Below are positions 1 to 64,000 of a DNA stretch of 64,000 bases, piece after piece. Position 1 is the stretch's first letter. The number at the start of each line of letters is the position of its first letter. This DNA comes from Oceanibacterium hippocampi (GTDB taxonomy: Bacteria; Pseudomonadota; Alphaproteobacteria; Sneathiellales; Sneathiellaceae): assembly GCF_900172325.1 (NCBI RefSeq), contig NZ_FWFR01000003.1:124001-188000 (forward strand), written 5' to 3'. The notes under the pieces were generated by a model, which worked only from the letters and a program-made list of their open reading frames with translations, made no database searches and had not been told where the DNA came from. Made by a program: the position numbers and the translations under genes.

Positions 1-1316
1 TGGCTGCCGTCGGCCAGCAGATCGGCCAGCGCCGCATAGCCCGCAGCAAGCGTTACACGTTCTTCCTTCTTCTGGCTGAGGAACGCCTCGAGTGCCGGGT
101 AATACCGGATCGCCTCATCGACCTTCGGGTCGGTGCCGGCCCGGTAGGCGCCGAGGCGGATCAGCTCGGCCATGTCCTCGTAAGTCGAAAGCAATCCGCG
201 CGCGGCGCGCACGAGATCGTTCTCCTGCTCGTCGTTGCAGCCCGGCATGGTCCGCGAGATCGACTGCAGGATATTGATGGCCGGATAACGGCCACGCTCG
301 GCGATCGCCCGCTGCAGGACGATATGGCCGTCGAGAATGCCGCGCACGGCGTCGGCGATCGGCTCGTTGTGGTCATCGCCCTCGACCAGAACCGCGAACA
401 GTCCGGTGATCGAACCGGCGCCGGTGCCCGGCCCGGCGCGCTCCAGCAGCTTCGGCAATTCGGCGAAAACGGTCGGCGTATACCCCTTGGTGGTCGGCGG
501 TTCGCCGCTCGAGAGCCCGATCTCGCGCTGAGCCATGGCAAAGCGCGTCACCGAATCCATTAGGCAGAGCACGTCCTTCTGGCGATCGCGGAAATATTCC
601 GCCAGCGTGAGTGTCAGGTAAGCCGCCTGGCGGCGCATCAGCGGCGGCTCGTCCGATGTCGAAACGACGACGACACTGCGCGCGAGACCTTCGGGCCCGA
701 GGTCGTCCTCGATGAACTCCTGGACTTCCCGGCCGCGCTCGCCGACCAGCCCGATGATGCTCACATCGGCTTCCGTGTAGCGCGCCAGCATCGACATCAG
801 CACCGACTTGCCGACACCGGAACCGGCGAAGATGCCCATGCGCTGGCCGCGGCAACAGGTGATGAAGGTGTTGAGCGCCTTGACGCCCAGGTCGATCTTG
901 CCGGCGACTCGCTGGCGCGACTGCGGCGGCGGCGGGGCCTGGCGAAGCGCGCAGGCGACCGAGCCGCGGGCCAGCGGCGGCCCCCCGTCGATCGGCTCGC
1001 CCATCGCGTTGACCACTCGGCCGAGCCAGGATTCGTCCGGATAGATGAAGCCGTCCTGGCCTTCGACGATCGCCTTGCAGCCGATCCCGACCCCTTCGAG
1101 CGAGTCGAACGGCATCGCCAGAACGCGGCCGCCGCGGAATCCCACCGCCTCGACTTTCACAGAACGGCCCTCGCGGCCGAGAACGCGCAGCCGGCTGCCG
1201 ATGCTGACCTCGCGCTCGATGCCGGCGATCTCGATCAGCAGTCCCTGTACGGCGGCGACCCGGCCATAAAGCCTGTGGGTGGGAATACGCGCCAGATCGG
1301 CCTTTACGCTTCGCAA
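1..1316 (-). CDS. fliI: Flagellum-specific ATP synthase FliI (partial, C-terminus beyond window)
   Basis: ATPase of the flagellar type III export apparatus, which powers export of rod, hook and filament subunits at the cytoplasmic face of the basal body. The reading frame is open to the left edge and gives about 438 residues, so only the extreme C-terminus should be missing. Visible are a beta-barrel start ([13 protein letters not shown]), the Walker A loop [14 protein letters not shown], the segment [11 protein letters not shown] and the conserved stretch [16 protein letters not shown], which separates FliI from F1-ATPase beta. There is no ATG. I chose the TTG at 1316-1314 because GAGGG lies 6 nt upstream and the protein then starts [11 protein letters not shown] like other FliI. 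It is divergent from ctrA across an intergenic region carrying CtrA motifs, so CtrA control is plausible. Confidence 0.93.
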
Positions 1317-1481
1317 GAATAACCCTCGTGAGATCCGGAAATGGTACGGTGGCGGGACCGCGCGGATATTGCTGACGGGCAACAAGCCGGAGTGTCGCCC
1401 GTCACGCTTAATGTTCGGTAAAACCGCCATCCGAAGCCGCGCACATTCCGCATCAATAATTATTAACGAAGCTGTCTGGTT

Positions 1482-1496
1482 TTAATTGTTTATTAA
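1482..1496. promoter_or_regulatory. CtrA-binding box TTAA-N7-TTAA upstream of ctrA
   Basis: A perfect full CtrA motif: TTAA at 1482-1485, seven bases, TTAA at 1493-1496. It lies 42 bp before the ctrA ATG, about where a -35 element would sit for a start near 1520, and it also faces the divergent fliI. An isolated TTAA half-site lies at 1463-1466 and a degenerate version (TTAA, seven bases, TAAA) at 1408-1422. In Caulobacter, phosphorylated CtrA binds such sites to regulate its own gene and flagellar genes; the assignment here is by motif only. Confidence 0.8.
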
Positions 1497-1537
1497 GGTA
1501 AATTGCCGATAACGGATCTCGATTGAGGGAGGTCGCT

Positions 1538-2257
1538 ATGCGCGTTTTATTGATCGAAGACGACAGTGCCATGACCCGCAGCATCGAACTGATGCTGTCG
1601 GCGGAGGGCTTCAGCATCTACGCCACGGATCTCGGCGAGGAAGGTCTGGATCTCGGCAAGTTGTATGACTACGACATCATCATTCTGGATCTCAACCTTC
1701 CGGACATGTCGGGTTACGACGTACTGAAGAAGCTCCGCACGTCGAAGGTTGCGACACCGATTCTGATCCTTTCAGGCATGTCGGAGCCGGACAAGAAGGT
1801 CATGGGTCTCGGCTTCGGCGCCGACGACTACCTGACAAAGCCGTTCAACAAGGATGAACTGGTGGCGCGCATTCGCGCCATCGTGCGCCGCTCGAAAGGG
1901 CACGCACAATCCATCATCAAGACCGGGCGTCTGGCCGTGAATCTCGATTCGAAGTCAGTCGAGGTCGACGGCCAGAGGCTGCACCTGACCGGCAAGGAAT
2001 ACGGGATGCTGGAGCTGTTGAGCCTGCGCAAGGGCACGACGCTCACCAAGGAGATGTTCCTGAACCATCTCTACGGCGGCATGGACGAGCCGGAACTCAA
2101 GATCATCGACGTCTTCGTCTGCAAGCTTCGCAAGAAGCTCGCCCAGGCGACCGAAGGCGACAATTACATCGAGACCGTCTGGGGCCGCGGCTACGTGCTG
2201 CGCGACCCGGAAGAAACCCCCGACACTGCCGGGAAGAGGCGCGCCGCGGCGGGCTGA
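1538..2257 (+). CDS. ctrA: Cell-cycle response regulator CtrA
   Basis: OmpR-family DNA-binding response regulator, the master regulator of cell cycle, motility and flagellar genes in alphaproteobacteria. It is 239 aa. The receiver domain is residues 1-120, with the acidic pair at IEDD and phospho-acceptor Asp51 in [11 protein letters not shown], the same number as in Caulobacter CtrA. The winged-helix domain is about 125-225 and includes the CtrA-typical [11 protein letters not shown] and [14 protein letters not shown] chose the ATG at 1538 because GGGAGG precedes it at proper spacing; an in-frame TTG at 1523 is less likely. The perfect CtrA box upstream suggests autoregulation, and chpT, its phosphodonor, lies 0.9 kb away. 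The C-terminus ends AAAG rather than the Ala-Ala known as part of the Caulobacter degron. Confidence 0.96.
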
Positions 2258-2285
2258 TCTCCCGATCTCCGAAGACGACCGAAAG

Positions 2286-2313
2286 CGGTCCGGCATCATG
2301 CCGGGCCGTTTTT
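2286..2313 (+). terminator. Rho-independent terminator of ctrA
   Basis: A 10-bp GC-rich stem (arms 2286-2295 and 2299-2308, one G-T wobble) with a 3-nt loop TCA is followed directly by five T residues. It begins 28 bp after the ctrA stop, in the convergent gap between ctrA and the CheB-like gene. Confidence 0.85.
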
Positions 2314-2346
2314 CGTTGCAGACAAGGTAGTCCGAAGGATTCGGAT

Positions 2347-2997
2347 TCAGGCCGCGCTGCCGGCGACAAGCCCCCGCACCCGTGCGCCGATCTCGCCCGG
2401 CGGCAGCACAGCCGTGCAGAGGCCGGCTCTGGCGACGGCGCCAGGCATGCCCCAGGCGACGCTCGTCCCCGCGTCCTGGGCAACCGCCATGCCGCCACCG
2501 GCAACGACGGCGCGGACACCGGCCAGACCGTCCTCGCCCGTGCCGCTCAGCATTACCGTCAGGACCCTGCAGTCATAGACCTTGGCCAGGCCGTCCAGCA
2601 GGACGTCGACGGACGGGCGGCAGAAGTTCACCGGTGCCTGTCGGTGGATCCGGATGACCGGTTCCGCGTCGCCTCGCCGCTCCACCGACATGTGATGGCC
2701 GCCCGGCGCGATGTATATTCGTCCGGCGCCGACCGGCTCGCCGTCCTGCCCTTCGTGGCAGTCGGCGCCGCATTCGCGGGCGAGCTGCGCGGCAAGGATC
2801 GCGGTGAATGTCGCCGGCATGTGCTGCACGACGAAGACCGGCAGGTCGAGCGGCGGTCGAAGTGCCTCGAGAAAGGCCTGCAGGGCCTGCGGCCCGCCGG
2901 TCGAGCAGCCGACCGCGATCGCCTGCGGCCGCAGGCGCGAAACCGGGCGCAGGCGGATCGGCGACGCATCCGCAGGCTGTTCTATGTCGGGATGCAT
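2347..2997 (-). CDS. Stand-alone CheB-type methylesterase domain protein
   Basis: A 216-aa protein consisting of only the catalytic domain of CheB, the chemotaxis receptor glutamate methylesterase/deamidase. The catalytic triad is recognisable: Ser32 in AVGCSTGGPQAL, His59 in VVQHMPATF and Asp156 in MLSGTGEDGLAG. The usual N-terminal receiver domain (about 120 residues plus linker) is absent, leaving about 25 residues before the fold, so activity cannot be gated by CheA phosphorylation of this protein itself. It lies between ctrA (convergent) and chpT (same strand, 117 bp upstream) and away from any visible che operon. A role with the CtrA/ChpT pathway is inference from position alone. The ATG at 2997 lacks a strong ribosome site, with only GGAG about 12 nt upstream. 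Confidence 0.85.
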   Translation of the reverse strand: MHPDIEQPADASPIRLRPVSRLRPQAIAVGCSTGGPQALQAFLEALRPPLDLPVFVVQHMPATFTAILAAQLARECGADCHEGQDGEPVGAGRIYIAPGGHHMSVERRGDAEPVIRIHRQAPVNFCRPSVDVLLDGLAKVYDCRVLTVMLSGTGEDGLAGVRAVVAGGGMAVAQDAGTSVAWGMPGAVARAGLCTAVLPPGEIGARVRGLVAGSAA

Positions 2998-3114
2998 CGA
3001 GCGGCCATCTCCGGGAAAGCAACATGGCGTCAGGGAGAGGCGCCCGTCACGTTCCGCAGCGTGACCGCGAAGTCCTAAAATTGAATGAAACGGGATATTC
3101 GCAACCCGTGCGTT

Positions 3115-3780
3115 TCAAGCCGCGCTGAAGGCAAGCTCGACCTGGTCTTCCGACGCGCGCTCGAGCGCAAGCGCGGCGCCGAGTTCGTCGGCAAGCAGGC
3201 GAGCCATGTAATAGGGCACGTCGCGGGGGGTCACGTCGTCGAGCGCGATTCGACCCGCCAGCGCATTCGTCGCGGCCTCGTCGAAAACCACCCTCCCCCG
3301 GCCGCTGACCCGATACTCCCAGTCGTCGCCGCCGGCGCCCCTGACCGCGATGGTGCCGCCGCGTGGCATCGCCGCCAGCGCGATCGACAGCAGCAGCGCC
3401 AGCACCTTGGCGGCATCCTTGGGCAGGTCGTGCGGCGAACCCGGGCCGTCCGGCCAGACAAGCTCGGCTTTCGAGAATTCGAACAGCCCGGCGACCAGCC
3501 GGTGCACGTCGCGCACCGGGATGCGCGTGTCCGGCCCGCCCGAGAAGCCGAAGGCAAGGCGGTAGAACTGCAGCTTGGCGACCGCTTCCCGGGCGCTTAC
3601 CGACAGCAGCTTCACCGCCTCTTCGCGGATCGCGGGCTCCTCCTCGTCCTCGAGAATCTCGATCCCGTTATTGACCGCCCCGACCGGGCTGATCACATCG
3701 TGGCAAAGGCGGGAACACAGCAACGCGGCAAGTTTCGTATCGGGCATCAGGTCGACCAGTCTGTTGTGAGCGGCCATCAT
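3115..3780 (-). CDS. chpT: Histidine phosphotransferase ChpT
   Basis: Phosphotransfer protein that moves phosphate from the hybrid kinase CckA to CtrA and CpdR. It is 221 aa, normal for the family. The phospho-accepting His27 lies in LCSRLCHDVISPVGAVNNG, the diagnostic ChpT helix, and is followed by a degenerate ATPase-like C-terminal domain without an ATP-lid motif. The frame stays open far upstream (to 5502) antisense to the formate dehydrogenase gene, but homology begins only at the Met-Met pair at 3780/3777, so I start there; no good ribosome site is visible. It is divergent from the DUF3553 gene (66 bp apart) and close to ctrA. Confidence 0.92.
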   Translation of the reverse strand: MMAAHNRLVDLMPDTKLAALLCSRLCHDVISPVGAVNNGIEILEDEEEPAIREEAVKLLSVSAREAVAKLQFYRLAFGFSGGPDTRIPVRDVHRLVAGLFEFSKAELVWPDGPGSPHDLPKDAAKVLALLLSIALAAMPRGGTIAVRGAGGDDWEYRVSGRGRVVFDEAATNALAGRIALDDVTPRDVPYYMARLLADELGAALALERASEDQVELAFSAA

Positions 3781-3846
3781 GGCAATGGCGCCGCGTATTG
3801 CAATGCCTTGCTTGGCGCCCGAAGTATGAGTGGAAGGAGAAGTTCC

Positions 3847-4035
3847 ATGCGCATGAGTCTGTTCACCTGCCCCGGGGCGCTTGTCCGTCATCCGGACCAG
3901 CCCGATTGGGGCATCGGACAGGTCCAATCCGTCATCGGGCTTCGCGTCACCGTCAATTTCGAACATGCCGGAAAGCGACTCATACGCGCCGACAATGTCG
4001 AACTTGTCCCTGTCCGGCCGGAGGAAATCGAGTAG
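3847..4035 (+). CDS. DUF3553 family small protein
   Basis: A 62-aa protein recognisable as DUF3553 by the block RHPDQPDWGIGQVQSVIG followed by VTVNFEHAGKRLI and a V-E-L-V-P end. The fold is probably a small SH3- or CarD-like beta barrel; the function is unknown. I chose the ATG at 3847 over the in-frame ATG at 3853 because AAGGAG at 3834-3839 gives 7-nt spacing. It is divergent from chpT and 42 bp upstream of the formate dehydrogenase operon. Confidence 0.88.
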   Translation: MRMSLFTCPGALVRHPDQPDWGIGQVQSVIGLRVTVNFEHAGKRLIRADNVELVPVRPEEIE

Positions 4036-4077
4036 AACACCTCTCGGGGACGCACGAAACGCGTAGCGGGGGTTAGC

Positions 4078-5793
4078 ATGACGGACGCGGTAACATCGAT
4101 CGGCACACCAGTTCCTCCCGGCCGCCACAAGCGGAAAGGCCGGATGCAGGAGCGAGGCCGGCAGGCCCGGCCGGAGGACCGGAACGATGTGCGCGCGCTG
4201 CTCGTAGACGATCCCCGCCGCCCCGACCTGCTGATCGAGTACCTGCACCGGATACAGGACCGCTACGGCCGGCTCGCGGCCGGCCATCTCGCCGCACTTG
4301 CCGAGGAGATGCGGCTGTCGCTCTCCGAGGTTTACGAGGTTGCGACCTTCTATCACAATTTCGACGTCGTCACCGACGAGACCGCGAAGCCGGTGGCGCT
4401 CACCATCCGGGTCTGCGACAGCCTGAGTTGCGCCCTCGCCGGGGCTGCCGGCCTGCAGGAGGCGCTGGTCCGGCGCTACGGCGGGAGCCTGCGCGTCACC
4501 CACGCAGCCTGCATGGGACGCTGCGACATGGCACCGGTGGTGCGCGTCGGCGGCGAGACCTACGTCGAGCGCGCGACCGCGGATTCCGCCGCTGCAGCGA
4601 CCGAGGTCGCGCTGAAGGGGGAGGCGCCGCCGGCCCTGCCCGACTATCCCGATCTCGTCCGCTACCGCGCCGACGGCGGCTACCGGCTGCTGGAATCCTG
4701 TCGGAGCGGCACACTGTCGTTCGAGACCCTGGTCGAGCGGCTGGAGAAGAGCGGCCTGCGGGGCCTCGGCGGCGCCGGCTTCCCGACCGGCCGCAAATGG
4801 CGCTTCGTCCGCCAGGAGCCCGGCCCGCGGCTGGTCGCGGTCAATGCCGACGAGAGCGAGCCGGGCACCTTCAAGGACCGGCATTTCCTGCTGTCCGACC
4901 CGCACCGCATGCTGGAAGGCATCCTGATTGCCGCCTGGGCAATGGAGGCGGATGAGGCATACATATTCCTGCGCGACGAATATGCGGACGCACGCGCCAT
5001 CCTCACCCGCGAGATCGCGGCGCTCGAACAGGCCGGCCTCGCCGGCGGCACCCGGATCATTCTCCGGCGCGGCGCCGGCGCCTATATCTGCGGCGAGGAA
5101 TCGGCGATGCTCGAAAGCCTCGAGGGCAAGCGCGCCCTGCCACGCCACAAGCCCCCGTTCCCGAGCCAGGTCGGCCTGTTCGGCCGCCCGACCCTGATCA
5201 ACAATGTCGAAACCCTGTTCTGGGTCCGCGACATCGTCGAGAAGGGGCCGGACTGGTTCGCCGAGGGCGGGCGCAACGGCAGCAAGGGCTTCCGCAGCTT
5301 CTCGGTTTCCGGCCGCGTCAGGGAGCCGGGCGTCAAGATCGCCCCCGCCGGAATCACGGCGCGCGAGCTGATCGACGAATTCTGCGGCGGCATGGCCGAT
5401 GGCAAGGTCCTGAAGGGCTACCTGCCGGGCGGCGCCTCGGGCGGCATCCTGCCGGCCTCGATGGCCGACCTGCCGCTCGATTTCGGCACGCTGGAGGCAC
5501 ATGGCTGCTTCATCGGCTCGGCCGCGGTGATCGTGCTGGCGGAGGGCGACGACATCGCCGACGTGGCGCGCAACCTGATGGAATTCTTCGAGGACGAATC
5601 CTGCGGCCAGTGCACGCCCTGCCGGGTCGGCGCCGAGAAGACACTGGCGCTGATGGCGGCGGAGCGCTGGGACCGGCCGTTGCTCGGCGAGGTCGCCCGC
5701 TGCATGACCGACGCGTCGATCTGCGGGCTCGGCCAGGCCGCGCCGAACGGCCTGCTGTCGCTGTTCCGCTATTTCCCGGAGGACGTCCGATGA
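4078..5793 (+). CDS. NAD-dependent formate dehydrogenase, fused gamma-beta (NuoE-NuoF-like) subunit
   Basis: Diaphorase subunit that takes electrons from the formate-oxidising alpha subunit and reduces NAD+. It is 571 aa. Residues about 25-165 are a NuoE/24-kDa-like thioredoxin-fold domain with [2Fe-2S] cysteines in VCDSLSC and CMGRC. Residues about 200-560 are NuoF/51-kDa-like, with the NADH/FMN segments GLGGAGFPTGRKW, NADESEPGTF and GAGAYICGEESA, then the [4Fe-4S] cluster ESCGQCTPCRVG. In Cupriavidus-type enzymes these are two genes (fdsG, fdsB); the fusion resembles Methylobacterium Fdh1 beta. The gene overlaps the alpha subunit by ATGA. An internal ATG at 4144 is an alternative start. Confidence 0.93.
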   Translation: MTDAVTSIGTPVPPGRHKRKGRMQERGRQARPEDRNDVRALLVDDPRRPDLLIEYLHRIQDRYGRLAAGHLAALAEEMRLSLSEVYEVATFYHNFDVVTDETAKPVALTIRVCDSLSCALAGAAGLQEALVRRYGGSLRVTHAACMGRCDMAPVVRVGGETYVERATADSAAAATEVALKGEAPPALPDYPDLVRYRADGGYRLLESCRSGTLSFETLVERLEKSGLRGLGGAGFPTGRKWRFVRQEPGPRLVAVNADESEPGTFKDRHFLLSDPHRMLEGILIAAWAMEADEAYIFLRDEYADARAILTREIAALEQAGLAGGTRIILRRGAGAYICGEESAMLESLEGKRALPRHKPPFPSQVGLFGRPTLINNVETLFWVRDIVEKGPDWFAEGGRNGSKGFRSFSVSGRVREPGVKIAPAGITARELIDEFCGGMADGKVLKGYLPGGASGGILPASMADLPLDFGTLEAHGCFIGSAAVIVLAEGDDIADVARNLMEFFEDESCGQCTPCRVGAEKTLALMAAERWDRPLLGEVARCMTDASICGLGQAAPNGLLSLFRYFPEDVR

Positions 5794-8546
5794 GCGATCC
5801 GATCCGCTTCACGCTCGACGGCCGGGAGGTCGGGGCGGGCCCCGGGGAGACGATCTGGCAGGTCGCCGAGCGACATGGCACGACGATTCCCCATCTCTGC
5901 TACAGCACCAAGGCGCGTTATCCGGCGGACGGCAACTGCCGCGCCTGCATGGTGGAGATCGAGGGCGAGCGCGTGCTGGCGGCGAGCTGCATCCGCAAGC
6001 CGGCCCCGGGCATGGTGGTCAAGAGCGCCAGCGAGCGCGCCCAGACGGCGCGCCAGATGGTCACCGAGATGCTGCTCGCCGACCAGCCGGCGCGCGCGGC
6101 ATCGCATGACCCGAACTCGCATTTCTGGGCGATGGCCGACCTGCAGGCTGTCTCCGAAAGCCGCCTGCCGGCAAGCCCGCGCCCGGAGGCCGATCTCAGC
6201 CATCCGGCGATGGCGGTCAATCTCGACGCCTGCATCAACTGCAATCTCTGTATCCGGGCCTGCCGGGAAATCCAGGTCAACGACGTGATCGGCATGGCCG
6301 GGCGCGGCGCGCATTCGAAGATCGTCTTCGATTTCGACGACCCGATGGGCGCCTCGACCTGTGTCGGCTGCGGCGAATGCGTGCAGGCCTGCCCGACCGG
6401 AGCGCTGATGGAGGCCGGCGGCGTCGGCAAGCAGGAGGTTGACCGGGAAGTGCATTCGGTCTGTCCCTATTGCGGGGTCGGCTGCCAGATCACCTACAAG
6501 ATCAAGGACGACCGGATTCTCTATGTCGACGGCCGCGAGGGGCCGGCCAATCTGGGCCGGCTCTGCGTCAAGGGCCGCTTCGGCTTCGATTACGTGTCCA
6601 GCCCGCAACGGCTGACGAAGCCGCTGATCCGCCGCGACGGCATCGCCAAGGACGCGATCGCCGACCTCGATCCGGCGAACCCGCTGACCCATTTCCGCGA
6701 GGCAACCTGGGAAGAGGCGCTCGATCGCGCCGCCGCTGGCCTGCGCGCCATCCGTGACGCGGACGGCGGAAAGGCGCTGGCCGGTTTCGGCTCGGCCAAG
6801 GGCTCGAACGAGGAAGCCTACCTGTTCCAGAAACTCGTCCGGACCGGTTTCGGCAGCAACAATGTCGATCACTGCACGCGGCTCTGCCATGCCTCCTCGG
6901 TCGCCGCGCTGATGGAAACGGTCGGCTCGGGCGCCGTGTCGGCGCCGTTCAACGATGCCGAGAAGGCCGACGTCATCCTGGTGATCGGCGCCAACCCGAC
7001 CGTCAATCACCCGGTCGCGGCGAGCTTCTTCAAGAATGCCGCCAAGCGCGGCGCCAAGCTGATCATCATCGATCCGCGCGGCACCGCGATGCGCCGCTAC
7101 GCCACCTGGATGGTGCAGCACCGGCCCGGCAGCGATGTCGCGCTGATCAACTCGATGCTGCAGGTGATCGTCGCCGAAGGGCTGGTCGACCGGCAGTATG
7201 TCGAGGGCTATACTGAGGGCTATGCGGCGCTGGCCGAGAGCCTCGGCGATTTCACGCCCGAGGCGATGGCGGCGATCTCCGGGGTCGAGCCGGAGACCGT
7301 CCGCGAGGTTGCCCGCGCCTTCGCCACCGCCAAGTCGGCGATCATCTTCTGGGGCATGGGCCTGAGCCAGCATATCCACGGCACCGACAATGCGCGGGCA
7401 CTGATCAGCCTCGCCCTGATGACCGGACAGGTCGGCCGTCCGGGCACCGGGCTACATCCCCTGCGCGGCCAGAACAACGTGCAGGGCGCCTCGGACGCCG
7501 GGTTGATCCCGATGGTCTTCCCCGATTACCAGCCGGTCTCCGATCCGGCGGTGCGCGCCCGCTTCGAGGCGATGTGGGGCACGGAACTCGATCCGGAACC
7601 GGGCCTGACCGTGGTCGAGATCACCGACGCAGTGCATCGCGGGGTGATCCGCGGGATGTATATCATGGGCGAGAACCCGGCGATGTCGGACCCGAACGTC
7701 AGCCACGCCCGGGCGGCGCTCGCCAAGCTCGATCACCTGGTGGTGCAGGACCTGTTCCTGACCGAGACCGCCGCCTTCGCCGACGTCGTGCTGCCGGCCT
7801 CGGCCTGGCCCGAGAAGGACGGCACGGTCACCAACACCAATCGCCAGGTGCAGCGCGGCCGCAAGGCCCTGCCGCTTCCGGGCGAGGCGCGCCAGGATCT
7901 CTGGATCATCCAGGAGATGGCCCGCCGCCTCGGCCTCGACTGGCATTATGACGGCCCGGCCGAAGCCTTCGCCGAGATGCGCCGGGCGATGCCGTCGATC
8001 GCCGGCATCAGCTGGGAACGCCTGGAGCGGGAAAGCTGCGTCACCTATCCCTGCCATGCCGAGGACGAACCCGGCGAGGCGGTGATCTTCACCGAGGGCT
8101 TCCCGACCAAGAGCGGCCGCGGACGCTTCGTGCCGACAGCGATGGTGCCGCCGGACGAACGCCCGGACCGCGACTTCCCGCTCGTGCTGACCACCGGCCG
8201 CGTCCTCGAACACTGGCATACCGGGGCGATGACGCGGCGGACCCGGGTGCTCGACGCGGTCGAACCGGAGGCCGCCGTCGAGATCTCGCCAAGCGATCTC
8301 GAACGGTTCGGGATCGACCCGGGCGACCGGGTCCGCGTGGTCACCCGGCGTGGCGCGATCGAGCTCCGGGCGCGCTTCGATTCCTCGCTGCCGGAAGGAA
8401 TGATCTTCATTCCCTTCTGCTACGCCGAGGCAGCCGCCAACATCCTTACCAATGACGCGCTCGACCCCTTCGGCAAGATCGCCGAGGTGAAATATTGCGC
8501 CGTTCGCCTGGAGCCCGCGACGGCCGGCCGCGACGCCGCGGAATGA
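5790..8546 (+). CDS. fdhA: NAD-dependent formate dehydrogenase alpha subunit (Mo/W-bis-MGD)
   Basis: Catalytic subunit oxidising formate to CO2 in the cytoplasm. It is 918 aa. The N-terminal [2Fe-2S] domain has Cys37, 50, 53 and 67. Two [4Fe-4S] clusters follow at Cys148/151/154/158 and Cys191/194/197/201, then the molybdopterin-domain cluster CPYCGVGC around 225-232. The active-site ligand is Cys366 (codon TGC at 6885) in HCTRLCHASS, so this is a cysteine enzyme, not a selenoenzyme. The C-terminal molybdopterin-dinucleotide-binding domain begins near residue 795. The start overlaps the upstream stop (ATGA), indicating translational coupling. mobA and fdhD for cofactor handling lie downstream on the other strand. 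I see no fdsD-like small subunit. Confidence 0.95.
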   Translation: MSDPIRFTLDGREVGAGPGETIWQVAERHGTTIPHLCYSTKARYPADGNCRACMVEIEGERVLAASCIRKPAPGMVVKSASERAQTARQMVTEMLLADQPARAASHDPNSHFWAMADLQAVSESRLPASPRPEADLSHPAMAVNLDACINCNLCIRACREIQVNDVIGMAGRGAHSKIVFDFDDPMGASTCVGCGECVQACPTGALMEAGGVGKQEVDREVHSVCPYCGVGCQITYKIKDDRILYVDGREGPANLGRLCVKGRFGFDYVSSPQRLTKPLIRRDGIAKDAIADLDPANPLTHFREATWEEALDRAAAGLRAIRDADGGKALAGFGSAKGSNEEAYLFQKLVRTGFGSNNVDHCTRLCHASSVAALMETVGSGAVSAPFNDAEKADVILVIGANPTVNHPVAASFFKNAAKRGAKLIIIDPRGTAMRRYATWMVQHRPGSDVALINSMLQVIVAEGLVDRQYVEGYTEGYAALAESLGDFTPEAMAAISGVEPETVREVARAFATAKSAIIFWGMGLSQHIHGTDNARALISLALMTGQVGRPGTGLHPLRGQNNVQGASDAGLIPMVFPDYQPVSDPAVRARFEAMWGTELDPEPGLTVVEITDAVHRGVIRGMYIMGENPAMSDPNVSHARAALAKLDHLVVQDLFLTETAAFADVVLPASAWPEKDGTVTNTNRQVQRGRKALPLPGEARQDLWIIQEMARRLGLDWHYDGPAEAFAEMRRAMPSIAGISWERLERESCVTYPCHAEDEPGEAVIFTEGFPTKSGRGRFVPTAMVPPDERPDRDFPLVLTTGRVLEHWHTGAMTRRTRVLDAVEPEAAVEISPSDLERFGIDPGDRVRVVTRRGAIELRARFDSSLPEGMIFIPFCYAEAAANILTNDALDPFGKIAEVKYCAVRLEPATAGRDAAE

Positions 8547-8693
8547 CCGCGCCGCGACAATGCGCGCCGGTTCCGGCCGCGAGGGAGGCGAAACAGGCGC
8601 GGAGGGGTTAGTCGATGTCGCTTGCGACGAATCGCGGGTGGCCTCGATTTCCGCAGAGTGACAGGCGCAAGAGCCGTTTTCGGGGGGTAATCA

Positions 8694-10394
8694 ATGGCCG
8701 ACGCTCAACAGCACAAGGCGCCGCAATCCGACATCGACATCGCCCAGGCGGCCCGCATGCGGCCGATCGTCGAACTGGCACGCGACCGGCTCGGCCTCGC
8801 CGAGACCGACCTGCATCCCTATGGCCACCACAAGGCGAAGCTCACCTTCGATTGCGTTCGCGGCCTGGAGGATCGGCCGGACGGCAAGCTCATCCTGGTC
8901 ACGGCGATGACGCCAACGCCGGCGGGCGAAGGCAAGACGACGACGACCGTCGGCCTCGGCGACGCGCTCAACCATATCGGCAAGAAGGCGATGATCTGCC
9001 TGCGCGAGCCCTCGCTCGGTCCCTGCTTCGGGATGAAGGGCGGCGCCGCCGGCGGCGGTTACGCACAAGTCGTCCCGATGGAGGACATCAACCTCCATTT
9101 CACCGGCGACTTCCACGCCATCGGCATCGCCCACAACCTGCTGGCAGCGATGATCGACAACCACATCTACTGGGGCAACGAGCTCAAGCTCGACCAGCGC
9201 CGGATTGCCTTCCGGCGCGTCGTCGACATGAACGACCGGGCGCTTCGCCAGATCACCTCGTCGCTTGGCGGCGTCGCCAACGGCTTCCCGCGCGAGGACG
9301 GTTTCGACATCACCGTCGCCTCCGAGGTCATGGCGATCTTCTGCCTGGCGCGGAGCCTGGACGACCTGAAGGAGCGGCTCGGCAACATCATCGTCGGCTA
9401 CACCCGTGAAAAGACGCCGGTCTATGCCCGGCAGCTCGAAGCCCACGGCGCCATGGCGGCGCTGCTGAAGGATGCGCTGGCGCCCAACCTGGTGCAGACG
9501 CTGGAAGGCAACCCGGCCTTCGTCCACGGCGGGCCGTTCGCCAACATCGCGCATGGCTGCAACTCGGTCCTGGCGACCCGGACGGCGCTCAAGCTCGCCG
9601 ATTACGTGGTCACCGAGGCCGGCTTCGGCGCCGATCTCGGGGCTGAGAAATTCTTCGACATCAAATGCCGCAAGGCCGGGCTGAAGCCCGCCTGCGCGGT
9701 CGTCGTCTGCACGATCCGCGCGCTCAAGATGCATGGCGGCGTCGCCAAGGAAGACCTGGGCCAGGAAAATCTCGAGGCGCTGAAGCAGGGCTCGGAGAAT
9801 CTCGCCCGCCATGTCGAGAACGTGCGCCAGTTCGGCGTGCCCGCGATCGTCGCCATCAACCGTTTCTCGGCCGACACCGAAGCCGAGCGCGACCTCGTTC
9901 GCCAGATCGGCGCCGAGCTCGGCGTCGAGGTGATCGAGAGCGATCACTGGGCGAGCGGCGGAGCCGGCGCGGCGGAACTGGCCGAGGCCGTGGTCGCGAC
10001 CGTCGAAAAGGACGAGGCCGCCTTCCACCCGCTTTACCCGGACGAGATGCCGCTCTGGGACAAGGTCCGGACGATCGCGCAATCGCTCTACGGGGCGCAG
10101 GGGATCATCGCCGACAAGGTGATCCGCGCGCGCTTCGCCGAGCTGCAGTCCGGCGGCTTCGGCCACTACCCGGTCTGCATTGCCAAGACCCAGTACAGCT
10201 TCTCGACAGATCCGAACCTGAAGGGCGCGCCGTCCAATCACGTGGTCCCGATCCGCGAGCTCAGGCTCGCCAGCGGCGCCGAGTTCCTGGTCGTCGTCTG
10301 CGGCGACATCATGACCATGCCGGGACTGCCGAGGGTGCCGGCGGCGAACCGCATCAGCGTCGACAGCGACGGGCGGATCGTCGGCCTGTTCTGA
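8694..10394 (+). CDS. fhs: Formate-tetrahydrofolate ligase
   Basis: ATP-dependent ligation of formate to tetrahydrofolate, giving 10-formyl-THF for one-carbon metabolism. It is 566 aa, full length. The P-loop-like segment [16 protein letters not shown], the [20 protein letters not shown] block and the C-terminal [11 protein letters not shown] are all typical. The ATG at 8694 is preceded by GGGGGG about 6 nt upstream. It lies 147 bp after the formate dehydrogenase alpha gene in the same orientation, so formate can be either oxidised or assimilated. I saw no convincing riboswitch in the 147-bp gap. Confidence 0.97.
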
Positions 10395-10424
10395 GCCCGC
10401 CGGGCAACAGCCTTCCCTGCTGGC

Positions 10425-11051
10425 TCAGTGCTCCGCTTCGGCGAGCAGGCGGCCCGCCTCTTCCAGGTCGGCGGGCCGGTTGGCGTTGAAGAACGGATCG
10501 AACGGCTCGCTCGGCCAGTCGACGGTCGCCAGCCGGTAGCGGGCGGTCCAGCGGTCGATCTTACGGATGTCCTCTTCCGTCATGGCCCGGCGCAGCGCTT
10601 CGCGGAGGGCAACCGGCCATAGCCCGATTACCGGATGGCTGCGTCCGTCCGAGGCGGCACAGGCAAGCTCGGCCGCCTCCGACCGCAATCCGGCGAGCAG
10701 ACCGTCGGCGAGATCCGCCGGGATCAGCGGCGCGTCGGTCGGCAGGCTCAGCACATAGTCGAAGGATGATGTCGCGCGGGCGGCCCAGTCGAGGCCGGTG
10801 AGGATACCGGCGAGCGGGCCCGCGAAGCCCTCCACCACGTCGGCCGCGACCGGCATCCGCCAGCGGGCGAAACGCGCCGGATCGCCGTTCGCGTTGATGA
10901 TCAGGTCGTCGACCTGGGGCCGTGCACGGGCGATCACATGGTCCAACAGGGTCCGGCCGCCGAGCGGACGCAGGCACTTGTCGCCGCCTCCCATGCGCCG
11001 GGCCTGGCCGCCGGCCAGCAGCAGGCCGAGAATGCGGGGACGGTCGCTCAC
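10425..11051 (-). CDS. mobA: Molybdenum cofactor guanylyltransferase MobA
   Basis: Attaches GMP to molybdopterin to make the guanine dinucleotide cofactor needed by the adjacent formate dehydrogenase. It is 208 aa. The nucleotidyltransferase motif GLLLAGGQARRMGGGDK is at the N-terminus, PLAGILTGLDWA in the middle, and LPTDAPLIP supplies the metal-binding Asp. The GTG start at 11051 overlaps the fdhD stop (GTGA), which decides the start and indicates coupled translation. The frame upstream of this GTG lies inside fdhD and has no MobA homology. Confidence 0.93.
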   Translation of the reverse strand: MSDRPRILGLLLAGGQARRMGGGDKCLRPLGGRTLLDHVIARARPQVDDLIINANGDPARFARWRMPVAADVVEGFAGPLAGILTGLDWAARATSSFDYVLSLPTDAPLIPADLADGLLAGLRSEAAELACAASDGRSHPVIGLWPVALREALRRAMTEEDIRKIDRWTARYRLATVDWPSEPFDPFFNANRPADLEEAGRLLAEAEH

Positions 11052-11917
11052 GATCGCGCGCCCTTTCGCTCGTAACGGGGATCCTCGTCCTCCTGGTCGG
11101 CGCTCGCCGCGTCGTAGATCAGCCGGTCCTCGCCCGAGAGGCAGAGAAAGCGCTTGCCCTTGGCGCGGCCGATCAGGGTCAGCCCCGCCTGTCGGGCGAG
11201 CGCCACGCCGGACGAGGTGAAGCCGGACCGGGAAATCACGATCGGCACCTCCATCTGGACGCACTTGATGACCATTTCCGAGGTCAGCCGGCCGGTCGTG
11301 TAGAAGATCTTGTCGCGCGCGCCGAGGCCGTGCCGGTACATGAAGCCCGCGATCTTGTCGATCGCGTTGTGGCGGCCGACGTCCTCGACATAGATCAGTG
11401 GCCTGTCGCCCTCGGCCAGCACGCAGCCGTGAATCGCCCCCGCGGTCAGGTAAAGCGACGGGCGCTGGTTGACCTTCCGGCTCAGCGCATAGATCCAGGA
11501 TGTCCGGAGCCGCGCGGCCGGGTCGAGGACGACGCTCTCGAACTTCTCCATCATGTCGCCGAACACCGTCCCTTGCGCGCAGCCCGAGGTGACCGTTCGC
11601 CGCGCCAGCTTCTCCTCGAAGTCGGTCTCCTCGCGGGTACGGACGACGACGACATCGAGGTCGTCGTCATAATCGACGCCGATGACCTCGTCGTCCGGGC
11701 GGAGCATGTTCTGGTTGAGCAGGTAGCCGAGCGCGAGCAGATCCGGATAGTCGCCGATGGTCATCATCGTCACGACTTCCTGCGAATTCAGGTAGAGCGT
11801 CAGCGGCCGCTCGACGGTCACCGAGGTTTCCACCGACCGGCCGTCCTGGTCCAGGCCGCGAACCCGCTCGGTCAGGCGCGGATCGTCCGGGTCCGGGGCG
11901 ATTTCGAATTCCTTCAT
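11048..11917 (-). CDS. fdhD: Formate dehydrogenase accessory protein FdhD
   Basis: Sulfurtransferase that passes sulfur from a cysteine desulfurase to the Mo-bis-MGD cofactor so formate dehydrogenase becomes active. It is 289 aa. Family features are the early VERPLTLYLN, the central cysteine loop, YVEDVGRHNAIDKI, FYTTGRLTSEMV and SRSGFTSSG. The loop reads TSGC113AQG116, so the second cysteine of the usual CxxC is replaced by glycine. It is in an operon with mobA (4-bp overlap) and convergent with the formate module. It is divergent from the SDR gene across 129 bp. Confidence 0.95.
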   Translation of the reverse strand: MKEFEIAPDPDDPRLTERVRGLDQDGRSVETSVTVERPLTLYLNSQEVVTMMTIGDYPDLLALGYLLNQNMLRPDDEVIGVDYDDDLDVVVVRTREETDFEEKLARRTVTSGCAQGTVFGDMMEKFESVVLDPAARLRTSWIYALSRKVNQRPSLYLTAGAIHGCVLAEGDRPLIYVEDVGRHNAIDKIAGFMYRHGLGARDKIFYTTGRLTSEMVIKCVQMEVPIVISRSGFTSSGVALARQAGLTLIGRAKGKRFLCLSGEDRLIYDAASADQEDEDPRYERKGARS

Positions 11918-12046
11918 GCCGTCACTATGGTGCGCCGGGCATCAGCCGGAAAGACCGAATATACGGTAAACACATGGTTACGCGCGGCTTGACCTTTGAC
12001 GCGTCCAATGGTTCTCTCCGCGCCTCTTCGTTGCATTCGGGTACTG

Positions 12047-12799
12047 ATGAGAAAAGTAATTATCGTCACGGGCGGTAGCCGGGGGATCGGCGCCGCCACA
12101 GCCGTCGCGGCAGCACGCGCCGGTTACGACGTGGCCTTCAACTATCGCGCCGACCACGCGGCCGCCGAGGCCGTGGCCGATTCGATCACCGGGCTGGGCC
12201 GGAAGGCCCTCGCCATGCATGCCGACCTGACCTCGGAGGCGGACATCAAACGCATGTTCCGCGAGGTCGACCAGGAGCTCGGGCCGGCCACCGCGCTGGT
12301 GAACAACGCCAGTGCCGGCGAGGGCCCGCGCCGCCGCCTCGACGACATGGAGGTCGAGAGCCTGTCGAATCTCTTCGGCGTCAACGTCGTCGCAACCCTG
12401 CTCTGCACGCGTGAGGCGGTTCGCCGCATGTCGACGCAGGGCGAAGGCTTCGACGACGGCAATGCCGGCGGGACGATCATCAACGTTTCCTGCGCGCCGC
12501 TGGCGAGCGACGGCAGCCGGCTCGGCCTCGACCATATCGCGAGCAAGGGCGCCATCGAGCATGTCACCCGGGCGCTCGCCGAGGAACTGTCCGGCGAGGG
12601 CATCCGGGTGAACGCGGTGCGGCCGCGCGCCGAGAGCGCAAAGGCAAGCGATGACGACGACGAGAGTGACAGCCTGCCGCCGCTCGACCGGGCGACCTGC
12701 GAGGCAATCGCCGAGGCCATCATGCGCCTGATCGAGGACGAGGGCGGCGCGGATTCCGGACAGATCGTCGATGTGGAACGGCCGGGCCGGACCGGCTGA
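12047..12799 (+). CDS. SDR-family protein with degenerate active site
   Basis: A 250-aa short-chain dehydrogenase/reductase fold, closest by eye to the YgfF/FabG-like group. The Rossmann signature TGGSRGIG (residues 8-15) and the NNA motif (86-88) are intact, so a nucleotide may still bind. Ser148 (NVSC) and Lys167 (ASKGAIE) are present, but the catalytic Tyr of YxxxK is His163. The usual RPG after the core is RPR, followed by an acidic run of DDDDE and a divergent C-terminus. Catalysis by the normal SDR mechanism is doubtful. The ATG at 12047 directly precedes the Rossmann strand; the ribosome site is weak. It may be co-transcribed with cysQ and yajQ downstream. Confidence 0.88.
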   Translation: MRKVIIVTGGSRGIGAATAVAAARAGYDVAFNYRADHAAAEAVADSITGLGRKALAMHADLTSEADIKRMFREVDQELGPATALVNNASAGEGPRRRLDDMEVESLSNLFGVNVVATLLCTREAVRRMSTQGEGFDDGNAGGTIINVSCAPLASDGSRLGLDHIASKGAIEHVTRALAEELSGEGIRVNAVRPRAESAKASDDDDESDSLPPLDRATCEAIAEAIMRLIEDEGGADSGQIVDVERPGRTG

Positions 12800-12840
12800 C
12801 CGGAACTGAACAGCGGATCCAGAGCGGGACGGAGGGGCGT

Positions 12841-13623
12841 GTGAGCGACGACAGGGACAGCCAACTGCTGGCGGCGATCTACGAGATTGCGCTGGAGGCC
12901 GGCGAGAAGATCCTCGAGATCTACCGGAAGCCGATCGCCGTCGACCGCAAGGACGACAAGTCACCGGTCACCGAGGCGGATGTAGCGGGCGAGAAGATCA
13001 TCCTGGCGGGGCTTGCCCGGCTCACTCCCGAGATCCCGGTGATCGCCGAGGAAAGCGTCGCCGCCGGCCGCATCCCGGAGGTCGATGGCCGCGATTTCTG
13101 GCTTGTCGACCCGCTCGACGGGACCAAGGAATTCATCAGCAAGAACGGCGAGTTCACCGTCAATATCGCGCTCGTCCGCAGGGGCCGCCCGGTGCTCGGC
13201 GTGATCCATGTCCCGGCCAAGGCGATGAGCTACGGCGGCGCCGGGGCCGGCACCGCCTGGCGGCGACCGCTCGGTGGCGCGGCGGAGCCGATCACCGTCC
13301 GGAACCCTGACGACGCCGGCCTGATCGCCGTCGCCAGCCGCTCGCACCGCAGCCCGGAGACCGACGCGTTCCTCGAAGATTACAAGGTCGCCTCGATCGC
13401 CTCGGCCGGCTCGTCGCTGAAATTCTGCCTCGTCGCCGAGGGCAGCGCCGACATCTATCCCCGGCTTGGCCGGACCATGGAATGGGACATCGGCGCCGGC
13501 GTCGCCATCCTCGAGGCAGCCGGTGGCCGGGTCACGAAAACCGACGGCTCGGCCCTTGCATTCGGCAAGCCGGGCTTCGACAATCCGCATTTCGTCGCCT
13601 GGGGTAACGTCACCCCCGCCTGA
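12841..13623 (+). CDS. cysQ: 3'(2'),5'-bisphosphate nucleotidase CysQ
   Basis: Hydrolyses 3'-phosphoadenosine 5'-phosphate (PAP), a by-product of sulfate assimilation, to AMP. It is 260 aa, in the inositol-monophosphatase superfamily. Metal-binding motifs are SPVTEADVAGE, EES in VIAEESV, the signature WLVDPLDGTKEFI and, near the C-terminus, EWDIGAGVAILEAAGG. The N-terminal region fits CysQ rather than SuhB. Start is GTG at 12841, 41 bp after the SDR stop. yajQ follows after 13 bp, so the three genes probably share a transcript. Confidence 0.93.
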   Translation: MSDDRDSQLLAAIYEIALEAGEKILEIYRKPIAVDRKDDKSPVTEADVAGEKIILAGLARLTPEIPVIAEESVAAGRIPEVDGRDFWLVDPLDGTKEFISKNGEFTVNIALVRRGRPVLGVIHVPAKAMSYGGAGAGTAWRRPLGGAAEPITVRNPDDAGLIAVASRSHRSPETDAFLEDYKVASIASAGSSLKFCLVAEGSADIYPRLGRTMEWDIGAGVAILEAAGGRVTKTDGSALAFGKPGFDNPHFVAWGNVTPA

Positions 13624-13636
13624 TGGGAGCCCTGCC

Positions 13637-14122
13637 ATGCCCACCTTCGACATCGTCAGCAAGATCGAGCTTCCCGAAGTCGACAACGCCGTCAACGGCG
13701 TGTTGCGCGAGATCGAGGTCCGCTACGACTTCAAGGGCTCGAAGGCGACCCTCGAATGGGACAAGGAGACGCTGACGATCCTGGCCGACGACGACATGAA
13801 GCTCCGCCAGATGCAGGAGCTCGTGCGCGGCCATTTCGCCAAGCGCAAGATCGAGGCCGGCTCGCTCGACTTCCAGAAGGCGGAGCCGGCGGCCGGCCAG
13901 AGCGTGCGCCAGAAGATACTGCTGCGCCAGGGTATCGACCGGGACGCCGCCAAGACCATCACCAAGGCAATCAAAGACGCCAAGCTGAAGGTCCAGGTGC
14001 AGATCCAGGGCGACGAGCTGCGCGTGACCGGCAAGAAGCGCGACGACCTGCAGGACGCGATCGCCGTCTGCAAGGCGCTGCCGATGGAACAGCCCCTGCA
14101 GTACGTGAATTTCCGCGACTGA
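13637..14122 (+). CDS. yajQ: YajQ family cyclic-di-GMP/nucleic-acid-binding protein
   Basis: A 161-aa member of the YajQ family, with the typical start MPTFDIVSKIE followed by a pattern of two RRM-like folds and the end QPLQYVNFRD. Family members bind nucleotides or RNA, and the Xanthomonas homologue binds cyclic di-GMP; which applies here cannot be told. The ATG at 13637 has GGGAG about 9 nt upstream. It is the last gene of the SDR-cysQ-yajQ run and convergent with the FTR1 permease gene (9 bp apart). Confidence 0.95.
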   Translation: MPTFDIVSKIELPEVDNAVNGVLREIEVRYDFKGSKATLEWDKETLTILADDDMKLRQMQELVRGHFAKRKIEAGSLDFQKAEPAAGQSVRQKILLRQGIDRDAAKTITKAIKDAKLKVQVQIQGDELRVTGKKRDDLQDAIAVCKALPMEQPLQYVNFRD

Positions 14123-14131
14123 CGCCGCCGC

Positions 14132-14950
14132 TCAGGCGGCCGGGCGTCTCGGCGCCCTGAACAGGTACATCAGCCCGCCGATGGCGATCAGCGTGACGCA
14201 ATAGAACAGGACCTGGATCCCGTCCGGGCGGGCGGTATAGCCGATCAGCACGTGAAGCAGGGTGCCGACGGTGCCGTTTTCCGAGAGCAGGTCCGAGCTG
14301 TCCCAGATCCGGTGGCCGAGGCTCGGCAGGTAGGCCGCCTGGGCGAGGAAACGGGCCGCCTGCGCCGCCATGCCGGCGGCGAGGAACAGGATCAGCCCGC
14401 CGGTGATCGCGAACAGATAGCGCCCGGCGAACCGGGCAAGCCCGAAATAGATCAGCGCCCCGGCCGCGCCGCCGAGCGCGAGCCCGAGCAGCCCGCCGGC
14501 CAGCATGCTGCCCGCCTCCCCGCCCTCGGCGGCGGCGATGCCGTAGAGAAACAGCACCACCTCGGCCCCCTCCCGGAGCACCGCGACCCCGACGACGACC
14601 GCCAGCACCGAAATCGGCCGGCTGGCCGCGCGCACCGCCTTGCCGACCGCGGAAAGCTGGCGGCTCATCTCGCGGCCGTGGCGGCTCATCCAGATGTTGT
14701 GCCAGCCCAGCATGACGACCGCGATGAACAGGATGATCGCGTTCAGCAGCTCCTGCCCCATGCCGGCCGCGGCGGAGGCGACCGCTTCCGCGAAGAACGC
14801 CACCAGTACCGCGCCCGCGATCCCCAACAGGACGCCGAGGCCGATCCAGAGGCCGCGCCGGTCAAGGCCGCTGGTCGCGGCCATGACGATCCCGATGATC
14901 AGGGCTGCTTCGAGAACCTCGCGGAAGACGATGATCGCCGTGGCAGACAT
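14132..14950 (-). CDS. FTR1-family iron permease
   Basis: Integral inner-membrane iron transporter of the FTR1/EfeU family, 272 aa with about seven hydrophobic segments. The two iron-handling REx(x)E motifs are visible: REVLEAALI in the first helix and REGAEVVLFL in the fourth. The long polar stretch near residue 215 (GHRIWDSSDLLSENG) is typical of the family. It lies 25 bp downstream of a periplasmic cupredoxin gene on the same strand, resembling EfeU/EfeO-like pairs but without the EfeO peptidase-like M75 domain or EfeB peroxidase. Iron regulation through the upstream palindromes is plausible. Confidence 0.92.
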   Translation of the reverse strand: MSATAIIVFREVLEAALIIGIVMAATSGLDRRGLWIGLGVLLGIAGAVLVAFFAEAVASAAAGMGQELLNAIILFIAVVMLGWHNIWMSRHGREMSRQLSAVGKAVRAASRPISVLAVVVGVAVLREGAEVVLFLYGIAAAEGGEAGSMLAGGLLGLALGGAAGALIYFGLARFAGRYLFAITGGLILFLAAGMAAQAARFLAQAAYLPSLGHRIWDSSDLLSENGTVGTLLHVLIGYTARPDGIQVLFYCVTLIAIGGLMYLFRAPRRPAA

Positions 14951-14975
14951 GTTTCGATACCTTCCCGGTTCCGGG

Positions 14976-15320
14976 TTACCTGACGACGATCGTGCCCTTC
15001 GCCGTATCCTCGTGGAACTCGCCGACGAACGGATAGGTCCCGGCGTCGAGCGGGCCGATCAGGATCGTCGCCCTGCTGTTGCCGGCGATCACCTTCTCGC
15101 GGTTCAGTTCGTGGCTCTCGAATTCCTCGGGCGTCGCATCGGCGTTCACGACGACGAGCCTGACACGCGTGTTGGCCGGTACCTCCAGGGTCGCGGGCTG
15201 GAACCGGTGGTCGCGGATGGTCAGTTCGAAGACCGGTTCTTCCGCGAGCGCTGCCGGAGCCCACAGGGCGGCGGCGAGCGTCAGGGCCGCGAGTACGCGA
15301 CCCGGTTTGCCGTGATGCAT
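14976..15320 (-). CDS. Periplasmic cupredoxin-domain protein
   Basis: A 114-aa secreted protein with an N-terminal signal peptide ending near ALAEEP (about residue 27), then a single cupredoxin-like beta domain. It carries FEFES and HELNREKV and a C-terminal PFVGEFHEDTAKGTIVV, the pattern of EfeO-type cupredoxin domains. It has no cysteine in the mature part, so it is not a classic type-1 copper protein. It may bind or oxidise iron for the adjacent FTR1 permease. The promoter region upstream contains two near-palindromes. Confidence 0.88.
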   Translation of the reverse strand: MHHGKPGRVLAALTLAAALWAPAALAEEPVFELTIRDHRFQPATLEVPANTRVRLVVVNADATPEEFESHELNREKVIAGNSRATILIGPLDAGTYPFVGEFHEDTAKGTIVVR

Positions 15321-15332
15321 GATGTCCTCTTG

Positions 15333-15349
15333 TTGCGAATGCGTTGCAT
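15333..15349. promoter_or_regulatory. Putative operator palindrome, copy 1
   Basis: TTGCGAATGCGTTGCAT is a near-palindrome 13 bp upstream of the cupredoxin start. A second copy in the opposite sense lies at 15391-15407. Placement before an iron-uptake pair suggests a Fur-type operator, but the regulator cannot be named from sequence. Confidence 0.5.
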
Positions 15350-15390
15350 TGTCATTTTAATACAACCGGAACGTGACGAACGCAACAGGA

Positions 15391-15407
15391 TTGCGACGCA
15401 TTCGCAA
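15391..15407. promoter_or_regulatory. Putative operator palindrome, copy 2
   Basis: TTGCGACGCATTCGCAA. Read on the minus strand this matches copy 1 at 15 of 17 positions. The centres are 58 bp apart, in the gap between the divergent cupredoxin and VOC genes. Confidence 0.5.
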
Positions 15408-15471
15408 CAGGGAATCGGGATTCGCCGAAGGGCGCGTCAGCTCATGCGCGTTCCAGCCGGGCGGCGACCGA

Positions 15472-15888
15472 ATGGACCAGCGCGGCTTCATCATGCAACC
15501 GACCGACATCGTCGAGGATGACAGCAACATCGGCCGGATGTGCACGGACGTGTTCGGGCCCGGCTGGAAATCGCTTCGCATCGCGCATCTCGCGACCGCC
15601 GACCGTATCGGCATCGAGCTGTTCGAGTTCGATGGCAACCATGCGCCGGACGACAATCTGTCCTTCCGACGCCACGGCACCTTCCATTTCGCGATTCAGG
15701 ACCCGAATCCCGAAGATCTTCTGGAGAAGATCGTCGCGGCCGGCGGCAAGCAGAGAATGCCGGTCCGCGAGTACTACCCCGGCGAGAAGCCGTACCGCAT
15801 GGTCTATGTCGAGGACCCGTTCGGGGTTGTTTTCGAGCTCTACAGTCACAGTTATGAACTCACCTACTCGGCCGGCGCCTACGCCTGA
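15472..15888 (+). CDS. VOC (glyoxalase/dioxygenase-fold) family protein, apparently N-terminally short
   Basis: A 138-aa protein. The C-terminal vicinal-oxygen-chelate module is complete (GTFHFAIQDPNPEDLL, then YYPGEKPYRMVYVEDPFG and VFELYSHSYE). In the first module only the late strands are visible (GRMCTDVFGPGWKSLRI, IELFEF). The opening strand and helix, which usually read like a lactoylglutathione-lyase D-x-x-x-A-x-x-F-Y segment, are missing. The upstream in-frame sequence to 15373 does not supply them. It is therefore either a short variant or a 5'-truncated gene. The start at 15472 is uncertain (15493 is an alternative). A DJ-1-type protein follows, so aldehyde detoxification is possible. 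Confidence 0.65.
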   Translation: MDQRGFIMQPTDIVEDDSNIGRMCTDVFGPGWKSLRIAHLATADRIGIELFEFDGNHAPDDNLSFRRHGTFHFAIQDPNPEDLLEKIVAAGGKQRMPVREYYPGEKPYRMVYVEDPFGVVFELYSHSYELTYSAGAYA

Positions 15889-16087
15889 ACTTCCTGCAAA
15901 CGACCACCCGTTGACGATGTTCCGGACCGCCTGGCGGCAGGAACGACGGGATCCATCAATGCATGGGAATGCGGCGTGGGACGGGGACGGCGGTTGCCGC
16001 TGTCTCGGCATCCATGTGTGGACAGGGACCGCGCCAGGTGCGGTTCAGCCGGCATCGTGACATCGACAACCCAAGGAAAGCGATCCG

Positions 16088-16762
16088 ATGAGAGTTCTCA
16101 TGGTCCTGACGTCGCACGACAGACTCGGCGATACCGGCGAGAAGACCGGATTCTGGCTGGAGGAGTTCGCGGCCCCCTACTACGTCTTCAAGGATGCCGG
16201 CGCCGGGATCGTGCTGGCCTCGCCGAAGGGCGGCCAGCCGCCGGTCGACCCCAAGAGCGATGCCGAGGACGCCCAGACCGAGGCGACGAGACGCTTCAAG
16301 GGCGATCCGGCCTCGCAGAAGGCGCTGGCCGAAACCCGGGTCCTGTCCGAGATCGGCGACGAAGGCTTCGATGCCGTGTTCTATCCCGGCGGTCACGGTC
16401 CGCTCTGGGACCTGGCCGAGGACGCCGACAGCACCCGCCTGATCGAGCGCTTCGCCCGTAGCGACCGCCCGGTAGCCGCCGTATGCCACGCCCCCGCCGT
16501 TTTCCGCCACCCGAAAGGCGCCGACGGCAAACCGCTGGTCGCGGGCAAGCGTGTCACAGGCTTCACCAACAGCGAAGAGGCCGCGGCGGGCCTGACCGAC
16601 GTCGTCCCGTTCCTGGTCGAGGACATGCTCGCCGCCAACGGCGGCAGATACGAGAAAGGCGACGACTGGGCGCCGTTCGCGATCACCGACGGGAAGCTCG
16701 TGACCGGTCAGAACCCGGCGTCGTCCGAGGAAGCGGCCCGCAGGTTGCTGGCACTCCTGTAG
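16088..16762 (+). CDS. DJ-1/PfpI family protein (Hsp31/glyoxalase III-like)
   Basis: A 224-aa class I glutamine-amidotransferase-like protein. The nucleophile elbow is AAVCHAPAVF with Cys133-His134, and an upstream acidic residue lies in GFWLEEFAAPY, the arrangement of the type-1 GATase/Hsp31 group that often converts methylglyoxal to lactate or acts as a chaperone. The FYPGGHGPLWDL strand-turn is also typical. The ATG at 16088 has AAGGAA about 9 nt upstream. The 199-bp gap before it (15889-16087) holds nothing I recognise. It is convergent with the acyl-CoA ligase gene. Confidence 0.9.
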   Translation: MRVLMVLTSHDRLGDTGEKTGFWLEEFAAPYYVFKDAGAGIVLASPKGGQPPVDPKSDAEDAQTEATRRFKGDPASQKALAETRVLSEIGDEGFDAVFYPGGHGPLWDLAEDADSTRLIERFARSDRPVAAVCHAPAVFRHPKGADGKPLVAGKRVTGFTNSEEAAAGLTDVVPFLVEDMLAANGGRYEKGDDWAPFAITDGKLVTGQNPASSEEAARRLLALL

Positions 16763-16813
16763 GGACCGGACCGTGGCAGGACGGCTGCTTCCCGCCCCGC
16801 CTGCCGGCCGGAT

Positions 16814-18664
16814 CTAGTCGGCGATCACGATGACCGCATCGTCGGGCGTCTCGGCGAACAGGCGCGCCACCTCGCCGGCGCGTTGCTCGAGCACGGCGCG
16901 CTGGTTGATATAACCCTTGTCGGTAATCTCGTTGGCATCGATCGACGGCGGTACGGTCTGCAGGACCAGGCGCGGGATCCGCACCGATGCGCCCGGATTG
17001 CGCCGGTTGTAACCGGCGAAGGCGGCAGTGATCGTCTCCCGCAGTGCCGGCGAGGCGACGATCGCAGCGGCCTCCCCTTCCCCGGTCAGGGTCTTGCAGG
17101 CGGCCAGGTTCGGCCAGGCGATCAGCCCGATCTCGTCACGGTCCTGGCCGGCCACGACCACATCCTGCAGGTAGGGCGCGGCCGCCTCGAGCGCGGCGAT
17201 CCGCAGTGCCCCGACATGGACCCAGGTGCCGGAGGTCAGCTTGAAATCCTCCGACACGCGGCCGTCGAAAACGACGCCCTTCTCGGGCGCCGACGGATCG
17301 GCAAGCCGGCCGGCATCGCCGATACGGTAGAAGCCGTCGGCGTCGAAGGCTTCCGCGGTCAGATCGGCGCGATCCAGGTAGCCGGGCGTGACGTTCGGCC
17401 CCCGAACCCGCATTTCCAGCTTCTCGCCCGACGGCACGAACTTCAATTCGGCCCCCGGCAGCGGCAGGCCGATGATCCCGGCCCGGTCGATCTCCCAGTG
17501 TACCGCGGTTACCGCCGGCGCGGTTTCGGTCGCGCCCCATGAGGAGACCATCACCACCCGCTCCTTCCGCGCGGCGACGGAGAGCGCCTCCACGCGCTTC
17601 CACAGATCCTGCGGCAGCGCCGAGGCTGCGTAGAAGATCAGCCGGAGGCGGCTGAAGAAGTGATCGCGGAACGCGGGATCGCTCTCCAGGTAGGGCAGGA
17701 ACAGCGCGAAGCCGCCGGGCACGTTGAAATAATGGGTCGGCGCGATTTCCCTGTAGGCGGCAACCGATTTCTCGATCAGGCCCGGCGCCGGCTTGCCCTC
17801 GTCGATATAGAGCGTCCCCTTGTGCTTCAGCACGAGATTGAAATTGTGGTTGCCGCCAAAGGTATGGTTCCACGGCAACCAGTCGACGATCACCGGCGGC
17901 ACCTCGGCCAGATGCGGGCTCGCCTGCAGGATCTGCTGCTGGTTCGCGCACATCATGCGCTGGGTGTTGAGAACCCCTTTCGGCTGCCCGGTCGAGCCCG
18001 ATGTGAAGAGAATCTTGCCGACATGGTCGGGGCCGATCGCCGCGAAGGCGGCCTCGACCTCCGGCCCCGGCGTCGTCGCCAGCAACTCGGAGAACGGCGC
18101 CGCATCGCTGCCGTCGGCAGGCGGCGTCTTGCCATAGAACAGTTCGATGCCGTCCATCGGCAGGGCCGCGAGCGCCTTCGCGAAAGGCGGCGCATGCTCG
18201 ACATAGACGAGCGCCGGCCGGATCTGCCGGAAGATCGTCCTGAGCTTGACGTGATCCTCGCTCATCAGCGAATAGGCGGGCGATACCGGGACCACCGTGA
18301 CGCCGGCCTGCATCGCGCCGAGCGTCAGCAGCGCCGAATCGATGCTGTTGCCCGACAGGATCATGACCCGGGCATCCTCCGCCCCGCCATGGCCGAGGCC
18401 GCGGGCCAGCAGGCTCGCGGCAACCGCGTCGATGTCGCGCCGCGCCTGCCCGTAGGTCAGCCGACGCCAGCCGTCGTCGCCGGCCCGCTCGCAGAGGAAA
18501 TCCCGCTCCGGCGCCTCCGCCGCGGCGGCCCGCAACATCTCGCCGAGATGCCGTTCGTACGGCAGCAGGGGTTCCGGCGATCGCAGGATCATGCCGCCGC
18601 CGCCGAGCGGTTCGACGTCTACGACGGGTTTGGCGAAGGCGAGGCTGGCGAACGGTGACGACAT
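16814..18664 (-). CDS. Feruloyl-CoA synthase-like acid-CoA ligase
   Basis: AMP-forming acyl-CoA synthetase of the ANL superfamily, 616 aa. The ATP-binding loop is LFTSGSTGQPKGV; the A5-type motif is SSWGATETAP and A7 is YRIGDAGRLADP. The overall order, with VDWLPWNHTFGGNHNFN and a weak C-terminal A10 region, matches the feruloyl-CoA synthetase group rather than fatty-acyl ligases. The substrate is probably an aromatic or unsaturated carboxylate, and this cannot be fixed from sequence. It lies 9 bp downstream of an AcuI-type enoyl reductase on the same strand, so the two likely act together. No enoyl-CoA hydratase/aldolase gene for classic ferulate breakdown is adjacent. Confidence 0.85.
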   Translation of the reverse strand: MSSPFASLAFAKPVVDVEPLGGGGMILRSPEPLLPYERHLGEMLRAAAAEAPERDFLCERAGDDGWRRLTYGQARRDIDAVAASLLARGLGHGGAEDARVMILSGNSIDSALLTLGAMQAGVTVVPVSPAYSLMSEDHVKLRTIFRQIRPALVYVEHAPPFAKALAALPMDGIELFYGKTPPADGSDAAPFSELLATTPGPEVEAAFAAIGPDHVGKILFTSGSTGQPKGVLNTQRMMCANQQQILQASPHLAEVPPVIVDWLPWNHTFGGNHNFNLVLKHKGTLYIDEGKPAPGLIEKSVAAYREIAPTHYFNVPGGFALFLPYLESDPAFRDHFFSRLRLIFYAASALPQDLWKRVEALSVAARKERVVMVSSWGATETAPAVTAVHWEIDRAGIIGLPLPGAELKFVPSGEKLEMRVRGPNVTPGYLDRADLTAEAFDADGFYRIGDAGRLADPSAPEKGVVFDGRVSEDFKLTSGTWVHVGALRIAALEAAAPYLQDVVVAGQDRDEIGLIAWPNLAACKTLTGEGEAAAIVASPALRETITAAFAGYNRRNPGASVRIPRLVLQTVPPSIDANEITDKGYINQRAVLEQRAGEVARLFAETPDDAVIVIAD

Positions 18665-18673
18665 CCCGTCACC

Positions 18674-19666
18674 TCACGCATTGACGTCGATGACGACCCG
18701 ACCTCTCGTCTGGCCGGCGAGGATCTTGTCGGCGAGCGCGAAGATATTGCTCATCGGTTCGACCTCGGTCATTTCCGCGAGCAATCCCTGATCGAGATCG
18801 CTGGCAAGCCGCTGCCAGGCGCGTTCCCGCTTCGCCTTCGGCGCCATCACCGAATCGACGCCAAGAAGACTGACGCCGCGCAGGATGAAAGGCAGCACCG
18901 TCGCCGGCAGGTCATTGCCGCCGGCCAGGCCGCAGGCCGCGACCGCGCCGCCATACTTGATCTGCGCCAGAAGGGTCGCGAGGGTCTGGCTGCCGACGCT
19001 GTCGACCGCACCGGCCCAGCGCTCCTTGTCGAGCGGACGGCCGCGTTCGGAAAGCGTCGCCCGGTCGACGATTTCGCTGGCGCCCAGGCGCTTCAGGTAA
19101 TCATGGGTTTCGGCCCGCCCGGTCGACGCGGCAACGCGATAGCCGAGCCTGGACAGCAGGGCGATCGCTACCGATCCGACACCGCCGCCGGCCCCGGTGA
19201 CCAGGATCTCACCCTGGTCGGGCGTGATCCCGTGATCCTCGAGCGCCAGCACGCACAGCATCGACGTGTAACCGGCAGTGCCGATCGCCATCGTCTGTTC
19301 CAGGGTGAAGGCATCGGGCACGCGCACCAGCCAGTCGGACTTGACCCGCTGACGCTGGGTATAGCCGCCCCAGTGCCGCTCCGACAGGCCCCAGCCATTG
19401 ACCAGGACCTTGTCCCCGGGCTTGTAATCCGAATTGGCGGATTCGACGATCGTGCCGGCCAGATCGACACCGCAGACCATCGGCAGCGAGCGGGCGATCG
19501 GCGCCTTGCCGGAGACCGCGAGGCCGTCCTTGTAGTTGAGAGTGGAGTAGGCGACGTCGACCAGCACGTCATGGGCAGGCAAGTCTGCCAGCCCCAACTC
19601 ACGGATACGGGTCACCGGCTGACCGTCGACTTCTTCCCGAATGACGGCCTTGAACGTCTCGCTCAT
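18674..19666 (-). CDS. acuI: AcuI/YhdH-type NADPH-dependent acryloyl-CoA reductase family
   Basis: Zinc-independent medium-chain dehydrogenase of the YhdH/AcuI group, 330 aa. The N-terminal catalytic domain has STLNYKDGLAVSG and the linker reads AGYTSMLCV. The nucleotide fold is VTGAGGGVGSVAIALL with a basic, NADPH-type continuation (STGRAETHDYLKRLGA), and the end is GRVVIDVNA. Family members reduce acryloyl-CoA to propionyl-CoA. The ATG at 19666 is preceded by GGGGAG, which decides the start; the frame extends upstream to 19867 without homology. It is first in a two-gene operon with the acyl-CoA ligase. Confidence 0.88.
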   Translation of the reverse strand: MSETFKAVIREEVDGQPVTRIRELGLADLPAHDVLVDVAYSTLNYKDGLAVSGKAPIARSLPMVCGVDLAGTIVESANSDYKPGDKVLVNGWGLSERHWGGYTQRQRVKSDWLVRVPDAFTLEQTMAIGTAGYTSMLCVLALEDHGITPDQGEILVTGAGGGVGSVAIALLSRLGYRVAASTGRAETHDYLKRLGASEIVDRATLSERGRPLDKERWAGAVDSVGSQTLATLLAQIKYGGAVAACGLAGGNDLPATVLPFILRGVSLLGVDSVMAPKAKRERAWQRLASDLDQGLLAEMTEVEPMSNIFALADKILAGQTRGRVVIDVNA

Positions 19667-20102
19667 GCTACTCCCCAGCGTCAAAAATCCACTTGCAAGG
19701 GTTATAGCGCAACAGGCCGGCGTGGGAACAGCGGCGCAAAATTCCGGCGGACGGAATGAAAGGGGGCTGATCCCGTCCGCCGGAGAGTGACCGGCGCCGT
19801 CCGCGATCGAGGGGGGCTGCAGACGGTGCCGGATTTCGTGGCCGCCCTGCGAGGGGGCGCAGGACAACCACTCGCCATAGAGACTAGATGGTTCGCCGGC
19901 TCGGCGGTTGCAAGTAACCAGATCGTGTGGTCACGCGACCCACCTCTCACGACAGGTTGATTCAGGCAGGACGCGCCGGGCTTTGATATTCTTAACCGGG
20001 AGCGGCTATCCTGTAGACAGGAGAAAAGCGGCCAGAAGCGCCGCGCGGGAAGGAAAGGCCGAGGCATCGGGAATACGTCAACCGTAACGGAGGACTGTTG
20101 TG
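19667..20102. other. Non-coding interval before usg (436 bp)
   Basis: Between the divergent acuI and usg genes. Apart from the promoter-like element near its right end I see no coding potential, tRNA or repeat here; the ORFs crossing it show shadow-type composition. Confidence 0.5.
19983..20012 (+). promoter_or_regulatory. Candidate sigma-70 promoter for usg
   Basis: TTGATA, 18-bp spacer, TATCCT. The -10 ends about 90 bp before the usg start, in an otherwise featureless gap. Confidence 0.45.
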
Positions 20103-20366
20103 ATGACCGATTTCGCGAAGATGCTGCAGGACTACCGGCTGACAACGGCAGAGATTCTCTATCACATGCCCGATCACCCCTCCTTGTTGCAGACCTATAT
20201 CTGGCAGGACTATGACCTCGCCCCGAAATATCCGGTGCTGAAGCGCTTTCTCGATTTCTGGGAAGCCCGGCTCGATGGTCGTCTGCATTCCGTGCAGGTC
20301 GCCTCGCAGCGCCTGATCACGCCGACCGACGTCCGCAACGCGACGGCGATGTTCACCTTGCACTGA
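20103..20366 (+). CDS. usg: Usg family protein
   Basis: An 87-aa member of the Usg family, named for an unknown gene near tryptophan operons and common in alphaproteobacteria. The conserved sequence runs from YRLTTAEILYHMPDHP through LLQTYIWQDYD to GRLHSVQVASQRLI; the function is unknown. GGAGG at 20089-20093 can serve either the GTG at 20100 (6 nt) or the ATG at 20103 (9 nt); I give the ATG. No trp gene is nearby. Confidence 0.9.
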   Translation: MTDFAKMLQDYRLTTAEILYHMPDHPSLLQTYIWQDYDLAPKYPVLKRFLDFWEARLDGRLHSVQVASQRLITPTDVRNATAMFTLH

Positions 20367-20456
20367 AGCCCCCTCCCCCGTCGCCGGCGCCGCCCCGGTT
20401 GGTGGCGGCGGCAAAGAGTGCTAAACGGAGGCATCGAAACGGGGTGGGTTGGAGCG

Positions 20457-21563
20457 ATGGGGAACAGGATCGCGTTCGGCGGGGCGCTTGCCTTGGCTGT
20501 CACATTTTTCGGCGCCGGGGTCGAAGCAAGCGATCGCAGCTATGATTTCGGCTACTTTCTGGACCCGAACTACCGGGGCGGCGAGACCTCCCGCCTTCAG
20601 GCTGCCGAGATTGCCGCGCCGTCGGCCTACCAGCCTGCCGCGCCAATGGCGATCGCGCCGATCACCGACAACCGGAGCTACGGCTTCGAGCGTTTCTTCA
20701 ACGAGCCCCATCCCTTCGCAGGCAACGGTTACCAGGCCGGCGGCGCGCAGCCGCCCGCCCGGCTCGGTCTCGCCGCGACAGGCACCGACTACGGCGCCTC
20801 GCAGGTGCCGAACCGGCAACCGGTGTTGCGGACCACGGTGACGCCGGATTCGGCCATCTACCGGACCGCCGCCTCGACCGCGCCGCTCGATGTCGCCGAG
20901 AATTCCGCCGCGGCGTCTTCCGCCCGCCCGCACGCGAGCGCCGGCGACGATTCCTTCTTCGACGGATTCTACGTCGGTTTCGGGATCTTCGGCTCCTACG
21001 CCTGGGTCGACAATGTCGAGGTCAGCGGCTCGACCGACGTCAATCGCGTCCACGACCAGGACGAGGTCGCCGGCAACACCATCTCGGTCGGCTATTCCTG
21101 GGCCGCCTCGGGCACGCCGATCCGGGCCGAGCTGGAAGGCGGCATCCGCTATCGCTACGACCGCGATCTCCGGGCCGACCTGCCGGGCGTCGGCACGGTC
21201 GAGTACAAGGACAACCTGGCCACCGTCTACGCGCTGGCGAACGTCTATTACGACTTCGACCTCGGCGACGGCTGGCGACCGTTCCTCGGTGCGGGCATGG
21301 GCTTTGCCCGCCACTGGTCGGACTCGACCCGGCGGGTGACCCCGGGCACCACGCTGGTTTCCGAGGACACCTACAAGACCGACTTCATCTGGACCGTCGG
21401 CGCCGGCATCAACTACAACTGGTCGGAGAACTGGGGCGTCGGCCTGAATGTCCGTTACATCGACCTCGGCTCGCCCGAGAACGGTCCCTATGTCAACGGC
21501 GACAAGGTGACGTCCGACTATGCCTCGATCGATATCCTGCTGAGCCTGCTCTATTCCTTCTGA
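20457..21563 (+). CDS. Outer-membrane beta-barrel protein
   Basis: A 368-aa exported protein. The start at 20457 gives a clean signal peptide (basic MGNR, a hydrophobic stretch, cleavage near GVEAS). Residues 25-165 are a low-complexity Ala/Pro-rich region that contains two related short motifs, DRSYDFGYFLD and NRSYGFERFFN. From about residue 170 alternating strands build an OmpA/OprF-like eight-stranded barrel (DGFYVGFGIFGSYAW, FLGAGMGFARHWSD, GAGINYNWSENWGVGL). The protein ends LLSLLYSF with the terminal Phe needed for Bam insertion. The function is unknown. It is convergent with the dihydroorotase gene. Confidence 0.87.
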   Translation: MGNRIAFGGALALAVTFFGAGVEASDRSYDFGYFLDPNYRGGETSRLQAAEIAAPSAYQPAAPMAIAPITDNRSYGFERFFNEPHPFAGNGYQAGGAQPPARLGLAATGTDYGASQVPNRQPVLRTTVTPDSAIYRTAASTAPLDVAENSAAASSARPHASAGDDSFFDGFYVGFGIFGSYAWVDNVEVSGSTDVNRVHDQDEVAGNTISVGYSWAASGTPIRAELEGGIRYRYDRDLRADLPGVGTVEYKDNLATVYALANVYYDFDLGDGWRPFLGAGMGFARHWSDSTRRVTPGTTLVSEDTYKTDFIWTVGAGINYNWSENWGVGLNVRYIDLGSPENGPYVNGDKVTSDYASIDILLSLLYSF

Positions 21564-21575
21564 GCACCGAACGGC

Positions 21576-22910
21576 TCAGCCGCGCAGCAGGGATTCCTGG
21601 AAGCGAACCGGCACGCCCGGCGGATTGCCGTCCAGCGTACCGTCGCGCATCACGACATTGCCGCGCACGACCGTCGCAACCGGCCACCCGGTCACGGTCC
21701 GGCCCTCGAACGGAGACCAGCCGCACTTGCTGGCCAGCCAGTCGGAGCCGATGGTCTCGCTCCGCCGCAGGTCAACGAGCGTCAGGTCGCCGTCATAGCC
21801 CTCGGCGAGGCGACCCTTCCCGGCAACCCCGTAAACCCGTGCCGGTCCGCCCGCCAGCAGGTCGACGAGCCGTTCCAGACTGAGCTCGCCGGCATTCACC
21901 CGGTCGAGCATCAGCGGCAGCATGGTCTGCACGCCGGGCATGCCGGACGGGCTCTCCGGATAGGGCCTCGCCTTTTCCTCCGCCGTGTGCGGCGCGTGGT
22001 CGGAGCCCATCACGTCGGCAATTCCGGCGCGTACGGCGCGCCATAGCGCGAGCCGGTGACGACCGTCGCGGATCGGCGGATTCATCTGCGCGTATGCGCC
22101 CAGGCGGTCGTAGGCATCGGGCGCTTCCAGCGTCAGATGCTGCGGCGTCACCTCGACGGTCGCGACATCGCGGGCACCGGCCAGGATCTCCATTTCCTCG
22201 GCCGTCGAGATATGCAGCACATGGACCCGCCGCCCGGTCTCCCGGGCCAGCGCGAGGATCCGCTGTGTCGCGCGGATGGCACTTTCCGCATCGCGCCAGA
22301 CCGGATGATTGCGGGGATGATCGACGGCAAGTCCCTTCCGCTCAATCAGCCGCGCCTCGTCCTCGGCATGGATGGCGACCCGGCGACTGCCGTTCCGCAG
22401 CACCTCGCGGATCACGTCGTCGTCGGCAACCAGCAGGTTGCCGGTCGAGGAGCCCATGAACAGCTTGACCCCGGCAACGCCCGGCAACCGTTCCAGTTCG
22501 CCGAGTTCGGCCGCATTCGCCTCGGTCGCGCCGGCAAAGAAGGCGTGGTCGGTCCAGGCCCGGCCGGCCGCGCGCGCGAACTTGCCCTCGATGTCCGCGA
22601 CGGTCGCGGTCGGCGGCTTGGTGTTCGGCATTTCGAAGACCGTGGCGATGCCGCCAAGCGCCGCCGCCGCGGTGCCCGTCGCCAGGTCCTCCTTGTGCTC
22701 CAGCCCCGGCTCGCGGAAATGCACCTGGCTGTCGATCAGGCCAGGCAGGACATGCAGACCCGCCGCGTCGATGGTTTCGGCCGCGGAGGCGCCGCCGAGC
22801 GAACCGATCCGGGCAATCCGCCCGTCCCGCACCCCGACATCGCCCGCGCCGATCCCGTTGGGCGTCACGAGAACGCCGCCCTGCACGATCAGGTCGAATG
22901 TTTCGGCCAT
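21576..22910 (-). CDS. pyrC: Dihydroorotase (type I, PyrC/amidohydrolase)
   Basis: Cyclises carbamoyl-aspartate to dihydroorotate in pyrimidine synthesis. It is 444 aa, in the amidohydrolase superfamily. Visible ligands are the bridging Lys in GVKLFMGSSTG, His in AIHAEDE, His in VLHIST and Asp in GSDHAPH. The first metal motif reads DSQVHFREPG, so the first His of the usual HxH is Gln; I recall this variant from a subset of bacterial dihydroorotases. Allantoinase or hydantoinase is less likely because the substrate-loop order matches dihydroorotase. It ends an operon-like run with two glycosyltransferases on the same strand (17-bp gap). Confidence 0.88.
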   Translation of the reverse strand: MAETFDLIVQGGVLVTPNGIGAGDVGVRDGRIARIGSLGGASAAETIDAAGLHVLPGLIDSQVHFREPGLEHKEDLATGTAAAALGGIATVFEMPNTKPPTATVADIEGKFARAAGRAWTDHAFFAGATEANAAELGELERLPGVAGVKLFMGSSTGNLLVADDDVIREVLRNGSRRVAIHAEDEARLIERKGLAVDHPRNHPVWRDAESAIRATQRILALARETGRRVHVLHISTAEEMEILAGARDVATVEVTPQHLTLEAPDAYDRLGAYAQMNPPIRDGRHRLALWRAVRAGIADVMGSDHAPHTAEEKARPYPESPSGMPGVQTMLPLMLDRVNAGELSLERLVDLLAGGPARVYGVAGKGRLAEGYDGDLTLVDLRRSETIGSDWLASKCGWSPFEGRTVTGWPVATVVRGNVVMRDGTLDGNPPGVPVRFQESLLRG

Positions 22911-22927
22911 GGCTTCCTGCCTTCCTT

Positions 22928-23707
22928 TCAGTCCGTCTCGAGGCGCGCCTTCAGATAGGAGAGGATCGGATAGAGCCCCGCCATCAGCGCGATCAGAAAT
23001 CCGTAGGGTCCTTCCCGGTATCCTTTACGGGACACGTAACACTTGAAGAAACGGGAAAAGATCCGCCGGACATTATGCCCGAAGGTCCCGATATCGCCGC
23101 TCTCTCTCAGATCCCTGGCATGTGCCGTGGTGTAGCTGTCGAGCCGGCGCAGCATGTCGGAGATGTCGCGGTCGACATAATGCGCGATCGGGTTCTGCAG
23201 ATGCCCCTCGACGCCGCTGACCCGGGTCGCCGGATGGACCCGTCCCGCGCCCCAACTCTTGCAGCCACGCGCGAACAGGACCCGTCGGGTGCGCACGCCC
23301 CAGTAGCCGCCCCAGCCATGCCGGACCAGCGTCGTCCCGATGTAATGGTCGAACGGGATGTTGAAGAACCCTGGCGGCGCATTGGCGATCGCGGCGCGGA
23401 TTTCCGCCGCCAGGGCCGGTGTCGGCCGCTCGTCGGCATCGAGTTCGAGAATCCAGTCGCCCTCGCAGGCGGCGATCCCGGCATTGCGCCGATCCCCCTC
23501 GAGCGGCCATTCCCCGGCCACGATTCGGGCGCCGGCCGCCTCGGCAATCTCCCGCGTCCGGTCGGTACAGCGATCCAGCACGACGACGATCTCGTCGCAG
23601 AAGGCGAGGCTCGCGAGGCAGTCGGCGATCCGCGCCTCCTCGTTGCGGGCGACCACGAGGCCGGAAAGCTTCGGCGCCCCGTCGCCGCCACCCGTCCCGT
23701 CGCTCAT
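22928..23707 (-). CDS. Family 2 glycosyltransferase (WaaE/KdtX-like)
   Basis: A 259-aa GT-A fold transferase of the lipopolysaccharide-core type. The N-terminal sugar-nucleotide site reads LSGLVVARNEEARI, the metal motif is ELDADER, and the acceptor half contains WGGYWGVRTRRVLF. The C-terminus is basic with a hydrophobic stretch (GFLIALMAGLYPILSYL), suggesting membrane association. It overlaps the upstream GT9 gene by 4 bp (ATGA). Together they probably extend the lipopolysaccharide core or a related glycan. Confidence 0.87.
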   Translation of the reverse strand: MSDGTGGGDGAPKLSGLVVARNEEARIADCLASLAFCDEIVVVLDRCTDRTREIAEAAGARIVAGEWPLEGDRRNAGIAACEGDWILELDADERPTPALAAEIRAAIANAPPGFFNIPFDHYIGTTLVRHGWGGYWGVRTRRVLFARGCKSWGAGRVHPATRVSGVEGHLQNPIAHYVDRDISDMLRRLDSYTTAHARDLRESGDIGTFGHNVRRIFSRFFKCYVSRKGYREGPYGFLIALMAGLYPILSYLKARLETD

Positions 23708-24666
23708 GCCGCCGCTCCCGCCATGCGGTCGACGAGCCGGGCCGCCGCGGCGACGACCGTCTCGATCTGCAGGCCCTGCATCCGGCTGCGGGCGGAACGC
23801 GCATCGAACCCCGGCGCGCCGACAATCTCGGCAACGCTTTCCCGTGTCCTGACGGCCCGGCAGTGTTCGCCGCAGGGGCCGTTCACGGTCTCGTCGGTCG
23901 GCCCGAACAGGCCGAGCGTCGGCACCCCGCTGGCGGCAGCCAGATGCATCAGACCGCTGTCATTGCCGATGAAGAGATCGGCGCGCGCGAGGCAGGCCGC
24001 CGCCGTCGCGACGTCGAGCCGGCCGGCCAGGTCGACGACCCAGCCCTTCGGCAGCGCCGCGACAAGGGGCTCGACCGCCGCGCGCTCGTCGGGGGCCGAG
24101 AGCAGCATGACGCGGCCGCCGGCGAGCGCGCCGCCATAGCCGATCAGCCGGCGCGCCGCGGCCACGAACCGTTCCGCGGGCCATTGCCGTCCGCCCCAGC
24201 TTGCCGCCGGCCCGAGTGCCAGGACCGGCGTTGCCGGGCCGACCAGTTCCGCGCCGCGCGACAGCACGGGCCCGCTCAGCCAGAGCCGCGGAGCGGGCGG
24301 CGGATCGAGATCGAGAACCCGGGCCAGCGATGTGAGCCGATGCTCGCCGGTCGATGCGGCGCCCAGCACCCGGCGGCGACGCGCCAGCAGCAGCCGCGCG
24401 ACGCCGAGCCGGGCCAGGTCGACGACCAGGCCCCAGCGCCGCAAGCCGCCGAGCTGTCGCCAGAGCGCGGCCCCGCCACGCTCGGTGAGGACGCGGATCA
24501 CGTTCGGCGCGCTCTCGAACAGCGGCATTGCGGCCGGTGTCGTGACAACGGTGATCGCGGATTTCGGGTGACGCGCAGCCAGATCGCCGAGCAAACCGGT
24601 CGAAAGCACCGTGTCGCCGATGCCGGCGGGCGTGATGAAAAGGATGCTGCGAAGATGTCCCGACAA
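23704..24666 (-). CDS. Family 9 glycosyltransferase (heptosyltransferase-like)
   Basis: GT-B fold transferase of the ADP-heptose:LPS heptosyltransferase family, about 320 aa. The N-terminal SILFITPAGIGDTVLSTGLL is the family hallmark. The C-terminal donor site contains RADLFIGNDSGLMHLAAAS and PTLGLFGPTDE. I prefer the TTG at 24666 (giving MSGHLRSILF) because GAGG lies 9 nt upstream and homology starts there; the frame extends to another TTG at 24738. Translation is coupled to the GT2 gene. The acceptor sugar is unknown, since dedicated heptose-synthesis genes are not in the window. Confidence 0.86.
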   Translation of the reverse strand: MSGHLRSILFITPAGIGDTVLSTGLLGDLAARHPKSAITVVTTPAAMPLFESAPNVIRVLTERGGAALWRQLGGLRRWGLVVDLARLGVARLLLARRRRVLGAASTGEHRLTSLARVLDLDPPPAPRLWLSGPVLSRGAELVGPATPVLALGPAASWGGRQWPAERFVAAARRLIGYGGALAGGRVMLLSAPDERAAVEPLVAALPKGWVVDLAGRLDVATAAACLARADLFIGNDSGLMHLAAASGVPTLGLFGPTDETVNGPCGEHCRAVRTRESVAEIVGAPGFDARSARSRMQGLQIETVVAAAARLVDRMAGAAA

Positions 24667-24805
24667 GGGGCGCGGACCTCGAACACGGGGGCTGGCGGTC
24701 GTTGGCGCCGTTATACGGTGCGGTCGGACACTTGCCAAGCCGTCGCCCCTCGCCTACCTCTCGCGCAGGCGTCGAAACGAACTTCGGCAACGGGAGACCA
24801 CACGC

Positions 24806-25726
24806 GTGAGCCACGGACGAACCTATACCCGGCTGGATCAGCGCGGCGTCATCGCCGTCGGCGGGCCGGAGGCGCGCAGCCTGCTCCAGCGCATCGTTTC
24901 CAACGATGTCGATCGCCTGACGACCGGACAGGCCATCTACAGCGCGTTGCTGACCCCACAGGGCAAGTTCCTGCATGACTTTTTCCTCGTCGACCTGGGC
25001 GAGACGCTGCTTCTCGATTGCGAAGCCGACCGGCGCGACGACCTCATGCGCCGCCTGACCATGTACCGGCTGCGCTCCCGGGTAACCCTGGAAGACGCGA
25101 CAGCGGCCTATGCGGTCTTCGCGGTCCGGGGCGACGGCGCGGCCGCGACCTTCGAGATCGGCGAGCCGGCAGGCGCCGCCCGGCCGGCATTCGGCGGCGC
25201 GCTGTTCGTCGATCCACGCCATCCGGGGCTGGGGCTCCGGGCGATCCTGCCCGCCGATGCCGGCGCAGCCACCATCGCCAAGGCCGGCTTCGAGCCCGCG
25301 CCCGTCGCGGACTACGAGACCGCCCGGCTCACCCTCGGCATTCCCGACGGCAGCCGCGACATCACGCCTGAGAAAGGCTTCCTGCTGGAGAACAATTTCG
25401 AGGAGCTGCACGGCGTCGATTTCGCCAAGGGCTGCTATGTCGGCCAGGAACTGACGACGCGGACCAAGCATCGCGGCAAGATCCGCAAACGCCTCCTGCG
25501 GGTCGAGTTCGACGGCGCGCCGCCGCCGCCGGATACGCCGCTCGAGGCCGACGGCGCCGAGGTCGGCGAAATGCGCTCCGGCATGGATGGCCAGGGCCTC
25601 GCCATGATCCGCCTGGAGCGGCTCGCCGAGGCGCGTGCGAAGAATGTCGCGATCATGGCCGGCAACCGGCCGGTGCAGGTCCGCGTCCCCGACTGGATCA
25701 GCCTCGCCGAGCCGGCCGATGTCTGA
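24806..25726 (+). CDS. ygfZ: YgfZ/GcvT-family folate-binding iron-sulfur repair protein
   Basis: Tetrahydrofolate-dependent protein that helps maturation or repair of some Fe-S enzymes. It is 306 aa. The diagnostic motif KGCYVGQE with its essential Cys lies near residue 212, preceded by PEKGFLLENNFEEL. Start is GTG at 24806, with GGGAGA about 8 nt upstream; the open frame reaches 24611 but without homology. It overlaps tag by 8 bp and is divergent from the GT9 gene. The window carries several Fe-S enzymes (formate dehydrogenase, class I fumarase) that could be clients. Confidence 0.93.
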   Translation: MSHGRTYTRLDQRGVIAVGGPEARSLLQRIVSNDVDRLTTGQAIYSALLTPQGKFLHDFFLVDLGETLLLDCEADRRDDLMRRLTMYRLRSRVTLEDATAAYAVFAVRGDGAAATFEIGEPAGAARPAFGGALFVDPRHPGLGLRAILPADAGAATIAKAGFEPAPVADYETARLTLGIPDGSRDITPEKGFLLENNFEELHGVDFAKGCYVGQELTTRTKHRGKIRKRLLRVEFDGAPPPPDTPLEADGAEVGEMRSGMDGQGLAMIRLERLAEARAKNVAIMAGNRPVQVRVPDWISLAEPADV

Positions 25727-26321
25727 GGCGCCGCCGTCGGTCGACCGGTGCACCTGGTGCGGCAGCCTGCCCGAATATGTCGCCTATCACGACGAGGAAT
25801 GGGGGGTGCCCGAGTATGACGACCGGGCACTCTTCGAGAAGCTCATCCTCGACGGCTTTCAGGCCGGGTTGTCCTGGATCACCATCCTGCGCAAGCGGGA
25901 GAATTTCCGCCGCGCCTTCGCCGGCTTCGAGCCCGCGGCGATCGCCCGCTTCGGCGACGACGACGTCGAGCGCCTGATGCAGGATGCCGGCATCATCCGT
26001 AATCGCGCCAAGATCGTGAACACGGTGAAGAGCGCCCGCCTCTGGCTCGACATCCAGGAAAAGGAGGCGGGCTTCGCCGCCCTCCTCTGGTCGCACCTGG
26101 ACGGCGGCAGACCGGTTCAGAACGAGTGGGAAAGCGACCGCCAGGTGCCCGCCGAGACGCCGCTCAGCGTCGCCATGTCCAAGGACCTGAAGGCGCGCGG
26201 CTTCCGCTTCGTCGGGCCGACGATCGTCTATGCCTTCATGCAGGCGGTCGGCATGGTCAACGACCATGTCGTCACCTGCCACCGCCACGGCGCGGTCAGG
26301 GCGCTCGCCCGGAAAGCCTGA
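25719..26321 (+). CDS. tag: DNA-3-methyladenine glycosylase I (Tag)
   Basis: Removes 3-methyladenine from alkylated DNA. It is 200 aa. The N-terminal zinc/substrate segment is RCTWCGSLPEYVAYHDEEWG, the helix-hairpin region contains GFQAGLSWITILRKRENFR, and the C-terminal ligand motif is VNDHVVTCHRH. The ATG at 25719 lies inside the end of ygfZ, so the two are translationally coupled. It is convergent with the MlrC-like gene across 48 bp holding a GC-rich hairpin (26322-26345) without a T tract. Confidence 0.95.
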   Translation: MSEAPPSVDRCTWCGSLPEYVAYHDEEWGVPEYDDRALFEKLILDGFQAGLSWITILRKRENFRRAFAGFEPAAIARFGDDDVERLMQDAGIIRNRAKIVNTVKSARLWLDIQEKEAGFAALLWSHLDGGRPVQNEWESDRQVPAETPLSVAMSKDLKARGFRFVGPTIVYAFMQAVGMVNDHVVTCHRHGAVRALARKA

Positions 26322-26369
26322 GGGCGGGACCTCGCGGCCCCGCCCCGTTCACCCGTCGACGGTCCCGTT

Positions 26370-27824
26370 TCAGGCGAAGGGATTCTCGACCTTCGGCCAG
26401 TAGGGCGCGTCGAACTTTCGGTAGGGGATGGTCGCGAAGTCGGGCGGAATGGCGCTCGGCGTCGCGGCATAGTGCACCTCGCTCGCGATCGGCGCGAAGC
26501 CGGCATGGAAATGCTGGGTCGACTTGACGAAGATTGCCTTCGCCTTCGCGAGATCGATGCCGAACTGGGTCATCGAATCCGGGTGGAAGCACTGGGTGCG
26601 TACCGAGTTCAGGACCAGGTCGATGCCGTTGGCGCTGACCCAGACGGAATCGCCCATCGCGCCCCGCGTGGTGCCGAAGGTCTGCTCGGCATGCTCGACG
26701 ATCCTGCGAACGGTGACGGTCAGGTCGAGCGGATCGCCCGAGGTCACGCCGCACTTGCCGCCGATCCGCAGATCGAAGGTCGCCCCCTCGCCGGCTTCCT
26801 TGCAGAAGCGCACGGCGACCGGATCCCAGTACAGCCCGCTGACGATCCCGGTCATGCCGCGATCGAGCGCGGCGCGCAGCAGGAAGGTCGAATCGCTGGC
26901 CGCGCCGCCACCGGCATTGTCGGCGACATCGGCGACCACGACCGGGCCGCTGGCCGCGGCCTCGACCGCGTCGAGCGCCTCGTCGATGGTCAGGACCCGG
27001 GTCTGGGTCTCGTGGCGCAGATCCCATATGCGCTTGCCGAAGCGCTCGGCGAGCGCCGCACCCTTGGCCAGGTCGCCGTCGGTGACGACCACCATCTTGG
27101 CGCTGGCGTCCGGCACGTCGCCCCAGGGGAAGCCGTGCGCGAAGGAGACGGACAGCACGCCATCCTTGCCTTCGGCGGCCTGCATCTCCTTCACGAAGGT
27201 GGCCATCGGCTCCATCGTCGTCCGCCACATGTTGATCATGCGGCAATCGTAGGTGCTGATCACCGGCTTGACGGTGCCCTGCTGCTTGGCGAGCAGCAGC
27301 CTGAACAGCTCCTCCGCCCGTTCCTTGCCGTCGATATGGGGATATTCCTTGAAGGTGATCAGCGCGTCGGCCGCGCCCGTCATCTTCTTCGTGATCGAGC
27401 AATGCAGGTCGAGCTCGGCACCGACCGCCGCGTTCGGTCCGACGATCGCCCGCGCGCGCTCCAGGATGTCGCCCTCGCAGTCGTCGTAGCCGTCGGCGAC
27501 CATTGCCCCGTGCATGGCGATCAGCACCATGTCGACCGGCATCGCCTCCTTCAGGTCGTCGAGCAGCTCGTCGCGGAGCGCCTCGTATACCGGGCGCGTG
27601 GTAATCCCCGCCGGTTGCGCGAAGGCGGCAACGCTTTCCACGACATCGGCCTGCTGGGCTTCCGCATCGCGGCGCCAGATATGCATCGGCTCGGAGAACA
27701 GGTCCGGCGTGTGCTGCGTCGCGTCGCCGTGATACAGCATCGATTCGGTGTACGCCTCCATCCCCGTCGGAATCGGCGAGAAGGTATTGGTCTCGGTGCC
27801 GAGACAGGCGATGAAAACCTTCAT
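26370..27824 (-). CDS. M81 family (MlrC/microcystinase C-like) metallopeptidase
   Basis: A 484-aa member of the MlrC family, named for the enzyme that finishes degradation of linearised microcystin. The N-terminal half (DUF1485-like) has GTETNTFSP, LIAMHGAMVADGYDDCEGD and AELDLHCSI, which carry the putative zinc ligands. The C-terminal half (MlrC_C-like) has VVADVADNAGGGAASDST and HFHAGFAPIASE. AAGGAGG before the ATG at 27824 decides the start. It is the last gene of the oxidase-TRAP operon. The real substrate is probably a small peptide or N-acyl/imide compound brought in by the TRAP system, which is inference from context. Confidence 0.9.
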   Translation of the reverse strand: MKVFIACLGTETNTFSPIPTGMEAYTESMLYHGDATQHTPDLFSEPMHIWRRDAEAQQADVVESVAAFAQPAGITTRPVYEALRDELLDDLKEAMPVDMVLIAMHGAMVADGYDDCEGDILERARAIVGPNAAVGAELDLHCSITKKMTGAADALITFKEYPHIDGKERAEELFRLLLAKQQGTVKPVISTYDCRMINMWRTTMEPMATFVKEMQAAEGKDGVLSVSFAHGFPWGDVPDASAKMVVVTDGDLAKGAALAERFGKRIWDLRHETQTRVLTIDEALDAVEAAASGPVVVADVADNAGGGAASDSTFLLRAALDRGMTGIVSGLYWDPVAVRFCKEAGEGATFDLRIGGKCGVTSGDPLDLTVTVRRIVEHAEQTFGTTRGAMGDSVWVSANGIDLVLNSVRTQCFHPDSMTQFGIDLAKAKAIFVKSTQHFHAGFAPIASEVHYAATPSAIPPDFATIPYRKFDAPYWPKVENPFA

Positions 27825-27859
27825 GTGTCCTCCTTCGGCGCCCGGCAGAAGGGCGCAAC

Positions 27860-28375
27860 TCAATCGATTGACGGATCGTCGCCGGTGGCCTCCTCGCCGA
27901 AGCGGGCCAGCCAGTGGATGAGAATGGCGCAGGCCGCGATCGGCACGGCGAGCGCGATATAGATCATCGGAAAGCCGAGCGTGTCGGCGGTCCGGAGCGC
28001 GCTCCGGCCGAGGAAGCCGCGCGCCATGTCCATGTTCGGACCGAAGATCGAGAAATACAGTACCGGCCCGAGAAAGATCGGCGGCGCCGCCAGGCGGATG
28101 AGACGCATCGCCCAGCGGAGGAACGCCGAATTGCGGTCCGAGAGCCGGATCAGCACCGGATCGTATTGCGACTTGTAGGCCACCGTCGCCCCGAGCAGCC
28201 CGCCCCAGACCATGGCGAAGCGGGCCAGTTCCTCGGTCCAGGTCGGCGGCTCGCGAAGAATGTAGCGGGCGACCACCTGGATCGAGACGAAGACCAGCAT
28301 CCCGACGAAGCAGCCCGCCGCGAGGCGGCGCAGCAGCCAGTCGAGACCGTCGCTCACCCTGATGATCGCCCGCAT
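27860..28375 (-). CDS. TRAP transporter small permease (DctQ)
   Basis: A 171-aa inner-membrane protein with four hydrophobic segments and the family motif ARYILREPPTWTEELARF between segments one and two. It bridges the large permease and, with DctP, forms a tripartite ATP-independent periplasmic importer driven by ion gradients. It lies 9 bp downstream of dctP and 35 bp upstream of the M81 gene. Confidence 0.92.
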   Translation of the reverse strand: MRAIIRVSDGLDWLLRRLAAGCFVGMLVFVSIQVVARYILREPPTWTEELARFAMVWGGLLGATVAYKSQYDPVLIRLSDRNSAFLRWAMRLIRLAAPPIFLGPVLYFSIFGPNMDMARGFLGRSALRTADTLGFPMIYIALAVPIAACAILIHWLARFGEEATGDDPSID

Positions 28376-28384
28376 GGTCTCAGG

Positions 28385-29368
28385 TCACTTCGTCGAGGCC
28401 GACGCGTCGATCCAGAGCTTGGCATCCTCGGGCGACAGCACGCCGTCGGAATATGTCTGCTTCGAGCGTTCGACGAACTCGGCCCGCGCCTCGGGCGTGA
28501 GATAGGTGACGGCGACGCCGGCGGCCTTGACCTCCTCGATCATCTTCGATTCGCGGGCAGCCAGCCATTCGCGATTGGCCTTGGTCGCGGCCACGGTGGC
28601 GGCATCGACGATCCCGCGTTCCTTGTCGGACAGGCCGTCGTACCAGTCGGACGACGCGATCGCGAGCCGGACCGCGTTGGTCAGCTTGGCGTCGGTGAAA
28701 TACTTGATGAAATCGGTATGCCCGAACATCACCGGGACGAAGACCGGGTTGATGTAACCGTCGGCGACACCGGTCTGCAGCGCGTTCGGGACTTCCGCCC
28801 AGCTCACGATCGTGCCCGTCGTGCCCCAGGTCTTGAACAGCGCGATCTGCGATTCATCGAGCGCCCGCATGCGGAGGTCGGCCATGTCGGCGACCGTCTC
28901 GACCGGCTTCTTGGTATTGAAGATGCCCGACGGCGGGCCGAGCGCGGTCAGCGCCAGGACGCGGATGCCGCCCTGCTTCACGCGCTTGTTGATCTCTGCC
29001 ATCAGGCCGGCGTCGTTCATCGCCCGGTCGAGATGGTCGATGTCGTCGAACAGGTACGGCAGGTAGGCGCCGAAGATCAGCTTGTCGACCTTGCCGGCGG
29101 ACTTGACGTCCGACATGGACACCTCGAGCAGGCCCTGGCTGACCTGGTCGAGCCGTTCTGCCTCCTCGCCGAGCGAACCGCGCTCGTATTCCTTGGCGTC
29201 CATCCCGTTCGCCTTGAGATGCTCGGCGAAGGCGTGACCCCAGACATAGGTACCCGATCCTTCCGGATCGGCGGGCGAATCGTGGGCGATCTTGACTTCG
29301 GCCAGGGCCGTCGTCGACAGGCCCAGAGTCAGGCCGGCAGCAATGCAGAGACTCCACAGATTGCGCAT
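28385..29368 (-). CDS. TRAP transporter substrate-binding protein (DctP)
   Basis: A 327-aa periplasmic solute-binding protein with a signal peptide ending near STTALAEVK. The DctP fold is visible: the N-terminal lobe begins KIAHDSPADPEG, the carboxylate-binding helix region reads DLRMRALDESQIALF, and VPNALQTGVADGYINP forms the hinge. The expected ligand is an organic acid or amino acid carrying a carboxylate. The gene order dctM-dctP-dctQ is unusual, since P-Q-M is commoner. It is 28 bp from dctM. Confidence 0.92.
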   Translation of the reverse strand: MRNLWSLCIAAGLTLGLSTTALAEVKIAHDSPADPEGSGTYVWGHAFAEHLKANGMDAKEYERGSLGEEAERLDQVSQGLLEVSMSDVKSAGKVDKLIFGAYLPYLFDDIDHLDRAMNDAGLMAEINKRVKQGGIRVLALTALGPPSGIFNTKKPVETVADMADLRMRALDESQIALFKTWGTTGTIVSWAEVPNALQTGVADGYINPVFVPVMFGHTDFIKYFTDAKLTNAVRLAIASSDWYDGLSDKERGIVDAATVAATKANREWLAARESKMIEEVKAAGVAVTYLTPEARAEFVERSKQTYSDGVLSPEDAKLWIDASASTK

Positions 29369-29396
29369 GTCGCGCTCCTCCTCTTTTGTTTGCGCC

Positions 29397-30683
29397 TCAA
29401 CGGGAGACGAAACCTGCCAGTCGCGGCAGGAACAGGGACAGTTCGGGAATCAGGACGAGACAGCCCAATACCACCAGTTCGGCGAGCGCGAAGGGCAACA
29501 CCGCGCGCGCCAGTTCCCAGTAATTCACCTTGGCCACCGTCGAGGTGACGATCAGGCAGCCGCCGAGCGGCGGCGTGATCAGGCCGATGCACAGATTGAA
29601 GCAGAGCACGATGCCGAGATGGACCGGATCGATGCCCTGCTGCAGCGCGACCGGGGCCAGGATCGGCACCAGCAGGGTGAGCGCCACGGGAACGTCCATG
29701 ATCATCCCGGCGATGAGGAAGATCAGGTTCATCACCAGGAGATATTCGAGGCCGCTGAAGCCGCCGGCGGCGACCAGGTTGCCGAGCTGCTGCGGCCATT
29801 GCAGAAGCCCCGCCAGGTAGCCCAGGCAGGCGACCGCGGACAGGATGATGAAGATCGCGCCCGAGAGGATCGCCGTCCGCGTGAGCGCCTCCCAGATCAC
29901 CGAGCGGTCGATGCCGCCATAGAGCATGCCGACCAGTGTCGCCGTCACCACCGACAGGGTCGCCGCCTCGGTCGGCGTCACGACGCCGAAGATGATGCCG
30001 CCGACGATGATGATCGGCAGCGCCAGCGCCGGCGCCGCCTTGACGAAGGACGGCCAGAACGGCGGCAGATCGGCGTTCCGGCCGCCCGGATGATTGTCGC
30101 GATAGGCGTAGAAGGCATTGACGGCGAAGAGCACGAAGGCGAGCAGCAGGCCCGGGATGATGCCGGCGACGAACAACGCGGCGACCGAGGTTTCCATCAG
30201 CGCGCCGTAGATGATCAGGATGATGCTCGGCGGGATGATCGGGCCGATCACCGACGAGGCCGCCGTCACAGCGGCGGCATAGATCCGCTTGTAGCCCTGC
30301 TCCTCCATCGCCGGGACGAGGGTGTTGGAGAGCGCCGCCGCATCGGCGACCGCCGAGCCCGAGATCCCGGCGAAGAAGACCGACGTCATTATGTTGACAT
30401 GGCCGAGCCCGCCCTTGAGGCGGCCGACCACGCTCATCGAGAAATCGATCAGCGCCTTCGTGATACCCGCCCGGTTCATGATCTCGCCGGTCAGGATGAA
30501 GAGCGGCATCGCCATCAAGGCGAAGACGTCGAGCTGGGCGAAGATCCGCTGCGGCAGGATCGCCAGGTAGCGCGACTTGTCGGAAGCCAGGTAGGCGAGA
30601 ACGGTCGAGGCGCCGGCGACATAGGCGATGGCCGTTCCCGAGACCAGGAAGATCACCATCGAGACGACGACCGCCCATCCCAT
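29397..30683 (-). CDS. TRAP transporter large permease (DctM)
   Basis: A 428-aa membrane protein of the DctM family with about twelve hydrophobic segments. Typical motifs are MPLFILTGEIMNRAG, SAVADAAALSNTLVPAM and IPPSIILIIYGALMETSV. It provides the transport path of the importer. The start lies 3 bp after the stop of the FAD oxidoreductase, so the oxidoreductase and transporter are co-expressed. Confidence 0.94.
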   Translation of the reverse strand: MGWAVVVSMVIFLVSGTAIAYVAGASTVLAYLASDKSRYLAILPQRIFAQLDVFALMAMPLFILTGEIMNRAGITKALIDFSMSVVGRLKGGLGHVNIMTSVFFAGISGSAVADAAALSNTLVPAMEEQGYKRIYAAAVTAASSVIGPIIPPSIILIIYGALMETSVAALFVAGIIPGLLLAFVLFAVNAFYAYRDNHPGGRNADLPPFWPSFVKAAPALALPIIIVGGIIFGVVTPTEAATLSVVTATLVGMLYGGIDRSVIWEALTRTAILSGAIFIILSAVACLGYLAGLLQWPQQLGNLVAAGGFSGLEYLLVMNLIFLIAGMIMDVPVALTLLVPILAPVALQQGIDPVHLGIVLCFNLCIGLITPPLGGCLIVTSTVAKVNYWELARAVLPFALAELVVLGCLVLIPELSLFLPRLAGFVSR

Positions 30684-30686
30684 CGT

Positions 30687-31835
30687 TCAGGACCCGCCCT
30701 TGCCGACACCGCGAAAGCGCGCCGGCGACAGCGCCGCGGCGCTGACCCCGAGCGCCGCGAGATCGTCCGGCACCGCCTCGCCCCGGGCCAGCGCGGCGGA
30801 GACCCGCCCCATCGAGGGCGCGGTCTGGATGCCGTAACCGCCCTGGCCGGCGAGCCAAAAGAAACCGTCCACACCGGCTTCGAAACCGACCACCGGGGTC
30901 TTGTCGGCCACGAAGGACCGGAGTCCCGCCCAGCGGTGCTCGATCCGGCGAATGGACATCGTCGTCGCCCGCTCGATCCGGTCGACGGCGATGGCGATGT
31001 CGAGTTCCTCCGGCTGCACGTCGCACGGCTCCATCGGCGTCTCGTCGGCGGGCGAGCCGATCAGCTTGCCGGCGTCGGGTTTGAAGTAGAATTCCTCGTC
31101 GGCGTCGACGCAGAGCGGCCAGCGATCGCTGTCCGCGCCACCCGGCGCCCCGAACAGCACTGCCGTCCGCCGCTTCGGCACGAGACCGACCGGCGCGATG
31201 CCGGCCAGTGCCGCGATCCGGTCGCACCAGGCGCCCGCCGCGTTGACCACGACCGGGGCCCTGAAGCGTCGTCCGTCGGCCAGCGTCACGGTCCAGGCGC
31301 CGTCCTGGCGATCGAGACCCATCACCTCCGCATCGGTCGCCAGTTGCCCGTCACGGCCACGGAATCCACGCAAGAAACCCTGGTGCAGGGCATGGACGTC
31401 GATGTCCATCGCATCCGGCTCGAACACGCCACCGCCGACATAATCCTCGCGCAGGACCGGGACCAGGTCGCGGGTCTCGGCCCGGTCGATGCGACGGACC
31501 GTCGGCACCAGCGTGCCGGCCTCGGCCGCGATCACGTCGAGCCTGGTCGCCTGATCCTCGCGCCCGACGAACATCGCGCCACGCGGGGTCAGGATCGGAT
31601 TGGCGGTGAAGCCGTCAGGCGGCGCATTGAAGAACGGCTTGCCGCCGGTCGTGAGCGCCCGGATCGCCGCGTTGCCGTAGGCCTCGGAATACAGGGCCGC
31701 CGAGCGCCCGGTCGAGTGATAGCCCGGCTGCGTTTCACGCTCGAGGACCAGGACCCGGGCGCCGAATGACAGGAAAAAGGCCGCCGAGGCCCCCGCCATG
31801 CCGCCGCCGACCACGATGTAGTCGAATTCCCCCAC
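30687..31835 (-). CDS. DAO-family FAD-dependent oxidoreductase (amino-acid dehydrogenase/oxidase-like)
   Basis: A 382-aa flavoprotein of the D-amino-acid oxidase/glycine oxidase superfamily. The N-terminal dinucleotide fold is DYIVVGGGMAGASAA with ERETQPGYHSTGRSAA after strand two, and the C-terminal FAD segment is WLAGQGGYGIQTAPSMG. It probably deaminates an amino acid or oxidises an N-substituted one. Start is GTG at 31835 with GGGAG 6 nt upstream; the longer frame to 32009 runs through the regulatory gap. It is first gene of the operon that continues with dctM, dctP, dctQ and the M81 protein, and divergent from the XRE-cupin regulator. Confidence 0.88.
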   Translation of the reverse strand: MGEFDYIVVGGGMAGASAAFFLSFGARVLVLERETQPGYHSTGRSAALYSEAYGNAAIRALTTGGKPFFNAPPDGFTANPILTPRGAMFVGREDQATRLDVIAAEAGTLVPTVRRIDRAETRDLVPVLREDYVGGGVFEPDAMDIDVHALHQGFLRGFRGRDGQLATDAEVMGLDRQDGAWTVTLADGRRFRAPVVVNAAGAWCDRIAALAGIAPVGLVPKRRTAVLFGAPGGADSDRWPLCVDADEEFYFKPDAGKLIGSPADETPMEPCDVQPEELDIAIAVDRIERATTMSIRRIEHRWAGLRSFVADKTPVVGFEAGVDGFFWLAGQGGYGIQTAPSMGRVSAALARGEAVPDDLAALGVSAAALSPARFRGVGKGGS

Positions 31836-31894
31836 CCGAAACTCCCGTCGGTCCGTTTTTTCGCCCCGTCGATCGCGAGACTTGTCGTACGGAC

Positions 31895-31944
31895 GATTGG
31901 AGCATATTTTTTTCCGATCGTAAAAGCCCATTTTTCGGATTGGA
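31895..31944. promoter_or_regulatory. Triple GATYGGA operator-like cluster
   Basis: Three copies of GAT(T/C)GGA lie at 31895-31901 (plus), 31913-31919 (minus) and 31938-31944 (plus), separated by T-rich tracts. The cluster sits between the divergent oxidoreductase operon and the XRE-cupin regulator gene. It is the natural binding site for that regulator, though this is not shown. Confidence 0.5.
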
Positions 31945-31951
31945 AAATTTC

Positions 31952-32605
31952 TTGACCGTCCAGGCCCCTCCCCTGACCGGACTCCGCAAGCAGGACGGCC
32001 TGTCGGCATCGACCGACCGGATCTCCATGGGCGAAAGACTGCGCGCCGTGCGGAAGAAACAGGGACTCACGCTTTCCGATGTCGCGGCGCGGACCGGCCT
32101 GGCGATCTCGACCATCTCGAAGGTCGAGCGCGGCAGGATGGCGCTCGCCTACGATCGTTTCATGCAGCTTGCCAGCGGCCTCGGGCTCGACGTCGGCGAA
32201 CTGTTCGGCGACGGCGGTCAAAGCTTCGCCCCCGGCACCGTCTGCCTCACCCGGCGCGGCGAGAGCGGCCTGCATGAAACGGAGAACTACGTCTACCGCA
32301 TGCTGGGCGCCGAGCTTCGCAACAAGCGCATGGTGCCGATGTATGGCGTCCTGAAGGCGCGCGACCGGAAGACCTTCGCCGACTACGTGCGTCACCCGGG
32401 CGAGGAGTTCCTGTACATTCTCGCCGGGCGCGTCACGGTCGAGTTCGAGGGCATGGCGCCGATGCATCTGGAAGAAGAGGACTCCCTCTATTTCGACAGC
32501 TCGCGCGGCCATATCTACCTGACCGCAGGCGACGAGGAGGCCCGCATACTGGTCGTCTGCTGGAATCCGGGAGGCCCCGCCGGGGACCAACTGCCGGCAG
32601 GTTAG
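31952..32605 (+). CDS. XRE-family transcriptional regulator with C-terminal cupin domain
   Basis: A helix-turn-helix plus cupin regulator of about 217 aa. HTH: MGERLRAVRKKQG, TLSDVAARTGLAISTISKVE, then a conserved MALAYDRFMQLASGL. The cupin domain lies near the C-terminus, with YVRHPGEEFLYILAGRVTVE and DSLYFDSSRGH, and usually binds a small effector. No strong ribosome site is visible. The TTG at 31952 keeps the family-like ASTDRIS lead-in before the HTH; the ATG at 32027 is the alternative. It is divergent from the oxidoreductase-TRAP-M81 operon and followed by the convergent dipeptidase gene, so it probably controls this catabolic locus. Confidence 0.85.
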   Translation: MTVQAPPLTGLRKQDGLSASTDRISMGERLRAVRKKQGLTLSDVAARTGLAISTISKVERGRMALAYDRFMQLASGLGLDVGELFGDGGQSFAPGTVCLTRRGESGLHETENYVYRMLGAELRNKRMVPMYGVLKARDRKTFADYVRHPGEEFLYILAGRVTVEFEGMAPMHLEEEDSLYFDSSRGHIYLTAGDEEARILVVCWNPGGPAGDQLPAG

Positions 32606-32627
32606 AGGGGAACCGGCGGGACCTCGG

Positions 32628-33635
32628 TCAGCGCCAGACGGCCTTCGCGACCCGCAGCCAGTTGCCACCCAGGATGGCCCGGACATCCGCCTCCGCGTAG
32701 CCGCGGTCGAGCAGCGCCTGGGTGACCTCGACCGCCCGCCAGGGCCGGATCTGTTCGATGTCGGGCGTCGTGTAGCCCCATTCCTTCGGCCATTTGCCGC
32801 CGGAGTTGACCACCAGTTCGGTCAAGTACGGCAGGTCGTACATGTAGTCGAAGCCGATTCCCACATGCTCGACGCCGACGAGATTCACCGCGTGGTCGAC
32901 ATGGTCGACGAAGCGCGTCGGCGAGGCGTCGTTCTCGGCCAGGAAGATGCCGAGGCCGGTGATCCCGACCACGCCGCCGGTCGCCGCCACCGCCCTGATC
33001 TGCTCGTCGCGCACGCAGCGCGGGTGCTGGCGCAGCGCCCAGGCGTTGCTGTGGCTGATGATCACCGGCGCGGTCGAGCGTTCCACCGCCTCCAGCGAGG
33101 AGGCGAGCCCGGTATGGGCGATATCGACCATCATCCCGACCCGGTTCATCTCCGCGATCAGTTCCCGGCCGAAGCCGCTCAACCCGCCGTCGGTCAATTC
33201 ATGGCAACCGTCGCCCACGAAGTTCTTCTGGTTGTAGGCCATCAGCATGTGCCGGATGCCGAGCTTGTAGAAGGCCTCGACCAGGCGCAGGTCGCGTCCC
33301 ACCGGCCGGCTACCCTGGAAATGCAGGCCGACGGCGATCTGTCCGCCGGCCTTCGCGGCGAGGATATCGTCGACGCCGTCGATCAGGCGAAAGCGTTCGG
33401 GGTCGCGTCCGAAGGCGTGCCGGGCCTCGGCGATCCCGGCGAGCGCCGAGGCGGAATCGTCGTCATCGGTTGCCACCGTGATCGAGACCGCGTCATAGCC
33501 GCCCTCGACAAGCTGTCCGGGCAACGCCGCGCGAAGCGCCGGATCGCCGGGCATCCGCCAGGGCATGGTCATGTCCCAGAACAGCGCATCCCCGTGAAGG
33601 GCGGCGGCGGCATCGGATACGTCCTTGCGCGTCAT
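32628..33635 (-). CDS. Membrane dipeptidase family (M19, renal-dipeptidase-like)
   Basis: A 335-aa amidohydrolase-fold dipeptidase of family M19. Zinc and substrate motifs include DALFWDMTMPW (the first histidine position is altered compared with the common D-x-H-x-D), GLHFQGSRPVG, DIAHTGLASSLEAV, ISHSNAWALRQHPRC and GIGFDYMYDLP. M19 enzymes cleave dipeptides, often accepting a D-residue at the C-terminal position, which fits the oxidoreductase in the neighbouring operon. The ATG at 33635 is preceded by GAGGA. It is transcribed towards the regulator (22 bp between the stops). Confidence 0.88.
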   Translation of the reverse strand: MTRKDVSDAAAALHGDALFWDMTMPWRMPGDPALRAALPGQLVEGGYDAVSITVATDDDDSASALAGIAEARHAFGRDPERFRLIDGVDDILAAKAGGQIAVGLHFQGSRPVGRDLRLVEAFYKLGIRHMLMAYNQKNFVGDGCHELTDGGLSGFGRELIAEMNRVGMMVDIAHTGLASSLEAVERSTAPVIISHSNAWALRQHPRCVRDEQIRAVAATGGVVGITGLGIFLAENDASPTRFVDHVDHAVNLVGVEHVGIGFDYMYDLPYLTELVVNSGGKWPKEWGYTTPDIEQIRPWRAVEVTQALLDRGYAEADVRAILGGNWLRVAKAVWR

Positions 33636-33733
33636 CGGGTCCTCTTCTCTGAACAGCACAGGATTCCTAGCAGCACCCTATGCCCCTCGCCAAGCGCGAC
33701 GCGCCCGACGGGCGCGCCGGCAAGGCCGAACGG

Positions 33734-34735
33734 TCAGGTCGCCGCGCGAAGCGCCGCCTGCAGGATGTCGACGATATCGAGAACCCGCGCGACATAGTGA
33801 TCGGCGACGATCCCGCGGGCCGCCTCCCGCCCGAGCAGGCGCTGCTCGACGCGATCGAGCATGGTCGCGAAGCGCCGCCGGTGCAGGCCGAGACGGCGCT
33901 GGACCGGGTCGGCGGCGACGCCGGCGAAGGCGGTGAGCGGTGCCAGGGCCAGGATCAGGCCGGCGGTGACCCCGGCGGTCGCGGCCACACCCGCCGTCGC
34001 CGGGAAGACGCCGTAATAAAGACCGCCGAGCGTCGCGCCGAGCGGGAAGCTGCCGATCGCGCCGGCCTGGGCGATCGAGCCGGCAAGCGCCGCGCCGAGC
34101 GAGACCGCACCGGGGGTGAAGGACTTGAGCGCGGCGGCCCCCGAGGCGAGCACGATCAGGTTCGTGGTGATCTCGGCCGAGGCCCAGCGGCTGCCGCCCA
34201 GCCGATCGATCTCCTCGCGCAGGCGGGCACGGAAATCCTCGCTCCCTGCCCGTTCCCCAAGCGCGGCAAGCGCCGGCAGCAGCGCCGACTGCACCGCCCG
34301 GTCGTCAAGCAGGGCCTCGAGAAGCGCGTCCCGTTCGCTGCGCCGCCCGGGCTGCTCGAGCGGCAGTTCGAGAAACTCGGTATGCACCCGCCAGTCGAGT
34401 TCGCGCATCAGGTCGGTCGGCACGTACCAGCGCCCGTTCCTGAGCCTCGCCGCAAGGCCCTTCCCGCCCGCCGCGTCGAGCGCGCCGGCCCCCATCATCG
34501 CCACCAGGCGCGGGACAGCGAGCGCGATATTGACCGGGGCCCGGACGACGTCCCAGCCGAGCGCCGAGCGGTGCAGTCGCAGGCTGCCGCGGAAGGTAAA
34601 GTTCCGGTCAATGAACTCTGGCAGGCGCGCCCGCCGGGCCGCCATGTAGCGGCCGACCGCCCGCTCATAGGCATCGCGGATCTCGGCCTCCGGAAGCGCC
34701 GGAAGCGTCTGCGCCCGCTCCTCATCCATGCTCAT
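33734..34735 (-). CDS. Conserved hypothetical protein with glycine/alanine-rich hydrophobic core
   Basis: 333 aa; no family recognised with confidence. The N-terminal third contains ARLPEFIDRNFTFRGSLRL followed by GWDVVRAPVNIALAVPRL, which look like conserved amphipathic segments. The centre (about 190-275) is Ala/Gly-rich and hydrophobic with two or three possible membrane segments (LASGAAALKSF, GVAATAGVTAGLILALAPL). The C-terminal helix is charged. There is no signal peptide. The codon pattern matches its neighbours, so I regard it as a real gene. It is divergent from the small secreted protein gene across 148 bp. Confidence 0.75.
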   Translation of the reverse strand: MSMDEERAQTLPALPEAEIRDAYERAVGRYMAARRARLPEFIDRNFTFRGSLRLHRSALGWDVVRAPVNIALAVPRLVAMMGAGALDAAGGKGLAARLRNGRWYVPTDLMRELDWRVHTEFLELPLEQPGRRSERDALLEALLDDRAVQSALLPALAALGERAGSEDFRARLREEIDRLGGSRWASAEITTNLIVLASGAAALKSFTPGAVSLGAALAGSIAQAGAIGSFPLGATLGGLYYGVFPATAGVAATAGVTAGLILALAPLTAFAGVAADPVQRRLGLHRRRFATMLDRVEQRLLGREAARGIVADHYVARVLDIVDILQAALRAAT

Positions 34736-34883
34736 GTTCCGGGTCTCGCCTGATCCTGCCGCCCCTCAACAGATAATCGGTCAGCGCGGTGGCGCCAGCG
34801 TTATACCTTGATGAATGCGGGCGCCGGCTTATCTCATGATGTTGTAGCGGCGGCCGCCGCGACCGTCATCTGTCGAGGATCCC

Positions 34884-35315
34884 ATGACCCGCATACCGCT
34901 ACTGGCCTCCGTCATCGTCGCGGCATCGTTGCTCTTCGCGGCGGTCCCGCCGGCCCATGCCGACGAGGCATCGAAGCTGGCAGCGGAAACGGAAGAGGCG
35001 TGGAACGCCTTCAAGAACTATTCGGCGGCACAGCGCGACGAGGCCAAGGAGGCCGGCCAGAATCTCCTCGATTCCGTCGACCGGCAACTCGAGGCGGCGA
35101 ACCGCAAGATCGGCGAGAGCACCGGCGCGGCCAAGGAAGCCTGGGAGAACCGGCAGGAAAATCTCGCCAGGCTCCGCGCCGAAACCGAACGCAAACTCGA
35201 CGCCCTGAACGAGGAAAGCGGGGAGACCTGGGAGAAGATGAAGGAGGGCTTCAGCAGTACCTACGACCGCCTGCGCAAGGCAGTCAAGGAAGCGGTCGAC
35301 GAGACGGAGACCTGA
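34884..35315 (+). CDS. Small secreted helical protein
   Basis: 143 aa with a clear signal peptide (cleavage near PPAHADEAS, about residue 26). The mature part is almost entirely charged and helical, with irregular heptads (AAETEEAWNAFKNY, ENRQENLARLRAE, ETWEKMKEGFSSTYDRLRKA), resembling apolipoprotein-like or LEA-like periplasmic helices. GAGG precedes the ATG. No function can be assigned. It is followed after 129 bp by the MscS channel in the same orientation, so an envelope-stress role is possible but speculative. Confidence 0.8.
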   Translation: MTRIPLLASVIVAASLLFAAVPPAHADEASKLAAETEEAWNAFKNYSAAQRDEAKEAGQNLLDSVDRQLEAANRKIGESTGAAKEAWENRQENLARLRAETERKLDALNEESGETWEKMKEGFSSTYDRLRKAVKEAVDETET

Positions 35316-35444
35316 TCGACCCGCCGGCGCCTAGCCGCCCGCCCGCGCCCCGGGCAGCCTGACCCCACGCGACCCATTGCCAAGTCATGTCCGAATCCGG
35401 ATGCTGGACGCGCTGCGTAATTCCCATCCGGTGCGAGTGACAGC

Positions 35445-36323
35445 ATGGAAAACCAGATCGAGACCATCAACAGCCTGCTGGAAACGCTGATCGCGTTCGT
35501 CGTCGCCTACGGCTTCCAGATCCTGGGCGCGCTTGTCGTCCTGGTGATCGGCCTGAAGGTCGCCTCCTGGTTCGGCCGCTATGTCGCCCGCCGGATGGAA
35601 GCGCGCGCCGTCGACACGACGCTCAGCCGCTTCCTCGGCAACGTGGTGAAACTCGTGCTCGTAGTGATGGTGGTGATCATCACGCTCGGAAACTTTGGGA
35701 TCACGATCGCGCCGCTGATCGCCGCCGCCGGGGCCGCGGCCTTCGGCGCGACGGTCGCGATACAGGGTCCGCTGTCGAACTACGGGGCCGGCATCAGCAT
35801 CATCCTCACCCGCCCCTTCGTCGTCGGCAACACGCTGACGGTCAAGCATGTGAGCGGCGTGGTCGAGGAGATCACCCTCGGACAAACGATCCTGATCGGC
35901 GAGGACGGCGAGCGGATCACCATCCCGAACCGCCAGATCGTCGGCGAGATACTGATCAATTCCGACGCGGTCCGGATCGTCGAAAGCCGCCTGCACCTAG
36001 CCTTTGGCGAGAATCCCAAAAGCGCCGTGGCCGCGATACGCGAAGCGATCGCCGAGACGATGAACGTGGGCAAGCCGGACTTGGCATCGCTTGCGCGTCC
36101 GGAAGCTCAGGTCGGGATCGAGGATTTCGCCCCCTGGGGCTTTGTCATCGGCCTGCGATACTGGGTGCCGAGCCAGCAATATTACATCGAGCGCTTCCGC
36201 ATCAACGCCGCCGTGCACGCGGCCCTGGCCGGCAAGGGCATAAAGCTGTTGCCGGTCGCTGCAGCAACGGCGCAGTCGGTCGCCAGCATAACCGCTAATA
36301 CGTCAGGATATCGCGAAAGCTAG
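35445..36323 (+). CDS. MscS-family mechanosensitive channel
   Basis: A 292-aa small-conductance channel. Three hydrophobic segments come first (about 15-40, 65-90, 92-125). The pore-lining third helix, rich in Gly/Ala, reads LIAAAGAAAFGATVAI followed by QGPLSNYGAGI. The cytoplasmic beta domain contains GVVEEITLGQTIL and TIPNRQIVGEILIN, the classic MscS strands. It relieves turgor on osmotic downshift. A terminator-like hairpin follows 44 bp after the stop. Confidence 0.94.
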   Translation: MENQIETINSLLETLIAFVVAYGFQILGALVVLVIGLKVASWFGRYVARRMEARAVDTTLSRFLGNVVKLVLVVMVVIITLGNFGITIAPLIAAAGAAAFGATVAIQGPLSNYGAGISIILTRPFVVGNTLTVKHVSGVVEEITLGQTILIGEDGERITIPNRQIVGEILINSDAVRIVESRLHLAFGENPKSAVAAIREAIAETMNVGKPDLASLARPEAQVGIEDFAPWGFVIGLRYWVPSQQYYIERFRINAAVHAALAGKGIKLLPVAAATAQSVASITANTSGYRES

Positions 36324-36367
36324 ACAGGAATTCTTCGGAACCGCCCAAGTTGTCCGGACAAAATAAA

Positions 36368-36402
36368 AGGGTGGAACAATGTCCACCCTCCCAGTCTTTT
36401 TT
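36368..36402 (+). terminator. Terminator-like hairpin after mscS
   Basis: Stem AGGGTGGA/TCCACCCT (36368-36375 with 36382-36389), 6-nt loop, then seven bases and a run of six T residues at 36397-36402. Confidence 0.65.
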
Positions 36403-36579
36403 ATGCAAGGTTTGTTCTGTTTCCACGATCATTCGTTTCCGGATAACCGCCCCGCGGATCCATTTGCGGATCCGACCCCCCTGCTTGTTTTCCTCCCCTG
36501 ACTTGGGCCGCGAATTCCTGAGCGACCGGCATTATGATCGCCCCTCCGTGCCGCGTCTAGCGCTTTCTGGGCAACACCT

Positions 36580-36609
36580 TTGCGCCACGATGTGGCAATA
36601 TTGGCGCAA
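36580..36609. repeat. Inverted repeat, 8-bp arms, 14-bp spacer
   Basis: TTGCGCCA at 36580-36587 pairs with TGGCGCAA at 36602-36609. It lies about 54 bp downstream of the SPOR lipoprotein stop (minus strand) and has no following T tract on either strand, so it is a weak terminator candidate or a protein-binding site. Confidence 0.45.
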
Positions 36610-36662
36610 GCGGCACGGGCCGATTGCGCGTCGCACGGCAATTCGCGGGGCCTGCCCGGCGT

Positions 36663-37382
36663 TCAGCGTCGGCCGGCCGTGTTCATCGCCAGCGCCGTGA
36701 CGCCGCCCCGGGACGGGCTTCCGTCGGCGAGCGCGACAGGCCAGGTTTCCTTAAAACCGCGGGCCTCGAGCGTGGCGCGGGCAGCATCGATCCGTTCAGC
36801 CGCGAACGGCCCGACGGTGACCCTGTGATAACGCGACCCGTCGACCTCGACATCGACCATCATGGGCCGGAGGTCGACGGCCCGCACCATCATCGCGTGC
36901 GCGTGGTCGCGGCTGCGATAACTGCCGAGCACCAGATAGCGGGGTTCGGACAATCCTGCCACGCCGCCCGGCAAGCCCACGGGAACTCGGGCCGCGACAG
37001 GCTGCGAACCCGGGCCGGAGGCGCTGGCGGCGGCAGATGCCGGTGCCGCCTCGGCGATCGTCGCGGCATCGACGGTCCGATCGGCAGGAATCGCGGAATA
37101 GCCGCCGTCCCGGCCGGTCGGATAGACCGGATCGTCATCGGCCGCGAGCAGGACCGATCCGTCACCTTCTTCAAACTCCGAGCAAACCGGCTCGCCATCG
37201 AGCAGGCGAAGAATCGCGCAATCCTCGTCGACAACCGCCGACAGCGCATGATCGGTCATGCTTTTCCCGGACATCGCCAGGCTGATACCGTCGAGCGCCC
37301 AGCTCGCCGCCGTGATCGCAGGAGGAAGGGCGCAACCGCCCAGCAGAAAGGACGCCATCCCGATTATCGCCAGGGCTCGCAT
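36663..37382 (-). CDS. SPOR-domain lipoprotein
   Basis: 239 aa. The N-terminus is a lipoprotein signal with lipobox LLGGC (Cys17). A disordered Ala/Pro/Asp-rich stretch (about 70-140) follows. The C-terminal 75 residues have the SPOR pattern: RYLVLGSYRSRDHAHAMM, then YHRVTVGPFAAERIDAARA and LEARGF. SPOR domains bind denuded septal peptidoglycan, so a division-site or cell-wall role is likely. Its promoter probably lies in the AT-rich region upstream. Confidence 0.85.
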   Translation of the reverse strand: MRALAIIGMASFLLGGCALPPAITAASWALDGISLAMSGKSMTDHALSAVVDEDCAILRLLDGEPVCSEFEEGDGSVLLAADDDPVYPTGRDGGYSAIPADRTVDAATIAEAAPASAAASASGPGSQPVAARVPVGLPGGVAGLSEPRYLVLGSYRSRDHAHAMMVRAVDLRPMMVDVEVDGSRYHRVTVGPFAAERIDAARATLEARGFKETWPVALADGSPSRGGVTALAMNTAGRR

Positions 37383-37717
37383 AGTCGCACCCTCCGTTCA
37401 GAGACCCCCGCCCTGTTGAAAAATTGTGAATGATTGAGGATAACGACAGTTTAACGGTAGAATTTTCTACAATTTTTATCTTTTCATTATATGTTACCTC
37501 AATTGTACGGAATCATTACTTAAATCGATATCCATAAAGATCGCATTATTAGATAAATTTTCATTTTGTGTGACTTCTGTGAGGCAACTTGCCGGCCAGG
37601 CGCGGAACACGGGTTTGCGTGCCAACCTGCGTTCAGGCCAGCCGGGCATTTACCGCTGCGCCATTGTCGGCTAGACCGACGGTCGCGTACGAACCGTTAC
37701 AGGGATCCGGTATTCTG
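37383..37717. other. AT-rich intergenic island (335 bp)
   Basis: Positions 37441-37560 contain 31 G/C of 120 (26 percent), far below the surrounding genes. It lies between divergent genes, the SPOR lipoprotein and the HAD hydrolase. It contains the palindrome at 37457-37470 and several T tracts. It could be a strong promoter or nucleoid-protein binding region, or a fragment of foreign DNA. There is no ORF in it. Confidence 0.6.
37457..37470. promoter_or_regulatory. Perfect palindrome GTAGAA-TT-TTCTAC
   Basis: 14 bp with 6-bp arms and a 2-bp centre, 75 bp upstream of the SPOR lipoprotein start. It resembles an iron-control (Irr-type) element in its TAGAA...TTCTA arms, but the spacing is 2 rather than 3, so the regulator is not assigned. 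Confidence 0.4.
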
Positions 37718-38359
37718 ATGATCAAGGCCGTGCTTTGGGATTTCGGGGGCGTTTTCACGACGAGCCCGTTCGACAATTTCAGCCGATACGAGCGGGAGAA
37801 CGGCCTCCCGGCGAATTTCCTGCGCGGTATCAACGCGACCAATCCGGACAGCAACGCCTGGGCGCGGTTCGAGCGGAGCGAGATCGACCTGGATGCGTTC
37901 GACCGGCTTTTCGAGACCGAGAGCCGGGCGGCCGGTCGTCCGGTTCCGGGCCGCCAGATCATCGCGCTGCTGGCGGGCCAGGTCCGCCCGGAAATGGTGA
38001 TCGCGCTCCGTCGTTGCCGCGAGCAATTCGTCTGCGGCTGCATCACCAACAACGTCGCCGCCGGCAGTGGCCCGGGCATGGCGACGGACCCTGAGCGCGC
38101 CGACGAAGTCGCCGAGGTGATGTCCCTCTTTCATCTGGTCGTCGAATCGAGCCGCCTCGGCCTGAGGAAACCGGACCCGGAAATCTACGCCCATGCCTGC
38201 CGGGAACTCGCCATCGACCCGAAGGAGACCGTCTATCTGGACGATCTCGGCATCAATCTGAAGCCTGCCAGGGCAATGGGAATGCGGACGATCAAGGTCA
38301 GTGCGGCCGGGCCCGCCCTAGCGGAGCTCGAGACGCTGCTCGGTATCCCGCTTCGCTAG
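37718..38359 (+). CDS. HAD-IA family hydrolase (epoxide-hydrolase N-terminal/ACAD10-like)
   Basis: 213 aa. Motif I is WDFGGVFT, with the nucleophilic Asp but Gly in place of the acid/base Asp, the pattern of the ACAD10/soluble-epoxide-hydrolase phosphatase branch. Motif II is CITNN, the Lys motif is GLRKPDPEIY, and motif III is VYLDDLGINLKPA. It is probably a small-molecule phosphatase or dehalogenase-like enzyme; the substrate is unknown. The ATG at 37718 begins the homologous part. It overlaps the convergent small gene by 42 bp. Confidence 0.88.
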   Translation: MIKAVLWDFGGVFTTSPFDNFSRYERENGLPANFLRGINATNPDSNAWARFERSEIDLDAFDRLFETESRAAGRPVPGRQIIALLAGQVRPEMVIALRRCREQFVCGCITNNVAAGSGPGMATDPERADEVAEVMSLFHLVVESSRLGLRKPDPEIYAHACRELAIDPKETVYLDDLGINLKPARAMGMRTIKVSAAGPALAELETLLGIPLR

Positions 38360-38530
38360 GCGTGCGGTCCGCCGGAGTACCGACTGCCGATAATGCCTGA
38401 CGACCTCCTTGAGGGTCGCCTCGGTCACGCCATCACGCCGCATCACGGCGCGAACCAGCGGATCGGCCAGCACGTCCCGCAAGTCGGGCTCACCGGCCAT
38501 GAATTCGGAATCGAGCATTACGTTTCCCAT
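38318..38530 (-). CDS. Small hypothetical protein
   Basis: 70 aa, not recognised. It contains DLRDVLADPLVRAVMRRDGV, a segment I associate with short uncharacterised alphaproteobacterial proteins, then a basic C-terminus (RHYRQSVLRRTARLAKR). GAGG lies 5 nt before the ATG at 38530. It overlaps the 3' end of the HAD gene tail to tail, so part of its apparent coding signal could be shadow. Moderate confidence that it is real. Confidence 0.6.
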   Translation of the reverse strand: MGNVMLDSEFMAGEPDLRDVLADPLVRAVMRRDGVTEATLKEVVRHYRQSVLRRTARLAKRDTEQRLELR

Positions 38531-38689
38531 CACTGCCTCTAAAGCGCCCCCCAATCGGGGAGACCGACCCTGAGCATCTCCGTGCCCTATTCCAACATAG
38601 GAACGGGGTCGTGAAATTTCTGTGACTTCCGCTACGAGATGCGAAACGAATCGTGAAATCGGCCGACGCCGTGGCGCCGGGAATGCAAA

Positions 38690-38717
38690 GGCCGCCGTCC
38701 CGATAGGGACGACGGCC
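38690..38717 (-). terminator. Long hairpin downstream of the acetolactate-synthase-like gene
   Basis: 12-bp arms (38690-38701 and 38706-38717, one mismatch) around a 4-nt loop, starting 35 bp after the stop of the minus-strand gene. Read on that strand it is followed by only TTT, so termination strength is uncertain. Confidence 0.55.
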
Positions 38718-38752
38718 CCGGCATCCGCTCCGGCCGAAGCCGGACGACAGGC

Positions 38753-40417
38753 TCAGATCGTCTGCTCGATATTGCCGAGACGGGCGGTGAGCTTCAGGTT
38801 TTCCGCGTAATCGACGGGTACCGCGATCAGCGCGGGGCCGTCCTGGCGGAACGCCTCTTCGAGAGCCGGCTTGAACTGGTCAGCCGACGTCAGGGTCTTG
38901 CCCCACATCCCGAACGACTTTGCCAGCAGTTCGAAATCGGGATTGTTGAAGGCGAGTTCGGAATGCTCGCCGTTGAAGGAGTTCTGCTGCTTCCACTTGA
39001 TCAGGCCGTACTCGTTGTCGCACCAGACCAGGACGACGAAGCGCATCTTCTCGCGGACCGCGGTTTCCAGATCCTGGACGTTCATCAGGAAGCCGGCATC
39101 GCCGCAAATGGCCAGCACGCGCGATTCCGGACAGGCGACGGTCGCCCCCATCGCGCCGGGCAGCGCGAAGCCCATCGAGCAGAAGCCGTTGGAGATCAGG
39201 CAGGTATTGGCTTCGTCGCATTGGTAGTAGCGGGAAACCCACATCTTGTGGGCCCCGACGTCAGACAGCAGGATGTCGGCCGGGCCCATGACTTCGCGGA
39301 CGTCCCACAGCATCTTCTGCGGCTTCATCGGGAAGGACTTGTCGTCCTTCTCCATCGCGAAATCGTCGAGGATGCGCTGGCGCAGCTTGGCCCAGCGCTT
39401 CGGGTCGAACAGCGGCAGCTTGCCGAAATCGCCGAACCGGGCGTTCAGTTCCTCGTTGATCTGCCAGAGGGCGTCGGCGATGTCCGCCACGACCTCGGCC
39501 GCGACCGGATAGGCATCGTCGACCTCCGCCGGCCAGAAATCGATATGCACGATGGTCTTGTCGCCGTCCTTGTTCCAGCGCTCCGGCGAATACTCGACGA
39601 GGTCATAGCCGACGGTGATGATGACGTCGGCATTGTCGACCGCGACATTCGTGTGATCGCGCCCCTGGAGGCCGATCGTGAACAGGCAATGCTCGTCGCT
39701 GCGCGGCACCGCGCCCTTGCCCATGAAGGTATTGATGACCGGGATACCGGTCTTCCGGGAGAACCGGCGGAGCTGCTTGGCGGTGCGTTTGCGGACCGCG
39801 CCGTTGCCGGCGAGCACCAGCGGGTTCTTGGCTGCGGCGATGACATCGACCGCCTGCTTGACCGCCTTGTGGTCGGCGGCGGCGCGGCGCGTCGTCGTCG
39901 GCCGCATCGGCCCGGCCTTGGTCATTTCCTCCGCGAGATTCTCTGGCAGTTCGATCAGGCAGGCGCCGGGCTTCTCCGACTCGGCGACCTTGAAGGCCTT
40001 GCGGACCACCTCGGGGATGTTGTCCGGGTGATGGATCGACTGCGCCCACTTGGTGATCGGGCGGAACATCGCCACCGAATCCATGTTCTGGTGGCTTTCC
40101 TTGTGCAGCCGCTCGGTATCGGCCTGGCCGATGATCGCGACCAGCGGCGCGCGATCCATGTTGGCGTCCGCCACGCCGGTCACCAGGTTGGTCGCTCCCG
40201 GCCCGAGCGTCGCCAGGCAGACACCGGTCTTGCCGGTCAACCGGCCATAGGCATCCGCCATGAACGCCGCGGCCTGCTCGTGACGGCACAGCACGAATTT
40301 GATCTTGCTCTTGTTGAGCGAAATCATGACATCGGCATTCTCCTCGCCCGGAATGCCGAAGATGTGCGTCACCCCCTCATTTTCCAGACAGCGGACAAAC
40401 AGATCGGATGCTTTCAT
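38753..40417 (-). CDS. Acetolactate synthase large subunit-like ThDP enzyme (AlsS/IlvB family)
   Basis: 554 aa, thiamine-diphosphate dependent. The N-terminal PYR domain has the catalytic Glu in FGIPGEENADV and HEQAAAFMADAYGRLTG. The PP domain has the ThDP-binding GDAGFLMNVQDLETA. The tight length and KESHQNMDSV loop fit the acetolactate synthase large subunit, possibly the catabolic AlsS type. No small regulatory subunit gene is adjacent, so it may work alone. The ATG at 40417 starts the homology (MKASDLFVRCLENEGV); GGGAG lies about 12 nt upstream. Other ThDP decarboxylases such as glyoxylate carboligase are possible but fit less well. Confidence 0.85.
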   Translation of the reverse strand: MKASDLFVRCLENEGVTHIFGIPGEENADVMISLNKSKIKFVLCRHEQAAAFMADAYGRLTGKTGVCLATLGPGATNLVTGVADANMDRAPLVAIIGQADTERLHKESHQNMDSVAMFRPITKWAQSIHHPDNIPEVVRKAFKVAESEKPGACLIELPENLAEEMTKAGPMRPTTTRRAAADHKAVKQAVDVIAAAKNPLVLAGNGAVRKRTAKQLRRFSRKTGIPVINTFMGKGAVPRSDEHCLFTIGLQGRDHTNVAVDNADVIITVGYDLVEYSPERWNKDGDKTIVHIDFWPAEVDDAYPVAAEVVADIADALWQINEELNARFGDFGKLPLFDPKRWAKLRQRILDDFAMEKDDKSFPMKPQKMLWDVREVMGPADILLSDVGAHKMWVSRYYQCDEANTCLISNGFCSMGFALPGAMGATVACPESRVLAICGDAGFLMNVQDLETAVREKMRFVVLVWCDNEYGLIKWKQQNSFNGEHSELAFNNPDFELLAKSFGMWGKTLTSADQFKPALEEAFRQDGPALIAVPVDYAENLKLTARLGNIEQTI

Positions 40418-40551
40418 GGTTCTTGTTCTCCCTAGGTTTTGAGCCGACCGGTCGGGGCCGCGCGTTATGATCTGGTCAGGAGGTGAATATCGACCTAATA
40501 GAGTCGCATACTCGGCGCCAGGTGAATCCACCTCGATAGGGAGGCCCTGAT

Positions 40552-40758
40552 TCAGGCACCCTTTTTCGGCGGATCGTCCTGTTCGCCGTCTAGTTTCTTG
40601 CCTTCAAGCGTCCTTTCCGCTTTTGTTCGAGCCTGCCGCTCGCGATCCTTCTCGGCCTTGGTCAGGCCGGTTCGTCGGCGGTTTTCCTCGGCGCGGCTCT
40701 GCGCTTCAGCGCGGACCCTCGCCTTTCGGTATTTGTTCAGGTTGACGATATCTCCCAT
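40552..40758 (-). CDS. DUF4169 family small charged protein
   Basis: 68 aa. The conserved start MGDIVNLNKYRKARVRAEA, the central RRTGLTKAEKDRE and the helical charged body identify DUF4169, an alphaproteobacterial family of unknown function. It lies upstream of the acetolactate-synthase-like gene (134 bp gap) and divergent from asmA. Confidence 0.88.
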   Translation of the reverse strand: MGDIVNLNKYRKARVRAEAQSRAEENRRRTGLTKAEKDRERQARTKAERTLEGKKLDGEQDDPPKKGA

Positions 40759-40854
40759 GACGCTTCCCCCTCACCGTGCGCCGATATTTTGTTTCGCCAT
40801 CCAGCAACATGTAATTTAGACGAAAGCGGGAGCGGCGAAAACCATTGAGACTCC

Positions 40855-40882
40855 ATCACTTGATCTTCATCACTTGATCCTC
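40855..40882. repeat. Tandem 14-bp direct repeat before the asmA-like gene
   Basis: ATCACTTGATCTTC at 40855-40868 is followed without gap by ATCACTTGATCCTC at 40869-40882, identical at 13 of 14 positions. It ends 13 bp before the GTG start of the AsmA protein. Confidence 0.6.
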
Positions 40883-40895
40883 CGGTGAGCCACCC

Positions 40896-43800
40896 GTGAC
40901 GCGCCTGACGATCGCACTCCTGATTCCACTCGTATTCCTGGGTCTCGCCGCCCTCGTCGCGCCGAGCTTCATCGACTGGAACGCCCACAAGCCGCGGATC
41001 GCCGGCGTCGTGGCGCGTGAGACCGGTCTCAACCCCGATCTGGCCGGCAACGTCTCGCTGACGCTGCTGCCTCGGCCGGCACTTTCGCTCGGGGATGTCA
41101 CGCTGTCCGGTGATCGCGGCGACTCGCCGCTGCGGGCCCTGACGGCCGAGCGGCTCGATATCCGTCTCGCGCTCCTTCCGCTGCTGACCGGCGCGATCGA
41201 GGCCGAGGATATCGTCCTCGTTCGCCCGGCGATGACCGTCGATCTCGGTGCGCTCGCCTCCGGTCGGGCCAACGATCCGCTGGCCGGGACCGCCGCGCTC
41301 CGCCGGCTGCAACTCGAGAATGCCAGTCTTCGCCTGATCGACGAGGACCGCGGGATCGACATCGCCATCCCGGAAATCGACGGGCGTTTCGATGCCCGCG
41401 ATTCGCGCGGCCCGTTCGATCTCAAGGGCCGGCTGATGCTGGCAGACGAGCCGGCCGCCTTCCAGGTCTCGATCGGACGGATCGGCGACGACGGCAGCGC
41501 CGCGCTCGGCGCGCAGTTGCTGATCGAACGCCCGGCGACCGGTTCGATCCGTTTCAACGGGCGCCTCGGCGGGCGCCCCGGCACAGGTTCCGGCGGCGGC
41601 AGGTCGGCCGACGGCATTGCCCTGACCGGCCGGCTGAAAGCCGAGGGGCCCGACGGCTGGGCGCTGCTCGCCGCGTTGCCGCCGCTCGGCGCCCTGGCGG
41701 CCGATAGCCCGAACGCACCGCTCGCGCTCGACCTGACCGCCGACCTTGGCCTCGAAGGGGGGCGGCTGACACTTACCGGGCTTTCCCTCAGACTGGGCGA
41801 CATGCTCGCCAAAGGCCTGGTCGGGGTTCGCTTCGGCCAGACACCGACGGTAACCGCGTCACTCGAACTGAACCGCCTGGATATCGACCGCGAACTGGCC
41901 CGCTGGCCGGACTCCGATCGCGCCGGATCGTTCGCCGGGCGGCTGCGCCAGGCCTCGGTTCCCGAGGCCATGCATGGCAGCCTGAGCGTCGCCGTCGGTG
42001 CGATCAACTGGCGCGGGCAGATAGTCCGGCAGGCCCGGTTCACGGCCGAGGCAATCCACGGCCGGATCGCGATCGGCGAGGCCTCGGCATTTCTTCCCGG
42101 CGACACGGAGCTGCGCGCCGATGGCACTGTCGAGAACAGCGCGGCAGGCCTCGCCTTCGACGGCAAGGTCCGGCTCCGCTCCAGCAACATCCGCGGCCTG
42201 GCCGAATGGCTCGGCGCCGACAGCGCGGCGATCCCGGAGGACAGGCTTCGCCAGACACAGCTCGCGGCCCGGCTGCATATCGATCACCGGGCGGTCGCGC
42301 TGAGCAAGATCGACGGCATCGTCGACAACAGCCGCCTCGGCGGCGCGGCGACGATCGCGCTGCGCAGCCGGCCGTCCTTCGGCCTGGACATCGCCATCGA
42401 CCGGCTCAATCTCGACGCCTATCTCGCGCCCGCGTCGGACGCTCCGGCGACGGCGAACATGCCCCGTGATGCCTTCCTCGCCCGCCTGGCCGGCTTCGAC
42501 AGCTCGGCCGCGCTGCAGATCGGCGCCCTGACCTGGCACGGGGTCAACCTGCAGAACTTCGCGCTCGACGCCTATCTCTATAATGGTGCGCTCGCCCTCA
42601 ACCAGCTTTCAGTCGGCGACCTGTCAGGGCTCCGGGCCTCAGCCGGCGGCCGGGTCGAGAACCTTGCGGGGAATCCGCAGTTCGACATCGTCTTCGATGG
42701 CCGGACAGACAGCCTCGCCCGGACCGCGCGCGGTCTCGACCTCGAACTGCCGGCCCATTTCAAGGCGCTGCGCGAGGCGCGGGTGAACGGCAAGGTGAGC
42801 GGGCGCGCCGACCGGCTCTCCATCGACGCGGACGGGGAGATCAACGCCGCCGACTTCACTCTCCAGGGGTTTCTCGGCGACCCCTTCGGCCACGTCACCT
42901 ATGACGGAAGCGTCGCCGTGCATACCCGCGACCTCGCTCTCCTGCTCGGCCCCTACGCGCGGGGCTTCGCCGGCGACGGCGACAACGCGGAGCTCAAGAT
43001 CGACGGTCACGGCGACGAGAAGGCCGCGCGCCTCCGGGCCAGCGCGACCGTGAACCGTCTCGAAGCGTCGTTCGATGGAGACCTTCTGGTCTCGCCGGCG
43101 GCCGACAGCGGGCTCCGCGGCACGCTCGCGCTGCGCCATCCGTCGCTCGACACGATCCCGCTTCCCGACGGCCGCATGCTGCCCGGGCCCTTCGGCGCCG
43201 CGAAACTCGTCGCGGCGGTCGACGCGGGCTCCGACGGCTTCCGGCTCGACGAACTCGTCATGACCCTGGGCAACAGCGACGCCGAGGGCGGGCTCGCAAT
43301 CGACTGGCAAGGTCCGCGAACGACGGTCGCGGCCACGCTCGATGCCCGTCGGCTCGACCTCGCGCCCCTGGTGGAGACGCTCGAGCGCGAGGCCGGGCAG
43401 GAGGGCGGCCCGGCGGCCGGTGGCGGCTGGCCGCGTTCGGTCATCGATTTCTCCAGCCTCCTTGGCTTTGACGGCACGCTGACGCTGCATGCTGCGATCG
43501 TCGATCTCGGCGCGACGGCACTCGGCGACATGGCCTTCGATGGCGCGCTGAAAGCCGGTCGGCTGGAGGTCCGGGACTGGCGCGCCGGCCTGTTCGACGG
43601 TGCCATGACGGCATCCGGCAGCCTCGACGTCGCGACCTCGCCGGCCCGGGTCGCCTTCGATTTCCGGCTCGACAACGGCGCCGTCGACGCCTTGCCGCCG
43701 CCCTACGACGGCATGATGATCGGCAAGGCGCGCGGCGATCTCCATCTCAGGGGCGAGAGCGCGGGACGGAGCATCTTCCAGCTCGTCCGCAGCCTGGACG

Positions 43801-44216
43801 GCGAGGCCCGCATCAGCGGCCGCGACGGCGTGCTGCGCGGGCTGGACCTGGCCGGACTGCTGGACCGGCGCGGCGAGCGGCCGGGCATCGCCGAGGCCCG
43901 CGCGCTTGTCGCCGCGGCGCTCGACGGCGGCGAAACCCCCTTCGCGCACGGCGGCGGGGCCTGGCGGATCGAGCGCGGTGTGGCAACCACCGAACCGACC
44001 GTCTTCAGCCTTGATGGCGCCCGGGCGATCCTGACCGGCCGTGTCGACCTGGATCGCTGGGAAACCCGCAGCAGGCTGATGATCGAGCTCGATGGGCCGC
44101 CGGGCGCGCCGCCGTTCGGCGTCGGCCTGTCCGGCCCCCTGCTCCGGCCGGATCGGGATCCGATCCTGCGTCCGCTCGCGACCTTCATAGCCGACGGCGG
44201 TTTCGCCCGGAACTAG
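40896..44216 (+). CDS. AsmA family protein
   Basis: 1106 aa. One N-terminal transmembrane anchor (IALLIPLVFLGLAALVAPSF) is followed by a long periplasmic body. The AsmA start is clear: SFIDWNAHKPRIAGVVARETG and LTLLPRPALSLGDVTLSG. The C-terminal AsmA_2-like part contains SLDGEARISGRDGVLRGLDL. Such bridge-like beta-groove proteins are linked to lipid movement between inner and outer membranes. Start is GTG at 40896. The 3' end overlaps the convergent RHH gene by 4 bp. Confidence 0.92.
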   Translation: MTRLTIALLIPLVFLGLAALVAPSFIDWNAHKPRIAGVVARETGLNPDLAGNVSLTLLPRPALSLGDVTLSGDRGDSPLRALTAERLDIRLALLPLLTGAIEAEDIVLVRPAMTVDLGALASGRANDPLAGTAALRRLQLENASLRLIDEDRGIDIAIPEIDGRFDARDSRGPFDLKGRLMLADEPAAFQVSIGRIGDDGSAALGAQLLIERPATGSIRFNGRLGGRPGTGSGGGRSADGIALTGRLKAEGPDGWALLAALPPLGALAADSPNAPLALDLTADLGLEGGRLTLTGLSLRLGDMLAKGLVGVRFGQTPTVTASLELNRLDIDRELARWPDSDRAGSFAGRLRQASVPEAMHGSLSVAVGAINWRGQIVRQARFTAEAIHGRIAIGEASAFLPGDTELRADGTVENSAAGLAFDGKVRLRSSNIRGLAEWLGADSAAIPEDRLRQTQLAARLHIDHRAVALSKIDGIVDNSRLGGAATIALRSRPSFGLDIAIDRLNLDAYLAPASDAPATANMPRDAFLARLAGFDSSAALQIGALTWHGVNLQNFALDAYLYNGALALNQLSVGDLSGLRASAGGRVENLAGNPQFDIVFDGRTDSLARTARGLDLELPAHFKALREARVNGKVSGRADRLSIDADGEINAADFTLQGFLGDPFGHVTYDGSVAVHTRDLALLLGPYARGFAGDGDNAELKIDGHGDEKAARLRASATVNRLEASFDGDLLVSPAADSGLRGTLALRHPSLDTIPLPDGRMLPGPFGAAKLVAAVDAGSDGFRLDELVMTLGNSDAEGGLAIDWQGPRTTVAATLDARRLDLAPLVETLEREAGQEGGPAAGGGWPRSVIDFSSLLGFDGTLTLHAAIVDLGATALGDMAFDGALKAGRLEVRDWRAGLFDGAMTASGSLDVATSPARVAFDFRLDNGAVDALPPPYDGMMIGKARGDLHLRGESAGRSIFQLVRSLDGEARISGRDGVLRGLDLAGLLDRRGERPGIAEARALVAAALDGGETPFAHGGGAWRIERGVATTEPTVFSLDGARAILTGRVDLDRWETRSRLMIELDGPPGAPPFGVGLSGPLLRPDRDPILRPLATFIADGGFARN

Positions 44217-44481
44217 GCGGAACCCGTTCCGTCCCCCTCCGGAATGTCCCACGAATCCCTCGCGACCGCGTCGAGGACGAAGACCCGGATGGCGCTCGAC
44301 AGATTGCCACTCCGGCGGGCGTCTATATCGCTCGCCAGCCTGTTCACGCTGACCCCCCGCGCCTCGGCGATCGCCACGAAATGGCGCCAGAAGGCCGCCT
44401 CCAGCGAGACCGAGGTGCGGTGCCCGGAGATGACCAGGCTGTGCTTTTCCATGGCCGATGCCGCCGGATCCGGCGCGACTG

Positions 44482-44485
<4 letters not shown>
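44213..44485 (-). CDS. Ribbon-helix-helix domain protein
   Basis: 90 aa. The core SLVISGHRTSVSLEAAFWRH followed by RGVSVNRLASDIDARRSGN and LSSAIRVFVLDAV matches the RHH_4-like family common in alphaproteobacteria beside fumarase genes. It is a putative DNA-binding or interaction module; the target is unknown. Its ATG overlaps the fumC stop (ATGA), so translation is coupled to the class II fumarase. A Met at 44452 is an alternative start. Confidence 0.87.
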
Positions 44486-45891
<1,406 letters not shown>

Positions 45892-45921
45892 GATGCTGCC
45901 CCGACCGGGCGTGCCGGCCCC

Positions 45922-47532
<1,611 letters not shown>

Positions 47533-47593
47533 TGTGCCAGTCGCCTCTTTTGCCTTGGTGATCCGCCGGACCCGCGCGCAGGCGCGCCGGCTG

Positions 47594-48073
47594 CTACTTC
47601 TTGCGGAACGCGTCCAGGGTCACGACCTCGGCCCCTTCCGCGGGGCGGGGCTTCTCGTTCTCCTGCGGGCTCGGCGCATCGTCGCCGGCCGGCTCCGGGG
47701 CTGGAGGCGCCGCACCGGATGGGACATTGAACTGCAGGCCGAACTGGACGCTCGGATCGGCAAACGCGGTCACCGCCGCATACGGGATGACCAGCTGCTC
47801 CTGCACCTTGTTGAACGAGAGCCCGACGCTGAAGCCCTCCTCCTCCACCGTCAGTTCCCAGAACTGGTGCTGCAGGACGATCGTCATTTCTTCCGGATAG
47901 CGCGCGCGCAGGTAGGGCGGAATTCGCACACCCGGGAAATGCGTGCGGAAGGTCACGTAGAAATGGTGTTCGCCCGGCATGCCTTCGGTCGCGGCAACCA
48001 GCAACGCCCGGCGGAGCACACTGCGAAGCGCGCTCTCAACCATCTCGTTATAATCCAGCGATTCCTGATTCAT
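47594..48073 (-). CDS. sspB: ClpXP adaptor SspB (alpha type)
   Basis: 159 aa. It carries ssrA-tagged proteins to ClpXP. The SspB fold is visible: [33 protein letters not shown], then [16 protein letters not shown] and [19 protein letters not shown] disordered acidic/proline linker follows, ending in a short conserved ClpX-docking tail ([10 protein letters not shown]). It lies directly downstream of the tmRNA gene on the same strand, so the adaptor and the tag it recognises are neighbours. Confidence 0.93.
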
Positions 48074-48209
48074 CGATGTCCCGTCCGTGTCGGCCCCGAG
48101 TATAGACGTGGACGGAGGCGCAATTCGAGCCCAAAAAATGCACGCACATATGGCCCGGCCAACGGCACGCGGCCCCGGACGGGCACGAACGGGTGAACTG
48201 CAAGAGAGG

Positions 48210-48507
48210 AGAGGAGTGGAGGGCTTCTGTTGCCAGGTGCCCTCCGAACCCCGTTATTGCTGCCTAATTAGGCAGCAACAGCAAATGCCTCATTGTCGTT
48301 GGCATTTGTGAAAAAGACCCGATAACGGTGGTATCATGCCGGGCGAAAACTGTATCTTTACTGCGCGCGTCGAGCCTGTTTCGCCCCCAGCAGAACGACA
48401 CCGGGATGACCCCGTCGATGTCGTTGTGGTGGAGGCGCCGGGTACCGCCCCCGGGTCCGCTACGCCTATTCCATAGAGCGTTTATCGCCATAGTCGGTTG
48501 CCCGACA
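48210..48507 (-). ncRNA. ssrA: Two-piece (permuted) tmRNA
   Basis: The gene reads on the minus strand as acceptor piece then coding piece. The acceptor piece ends at an encoded CCACCA (3' end 48427) after a T-arm-like stem CCGGG/CCCGG. The coding piece starts near 48388 with GGGGGCGAAACAGGCUCGAC; its first seven bases pair with CGCCUCC before ACCA, rebuilding the acceptor stem with one G-U pair. The 38-nt intervening segment (48389-48426) has arms AACGACA/UGUCGUU, as expected for a loop removed in processing. The tag frame at 48303-48268 encodes ANDNEAFAVAA and a TAA stop. A final hairpin (GGAGGGC/GCCCUCC, 48245-48218) closes the coding piece. Outer boundaries are approximate. Confidence 0.93.
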
Positions 48508-48512
48508 CCCCT

Positions 48513-48540
48513 AATATAGGCGGTAAAAGCGGGATTGCAA
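48513..48540 (-). promoter_or_regulatory. Promoter of ssrA
   Basis: TTGCAA (48540-48535), 16-bp spacer, TATATT (48518-48513). The expected start is near 48506, just before the tmRNA acceptor piece. Confidence 0.65.
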
Positions 48541-48586
48541 AGTGCGGCGGAGCACGATTCCGGGGTGGCTCAGCGGAAGCACCCTG

Positions 48587-48600
48587 CGCTATATATAGCG
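48587..48600. promoter_or_regulatory. Perfect 14-bp palindrome upstream of thyX
   Basis: CGCTATATATAGCG, ending 23 bp before the thyX ATG. Its TATATA centre could be the -10 box, with a repressor competing for the arms; this is inference. Confidence 0.45.
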
Positions 48601-48623
48601 GCCCGGAACCGAAGAGAGGCCAG

Positions 48624-49559
48624 ATGCGGATCAATCCCGAGCAGCAAGCCGAAATCGACAGCCTGCGGGCCGAGCCCAGGCCGAGTCTGCGGCCGTCGGT
48701 CGCCGCGCTTGAGGAAATCCTCTACCAGCCGCTCCCGGTGCTCGATCACGGCTTCGTTCGCGTCATCGACTACATGGGCGACGACGCCGCCGTCGTGCAG
48801 GCGGCCCGGGTCTCCTACGGCAAGGGAACCAAGCGGGTTTCCGAGGACCGCGGGCTGATCAACTATCTCATCCGGCACTGGCACACGACGCCGTTCGAGA
48901 TGTGCGAGATCAAGTATCACGTGAAGCTGCCGATTTTCGTTGCCCGCCAGTGGATCCGCCACCGGACCGCCAACGTGAACGAATATTCGGCGCGCTACTC
49001 GATCCTCGATCGCGAGTTCTACATCCCGGAGCCCGAGCAGCTTGCCGTGCAATCGGCACAGAACCGCCAGGGACGCGGCAATGTACTGGCCCCGGACGAG
49101 GCGCGCCGCGTCCAGGACCTGCTGCGGGCCGATGCCGAGCAGGTCTACGGCCATTACGAGGACATGCTCAACGAGCGCGAGGACGGCAGCGTCATCGATC
49201 CGGAAAGGGACGGGCTGGCCCGGGAACTTGCTCGCATGGACCTGACCCTCAACTTCTATACGCAATGGTACTGGAAGACCGACCTGCACAACCTGATGCA
49301 CTTCCTGAACCTGCGCGCGGACGCCCATGCCCAGTTCGAGATCCGCGCCTATGCCGATGTCATGCTGGACACCCTGAAGCGCTGGGTGCCGATCACCTTC
49401 GACGCCTTCATGAACTACCGGGCGAACGGTGCCCAGCTCTCGGCCGCCGGCCTCGACGTGGTCCGCCGCATGCTGGCAGGCGAAACGGTCGAGCAGGCAG
49501 GCAGCGGCCTCAGCGCCCGGGAATGGCGTGAACTCATGGCGACACTCGGCCGCGACTGA
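48624..49559 (+). CDS. thyX: Flavin-dependent thymidylate synthase ThyX
   Basis: Makes dTMP from dUMP using FAD, methylene-THF and NADPH. It is 311 aa. The ThyX signature RHRx7S is present as [14 protein letters not shown], with [19 protein letters not shown] before it and [18 protein letters not shown] near the C-terminus binding FAD/dUMP. The ATG at 48624 starts the homology, with GAGAGG just upstream; the open frame extends to 48498. It is divergent from the tmRNA gene. Confidence 0.96.
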
Positions 49560-49687
49560 TCGTCCGTCCGCGGTTTTCTCGGCACAAAACGATGCCTCCC
49601 ATCGTCTCTTGAACGGCGACTGCCCCGTGACGGCCAGGATTGGCGCGGCGGGCGACGCGGACAGGGCCGATGAGAGGATCGATCGCG

Positions 49688-50182
49688 ATGCTGAGAACCA
49701 TCCTGACCGGCATGCAGCAGGCATTGGAAGCCATTCAGAAGACCACCACCCTGACGCTTGGCGTCGAGGGCGGCGTGCCGCCGAGCTACAGCCTCGACGT
49801 CCTCGCCGGCGTGCTCATCGACCTGACGAAGATCGTCAGCCTGATGCCGAACCAGGTCAAGGCGGTCGAGGCGATCCTGCAGGCCAATGTCAACGAGAAC
49901 CGCGAAACCATCAAGAAGATGGACAGCGGGAACAAGCCCTGGTTCGACGCCACGATGGCGGTCTACGCGGCGATGTTCCGGAGCGTCGAGACCCTGCTCC
50001 GCGACATCTACCGCGAGGCCGACGATCCGGATGGCACCAAGGAAAAGGCCTGGGAGCAGCGCATCCAGGACATTCGCGTCAAGTTCAGGCTCGACAACGA
50101 GGAGCTGCAGGACGACGTCCGCGACTTCATCCTCGCCGCGCAGCCGGCGGAGGCGAGCGGCGGCCAGCTCAACGTGCGCTGA
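49688..50182 (+). CDS. Hypothetical helical protein
   Basis: 164 aa, not recognised. It is largely helical: an N-terminal MLRTILTGMQQALEAIQKTT, a central hydrophobic stretch (YSLDVLAGVLIDLTKIVSL) and a charged C-terminal half (READDPDGTKEKAWEQRI, EELQDDVRDFILAA). There is no signal peptide or strong membrane helix. AGAGG about 10 nt before the ATG at 49688 supports this start; 49670 is an alternative. It lies 128 bp after thyX and is convergent with the FAD-oxidase gene. Confidence 0.7.
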   Translation: MLRTILTGMQQALEAIQKTTTLTLGVEGGVPPSYSLDVLAGVLIDLTKIVSLMPNQVKAVEAILQANVNENRETIKKMDSGNKPWFDATMAVYAAMFRSVETLLRDIYREADDPDGTKEKAWEQRIQDIRVKFRLDNEELQDDVRDFILAAQPAEASGGQLNVR

Positions 50183-50211
50183 CGGCCGGCCCCGGCGGCC
50201 GGACCGACGGT

Positions 50212-51597
50212 TCAGACGGCGACGATCTTTCCGGGATTCATGATGTTGTCCGGGTCGAGCGCCTGCTTGAGGGTCCGCATCACGCTGAGCGCCTCACCAT
50301 GCTCGGCCTGCAGGAACTTCATCTTGCCGTAGCCGACGCCGTGCTCGCCGGTGCAGGTGCCGCCGAGCGCCAGGGCCCGCATGACGAGCCGGTCGTTCAG
50401 ACGGTGCGCCTCGGCCAGTTCCTCGGGCTTGTCCGGGTCGAGCAGGAAGGAAAGGTGGAAATTGCCGTCGCCGACATGGCCGACCAGCGGCGCCAGCAGG
50501 AACGATCCGGCAAGATCCTTCTTGGTCTCGACGATACATTCGGCAAGCGCCGAGATCGGCACGCAGACATCGGTCGGCCAGCCCTTGGAACCCGGCCGCA
50601 TGGCCAGCGCCGCGTAATAGGCATTATGCCGCGCTTCCCAGAGCCGGCTGCGGTCCTCGGTCCGGCTGCTCCAGCGGAAATCGCCGCCGCCATGATCGCC
50701 GCAGATCGCGCCTACCGTCTCGGCCTGTTCCGCGACACCGGCTTCCGAACCGTGAAACTCCAGGAACAGCGTCGGCTGGGCCGGGTAGTCGAGGCCGGAG
50801 TAATTCCGGATCGCCTCCATCTGGACCTCGTCGAGCAGCTCGATCCGGGCGACCGGCACGCCGGCCTGGATGGTGGTGATGACCGCCTGCACCGCGCCTT
50901 CGATATCGGGAAAGGAGACGACCGCGGCGGAAATCGATTCCGGAATGCCGTAGAGCCGGAGGGTGACCTCGGTAATGACGCCGAGCGTCCCCTCGGAACC
51001 GACGAACAGCCGGGTCAGGTCGTATCCCGCCGACGATTTCCGGGCACGCTGCGCGGTGCGGATGACGCGGCCGTCGGCCAGCACCACAGTGAGCGCCAGC
51101 ACATTCTCGCGCATGGTGCCGTAGCGGACCGCGTTGGTGCCCGACGCGCGGGTCGCCGCCATGCCGCCCAGCGAGGCATTGGCGCCGGGATCGATCGGGA
51201 AGAACAGGCCGGTATCGCGCAGATGCTCGTTGAGTTGCTTGCGGGTGACGCCGGGCTGGACCGTGCAATCCAGATCCTCGGCGCTGACCCGCAGAATGGC
51301 GTTCATCTCGCCGAGATCGATCGTCACACCGCCATGCAGCGCGTTCACATGCCCTTCAAGGGAAGTCCCGGTGCCGAACGGGACGACCGGGACGCGATGA
51401 GCGGCACAGATCTTCACGATCGCCGCCACTTCCTCGGTGCTCCGGGCGAAACACACCGCCTCGGGCGCCGCGGTCTCGTGCCAGCTCTCGTCGTGGCCAT
51501 GCTGTTCGCGCACTGCCGCGGCGGTGCTCACCCGTTCGCCGAGCAACGCCTTCAGTTCCTCGAGCCAGTCATTCCGCAATGCCGTCGCAACACTCAT
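50212..51597 (-). CDS. FAD-linked oxidase, D-lactate/2-hydroxyacid dehydrogenase-like (GlcD/LDHD family)
   Basis: 461 aa. The N-terminal FAD_binding_4 domain has VVPFGTGTSLEGHVNA and GANASLGGMAATRASGTNA; the C-terminal FAD-oxidase domain contains LVGHVGDGNFHLSF with metal-binding histidines and ends CTGEHGVGYGKMKFL. This fits cytochrome-linked D-lactate dehydrogenase or glycolate oxidase GlcD. glcE and glcF are absent, so a single-subunit LDHD-type enzyme is more likely. Start is ATG at 51597; the gene is monocistronic. Confidence 0.9.
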   Translation of the reverse strand: MSVATALRNDWLEELKALLGERVSTAAAVREQHGHDESWHETAAPEAVCFARSTEEVAAIVKICAAHRVPVVPFGTGTSLEGHVNALHGGVTIDLGEMNAILRVSAEDLDCTVQPGVTRKQLNEHLRDTGLFFPIDPGANASLGGMAATRASGTNAVRYGTMRENVLALTVVLADGRVIRTAQRARKSSAGYDLTRLFVGSEGTLGVITEVTLRLYGIPESISAAVVSFPDIEGAVQAVITTIQAGVPVARIELLDEVQMEAIRNYSGLDYPAQPTLFLEFHGSEAGVAEQAETVGAICGDHGGGDFRWSSRTEDRSRLWEARHNAYYAALAMRPGSKGWPTDVCVPISALAECIVETKKDLAGSFLLAPLVGHVGDGNFHLSFLLDPDKPEELAEAHRLNDRLVMRALALGGTCTGEHGVGYGKMKFLQAEHGEALSVMRTLKQALDPDNIMNPGKIVAV

Positions 51598-51721
51598 CGG
51601 ATTTCTCCATCAGCCGGCCATCGAACGTGGGCGCCGATACTAGGGCAGCCCGCGGGGTGCGGCAACAAGGCCGGCGCCGGCGGGCTTTTGGGGCGCGCGG
51701 CTTTGCTCTACACTCCCCCTC

Positions 51722-52222
51722 ATGACCGCTTCAGCCACCTTGCCGATTGCCGGTGAATCCGTGCGCCCCGAATGGATTGACTACAACGGTCACATGAACG
51801 TGGCCTACTTCGTCCTTGCCTTCGATCACGCACTCGACCAGTTTCTCGATCAGCTCGACATCGGCGATGACTATCGCCGCCGCACCGGCCATTCGACCTA
51901 CATACTGGAAACCCACGTGCACTATGTCCGTGAAGTGCATGAGGGAGCGCCTCTGGCGTTCCGCTTGCAGCTCCTCGATTTCGACGCCAGACGGCTCCAT
52001 TACATGCTGGAAATGCGCCATGCGGACGCGGATTACATTGCCGCGACGTCGGAACAGTTGCTACTGCATGTCGATCAGTCCGGTCCGCGCGCCGCGCCGT
52101 TCCCGCCCCATGCCTACGAGCGGGTCGCCGCCCTCCATGAAATGCACCGCACTTTGCCCTGGCCCGAGCGCGCCGGGACGGTGATCGGCATCCGGCGACG
52201 CATGGCGGCCTCTCATGGGTGA
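51722..52222 (+). CDS. Hot-dog fold thioesterase (4HBT family)
   Basis: 166 aa. The active-site segment EWIDYNGHMNVAYFVLAFDH is the 4-hydroxybenzoyl-CoA/betainyl-CoA thioesterase type, and the beta-sheet core continues HSTYILETHVHYVREVHEG. It hydrolyses a short acyl-CoA; resemblance to the thioesterase domain of carnitine degradation enzymes suggests betainyl-CoA, but no carnitine genes are adjacent. It overlaps the pentapeptide gene by 8 bp. Confidence 0.88.
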   Translation: MTASATLPIAGESVRPEWIDYNGHMNVAYFVLAFDHALDQFLDQLDIGDDYRRRTGHSTYILETHVHYVREVHEGAPLAFRLQLLDFDARRLHYMLEMRHADADYIAATSEQLLLHVDQSGPRAAPFPPHAYERVAALHEMHRTLPWPERAGTVIGIRRRMAASHG

Positions 52223-52799
52223 AATCGTCGCGACAGCCCGCCCGCGGAACTCTCGATCGTCGCGCGGACGCAATCTCCTTGCCGGACTGGCGCTCGGGCT
52301 TGCCTTGCTGCCGGTCCTGTCGCTGCCCGCCAGCGCCGACTGCGCGGACGTTCCGGCGCCCGGCGTCGACTGGCGCCGCTGCCAGTTCTTCGGCAACGAT
52401 TTCTCGGACCGAGATTTCACCGGGGCCAATTTCCAGAGCGCCAGTCTTTCGAATACCAATTTCGAGAATGCGCAGCTGGACGGGCTTGACGGCCGCCGGG
52501 TGCATTTCGTCGCCGCGAAGATGAGCGGGGCGAGCCTCGCCGGCGCCGACCTTCGGGATGCGGACTTCACCAGCGCCGATCTGAGTGGCGCCAGCCTGGC
52601 AAAGGCCGACATGCGGCGCGGCCGCTTCTACGGCACGGTATTCCGCAACGCCGACCTGACCGGCGCGCGCCTCGACAATGCCGACCTGCTCAACGCCGAC
52701 CTGTCCGGCGCGACCTGGATCGACGGCAAGACGGTCTGCGACGAAGGATCGATCGGGCAGTGCAGGTTGAAACGCACCAAGGCGCCGGGTCCCGCCTAG
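52215..52799 (+). CDS. Secreted pentapeptide-repeat protein
   Basis: 194 aa. A basic N-region with RGR precedes a hydrophobic stretch (NLLAGLALGLALLPVLSL) and a cleavage site near ASADCAD. About twenty A(D/N)LxX repeats form a right-handed quadrilateral beta-helix (FTGANFQSASLSNTNFENA, GASLAGADLRDADF). Cysteines at both ends of the mature domain (CADV, WRRCQF, and KTVCDEGSIGQCRL) may make disulfide caps. The function is unknown; periplasmic location argues against a gyrase-protecting role. Its start lies inside the thioesterase gene; it converges with and overlaps the kinase gene by 4 bp. Confidence 0.87.
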   Translation: MGEIVATARPRNSRSSRGRNLLAGLALGLALLPVLSLPASADCADVPAPGVDWRRCQFFGNDFSDRDFTGANFQSASLSNTNFENAQLDGLDGRRVHFVAAKMSGASLAGADLRDADFTSADLSGASLAKADMRRGRFYGTVFRNADLTGARLDNADLLNADLSGATWIDGKTVCDEGSIGQCRLKRTKAPGPA

Positions 52800-54586
52800 G
52801 CGCGATAGTTCGCGACCCTCTGTTCGGCGCGGGGCGCGACGGTATCCAGAGGCATGTCTTCGGGATCGTGAGCGATCACGGGGTCACCTGGGCCGGCAGC
52901 CGCCGCGTCGTGGCTCGAGTCCGTCTTCGGCGGTTTCACGCGGAAGAACAGCGTCGCCTCCGTGCCCGTGCCGACCTCGCTCTCGATCGTCAATCGGCCG
53001 CCATGCAGTTCGATCAGCGAACGGACCAGCGGGACGCCGAGCCCGGTGCCCTCTTCCTTGCGGCTGAAGCCGCTGTCGACCTGCCCGAAGGGCTCGAAGA
53101 CACGTTCCATCTGATCTGCGGCGATACCGATCCCGGTATCGCGGACGCAAACCGCGTATTCCTCGCCAACCGTTTCCGAGGTGACCACGACCTCGCCGCC
53201 CGGCTGGGTGAATTTCACCGCATTGCTGATCAGGTTGACCAGCATCTGCTTCACCGCCCGTGAATCGGCGGTGATCTGCGGCATCGCCGTCGGCATTTCC
53301 AGGCGCAGCTCTATGCCGCCGGATTCTGCATTCTGCGCGAGCAGACGTACCGCGGACTGGGCGATGCGGCGCAGGTCGATGGTTTCCAGGCTCAGTTCGA
53401 ACCGGCCGGCCTCGATCTTCGACAGGTCGAGAATGTCGTTGATGACCTGCAGGAGGTGGCGGCCGCTGTCGGCGATGTCGAGGGAATATTCCTTGTAGCG
53501 CGGGTCGCTGTGGCTGCCGAAGAGCTCGTCCTTGAGTATATCGGAGAAGCCGATGATCGCGTTCAGGGGCGTGCGCAGCTCGTGGCTCATCAGCGCAAGG
53601 AACTCGGACTTCATCCGGTTGGCGCGCTCGGCGACACGCCTGGCCTCGATCGCCTCGGCCTCGCGGGCCTTCAGTTCGCTGATGCTGGTATGCACGCTGA
53701 CGATGCCACCACTGCGGGTGCGCCGGTTGCTCGACTTGAGCCACTCGCCGCTCACGAGCTGCTGCTCGAAGGTCCCGACGGAAAGCGTGCGCAACTGCCG
53801 TCCCTCCGGGAAATAGCCGCGATACTTGGTATTCTTGATGATCGAGCGCCCTTCCTCGTCGAACAGCGCAAAGGCATCGGAACTGGATTCGATGGCGTCG
53901 ACCAGGTTGGCCCTCGCCTCCGCCAGTCGATCGGCGAGGGTGGCGTTGTCCCGCTTGGTCCGGGCATGGTCGAGGAAGGAGGTGAACCCCACCCGGGCAA
54001 AGCTGATCATCGCGACCAGGTACATCGCTGCCATCAGCGCCATGATCAGCGACAGCTGGTCGAAATTGCCGATGAAACGGATGATCAGCGGGGTCAGCGC
54101 CGGCACCGAGAAGAACAGATAGGCGGCCGGAACGATGCTGAGCGCCGGGACCACGCCGGCGACGAGACCGCCGATCACGAAGGCCAGGAAGACCTCGTGA
54201 ACGATCGAGTCGGTGGAAAAGAAGAAGAAGCCCGCCGCCCCCCAGAGGCTGCCCAGGAACAACGCGTAGGCCGCGGACGCGTCGACGACCCGGCGGCTGA
54301 CCGAACGCGGCACCGGCCAGTTCCGCTTGCGATAGGATGCGTAGAACACGAAGGCCGACGGCACGGCCATGATCAGGACCCAGGCCAGGAGCGCCAGATT
54401 GGGCACGATGTCCCAGAGAACCGCGGCAGTCAGCATCGCGGTGGGGACGTTGAACGCGGTCATCACGGGCGCGTACTTGGTCATCTGGACGACCTGGCGT
54501 ACGCGAACCTCGGCTTCCTGCCATTTTTCCTGTGTGCGACCGCCCGCCCATGAATCGGCGAGACGCGGCCAGATCAGGCCCAGCAT
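52796..54586 (-). CDS. Membrane histidine kinase, PleC/DivJ-like
   Basis: 596 aa. About six transmembrane segments (residues 40-205) are followed by a PAS-like segment (about 230-310), a coiled linker, a HisKA domain with His335 in ALMSHELRTPLNAIIGFSDI, and a HATPase domain (about 440-560) with NLISNAVKFTQPG, VRDTGIGIAADQM and GTGLGVPLVRSL. The HisKA continuation (SGRHLLQVINDILDLSKIEAGR) resembles PleC, DivJ and PdhS kinases that act on DivK/PleD. No response regulator is adjacent, as is usual for that group. A perfect CtrA box sits 65 bp upstream of the start, placing it probably in the CtrA regulon. Confidence 0.92.
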   Translation of the reverse strand: MLGLIWPRLADSWAGGRTQEKWQEAEVRVRQVVQMTKYAPVMTAFNVPTAMLTAAVLWDIVPNLALLAWVLIMAVPSAFVFYASYRKRNWPVPRSVSRRVVDASAAYALFLGSLWGAAGFFFFSTDSIVHEVFLAFVIGGLVAGVVPALSIVPAAYLFFSVPALTPLIIRFIGNFDQLSLIMALMAAMYLVAMISFARVGFTSFLDHARTKRDNATLADRLAEARANLVDAIESSSDAFALFDEEGRSIIKNTKYRGYFPEGRQLRTLSVGTFEQQLVSGEWLKSSNRRTRSGGIVSVHTSISELKAREAEAIEARRVAERANRMKSEFLALMSHELRTPLNAIIGFSDILKDELFGSHSDPRYKEYSLDIADSGRHLLQVINDILDLSKIEAGRFELSLETIDLRRIAQSAVRLLAQNAESGGIELRLEMPTAMPQITADSRAVKQMLVNLISNAVKFTQPGGEVVVTSETVGEEYAVCVRDTGIGIAADQMERVFEPFGQVDSGFSRKEEGTGLGVPLVRSLIELHGGRLTIESEVGTGTEATLFFRVKPPKTDSSHDAAAAGPGDPVIAHDPEDMPLDTVAPRAEQRVANYRA

Positions 54587-54650
54587 TATGATATCTCGCC
54601 CTTGAAGCGCTTTTTCCCGCGATCTAGGCGTCGATCCTCGCCGATGGAGG

Positions 54651-54665
54651 TTAAGAGGCCTTTAA
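54651..54665. promoter_or_regulatory. CtrA-binding box TTAA-N7-TTAA upstream of histidine kinase
   Basis: TTAA at 54651-54654 and 54662-54665 with seven bases between. It lies in the 146-bp gap between the kinase start (54586, minus) and the end of the histidine-rich protein gene. It is the only perfect copy I found besides the one upstream of ctrA. Confidence 0.7.
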
Positions 54666-54732
54666 GATCCCCCGCCACCCGACCGCCGGTTGTGCACCCT
54701 GCCCGCGAGATTCAAGGGATAGTACCCGGCAG

Positions 54733-55530
54733 TCAGCCGATCAGGCCGCGCGCCCGAAGCTCGCTGTCCAGCGCCTTGGTCTGGGTCTCGACGGATATCG
54801 GCAGGTCGGAGGTGATCTCGAGCGCGCGGTCCTCGAAGACATCGGCATCGCCGATCCGGACCTTGTGCGCCTCGACCGCGCGATCACGTGCCACCAGCAG
54901 GATCTCGATCTGCGGCCGGAACAGGCGAAGCATGGCGGTCAGCCAGCGGTTGACCGGCCAGGACGGGTTGGCGTGATCGATCACGAAGCGGTCGAGCATC
55001 GCGATGACATCCTCCGCGCGATACCAGTTCTCGCCGGTCACCCAGCGGTTTGTCGTGAACAGCCCGATCGGGAACCCGAACTTGTCCATCGACACGGCGA
55101 TCAGGTGAGACAGCCGTTCGTCCCCTTCGGGCCAGGGTTCAGTGCCCTCGTGCGGCACCGGCGACAGTCCCTTCGGCATACCCTTGACGCGGACGAAGGT
55201 GTGGAAATGGCCGTGCTCCACCTCGCTGCCGCGATGGGCATGGTAATAATACTGGGCATGCGAGTCGCTGTCGTAGATGTCGCCTTCGGGAAAGTGATTC
55301 CACTCGTAGAAGGTGCCCTGCCCCTTGAGCAACTCGCCGACGACGTTGAGGCCACCCTTCCGCAGCACGCGGTAGCACTCGATGATCTCGGCGGCCGCGC
55401 CATGCATGTGCTTGAGCCGGTCGCTGTCGAGCTCCGACAGAAGCTGGCTGATGATTGCTTCGTCGCTTGCCATGGTCTTGGCAAGGTAATCGGTCTTTCC
55501 GCTGTCTGGCAAACCGGCGGCATTCGTCAT
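54733..55530 (-). CDS. Uncharacterised histidine-rich conserved protein (DUF6969-like)
   Basis: 265 aa. I recognise it only tentatively as DUF6969-like. The core is unusually rich in His, Tyr and Trp: GTFYEWNHFPEGDIYD, then QYYYHAHRGSEVEHGHFHTF and RWVTGENWYRAEDV. The H-A-H and E-H-G-H-F-H clusters look like metal ligands. There is no signal peptide. TTAGGAG about 10 nt before the ATG at 55530 supports the start. It lies 13 bp downstream of the SUMF1-domain gene, so the two are an operon. Confidence 0.78.
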   Translation of the reverse strand: MTNAAGLPDSGKTDYLAKTMASDEAIISQLLSELDSDRLKHMHGAAAEIIECYRVLRKGGLNVVGELLKGQGTFYEWNHFPEGDIYDSDSHAQYYYHAHRGSEVEHGHFHTFVRVKGMPKGLSPVPHEGTEPWPEGDERLSHLIAVSMDKFGFPIGLFTTNRWVTGENWYRAEDVIAMLDRFVIDHANPSWPVNRWLTAMLRLFRPQIEILLVARDRAVEAHKVRIGDADVFEDRALEITSDLPISVETQTKALDSELRARGLIG

Positions 55531-55543
55531 GACAATCGCTCTC

Positions 55544-56413
55544 CTAAGGTTCACGGACCAGCCGGAAGCCGATCAGAATATGCTTGATCTGGTCCGGACG
55601 GCCATGCCCGGCCGCCGCGCGGCAGACACCGCAACCCTTGTCGTCCCAGGAACCGCCCTTGACGACATGCCGGTGCGCGCCGGCAGGGGTCGCCGTCCAT
55701 TCGAACACCTGCCCGGCGACGTCAAGCACGCCGTAGGGGCTTGCACCGGCCGGGAAGCTGCCGACCGGCATTGTATCGAACGGCCCGGCATCGTGACTGT
55801 TCAGCCGCGCCGGATCGAAGTCGTTCCCCCAGGGAAAATAGCGCCCGTCGTCGCCTCGCGCCGCCTTTTCCCACTCATCCGCCGTCGGCAATCGCCAGCG
55901 CTGGCCGGTTTCCCGGCTCAGCCAGTTCGCGTAGTCGGTCGCGTCGGCATGACTGACCAGAACGACCGGGTGGTCCTCCCGCCCCATCGGGGGCCGGCCG
56001 TCCCGCCAGGCGAAGCGGCGTGTTCGCGCATAGGGATGGACAAGGCCGTAATCCTGCCAGGTCGCCCGATCGACGTCCGGCGCGGGGTGCCCGGTCGCGG
56101 CGATGTACCGGCCATAGTCCGCGTTGCTGATCGGCGTCGCGGTGATGCGGAATGCCGGGAGCCGCACGGTGCGCCGTTCACCCTCCGATTCGTACCACCG
56201 TTGCTGCCTCGTCACGTCGTGACCGTAGCCCCGTTCGTCCAGCGCATAGGCAATTTCCCGTTCGGCCCGATCCGATCCGACAATGAACGTGCCGCCGGGA
56301 ATGTCGCGAAGCGGCGGTTCCGGGACCGCCGCACGAAGGGGCGCGACCGCGAGCCACAATGCCGCGACGACAAGTCCCGTCCGCACCGACATTGCTTTCG
56401 AAGGGTACCTCAT
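55544..56413 (-). CDS. Secreted SUMF1/formylglycine-generating-enzyme-like protein
   Basis: 289 aa with a signal peptide (cleavage near PLRAAVPE, about residue 29). The FGE-sulfatase fold is clear: GGTFIVGSD, ATPISNADYGRYIAATGH, VVLVSHADATDYANWLS, RLPTADEWEKAARG, PVGSFPAGASPYGVLDVAGQ and HVVKGGSWDD. The cysteine region reads GCGVC (CxxC), unlike the CX4C of the copper-binding formylglycine-generating enzyme, so activity on sulfatases is doubtful. No sulfatase gene is nearby. Start is ATG at 56413; Met at 56392 is an alternative. It is translated just upstream of the histidine-rich protein. Confidence 0.85.
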   Translation of the reverse strand: MRYPSKAMSVRTGLVVAALWLAVAPLRAAVPEPPLRDIPGGTFIVGSDRAEREIAYALDERGYGHDVTRQQRWYESEGERRTVRLPAFRITATPISNADYGRYIAATGHPAPDVDRATWQDYGLVHPYARTRRFAWRDGRPPMGREDHPVVLVSHADATDYANWLSRETGQRWRLPTADEWEKAARGDDGRYFPWGNDFDPARLNSHDAGPFDTMPVGSFPAGASPYGVLDVAGQVFEWTATPAGAHRHVVKGGSWDDKGCGVCRAAAGHGRPDQIKHILIGFRLVREP

Positions 56414-56659
56414 GGCCGGCAATATACGCCTCGCCCGTCGCCGCCGCGCCCCGCTCTCACGCGCTCGTGAGACGATTTGACCGGACGCCGCGCCCGCCGC
56501 CATGGCATGGATTCGGGGATGACGCCGTTCCCGCGATTGACCCGCCATAGTTGTTGCCCCTCATGCGTCATGCTGCCGCGTGTTCGGGCAACGGCTCCTG
56601 TGATATTGAAGCTGTTCGGAAAACCCGTTCTCGCTACCAGCCCAAGGAGTCCCTACGCG

Positions 56660-57040
56660 ATGTTCCGTCCCAGCGTTTTCGTCGGCGCCCTCGCCGCCAT
56701 GGTGTTTGTCGCCTCCGCCGCGCATGCCGAAGGCGATGCCGAGAAGGGCGAGAAGGTTTTCAAGAAGTGCAAGGCCTGCCACACGATCGAGGAAGGCGGC
56801 AAGAACAAGGTCGGTCCGAACCTGTTCAACGTCGTCGGACGGCATGCCGGCGCGCTCGAGGATTACAAGTATTCCGACGCGATGAAGGAATCCGGGCTGA
56901 CCTGGGACGACCCGACGCTCCATACTTATCTCGAGAAGCCGAAGGACCTTGTGAAGGGCACGAAGATGTCCTTCCCGGGCCTCAAGAAGGAAAGCGACCG
57001 GGACAACGTGATCGCCTATCTGAAGTCCTTCTCGAAGTAA
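56660..57040 (+). CDS. Class I cytochrome c (c2/c550-like)
   Basis: 126 aa periplasmic electron carrier. Signal peptide with cleavage near SAAHAEGD; haem site CKACH following GEKVFKKC; axial Met in KGTKMSFPG; the end DVIAYLKS-like helix ([11 protein letters not shown]). The pattern [13 protein letters not shown] is mitochondrial-type c2. AAGGAG lies 10 nt before the ATG at 56660. It probably shuttles electrons from the bc1 complex to an oxidase. It is monocistronic and convergent with the BKACE gene (11 bp between the stops). Confidence 0.93.
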
Positions 57041-57051
57041 CCGCCCGGCGC

Positions 57052-57885
57052 TCAGGCGCCGCCGAAAGCCTCGCGCATCGCGGCGGCCGTCCCGATCGGG
57101 CGGCCGATCGCGCGCGCCAGCGCCGCGCTGTGCGCGACCGGCACGCTGTTGTCGGCGGCGGTGCCGCCGTCCGGCAGCGTGACGTTGTTCTCGAAACCGA
57201 CCCGGACATGGCCGCCCAGTGCCATCGCCGCCGCCATGCAGGCCTGCTCCTGTGGGCCGAAGGCGCAGACCGCCCACGGGTCGTCCTCTTCGTTCGCCTC
57301 CAGGAAGGGCAGCAGGACGCGCGGCGACGAGGCGCCCGCGGCGACATATCGGCCGAGTACGAACAGCAGGAAATGCCGCCCCGGCGGTACGACACCCGCC
57401 TTGCGCAAGGCCCGGAAGCGGATCACGTCAGCCGCATCATAGAGGATGAACTGCGGCATGATCGGCTGCCCCGCGAGCCAGTCGAAGAACTGCGCCGCCG
57501 CCCGCTCCTCGCCAGCCGGCGCGAGTTCCCGTAACGCCAGCGAAACCGCTTCGGGCCGGAGCTCGCGAACGAGCGCCATCTGCTCCGCCGCGCTGTAGCG
57601 GCCCACCGCTTCGGTCGTCGCCTGAATGACGAGGCCGTCGCCGACCCGCGCGCGCACCGCCTCGGTCGCCTCCCGGTAGCGCCCGACATCGAGGCTGTGC
57701 GCACCGTCGTCGTCGCGGACGTGGAGATGCAGCATAGCCGCGCCGGCCGCCGCCGCGGCCGCGGCGGTCTCGGCGATTTCGGCCGCGCTCATCGGCAGCG
57801 CCGGATGGTCGGACTTGGTCTTGCGCGCGCCGTTCGGTGCGACGGCAATGTAGAGCGGTTCAACCTCCGCGCCGGCCCTGTCCAT
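57052..57885 (-). CDS. BKACE family beta-keto acid cleavage enzyme (DUF849)
   Basis: 277 aa TIM-barrel zinc enzyme that condenses a beta-keto acid with acetyl-CoA to give acetoacetate and a CoA ester. The metal site HLHVRDDDG and the C-terminal GGHVRVGFENNVTLPDG are typical; family founder Kce acts on 3-keto-5-aminohexanoate in lysine fermentation. The substrate cannot be read from sequence. AGGAG before the ATG at 57885 decides the start. No lysine-degradation genes are adjacent. Confidence 0.9.
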   Translation of the reverse strand: MDRAGAEVEPLYIAVAPNGARKTKSDHPALPMSAAEIAETAAAAAAAGAAMLHLHVRDDDGAHSLDVGRYREATEAVRARVGDGLVIQATTEAVGRYSAAEQMALVRELRPEAVSLALRELAPAGEERAAAQFFDWLAGQPIMPQFILYDAADVIRFRALRKAGVVPPGRHFLLFVLGRYVAAGASSPRVLLPFLEANEEDDPWAVCAFGPQEQACMAAAMALGGHVRVGFENNVTLPDGGTAADNSVPVAHSAALARAIGRPIGTAAAMREAFGGA

Positions 57886-58003
57886 CGATCGATCTCCTGC
57901 CGCCAATGATCTGCCGCACCAGCGTGGCGCGCTTTGACCAGACAATGCAAGAGGTCGAATTTGCTCTGGTAATCAGCCTCTTATCCGCTACCATCTGGCC
58001 GCG

Positions 58004-60268
58004 ATGATGATCTGGCGGCGTTGGCAGCATTACCTGGTCCCTGCAATCATGCTGGCGTTGGCGCTGGGCGTGCGGCTGGACCAGCCGCAGCTTCTGGTGA
58101 CGCTGCAGAACCGCATTTTCGATACCTACCAGCAGATCAAGCCGCGCTCCTACGAACCGGTGCCGGTGCGGATCGTCGATATCGACGACGAGAGCCTCAA
58201 CGCTCTCGGGCAATGGCCTTGGCCGCGCAAGCAGGTCGCCGATCTCGTCGTTCGGCTGTTCAATGCCGGCGCGGCGACGGTCGTCTTCGATATCGTCTTC
58301 GCCGAGCCGGATCGCACCTCGCCGCGCGAGATCGTCAAGCTCTGGCCCGAGCTTCCGGCCTTCCAGGCGCTGAAGGACGACCTTTCGGGCTTGCCCGACA
58401 ACGACGAGCTGCTGGCCGAGATCATCGCCCAGGCGCCGGTCGTGACCGGCTTCGCGCTGGTCGACGGCAACGTCAACCGCTACCCCCTCGGCACGCCGGA
58501 AAAATGGGGCGTGGCGATCGCGGGCGACGATCCGAAGGCGTTCCTGCCGTCCTATCGCGGCGCCCAGCCGTCGCTGGAGGTGCTGGAAAAGGCGGCAAGC
58601 GGCAACGGCAGCTTCAACATGGTGCCCGACCGGGACAACCTGGTGCGCCGGGTGCCGACTTTCGTCCGCATCGAGGACAGGCTCTATCCGTCCCTCGTGC
58701 TCGAGGCGCTGCGGGTCGCGCAGGGCGCCTCGACCTATATCCTGAAGGGTTCCGGGGCCAATCTGGAGGAATCCTTCGGCGAGCACACGGGCCTCAACCA
58801 CGTCAAGGTGGGCCGGCTCGAGATCCCGACCGACGCGAACGGACAGATGTGGGTCCACTACACCCGACCGGTGCCCGAGCGCAGCGTGCCGGTCTGGAAA
58901 TTCTACGCCGAGGAACTCGGCCGCCCTGACGAGACATTCGACCCGGCCCTGATCGAGGGCAACATCATCTTCATCGGCACCAGCGCGGCGGGCCTCAAGG
59001 ATCTGCGCGCGACGCCGCTGGCCGCGGCGCTGCCCGGCACCGAGGTTCATGCCCAGGCGACCGAGCAGATCCTGCTCGACGACTTTCTCGAACGCCCCGA
59101 CTGGGCCGACGGCGCCGAGCTCCTGTTCATCCTGCTGCTCGGAATCGCGCTGATCGTCGCCCTGCCCTATCTCGGCGCCGCCTGGTGCGCGGTGATCGGC
59201 GCAGCCGGCGCGGCAGGCGGAATCTTCTTCTCCTGGCAAATGTACGATCTCGCCCGGCTGCTGGTCGATCCGGTGGTCCCGGCGCTCTCGGTCCTGCTCG
59301 TCTACCTGGCCAGTTCGCTGCTCAATTTCCTCCGCTCCGAGCGCGAGAAGCGGCAGGTTCGTGGCGCCTTCTCGCAATATCTTTCGCCGGCCCTGGTCGA
59401 GCAGCTCGCCCGCCAGCCGGAACGGCTGCGCCTCGGCGGAGAAACCAAGGAAATGACCTTCCTGTTCTGCGACGTGCGTGGCTTCACCGCCATCTCCGAG
59501 CGGTTCAAGGGCAATCCGCAGGGCCTGACCTTCCTGATCAACCGTCTGCTGACGCCCCTGACCGCGCAGATCCTGCAGCGCGAGGGAACGATCGACAAAT
59601 ACATGGGCGACTGCATCATGGCGTTCTGGAACGCGCCGCTGGACGATGCGGAACATGCCCGGCACGCCTGCGTCTCGGCGCTGGCCATGATGGAGGCGAT
59701 GCGCGTCCTGAACGCAGAGCGCGAGGAGGAGGCAAAGGCCGAGCAGGTGCCCTTCCTTCCTCTCAATGTGGGTATCGGCCTCAATACCGGTGCCTGCGTG
59801 GTCGGCAACATGGGGTCCGACCAGCGTTTCGACTATTCGGTGCTCGGCGACGCGGTCAACCTGGCCTCCCGCCTCGAGGGGCAGAGCAAGAACTACGGCG
59901 TCGATATCGTCGTCGGCGACAGCACCCGGCAACAGGCGTCGGATTTCGCGGTGCTGGAACTGGACCGTATCGCGGTCAAGGGAAAGAGCGAGGCGGAAAC
60001 CATTCACTGTCTGCTCGGCGATTCCGGGCTCGCGGAAAGCGACGCCTTCCGGGCCCATGCCGAGCGGCACGAGGTGTTGCTCCCGACCTACCGCTCGCAG
60101 CAGTGGGCCGATGCCCGGCGCCTGCTGGACGAATGCCGCAAGCTCGATGCCGCCTGCACCGGGAAGCTTGCCGCGCTGTACGACATGTACGAGGCCCGGA
60201 TCGACGATTACGAGAAGAACCCGCCGCCGGCCGACTGGGACGGCGTCTATGTCGCCACCAGCAAATGA
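58004..60268 (+). CDS. CHASE2-domain class III adenylate/guanylate cyclase
   Basis: 754 aa. An N-terminal anchor is followed by the extracytoplasmic CHASE2 sensor (about 25-350; VRIVDIDDESLNALGQWPWPR is its hallmark), then three hydrophobic segments (about 365-435) and a class III cyclase domain (about 480-660). Metal-binding aspartates lie in FLFCDVRGFTAISERF and YMGDCIMAFW; the purine-specific region includes GDAVNLASRLEG. It most likely makes cAMP in response to an envelope signal. No ribosome site is obvious at the ATG pair 58004/58007. It is divergent from the BKACE gene (118 bp). Confidence 0.93.
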   Translation: MMIWRRWQHYLVPAIMLALALGVRLDQPQLLVTLQNRIFDTYQQIKPRSYEPVPVRIVDIDDESLNALGQWPWPRKQVADLVVRLFNAGAATVVFDIVFAEPDRTSPREIVKLWPELPAFQALKDDLSGLPDNDELLAEIIAQAPVVTGFALVDGNVNRYPLGTPEKWGVAIAGDDPKAFLPSYRGAQPSLEVLEKAASGNGSFNMVPDRDNLVRRVPTFVRIEDRLYPSLVLEALRVAQGASTYILKGSGANLEESFGEHTGLNHVKVGRLEIPTDANGQMWVHYTRPVPERSVPVWKFYAEELGRPDETFDPALIEGNIIFIGTSAAGLKDLRATPLAAALPGTEVHAQATEQILLDDFLERPDWADGAELLFILLLGIALIVALPYLGAAWCAVIGAAGAAGGIFFSWQMYDLARLLVDPVVPALSVLLVYLASSLLNFLRSEREKRQVRGAFSQYLSPALVEQLARQPERLRLGGETKEMTFLFCDVRGFTAISERFKGNPQGLTFLINRLLTPLTAQILQREGTIDKYMGDCIMAFWNAPLDDAEHARHACVSALAMMEAMRVLNAEREEEAKAEQVPFLPLNVGIGLNTGACVVGNMGSDQRFDYSVLGDAVNLASRLEGQSKNYGVDIVVGDSTRQQASDFAVLELDRIAVKGKSEAETIHCLLGDSGLAESDAFRAHAERHEVLLPTYRSQQWADARRLLDECRKLDAACTGKLAALYDMYEARIDDYEKNPPPADWDGVYVATSK

Positions 60269-60824
60269 TGGCCAAGCTTCCTTAAGTCGATCGCGCTCCG
60301 CTCTCCTGCCCCGATCCGACCGATCCCGACCCATTCCCGACAACATCGGAAGATTATAGCCGTTGACTCGGGAATCAGCCCGAATCTATCATGAAGACAA
60401 GAAAATCAAGCCCTTATGGCGTTTCGGCGATTGCTGTAATGACCGGGGTGAATGCAGGGAGAGGGGTTTCGGTTCCGTAACGCAGGCAACTGAATATTGG
60501 AACGCTGCATGGCATTGTCGTGATATGCTGTGAAAGTGTATTTCGGTTTCATGCGTCTACTGCGCCACTATTGATCCTTCACGTGGTGTGGTCTGTCCCC
60601 CCGTCGCACAAGGCGGATCGGTGACGGACACGGCTCCTGATCGTTCGCGATGCCCGACACCGTGTCGCCGGGGATCCGGGGGCAGATACCTGTGGAGGAT
60701 CGGAATGGAGCGCGAGCCAGGCCGACGGACGCCGAATTGGGGTCGAACCGGATTTCCCGACCGGGAGTTCCGCGTACCAAGGCATAAAGTTTGCCGCTCG
60801 TGCTGATCTGGGAGGCTGCTGTCG
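60269..60824. other. Long intergenic region before the ABC transporter operon (556 bp)
   Basis: Between the cyclase and the dppB-like gene, same orientation. It contains promoter-like elements at 60363-60392 and near 60497-60526 but no credible gene. If the first is used the transporter mRNA has a leader of about 430 nt, or a small RNA is made here. Confidence 0.55.
60363..60392 (+). promoter_or_regulatory. Candidate sigma-70 promoter in the transporter leader
   Basis: TTGACT, 18-bp spacer, TATCAT. A weaker alternative (TTGGAA, 18 bp, TGATAT) lies at 60497-60526. Confidence 0.5.
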
Positions 60825-61757
60825 ATGACGGTATTCATCGCCAAGAGATTCGGATTCATGATCCTGACGATGATCATCGTCTCGCTTCTCTTGTTCCTGC
60901 TGCTTGAATATTCGCCGGGCAGCGTCGCGACCAAGGTACTCGGCCCCTATTCGAGCGAGGAACAGCGCCAGCTCTGGCTCGAGGCGCACGGCTACATGCA
61001 GCCGATCTACGTCCGCTATTTCGACTGGCTGTTCAATTTCGCGACCGGCGATTTCGGTGAATCCGTTCGCTTCAAGGTTCCGGTCGCCGACGTCCTTTGG
61101 TCGCGGCTCGCCAATACCGCGATCCTCGGCGGCTTCGTCTTCGCCATCATGATCCCGCTGTCCCTGACGCTGGGCGTGCTGGCCGGCATGCGGGAAGGCT
61201 CGAAACTGGACCGCACCATCTCGGTGACCTCGATCGTCACCACGTCGCTCCCGGAATTCGCCTCGGCCGTGCTGCTGTCGGCGATCTTCGTCTTCGGGCT
61301 TGGGCTGCTGCCCGGCACCAGCGGCATGTCACGCGGCTGGAACATCCAGGAGATGATCCTGCCGACGATGGTCCTCGTGCTTTACGATTTCGGCTATGTC
61401 GCGCGCATGACACGGGCCTCGATGGCCGAGGTGATGACGACCCATTACATCCGGACCGCGATCCTCAAGGGCCTGCCCTACAAGACCGTGATCATGAAGC
61501 ACGCGCTGCGCAATGCGATGATCGCCCCCTTCACGGTGATCATGCTGCAGATCAACTGGCTGCTCTCGGGCGTCATCGTCGTCGAGTATTTCTTCGCCTA
61601 CAAGGGCTTCGGCGCCCTGCTCCTGGAGGCCTCGCTCAACCAGGATATCTTCATGATCGAAGCCTGCGCGATGATCGCCGTGTTCGTCGCGGTGGTGACG
61701 CAGACCCTGGCGGATATCGGGTACACCTACCTCAATCCGCGCATCCGGTTCAGCTAA
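60825..61757 (+). CDS. Dipeptide/oligopeptide-type ABC transporter permease (DppB-like)
   Basis: 310 aa inner-membrane permease. The N-terminal segment RFGFMILTMIIVSLLLFLLL and the following LEYSPGSVATKVLG are DppB-type, and about six hydrophobic segments follow. The cytoplasmic EAA loop reads YIRTAILKGLPYKTVIMKHA. Nickel and opine importers share this fold, so the substrate is open. It is first of at least three genes in the operon, 12 bp before the second permease. No binding-protein gene lies upstream in the window. Confidence 0.93.
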   Translation: MTVFIAKRFGFMILTMIIVSLLLFLLLEYSPGSVATKVLGPYSSEEQRQLWLEAHGYMQPIYVRYFDWLFNFATGDFGESVRFKVPVADVLWSRLANTAILGGFVFAIMIPLSLTLGVLAGMREGSKLDRTISVTSIVTTSLPEFASAVLLSAIFVFGLGLLPGTSGMSRGWNIQEMILPTMVLVLYDFGYVARMTRASMAEVMTTHYIRTAILKGLPYKTVIMKHALRNAMIAPFTVIMLQINWLLSGVIVVEYFFAYKGFGALLLEASLNQDIFMIEACAMIAVFVAVVTQTLADIGYTYLNPRIRFS

Positions 61758-61769
61758 GGGGCGTCCGCA

Positions 61770-62660
61770 ATGGTTGATGAAACCCTCGACCCCGTCGCCA
61801 ACCGCCGTGTCCCGTTCATCGTCACGGCGCTGAAGTCCTTCCTGCTGCTCCGCGAAAGCTGGGTCGGCATGATCGGCGCCGCCATCGTCATCTTCTGGGT
61901 ACTCGTCGCGATCCTGGCGCCGCTGCTCGCGCCTTTCGACCCGCTGGCAACGCTGGCGCCGCTGCAGAAGCCGGGTGCGGTAGGCCCCGACGGCGCCATC
62001 TTCTGGCTCGGTACCGATCAGATCGGCCGCGATATCCTGTCGCGGATCATCTATGGCTGTCGCACGGTGCTGATCTATGCCCCGCTGGCGACCCTCTGCG
62101 CCTACACGGTCGGCATCCTGATGGGCCTGACCGCAGGCTACAAGGGAGGCGTCTGGGACGAGGTGCTGAGCCGGACCAGCGACATCATCCTCTCCTTCCC
62201 GGTGCTGGTTCTCTACGTCATCATCATCGCCACGATCGGCGCGTCGGGGACCAACATCATCATCGCCATCACCTTCGCGAGCGCGCCCGGGATCATGCGC
62301 ATCGTGCGCGGCCTCACGCTCGACCTGCGAAACCGCGACTATGTCGCCGCCGCCCAGACCCGGGGCGAGCCGACGTGGCGGATCCTGCTCGTCGAGATCC
62401 TGCCGAACGCGCGCGGCCCGCTGATCGTCGATGCCTGCCTTCGTCTCGGCTATGTCACGATCACCATCGGCGTGCTCGGCTTCCTCGGTCTCGGCCTGCC
62501 GCCGCCAGATCCGGACTGGGGCAGCATGATCGCCGATACCCGGCAATTCGCCCTCGTCTTCCCGCATATGAGCCTGTTCCCCAGCATCGCGATTTCCTCG
62601 CTCGTGCTCGGACTGAACCTGCTGGCGGACGGCCTGCGTGAAATCAGCCTGCGTGACTAG
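61770..62660 (+). CDS. Dipeptide/oligopeptide-type ABC transporter permease (DppC-like)
   Basis: 296 aa. The N-terminal OppC_N region (FLLLRESWVGMIGAAIVIFW) is followed by LGTDQIGRDILSRIIYG, the DppC hallmark, and about six membrane segments. The EAA loop reads YVAAAQTRGEPTWRILLVEI. It pairs with the DppB-like permease; the ATPase gene follows 11 bp downstream. Confidence 0.93.
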   Translation: MVDETLDPVANRRVPFIVTALKSFLLLRESWVGMIGAAIVIFWVLVAILAPLLAPFDPLATLAPLQKPGAVGPDGAIFWLGTDQIGRDILSRIIYGCRTVLIYAPLATLCAYTVGILMGLTAGYKGGVWDEVLSRTSDIILSFPVLVLYVIIIATIGASGTNIIIAITFASAPGIMRIVRGLTLDLRNRDYVAAAQTRGEPTWRILLVEILPNARGPLIVDACLRLGYVTITIGVLGFLGLGLPPPDPDWGSMIADTRQFALVFPHMSLFPSIAISSLVLGLNLLADGLREISLRD

Positions 62661-62671
62661 GAGCTGACCCG

Positions 62672-64000
62672 ATGAACGACGCGAGTGCTTCGACGGGAAC
62701 CGGTACGAGGCCGATTCTCGACATCCGCGACCTTTGCATTTCCTACTTCACGCGGGCCGGCGAGATCCCCGCCGTGGTCGACTTCTCGCTCAAGCTGGCG
62801 CCCGGCGAAAGCGTCGGCCTGGTGGGCGAATCCGGCTGCGGGAAATCGACGGTGGCGATGGCGATCATGCGCTACCTCGGGACCAACGGCGGCATCGTCG
62901 GGGGCAGCATCGAATTCGACGGCCGCGACCTGACAACGATGGCGGAGGAAGACCTCCGGCGGATCCGGGGCTCCGAGATCGCCATGATCTACCAGGAGCC
63001 GATGGCGGCGCTCAATCCGTCGATGCGGATCGGCCGGCAGCTCATGGAAGTGCCGCTCTTTCACGAGAATGTCTCGGAGGCGGAAGCCGAGAAGCGCGCC
63101 ATTGCCATGCTGGAGGACGTCAACCTGCCCGACGCGGAACGGGTGATGGAGGCCTATCCGCACCAGATATCCGGCGGCCAGCAGCAACGCGTGGTGATCG
63201 CGATGGCGCTGCTGTCCAATCCGAAGCTGCTGCTGCTCGACGAGCCGACGACCGCGCTCGATGTCACCGTCGAGGCCGGCATTGTCGAACTGATCGCCGA
63301 CATCTCGAAGAAATTCGGCACCAGCATGCTCTACATCTCGCACAATCTCGGGCTGATCCTCGAGACATGCGACCGGGTCTGCGTGATGTATTCGGGCGAA
63401 GTGGTCGAGGAAGGCACCGTCAACGAGGTGTTCGACCGGATGCGGCATCCCTACACGCACGGCCTGTTCAACGCCATCCCGCTGCCGACGGCGGACAAGA
63501 ATTCCCGGCCGCTTGTGGCGATCCGCGGGCAACTGCCGCTGCCGCACCAGCGCCCGCCCGGCTGTTTCTTCGGACCGCGCTGCGATTTCTTCGTCGAGGG
63601 GCGCTGCGATGCCCAGCCCATCCCGATGACGGGGATGACGTCGCCGACGCACCGCGTGCGCTGCATCCGCTGGGAGGAGATCGACTGGGACAATTACGCC
63701 CCCGACCGCAAGGAGAGAGAGCCCCATCCGCCGGGCGAGATCGTCCTCCAGGTCGAGGCGATGCGGAAATACTATCCGGTTCACGACGACTCGCTGCTCG
63801 CCATTTTCCGCGGCGACACGACCCGCCAGGTGAAGGCCAATGAATCGCTCAGCTTCTCGGCGCGCAAGCAAGAAACGGTTGCGATCGTCGGCGAATCCGG
63901 CTGCGGCAAATCGACCTTCGCCAAGGTCCTGACTGGGCTCGAGACGGCGACCGACGGCAAGATCATCTTCGGCAACACCGATATCGGCCAGATCGCCGTC
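62672..64000 (+). CDS. Fused dipeptide-type ABC ATPase (DppD-DppF), partial at right edge
   Basis: 443 codons to the window end without a stop. The first nucleotide-binding domain is complete: Walker [12 protein letters not shown] near residue 52, Q-loop [12 protein letters not shown], signature SGGQQQR, Walker [13 protein letters not shown], then the oligopeptide C-terminal extension with cysteines ([15 protein letters not shown]) as in DppD. A second domain begins near residue 352 ([14 protein letters not shown]) with its own Walker [12 protein letters not shown], and continues off the edge. Such DppDF fusions are common in alphaproteobacteria. Confidence 0.93.

Follow-up and report, generated by a model that had tools for sequence, protein, structure and literature searches.

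Feedback of CtrA on itself by way of DivK kinases has been described in Sinorhizobium and predicted elsewhere, and the idea of a loop that joins CtrA, DivK and a sensor kinase is already published (PMC2877005, PMC4433202). According to the parts of these reports available to us, CtrA of Sinorhizobium meliloti directly activates divJ, as established by ChIP-seq, expression analysis and lacZ fusions, and also binds pleC (PMC4433202), and Brilli 2010 predicted CtrA control of divJ, pleC and divK across the alphaproteobacteria (PMC2877005). PdhS2 of Agrobacterium tumefaciens affects motility and attachment, and genetic data indicate that it does so by way of DivK and CtrA (PMC7003649). In Hyphomonas, the upper module can play a minor role, which calls for caution with claims about the strength of such loops (PMC7200025). 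Nothing closer to the pairing of kinase and box described below was found in the literature covered, to which subscription journals contributed little.

A perfect CtrA-type box upstream of an orphan kinase gene

The window, which is the whole 64,000-nucleotide stretch of Oceanibacterium hippocampi DNA analysed here, has perfect TTAA-N7-TTAA sites at two places, 1482-1496 and 54651-54665. In dinucleotide shuffles of the window, the mean was 0.02 perfect sites and none of 100 reached two. The window itself has four sites with at most one mismatch, against 0.63 expected. The second site, which an earlier note on this DNA had reported as such, lies on the minus strand (54651..54665), where it reads TTAAAGGCCTCTTAA followed by CC, between the genes for a DUF6969 protein and a sensor kinase. 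On the strand of the kinase gene its sequence is TTAAAGGCCTCTTAACC, and it therefore also matches the longer TTAA-N7-TTAAC form. Between the box and the kinase ATG at 54586 there are 64 bases, in agreement with the coordinates and the distance given in that note.

The box lies in the 146-bp intergenic region between the two genes (54587..54732, minus strand), in which consensus scans found neither a sigma-70-like hexamer pair nor a terminator. We regard the missing sigma-70 pair as neutral to weakly negative evidence for activation by CtrA. The RNA fold of the box region is not unusual (z -0.79). When the 30 perfect boxes of the genome were ranked by flanks and spacer with a leave-one-out matrix, the kinase box came 22nd, in the lower third.

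The upstream neighbour, encoding the DUF6969 protein (54733..55554, minus strand), has the same orientation as the kinase gene. Downstream, a pentapeptide-repeat gene (52215-52799) and the kinase gene (52796-54586) are convergent, their stop codons overlapping. Pfam detected no receiver domain in the ten neighbouring genes that were scanned between 48.5 and 60.3 kb. Near the kinase, the gene at 58004-60268 encodes a CHASE2 protein that also has an adenylate/guanylate cyclase domain.

Architecture and class of the kinase

The gene (52796..54586, minus strand) encodes an orphan sensor histidine kinase of 596 aa, with a HisKA domain at residues 325-394 and a HATPase_c domain at 441-550 (Pfam scores of 73.1 and 96 bits). 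An AlphaFold model shows six long N-terminal helices (21-56, 63-86, 98-121, 128-149, 153-173 and 177-233), and a simple hydropathy scan gave five segments. Because the model, built from 11 aligned sequences, has a mean pLDDT of 73.3 and a pTM of 0.43, only the helix count and a small PAS-like sheet were taken from it. Alignment and model together point to a shortened PAS-like domain at about 238-301, which is without the middle part found in homologues L084, L092 and L102 and is likewise short in L082; Pfam at a threshold of 0.001 returned no PAS, and no family at all, in residues 1-310. The protein is thus predicted to be the multi-membrane histidine kinase that the earlier note took it for, with six transmembrane helices (about 21-233) ahead of HisKA and HATPase_c. 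The likeness of its HisKA domain to those of the DivK/PleD kinases, claimed in the same place, is also apparent at the sequence level, in a DHp of the DivJ/PleC type and in DivJ as the best profile.

This DHp has the recognition residues of the DivJ/PleC group and the stretch ELFG..Y..Y..DI..SG.HLL, which we take to mark that group, the assignment being made on these residues rather than by comparison with a named Caulobacter DivJ or PleC. As in PdhS-type kinases, the HisKA and HATPase_c core carries a phosphoaccepting histidine (H335) with threonine at H+4 (T339), both invariant in the 11 aligned sequences; the roles of this His and Thr in PleC/DivJ homologues are taken from the accessible part of PMC7003649. 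The best NCBIfam profile for the kinase is that of Caulobacter DivJ (241.5 bits, residues 286-545), and among the 11 of the 38 HisKA kinases of this genome that were scanned with it, only this kinase and the boxed kinase L178 exceeded 240 bits, the next being L123 at 238.6. Narrower identities were rejected: the score is far under the curated cut-off of 1000 for the DivJ equivalog (NF050805, 241.5 bits), the PdhS equivalog (NF041593) gave 218.7 bits over residues 293-548 against a curated cut-off of 2000, and H335 in place of a tyrosine speaks against DivL. A fold search returned generic kinase cores, DivL among them at rank 18.

Positions H+3, +4, +7, +8, +11, +12, +15 and +16 of the DHp read RTNAGFIL. 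The first six are RTNAGF or RTNSGF in nine other kinases of the genome and differ in 22, for 32 kinases compared and six of the 38 left out. Since nine other kinases share these main recognition residues, they do not single out a specificity for DivK. In a kinase-core tree the kinase clusters with five full-length homologues (93/91); as only two of the 20 branches are starred and Caulobacter references are absent, nothing beyond this grouping was taken from the tree.

Enrichment of perfect boxes in the genome

Counts of distinct TTAA-Nk-TTAA sites in the genome (4.83 Mb) are 4, 4, 4, 30, 3, 4, 0 and 1 for k = 4 to 11. The N7 count of 30 is about ten-fold the mean of 2.9 at the other spacings (Poisson P about 1e-20), with the qualification that the variable-gap pattern may give one match per start, so that non-N7 spacings are perhaps slightly under-counted. 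The reversed pattern occurs at 14 sites, and TTAA-N7-TTAAC has 21 matches against 8 for its reversed pattern. From the spacing excess, roughly nine in ten N7 sites would be real and about one in ten due to chance, and a randomly picked N7 site in this genome is therefore probably real. The kinase gene has a perfect box of this kind, in excess of the spacing controls, in its promoter region, and the genome encodes a CtrA ortholog.

Genes at the box sites were called with a simple codon-usage script that takes the first possible start codon of a frame as the start, and were identified by Pfam, NCBIfam and PDB sequence searches. The other perfect box of the window (1482..1496, plus strand) lies in a divergent intergenic region, with ctrA on one side (1538..2257, plus strand; 239 aa from ATG; NF045991 at 419 bits, cut-off 350). 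On the other is a gene for a flagellar/T3SS-type ATPase (1..1430, minus strand, 3' end just beyond the window; ATP-synt_ab and T3SS_ATPase_C in Pfam), which is presumably fliI. Elsewhere in the genome, perfect boxes precede divK followed by pleD, as well as genes for FlgI, a DUF1217 protein, GGDEF, GGDEF-EAL and caspase-domain proteins and a cell-wall hydrolase, and several boxed proteins have no Pfam match. For a DUF2336 protein, the box is 158 bp away within an opposite open frame; for an HD-domain protein (L176), it is inside the first part of the called frame; and some box sites, such as L164, have no convincing target. A sugar transferase gene has two overlapping perfect boxes upstream, offset by 11 bp (L160 3011-3036, C7:18010-18035).

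Each of the 25 family genomes (divK loci L193-L217) has a box with no more than one mismatch in the 500 bp before divK, and two of them have a perfect one. In every one of the 24 relatives GTAA-N7-TTAA occurs at a distance of 121-181 bp, whereas the genome studied here has the perfect form. Because all 24 come from one other genus, the comparison is effectively one of two genera, and within it these boxes speak for control of divK by CtrA in the family.

Sensor kinases behind perfect boxes

The genome has 38 HisKA matches at 1e-5, and in five of these kinases a perfect box lies no more than 300 bp before the predicted start, at distances of 24-229 bp. With 4000-5000 genes and 30-50 boxed genes assumed, the chance of five or more boxed kinases is 2e-6 to 9e-5. 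Seven of the 38 have their starts beyond the DNA read, and for these the site list shows no box in the preceding 5 kb. In addition to the kinase of the window, the boxed set comprises a hybrid kinase with MASE1/CHASE/PAS and a receiver (L111; L273 1-4443, contig C7; box 75 bp before the start), a PAS-kinase-REC-REC-Hpt protein (L112; L163 1502-4024, contig C7; 24 bp), a 456-aa kinase with six hydrophobic segments (L116; 229 bp) and an 831-aa PAS-rich kinase (L120; 76 bp). The set is thus made up of two multi-helix DivJ/PleC-like kinases, one PAS-rich kinase that recalls PleC, and two hybrids. The boxed 456-aa kinase (L178) has orthologues in none of 24 relatives at a strict E of 1e-80, and residues 1-572 of the PAS-rich kinase gave only partial matches of 30-31% in three of the 24 (E 1e-40). 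The boxes of these two genes are consequently without a footprint in the family.

CtrA, DivK, PleD, ChpT and CckA are all present in the genome. A CckA candidate (L133) matches two PDB entries, 5idj (9.9e-65) and 5idm, which is named CckA (2.7e-36), and a ChpT-type HPTransfase domain (PF10090), a component required for closure of a loop, is encoded at 3151..3513 on the minus strand. None of the HisKA matches read was recognised as a DivL bearing the usual tyrosine. One kinase (L121; C16, HisKA near 618158) has Caulobacter DivL as its best PDB match, yet keeps the phosphoaccepting histidine.

Distribution of the kinase and conservation of its box

No ortholog of the kinase was found at E 1e-15 in 24 family relatives, seven of which miss the quality band, through a completeness below 90% or in some other way, and the box accordingly has no footprint there. 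At 1e-15 the sensor half is present in one of 25 genomes of the order, several of them incomplete, and that one is the genome studied here. The upstream DUF6969 gene was found in 19 of the 24 relatives, and the SHE[LI]RTP kinase motif does not occur in these 19 loci (1.5-kb flanks, some shortened by contig ends). Over the class, the sensor half is detected in 70 of 385 genomes at 1e-8. Since a HisKA motif is recognisable in 17 of the 29 sensor-half loci read and absent by pattern in 12, the membrane module is common to different proteins. One protein with the same membrane sensor module in another genome of the class (L097, G206) has a perfect CtrA box 123 bp before its predicted start.

Full-length homologues with 37-40% identity to the kinase (ten aligned) occur in G224 (L082), in G302 (L084) and in the order of G388, where matches in nine of nine genomes cover almost the full sensor profile. 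We read the upstream DNA of nine such distant homologues (L082, L084, L244-L247 and L249-L251). L252, L253 and L248 (seven bases before the start) were left out, and L092, L093, L094 and L102, being the same genes as L244, L245, L247 and L249, were counted once. A perfect box precedes only L249 (784-2547, G388), 70 bp before the start; the other eight have no upstream box even with one mismatch allowed. Retention of the box upstream of orthologues, which would support but does not strictly define membership of the CtrA regulon, is therefore not seen. With no kinase in the 24 relatives and a box in one of nine distant homologues, the wiring looks recent or lineage-specific, and the link to CtrA is, as far as seen, not ancestral to the kinase family. 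A loop, if real, would be local to the lineage, as the box is not conserved with the kinase in most homologues.

A scan of genome contigs gave 80 loci in many phyla, each matching from residue 220 or later, that is, over the PAS-like region and the core. In a plasmid search, none of 123 records matched 80% of the query at a single location; the best was a Tistrella mobilis plasmid without annotation.

Discussion

The box, its genome-wide enrichment, the architecture of the kinase and the presence of CtrA, DivK, PleD, CckA and ChpT can be read directly from the sequence. They lead us to favour, with about even confidence, the reading that a working CtrA box activates an orphan kinase of the membrane DivJ/PleC (PdhS) type, which most likely acts on DivK and/or PleD. 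Control of kinase transcription by CtrA, as the earlier note proposed, is likely and well supported by the N7 enrichment, the position of the box and the other boxed genes. Action of the kinase on DivK/PleD, and through them on CtrA, is plausible. Because the same sites precede ctrA, divK-pleD and several other kinases, a feedback wiring of the known type is likely here.

In this reading, CtrA occupancy, activation, phosphotransfer to DivK/PleD and the sign of the loop are what we infer. CtrA~P would bind 54651-54665 and activate the kinase gene; by analogy with Caulobacter full boxes, whose first base is most often near -35 (PMC4287350), transcription may start near 54627. The kinase would then add phosphate to DivK and/or PleD or remove it, and these would act on CckA-ChpT-CtrA, so that a rise in CtrA would alter the set of kinases by which CtrA is afterwards held back or sustained. 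A net kinase would give a negative loop and a net phosphatase a positive one. Either sign is permitted by the conservation of T339, which allows both activities; in PdhS2, the residue matching T339 is predicted to be important for phosphatase activity (PMC7003649).

An appreciable minority of our confidence goes to the alternative that CtrA does control the kinase, but that the kinase acts on a different, perhaps single-domain, response regulator and is a CtrA output, for example a motility-phase sensor, with no feedback loop. The main alpha-1 recognition residues are common to ten kinases of the genome, a number larger than a single DivK/PleD pair would obviously require, and perfect boxes also precede the genes of two hybrid kinases that contain receiver or Hpt domains themselves. 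Against a separate pathway, none of the ten neighbours scanned is a receiver gene adjoining the kinase, and the kinase and L178 are the best DivJ-profile matches among the 11 kinases scanned.

It seems unlikely that the box at 54651-54665 is a chance match before a gene outside CtrA control. Other spacings do yield 0-4 sites (mean 2.9), so that chance may account for about one N7 site in ten; the spacer here is GC-rich, the flank score is low, and the box is missing in eight of nine homologues. The site is, however, intergenic, lies 64 bp before the start and conforms to the longer TTAAC form, and perfect boxes precede kinases more often than expected. We rate still lower the case in which CtrA binds 54651-54665 as a repressor, so that the kinase would be produced at low CtrA levels. 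Caulobacter half-sites over the -10 element repress, but full palindromic boxes in Caulobacter are mostly near -35 and activating in the available text (PMC4287350), a geometry that the 64 bp to the ATG accommodates.

Should CtrA activate this kinase and the kinase act on DivK and/or PleD, the locus would be a concrete example of rewiring in the conserved CtrA circuit, in which the DivK module stays under feedback, possibly carried by a lineage-restricted sensor kinase. As a more speculative extension, about which we are doubtful, CtrA may govern in this lineage a battery of at least five sensor kinases together with divK-pleD and ctrA, with the kinase of the window as a recent recruit and the independent box of L249 as a sign of repeated recruitment. 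If so, each CtrA pulse would alter which stimuli the cell feeds back into CtrA. The five boxed kinases among 38 suggest that CtrA may, in this group, have the selection of sensors to be produced among its outputs.

The closest counterpart is divJ of S. meliloti, where, as here, a CtrA box precedes the gene of a PleC/DivJ-type kinase and a loop, predicted in our case, passes through DivK. There the target is the conserved divJ, and divK is controlled only indirectly (PMC4433202), whereas here the kinase is lineage-restricted and scores below the DivJ cut-off, and divK-pleD and other kinases are boxed as well. Feedback by CtrA on the DivK module is likewise known from the CtrA-activated divK of Caulobacter crescentus, and a box precedes divK here too; as far as the accessible text of PMC4433202 goes, control of the module in Caulobacter is described on divK only, while the present sequence predicts it for kinases also. 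The kinase core matches Caulobacter DivL (PDB 4q20) at 114.1 bits, but has a phosphoaccepting histidine where DivL has a tyrosine (PMC4211667). PdhS2 of A. tumefaciens is similarly an additional kinase homologous to PleC and DivJ, with conserved H and T (H+4), and no CtrA box on pdhS2 appears in the portion of PMC7003649 available. In cluster C of Brilli 2010 (Magnetospirillum, Rhodospirillum), the available text reports no clear feedback from CtrA to further cell-cycle factors, in contrast to the several boxed genes found here (PMC2877005). Our prediction is of the same type as theirs: the feedback is kept, while the link that carries it shifts among divK, divJ and pleC (PMC2877005).
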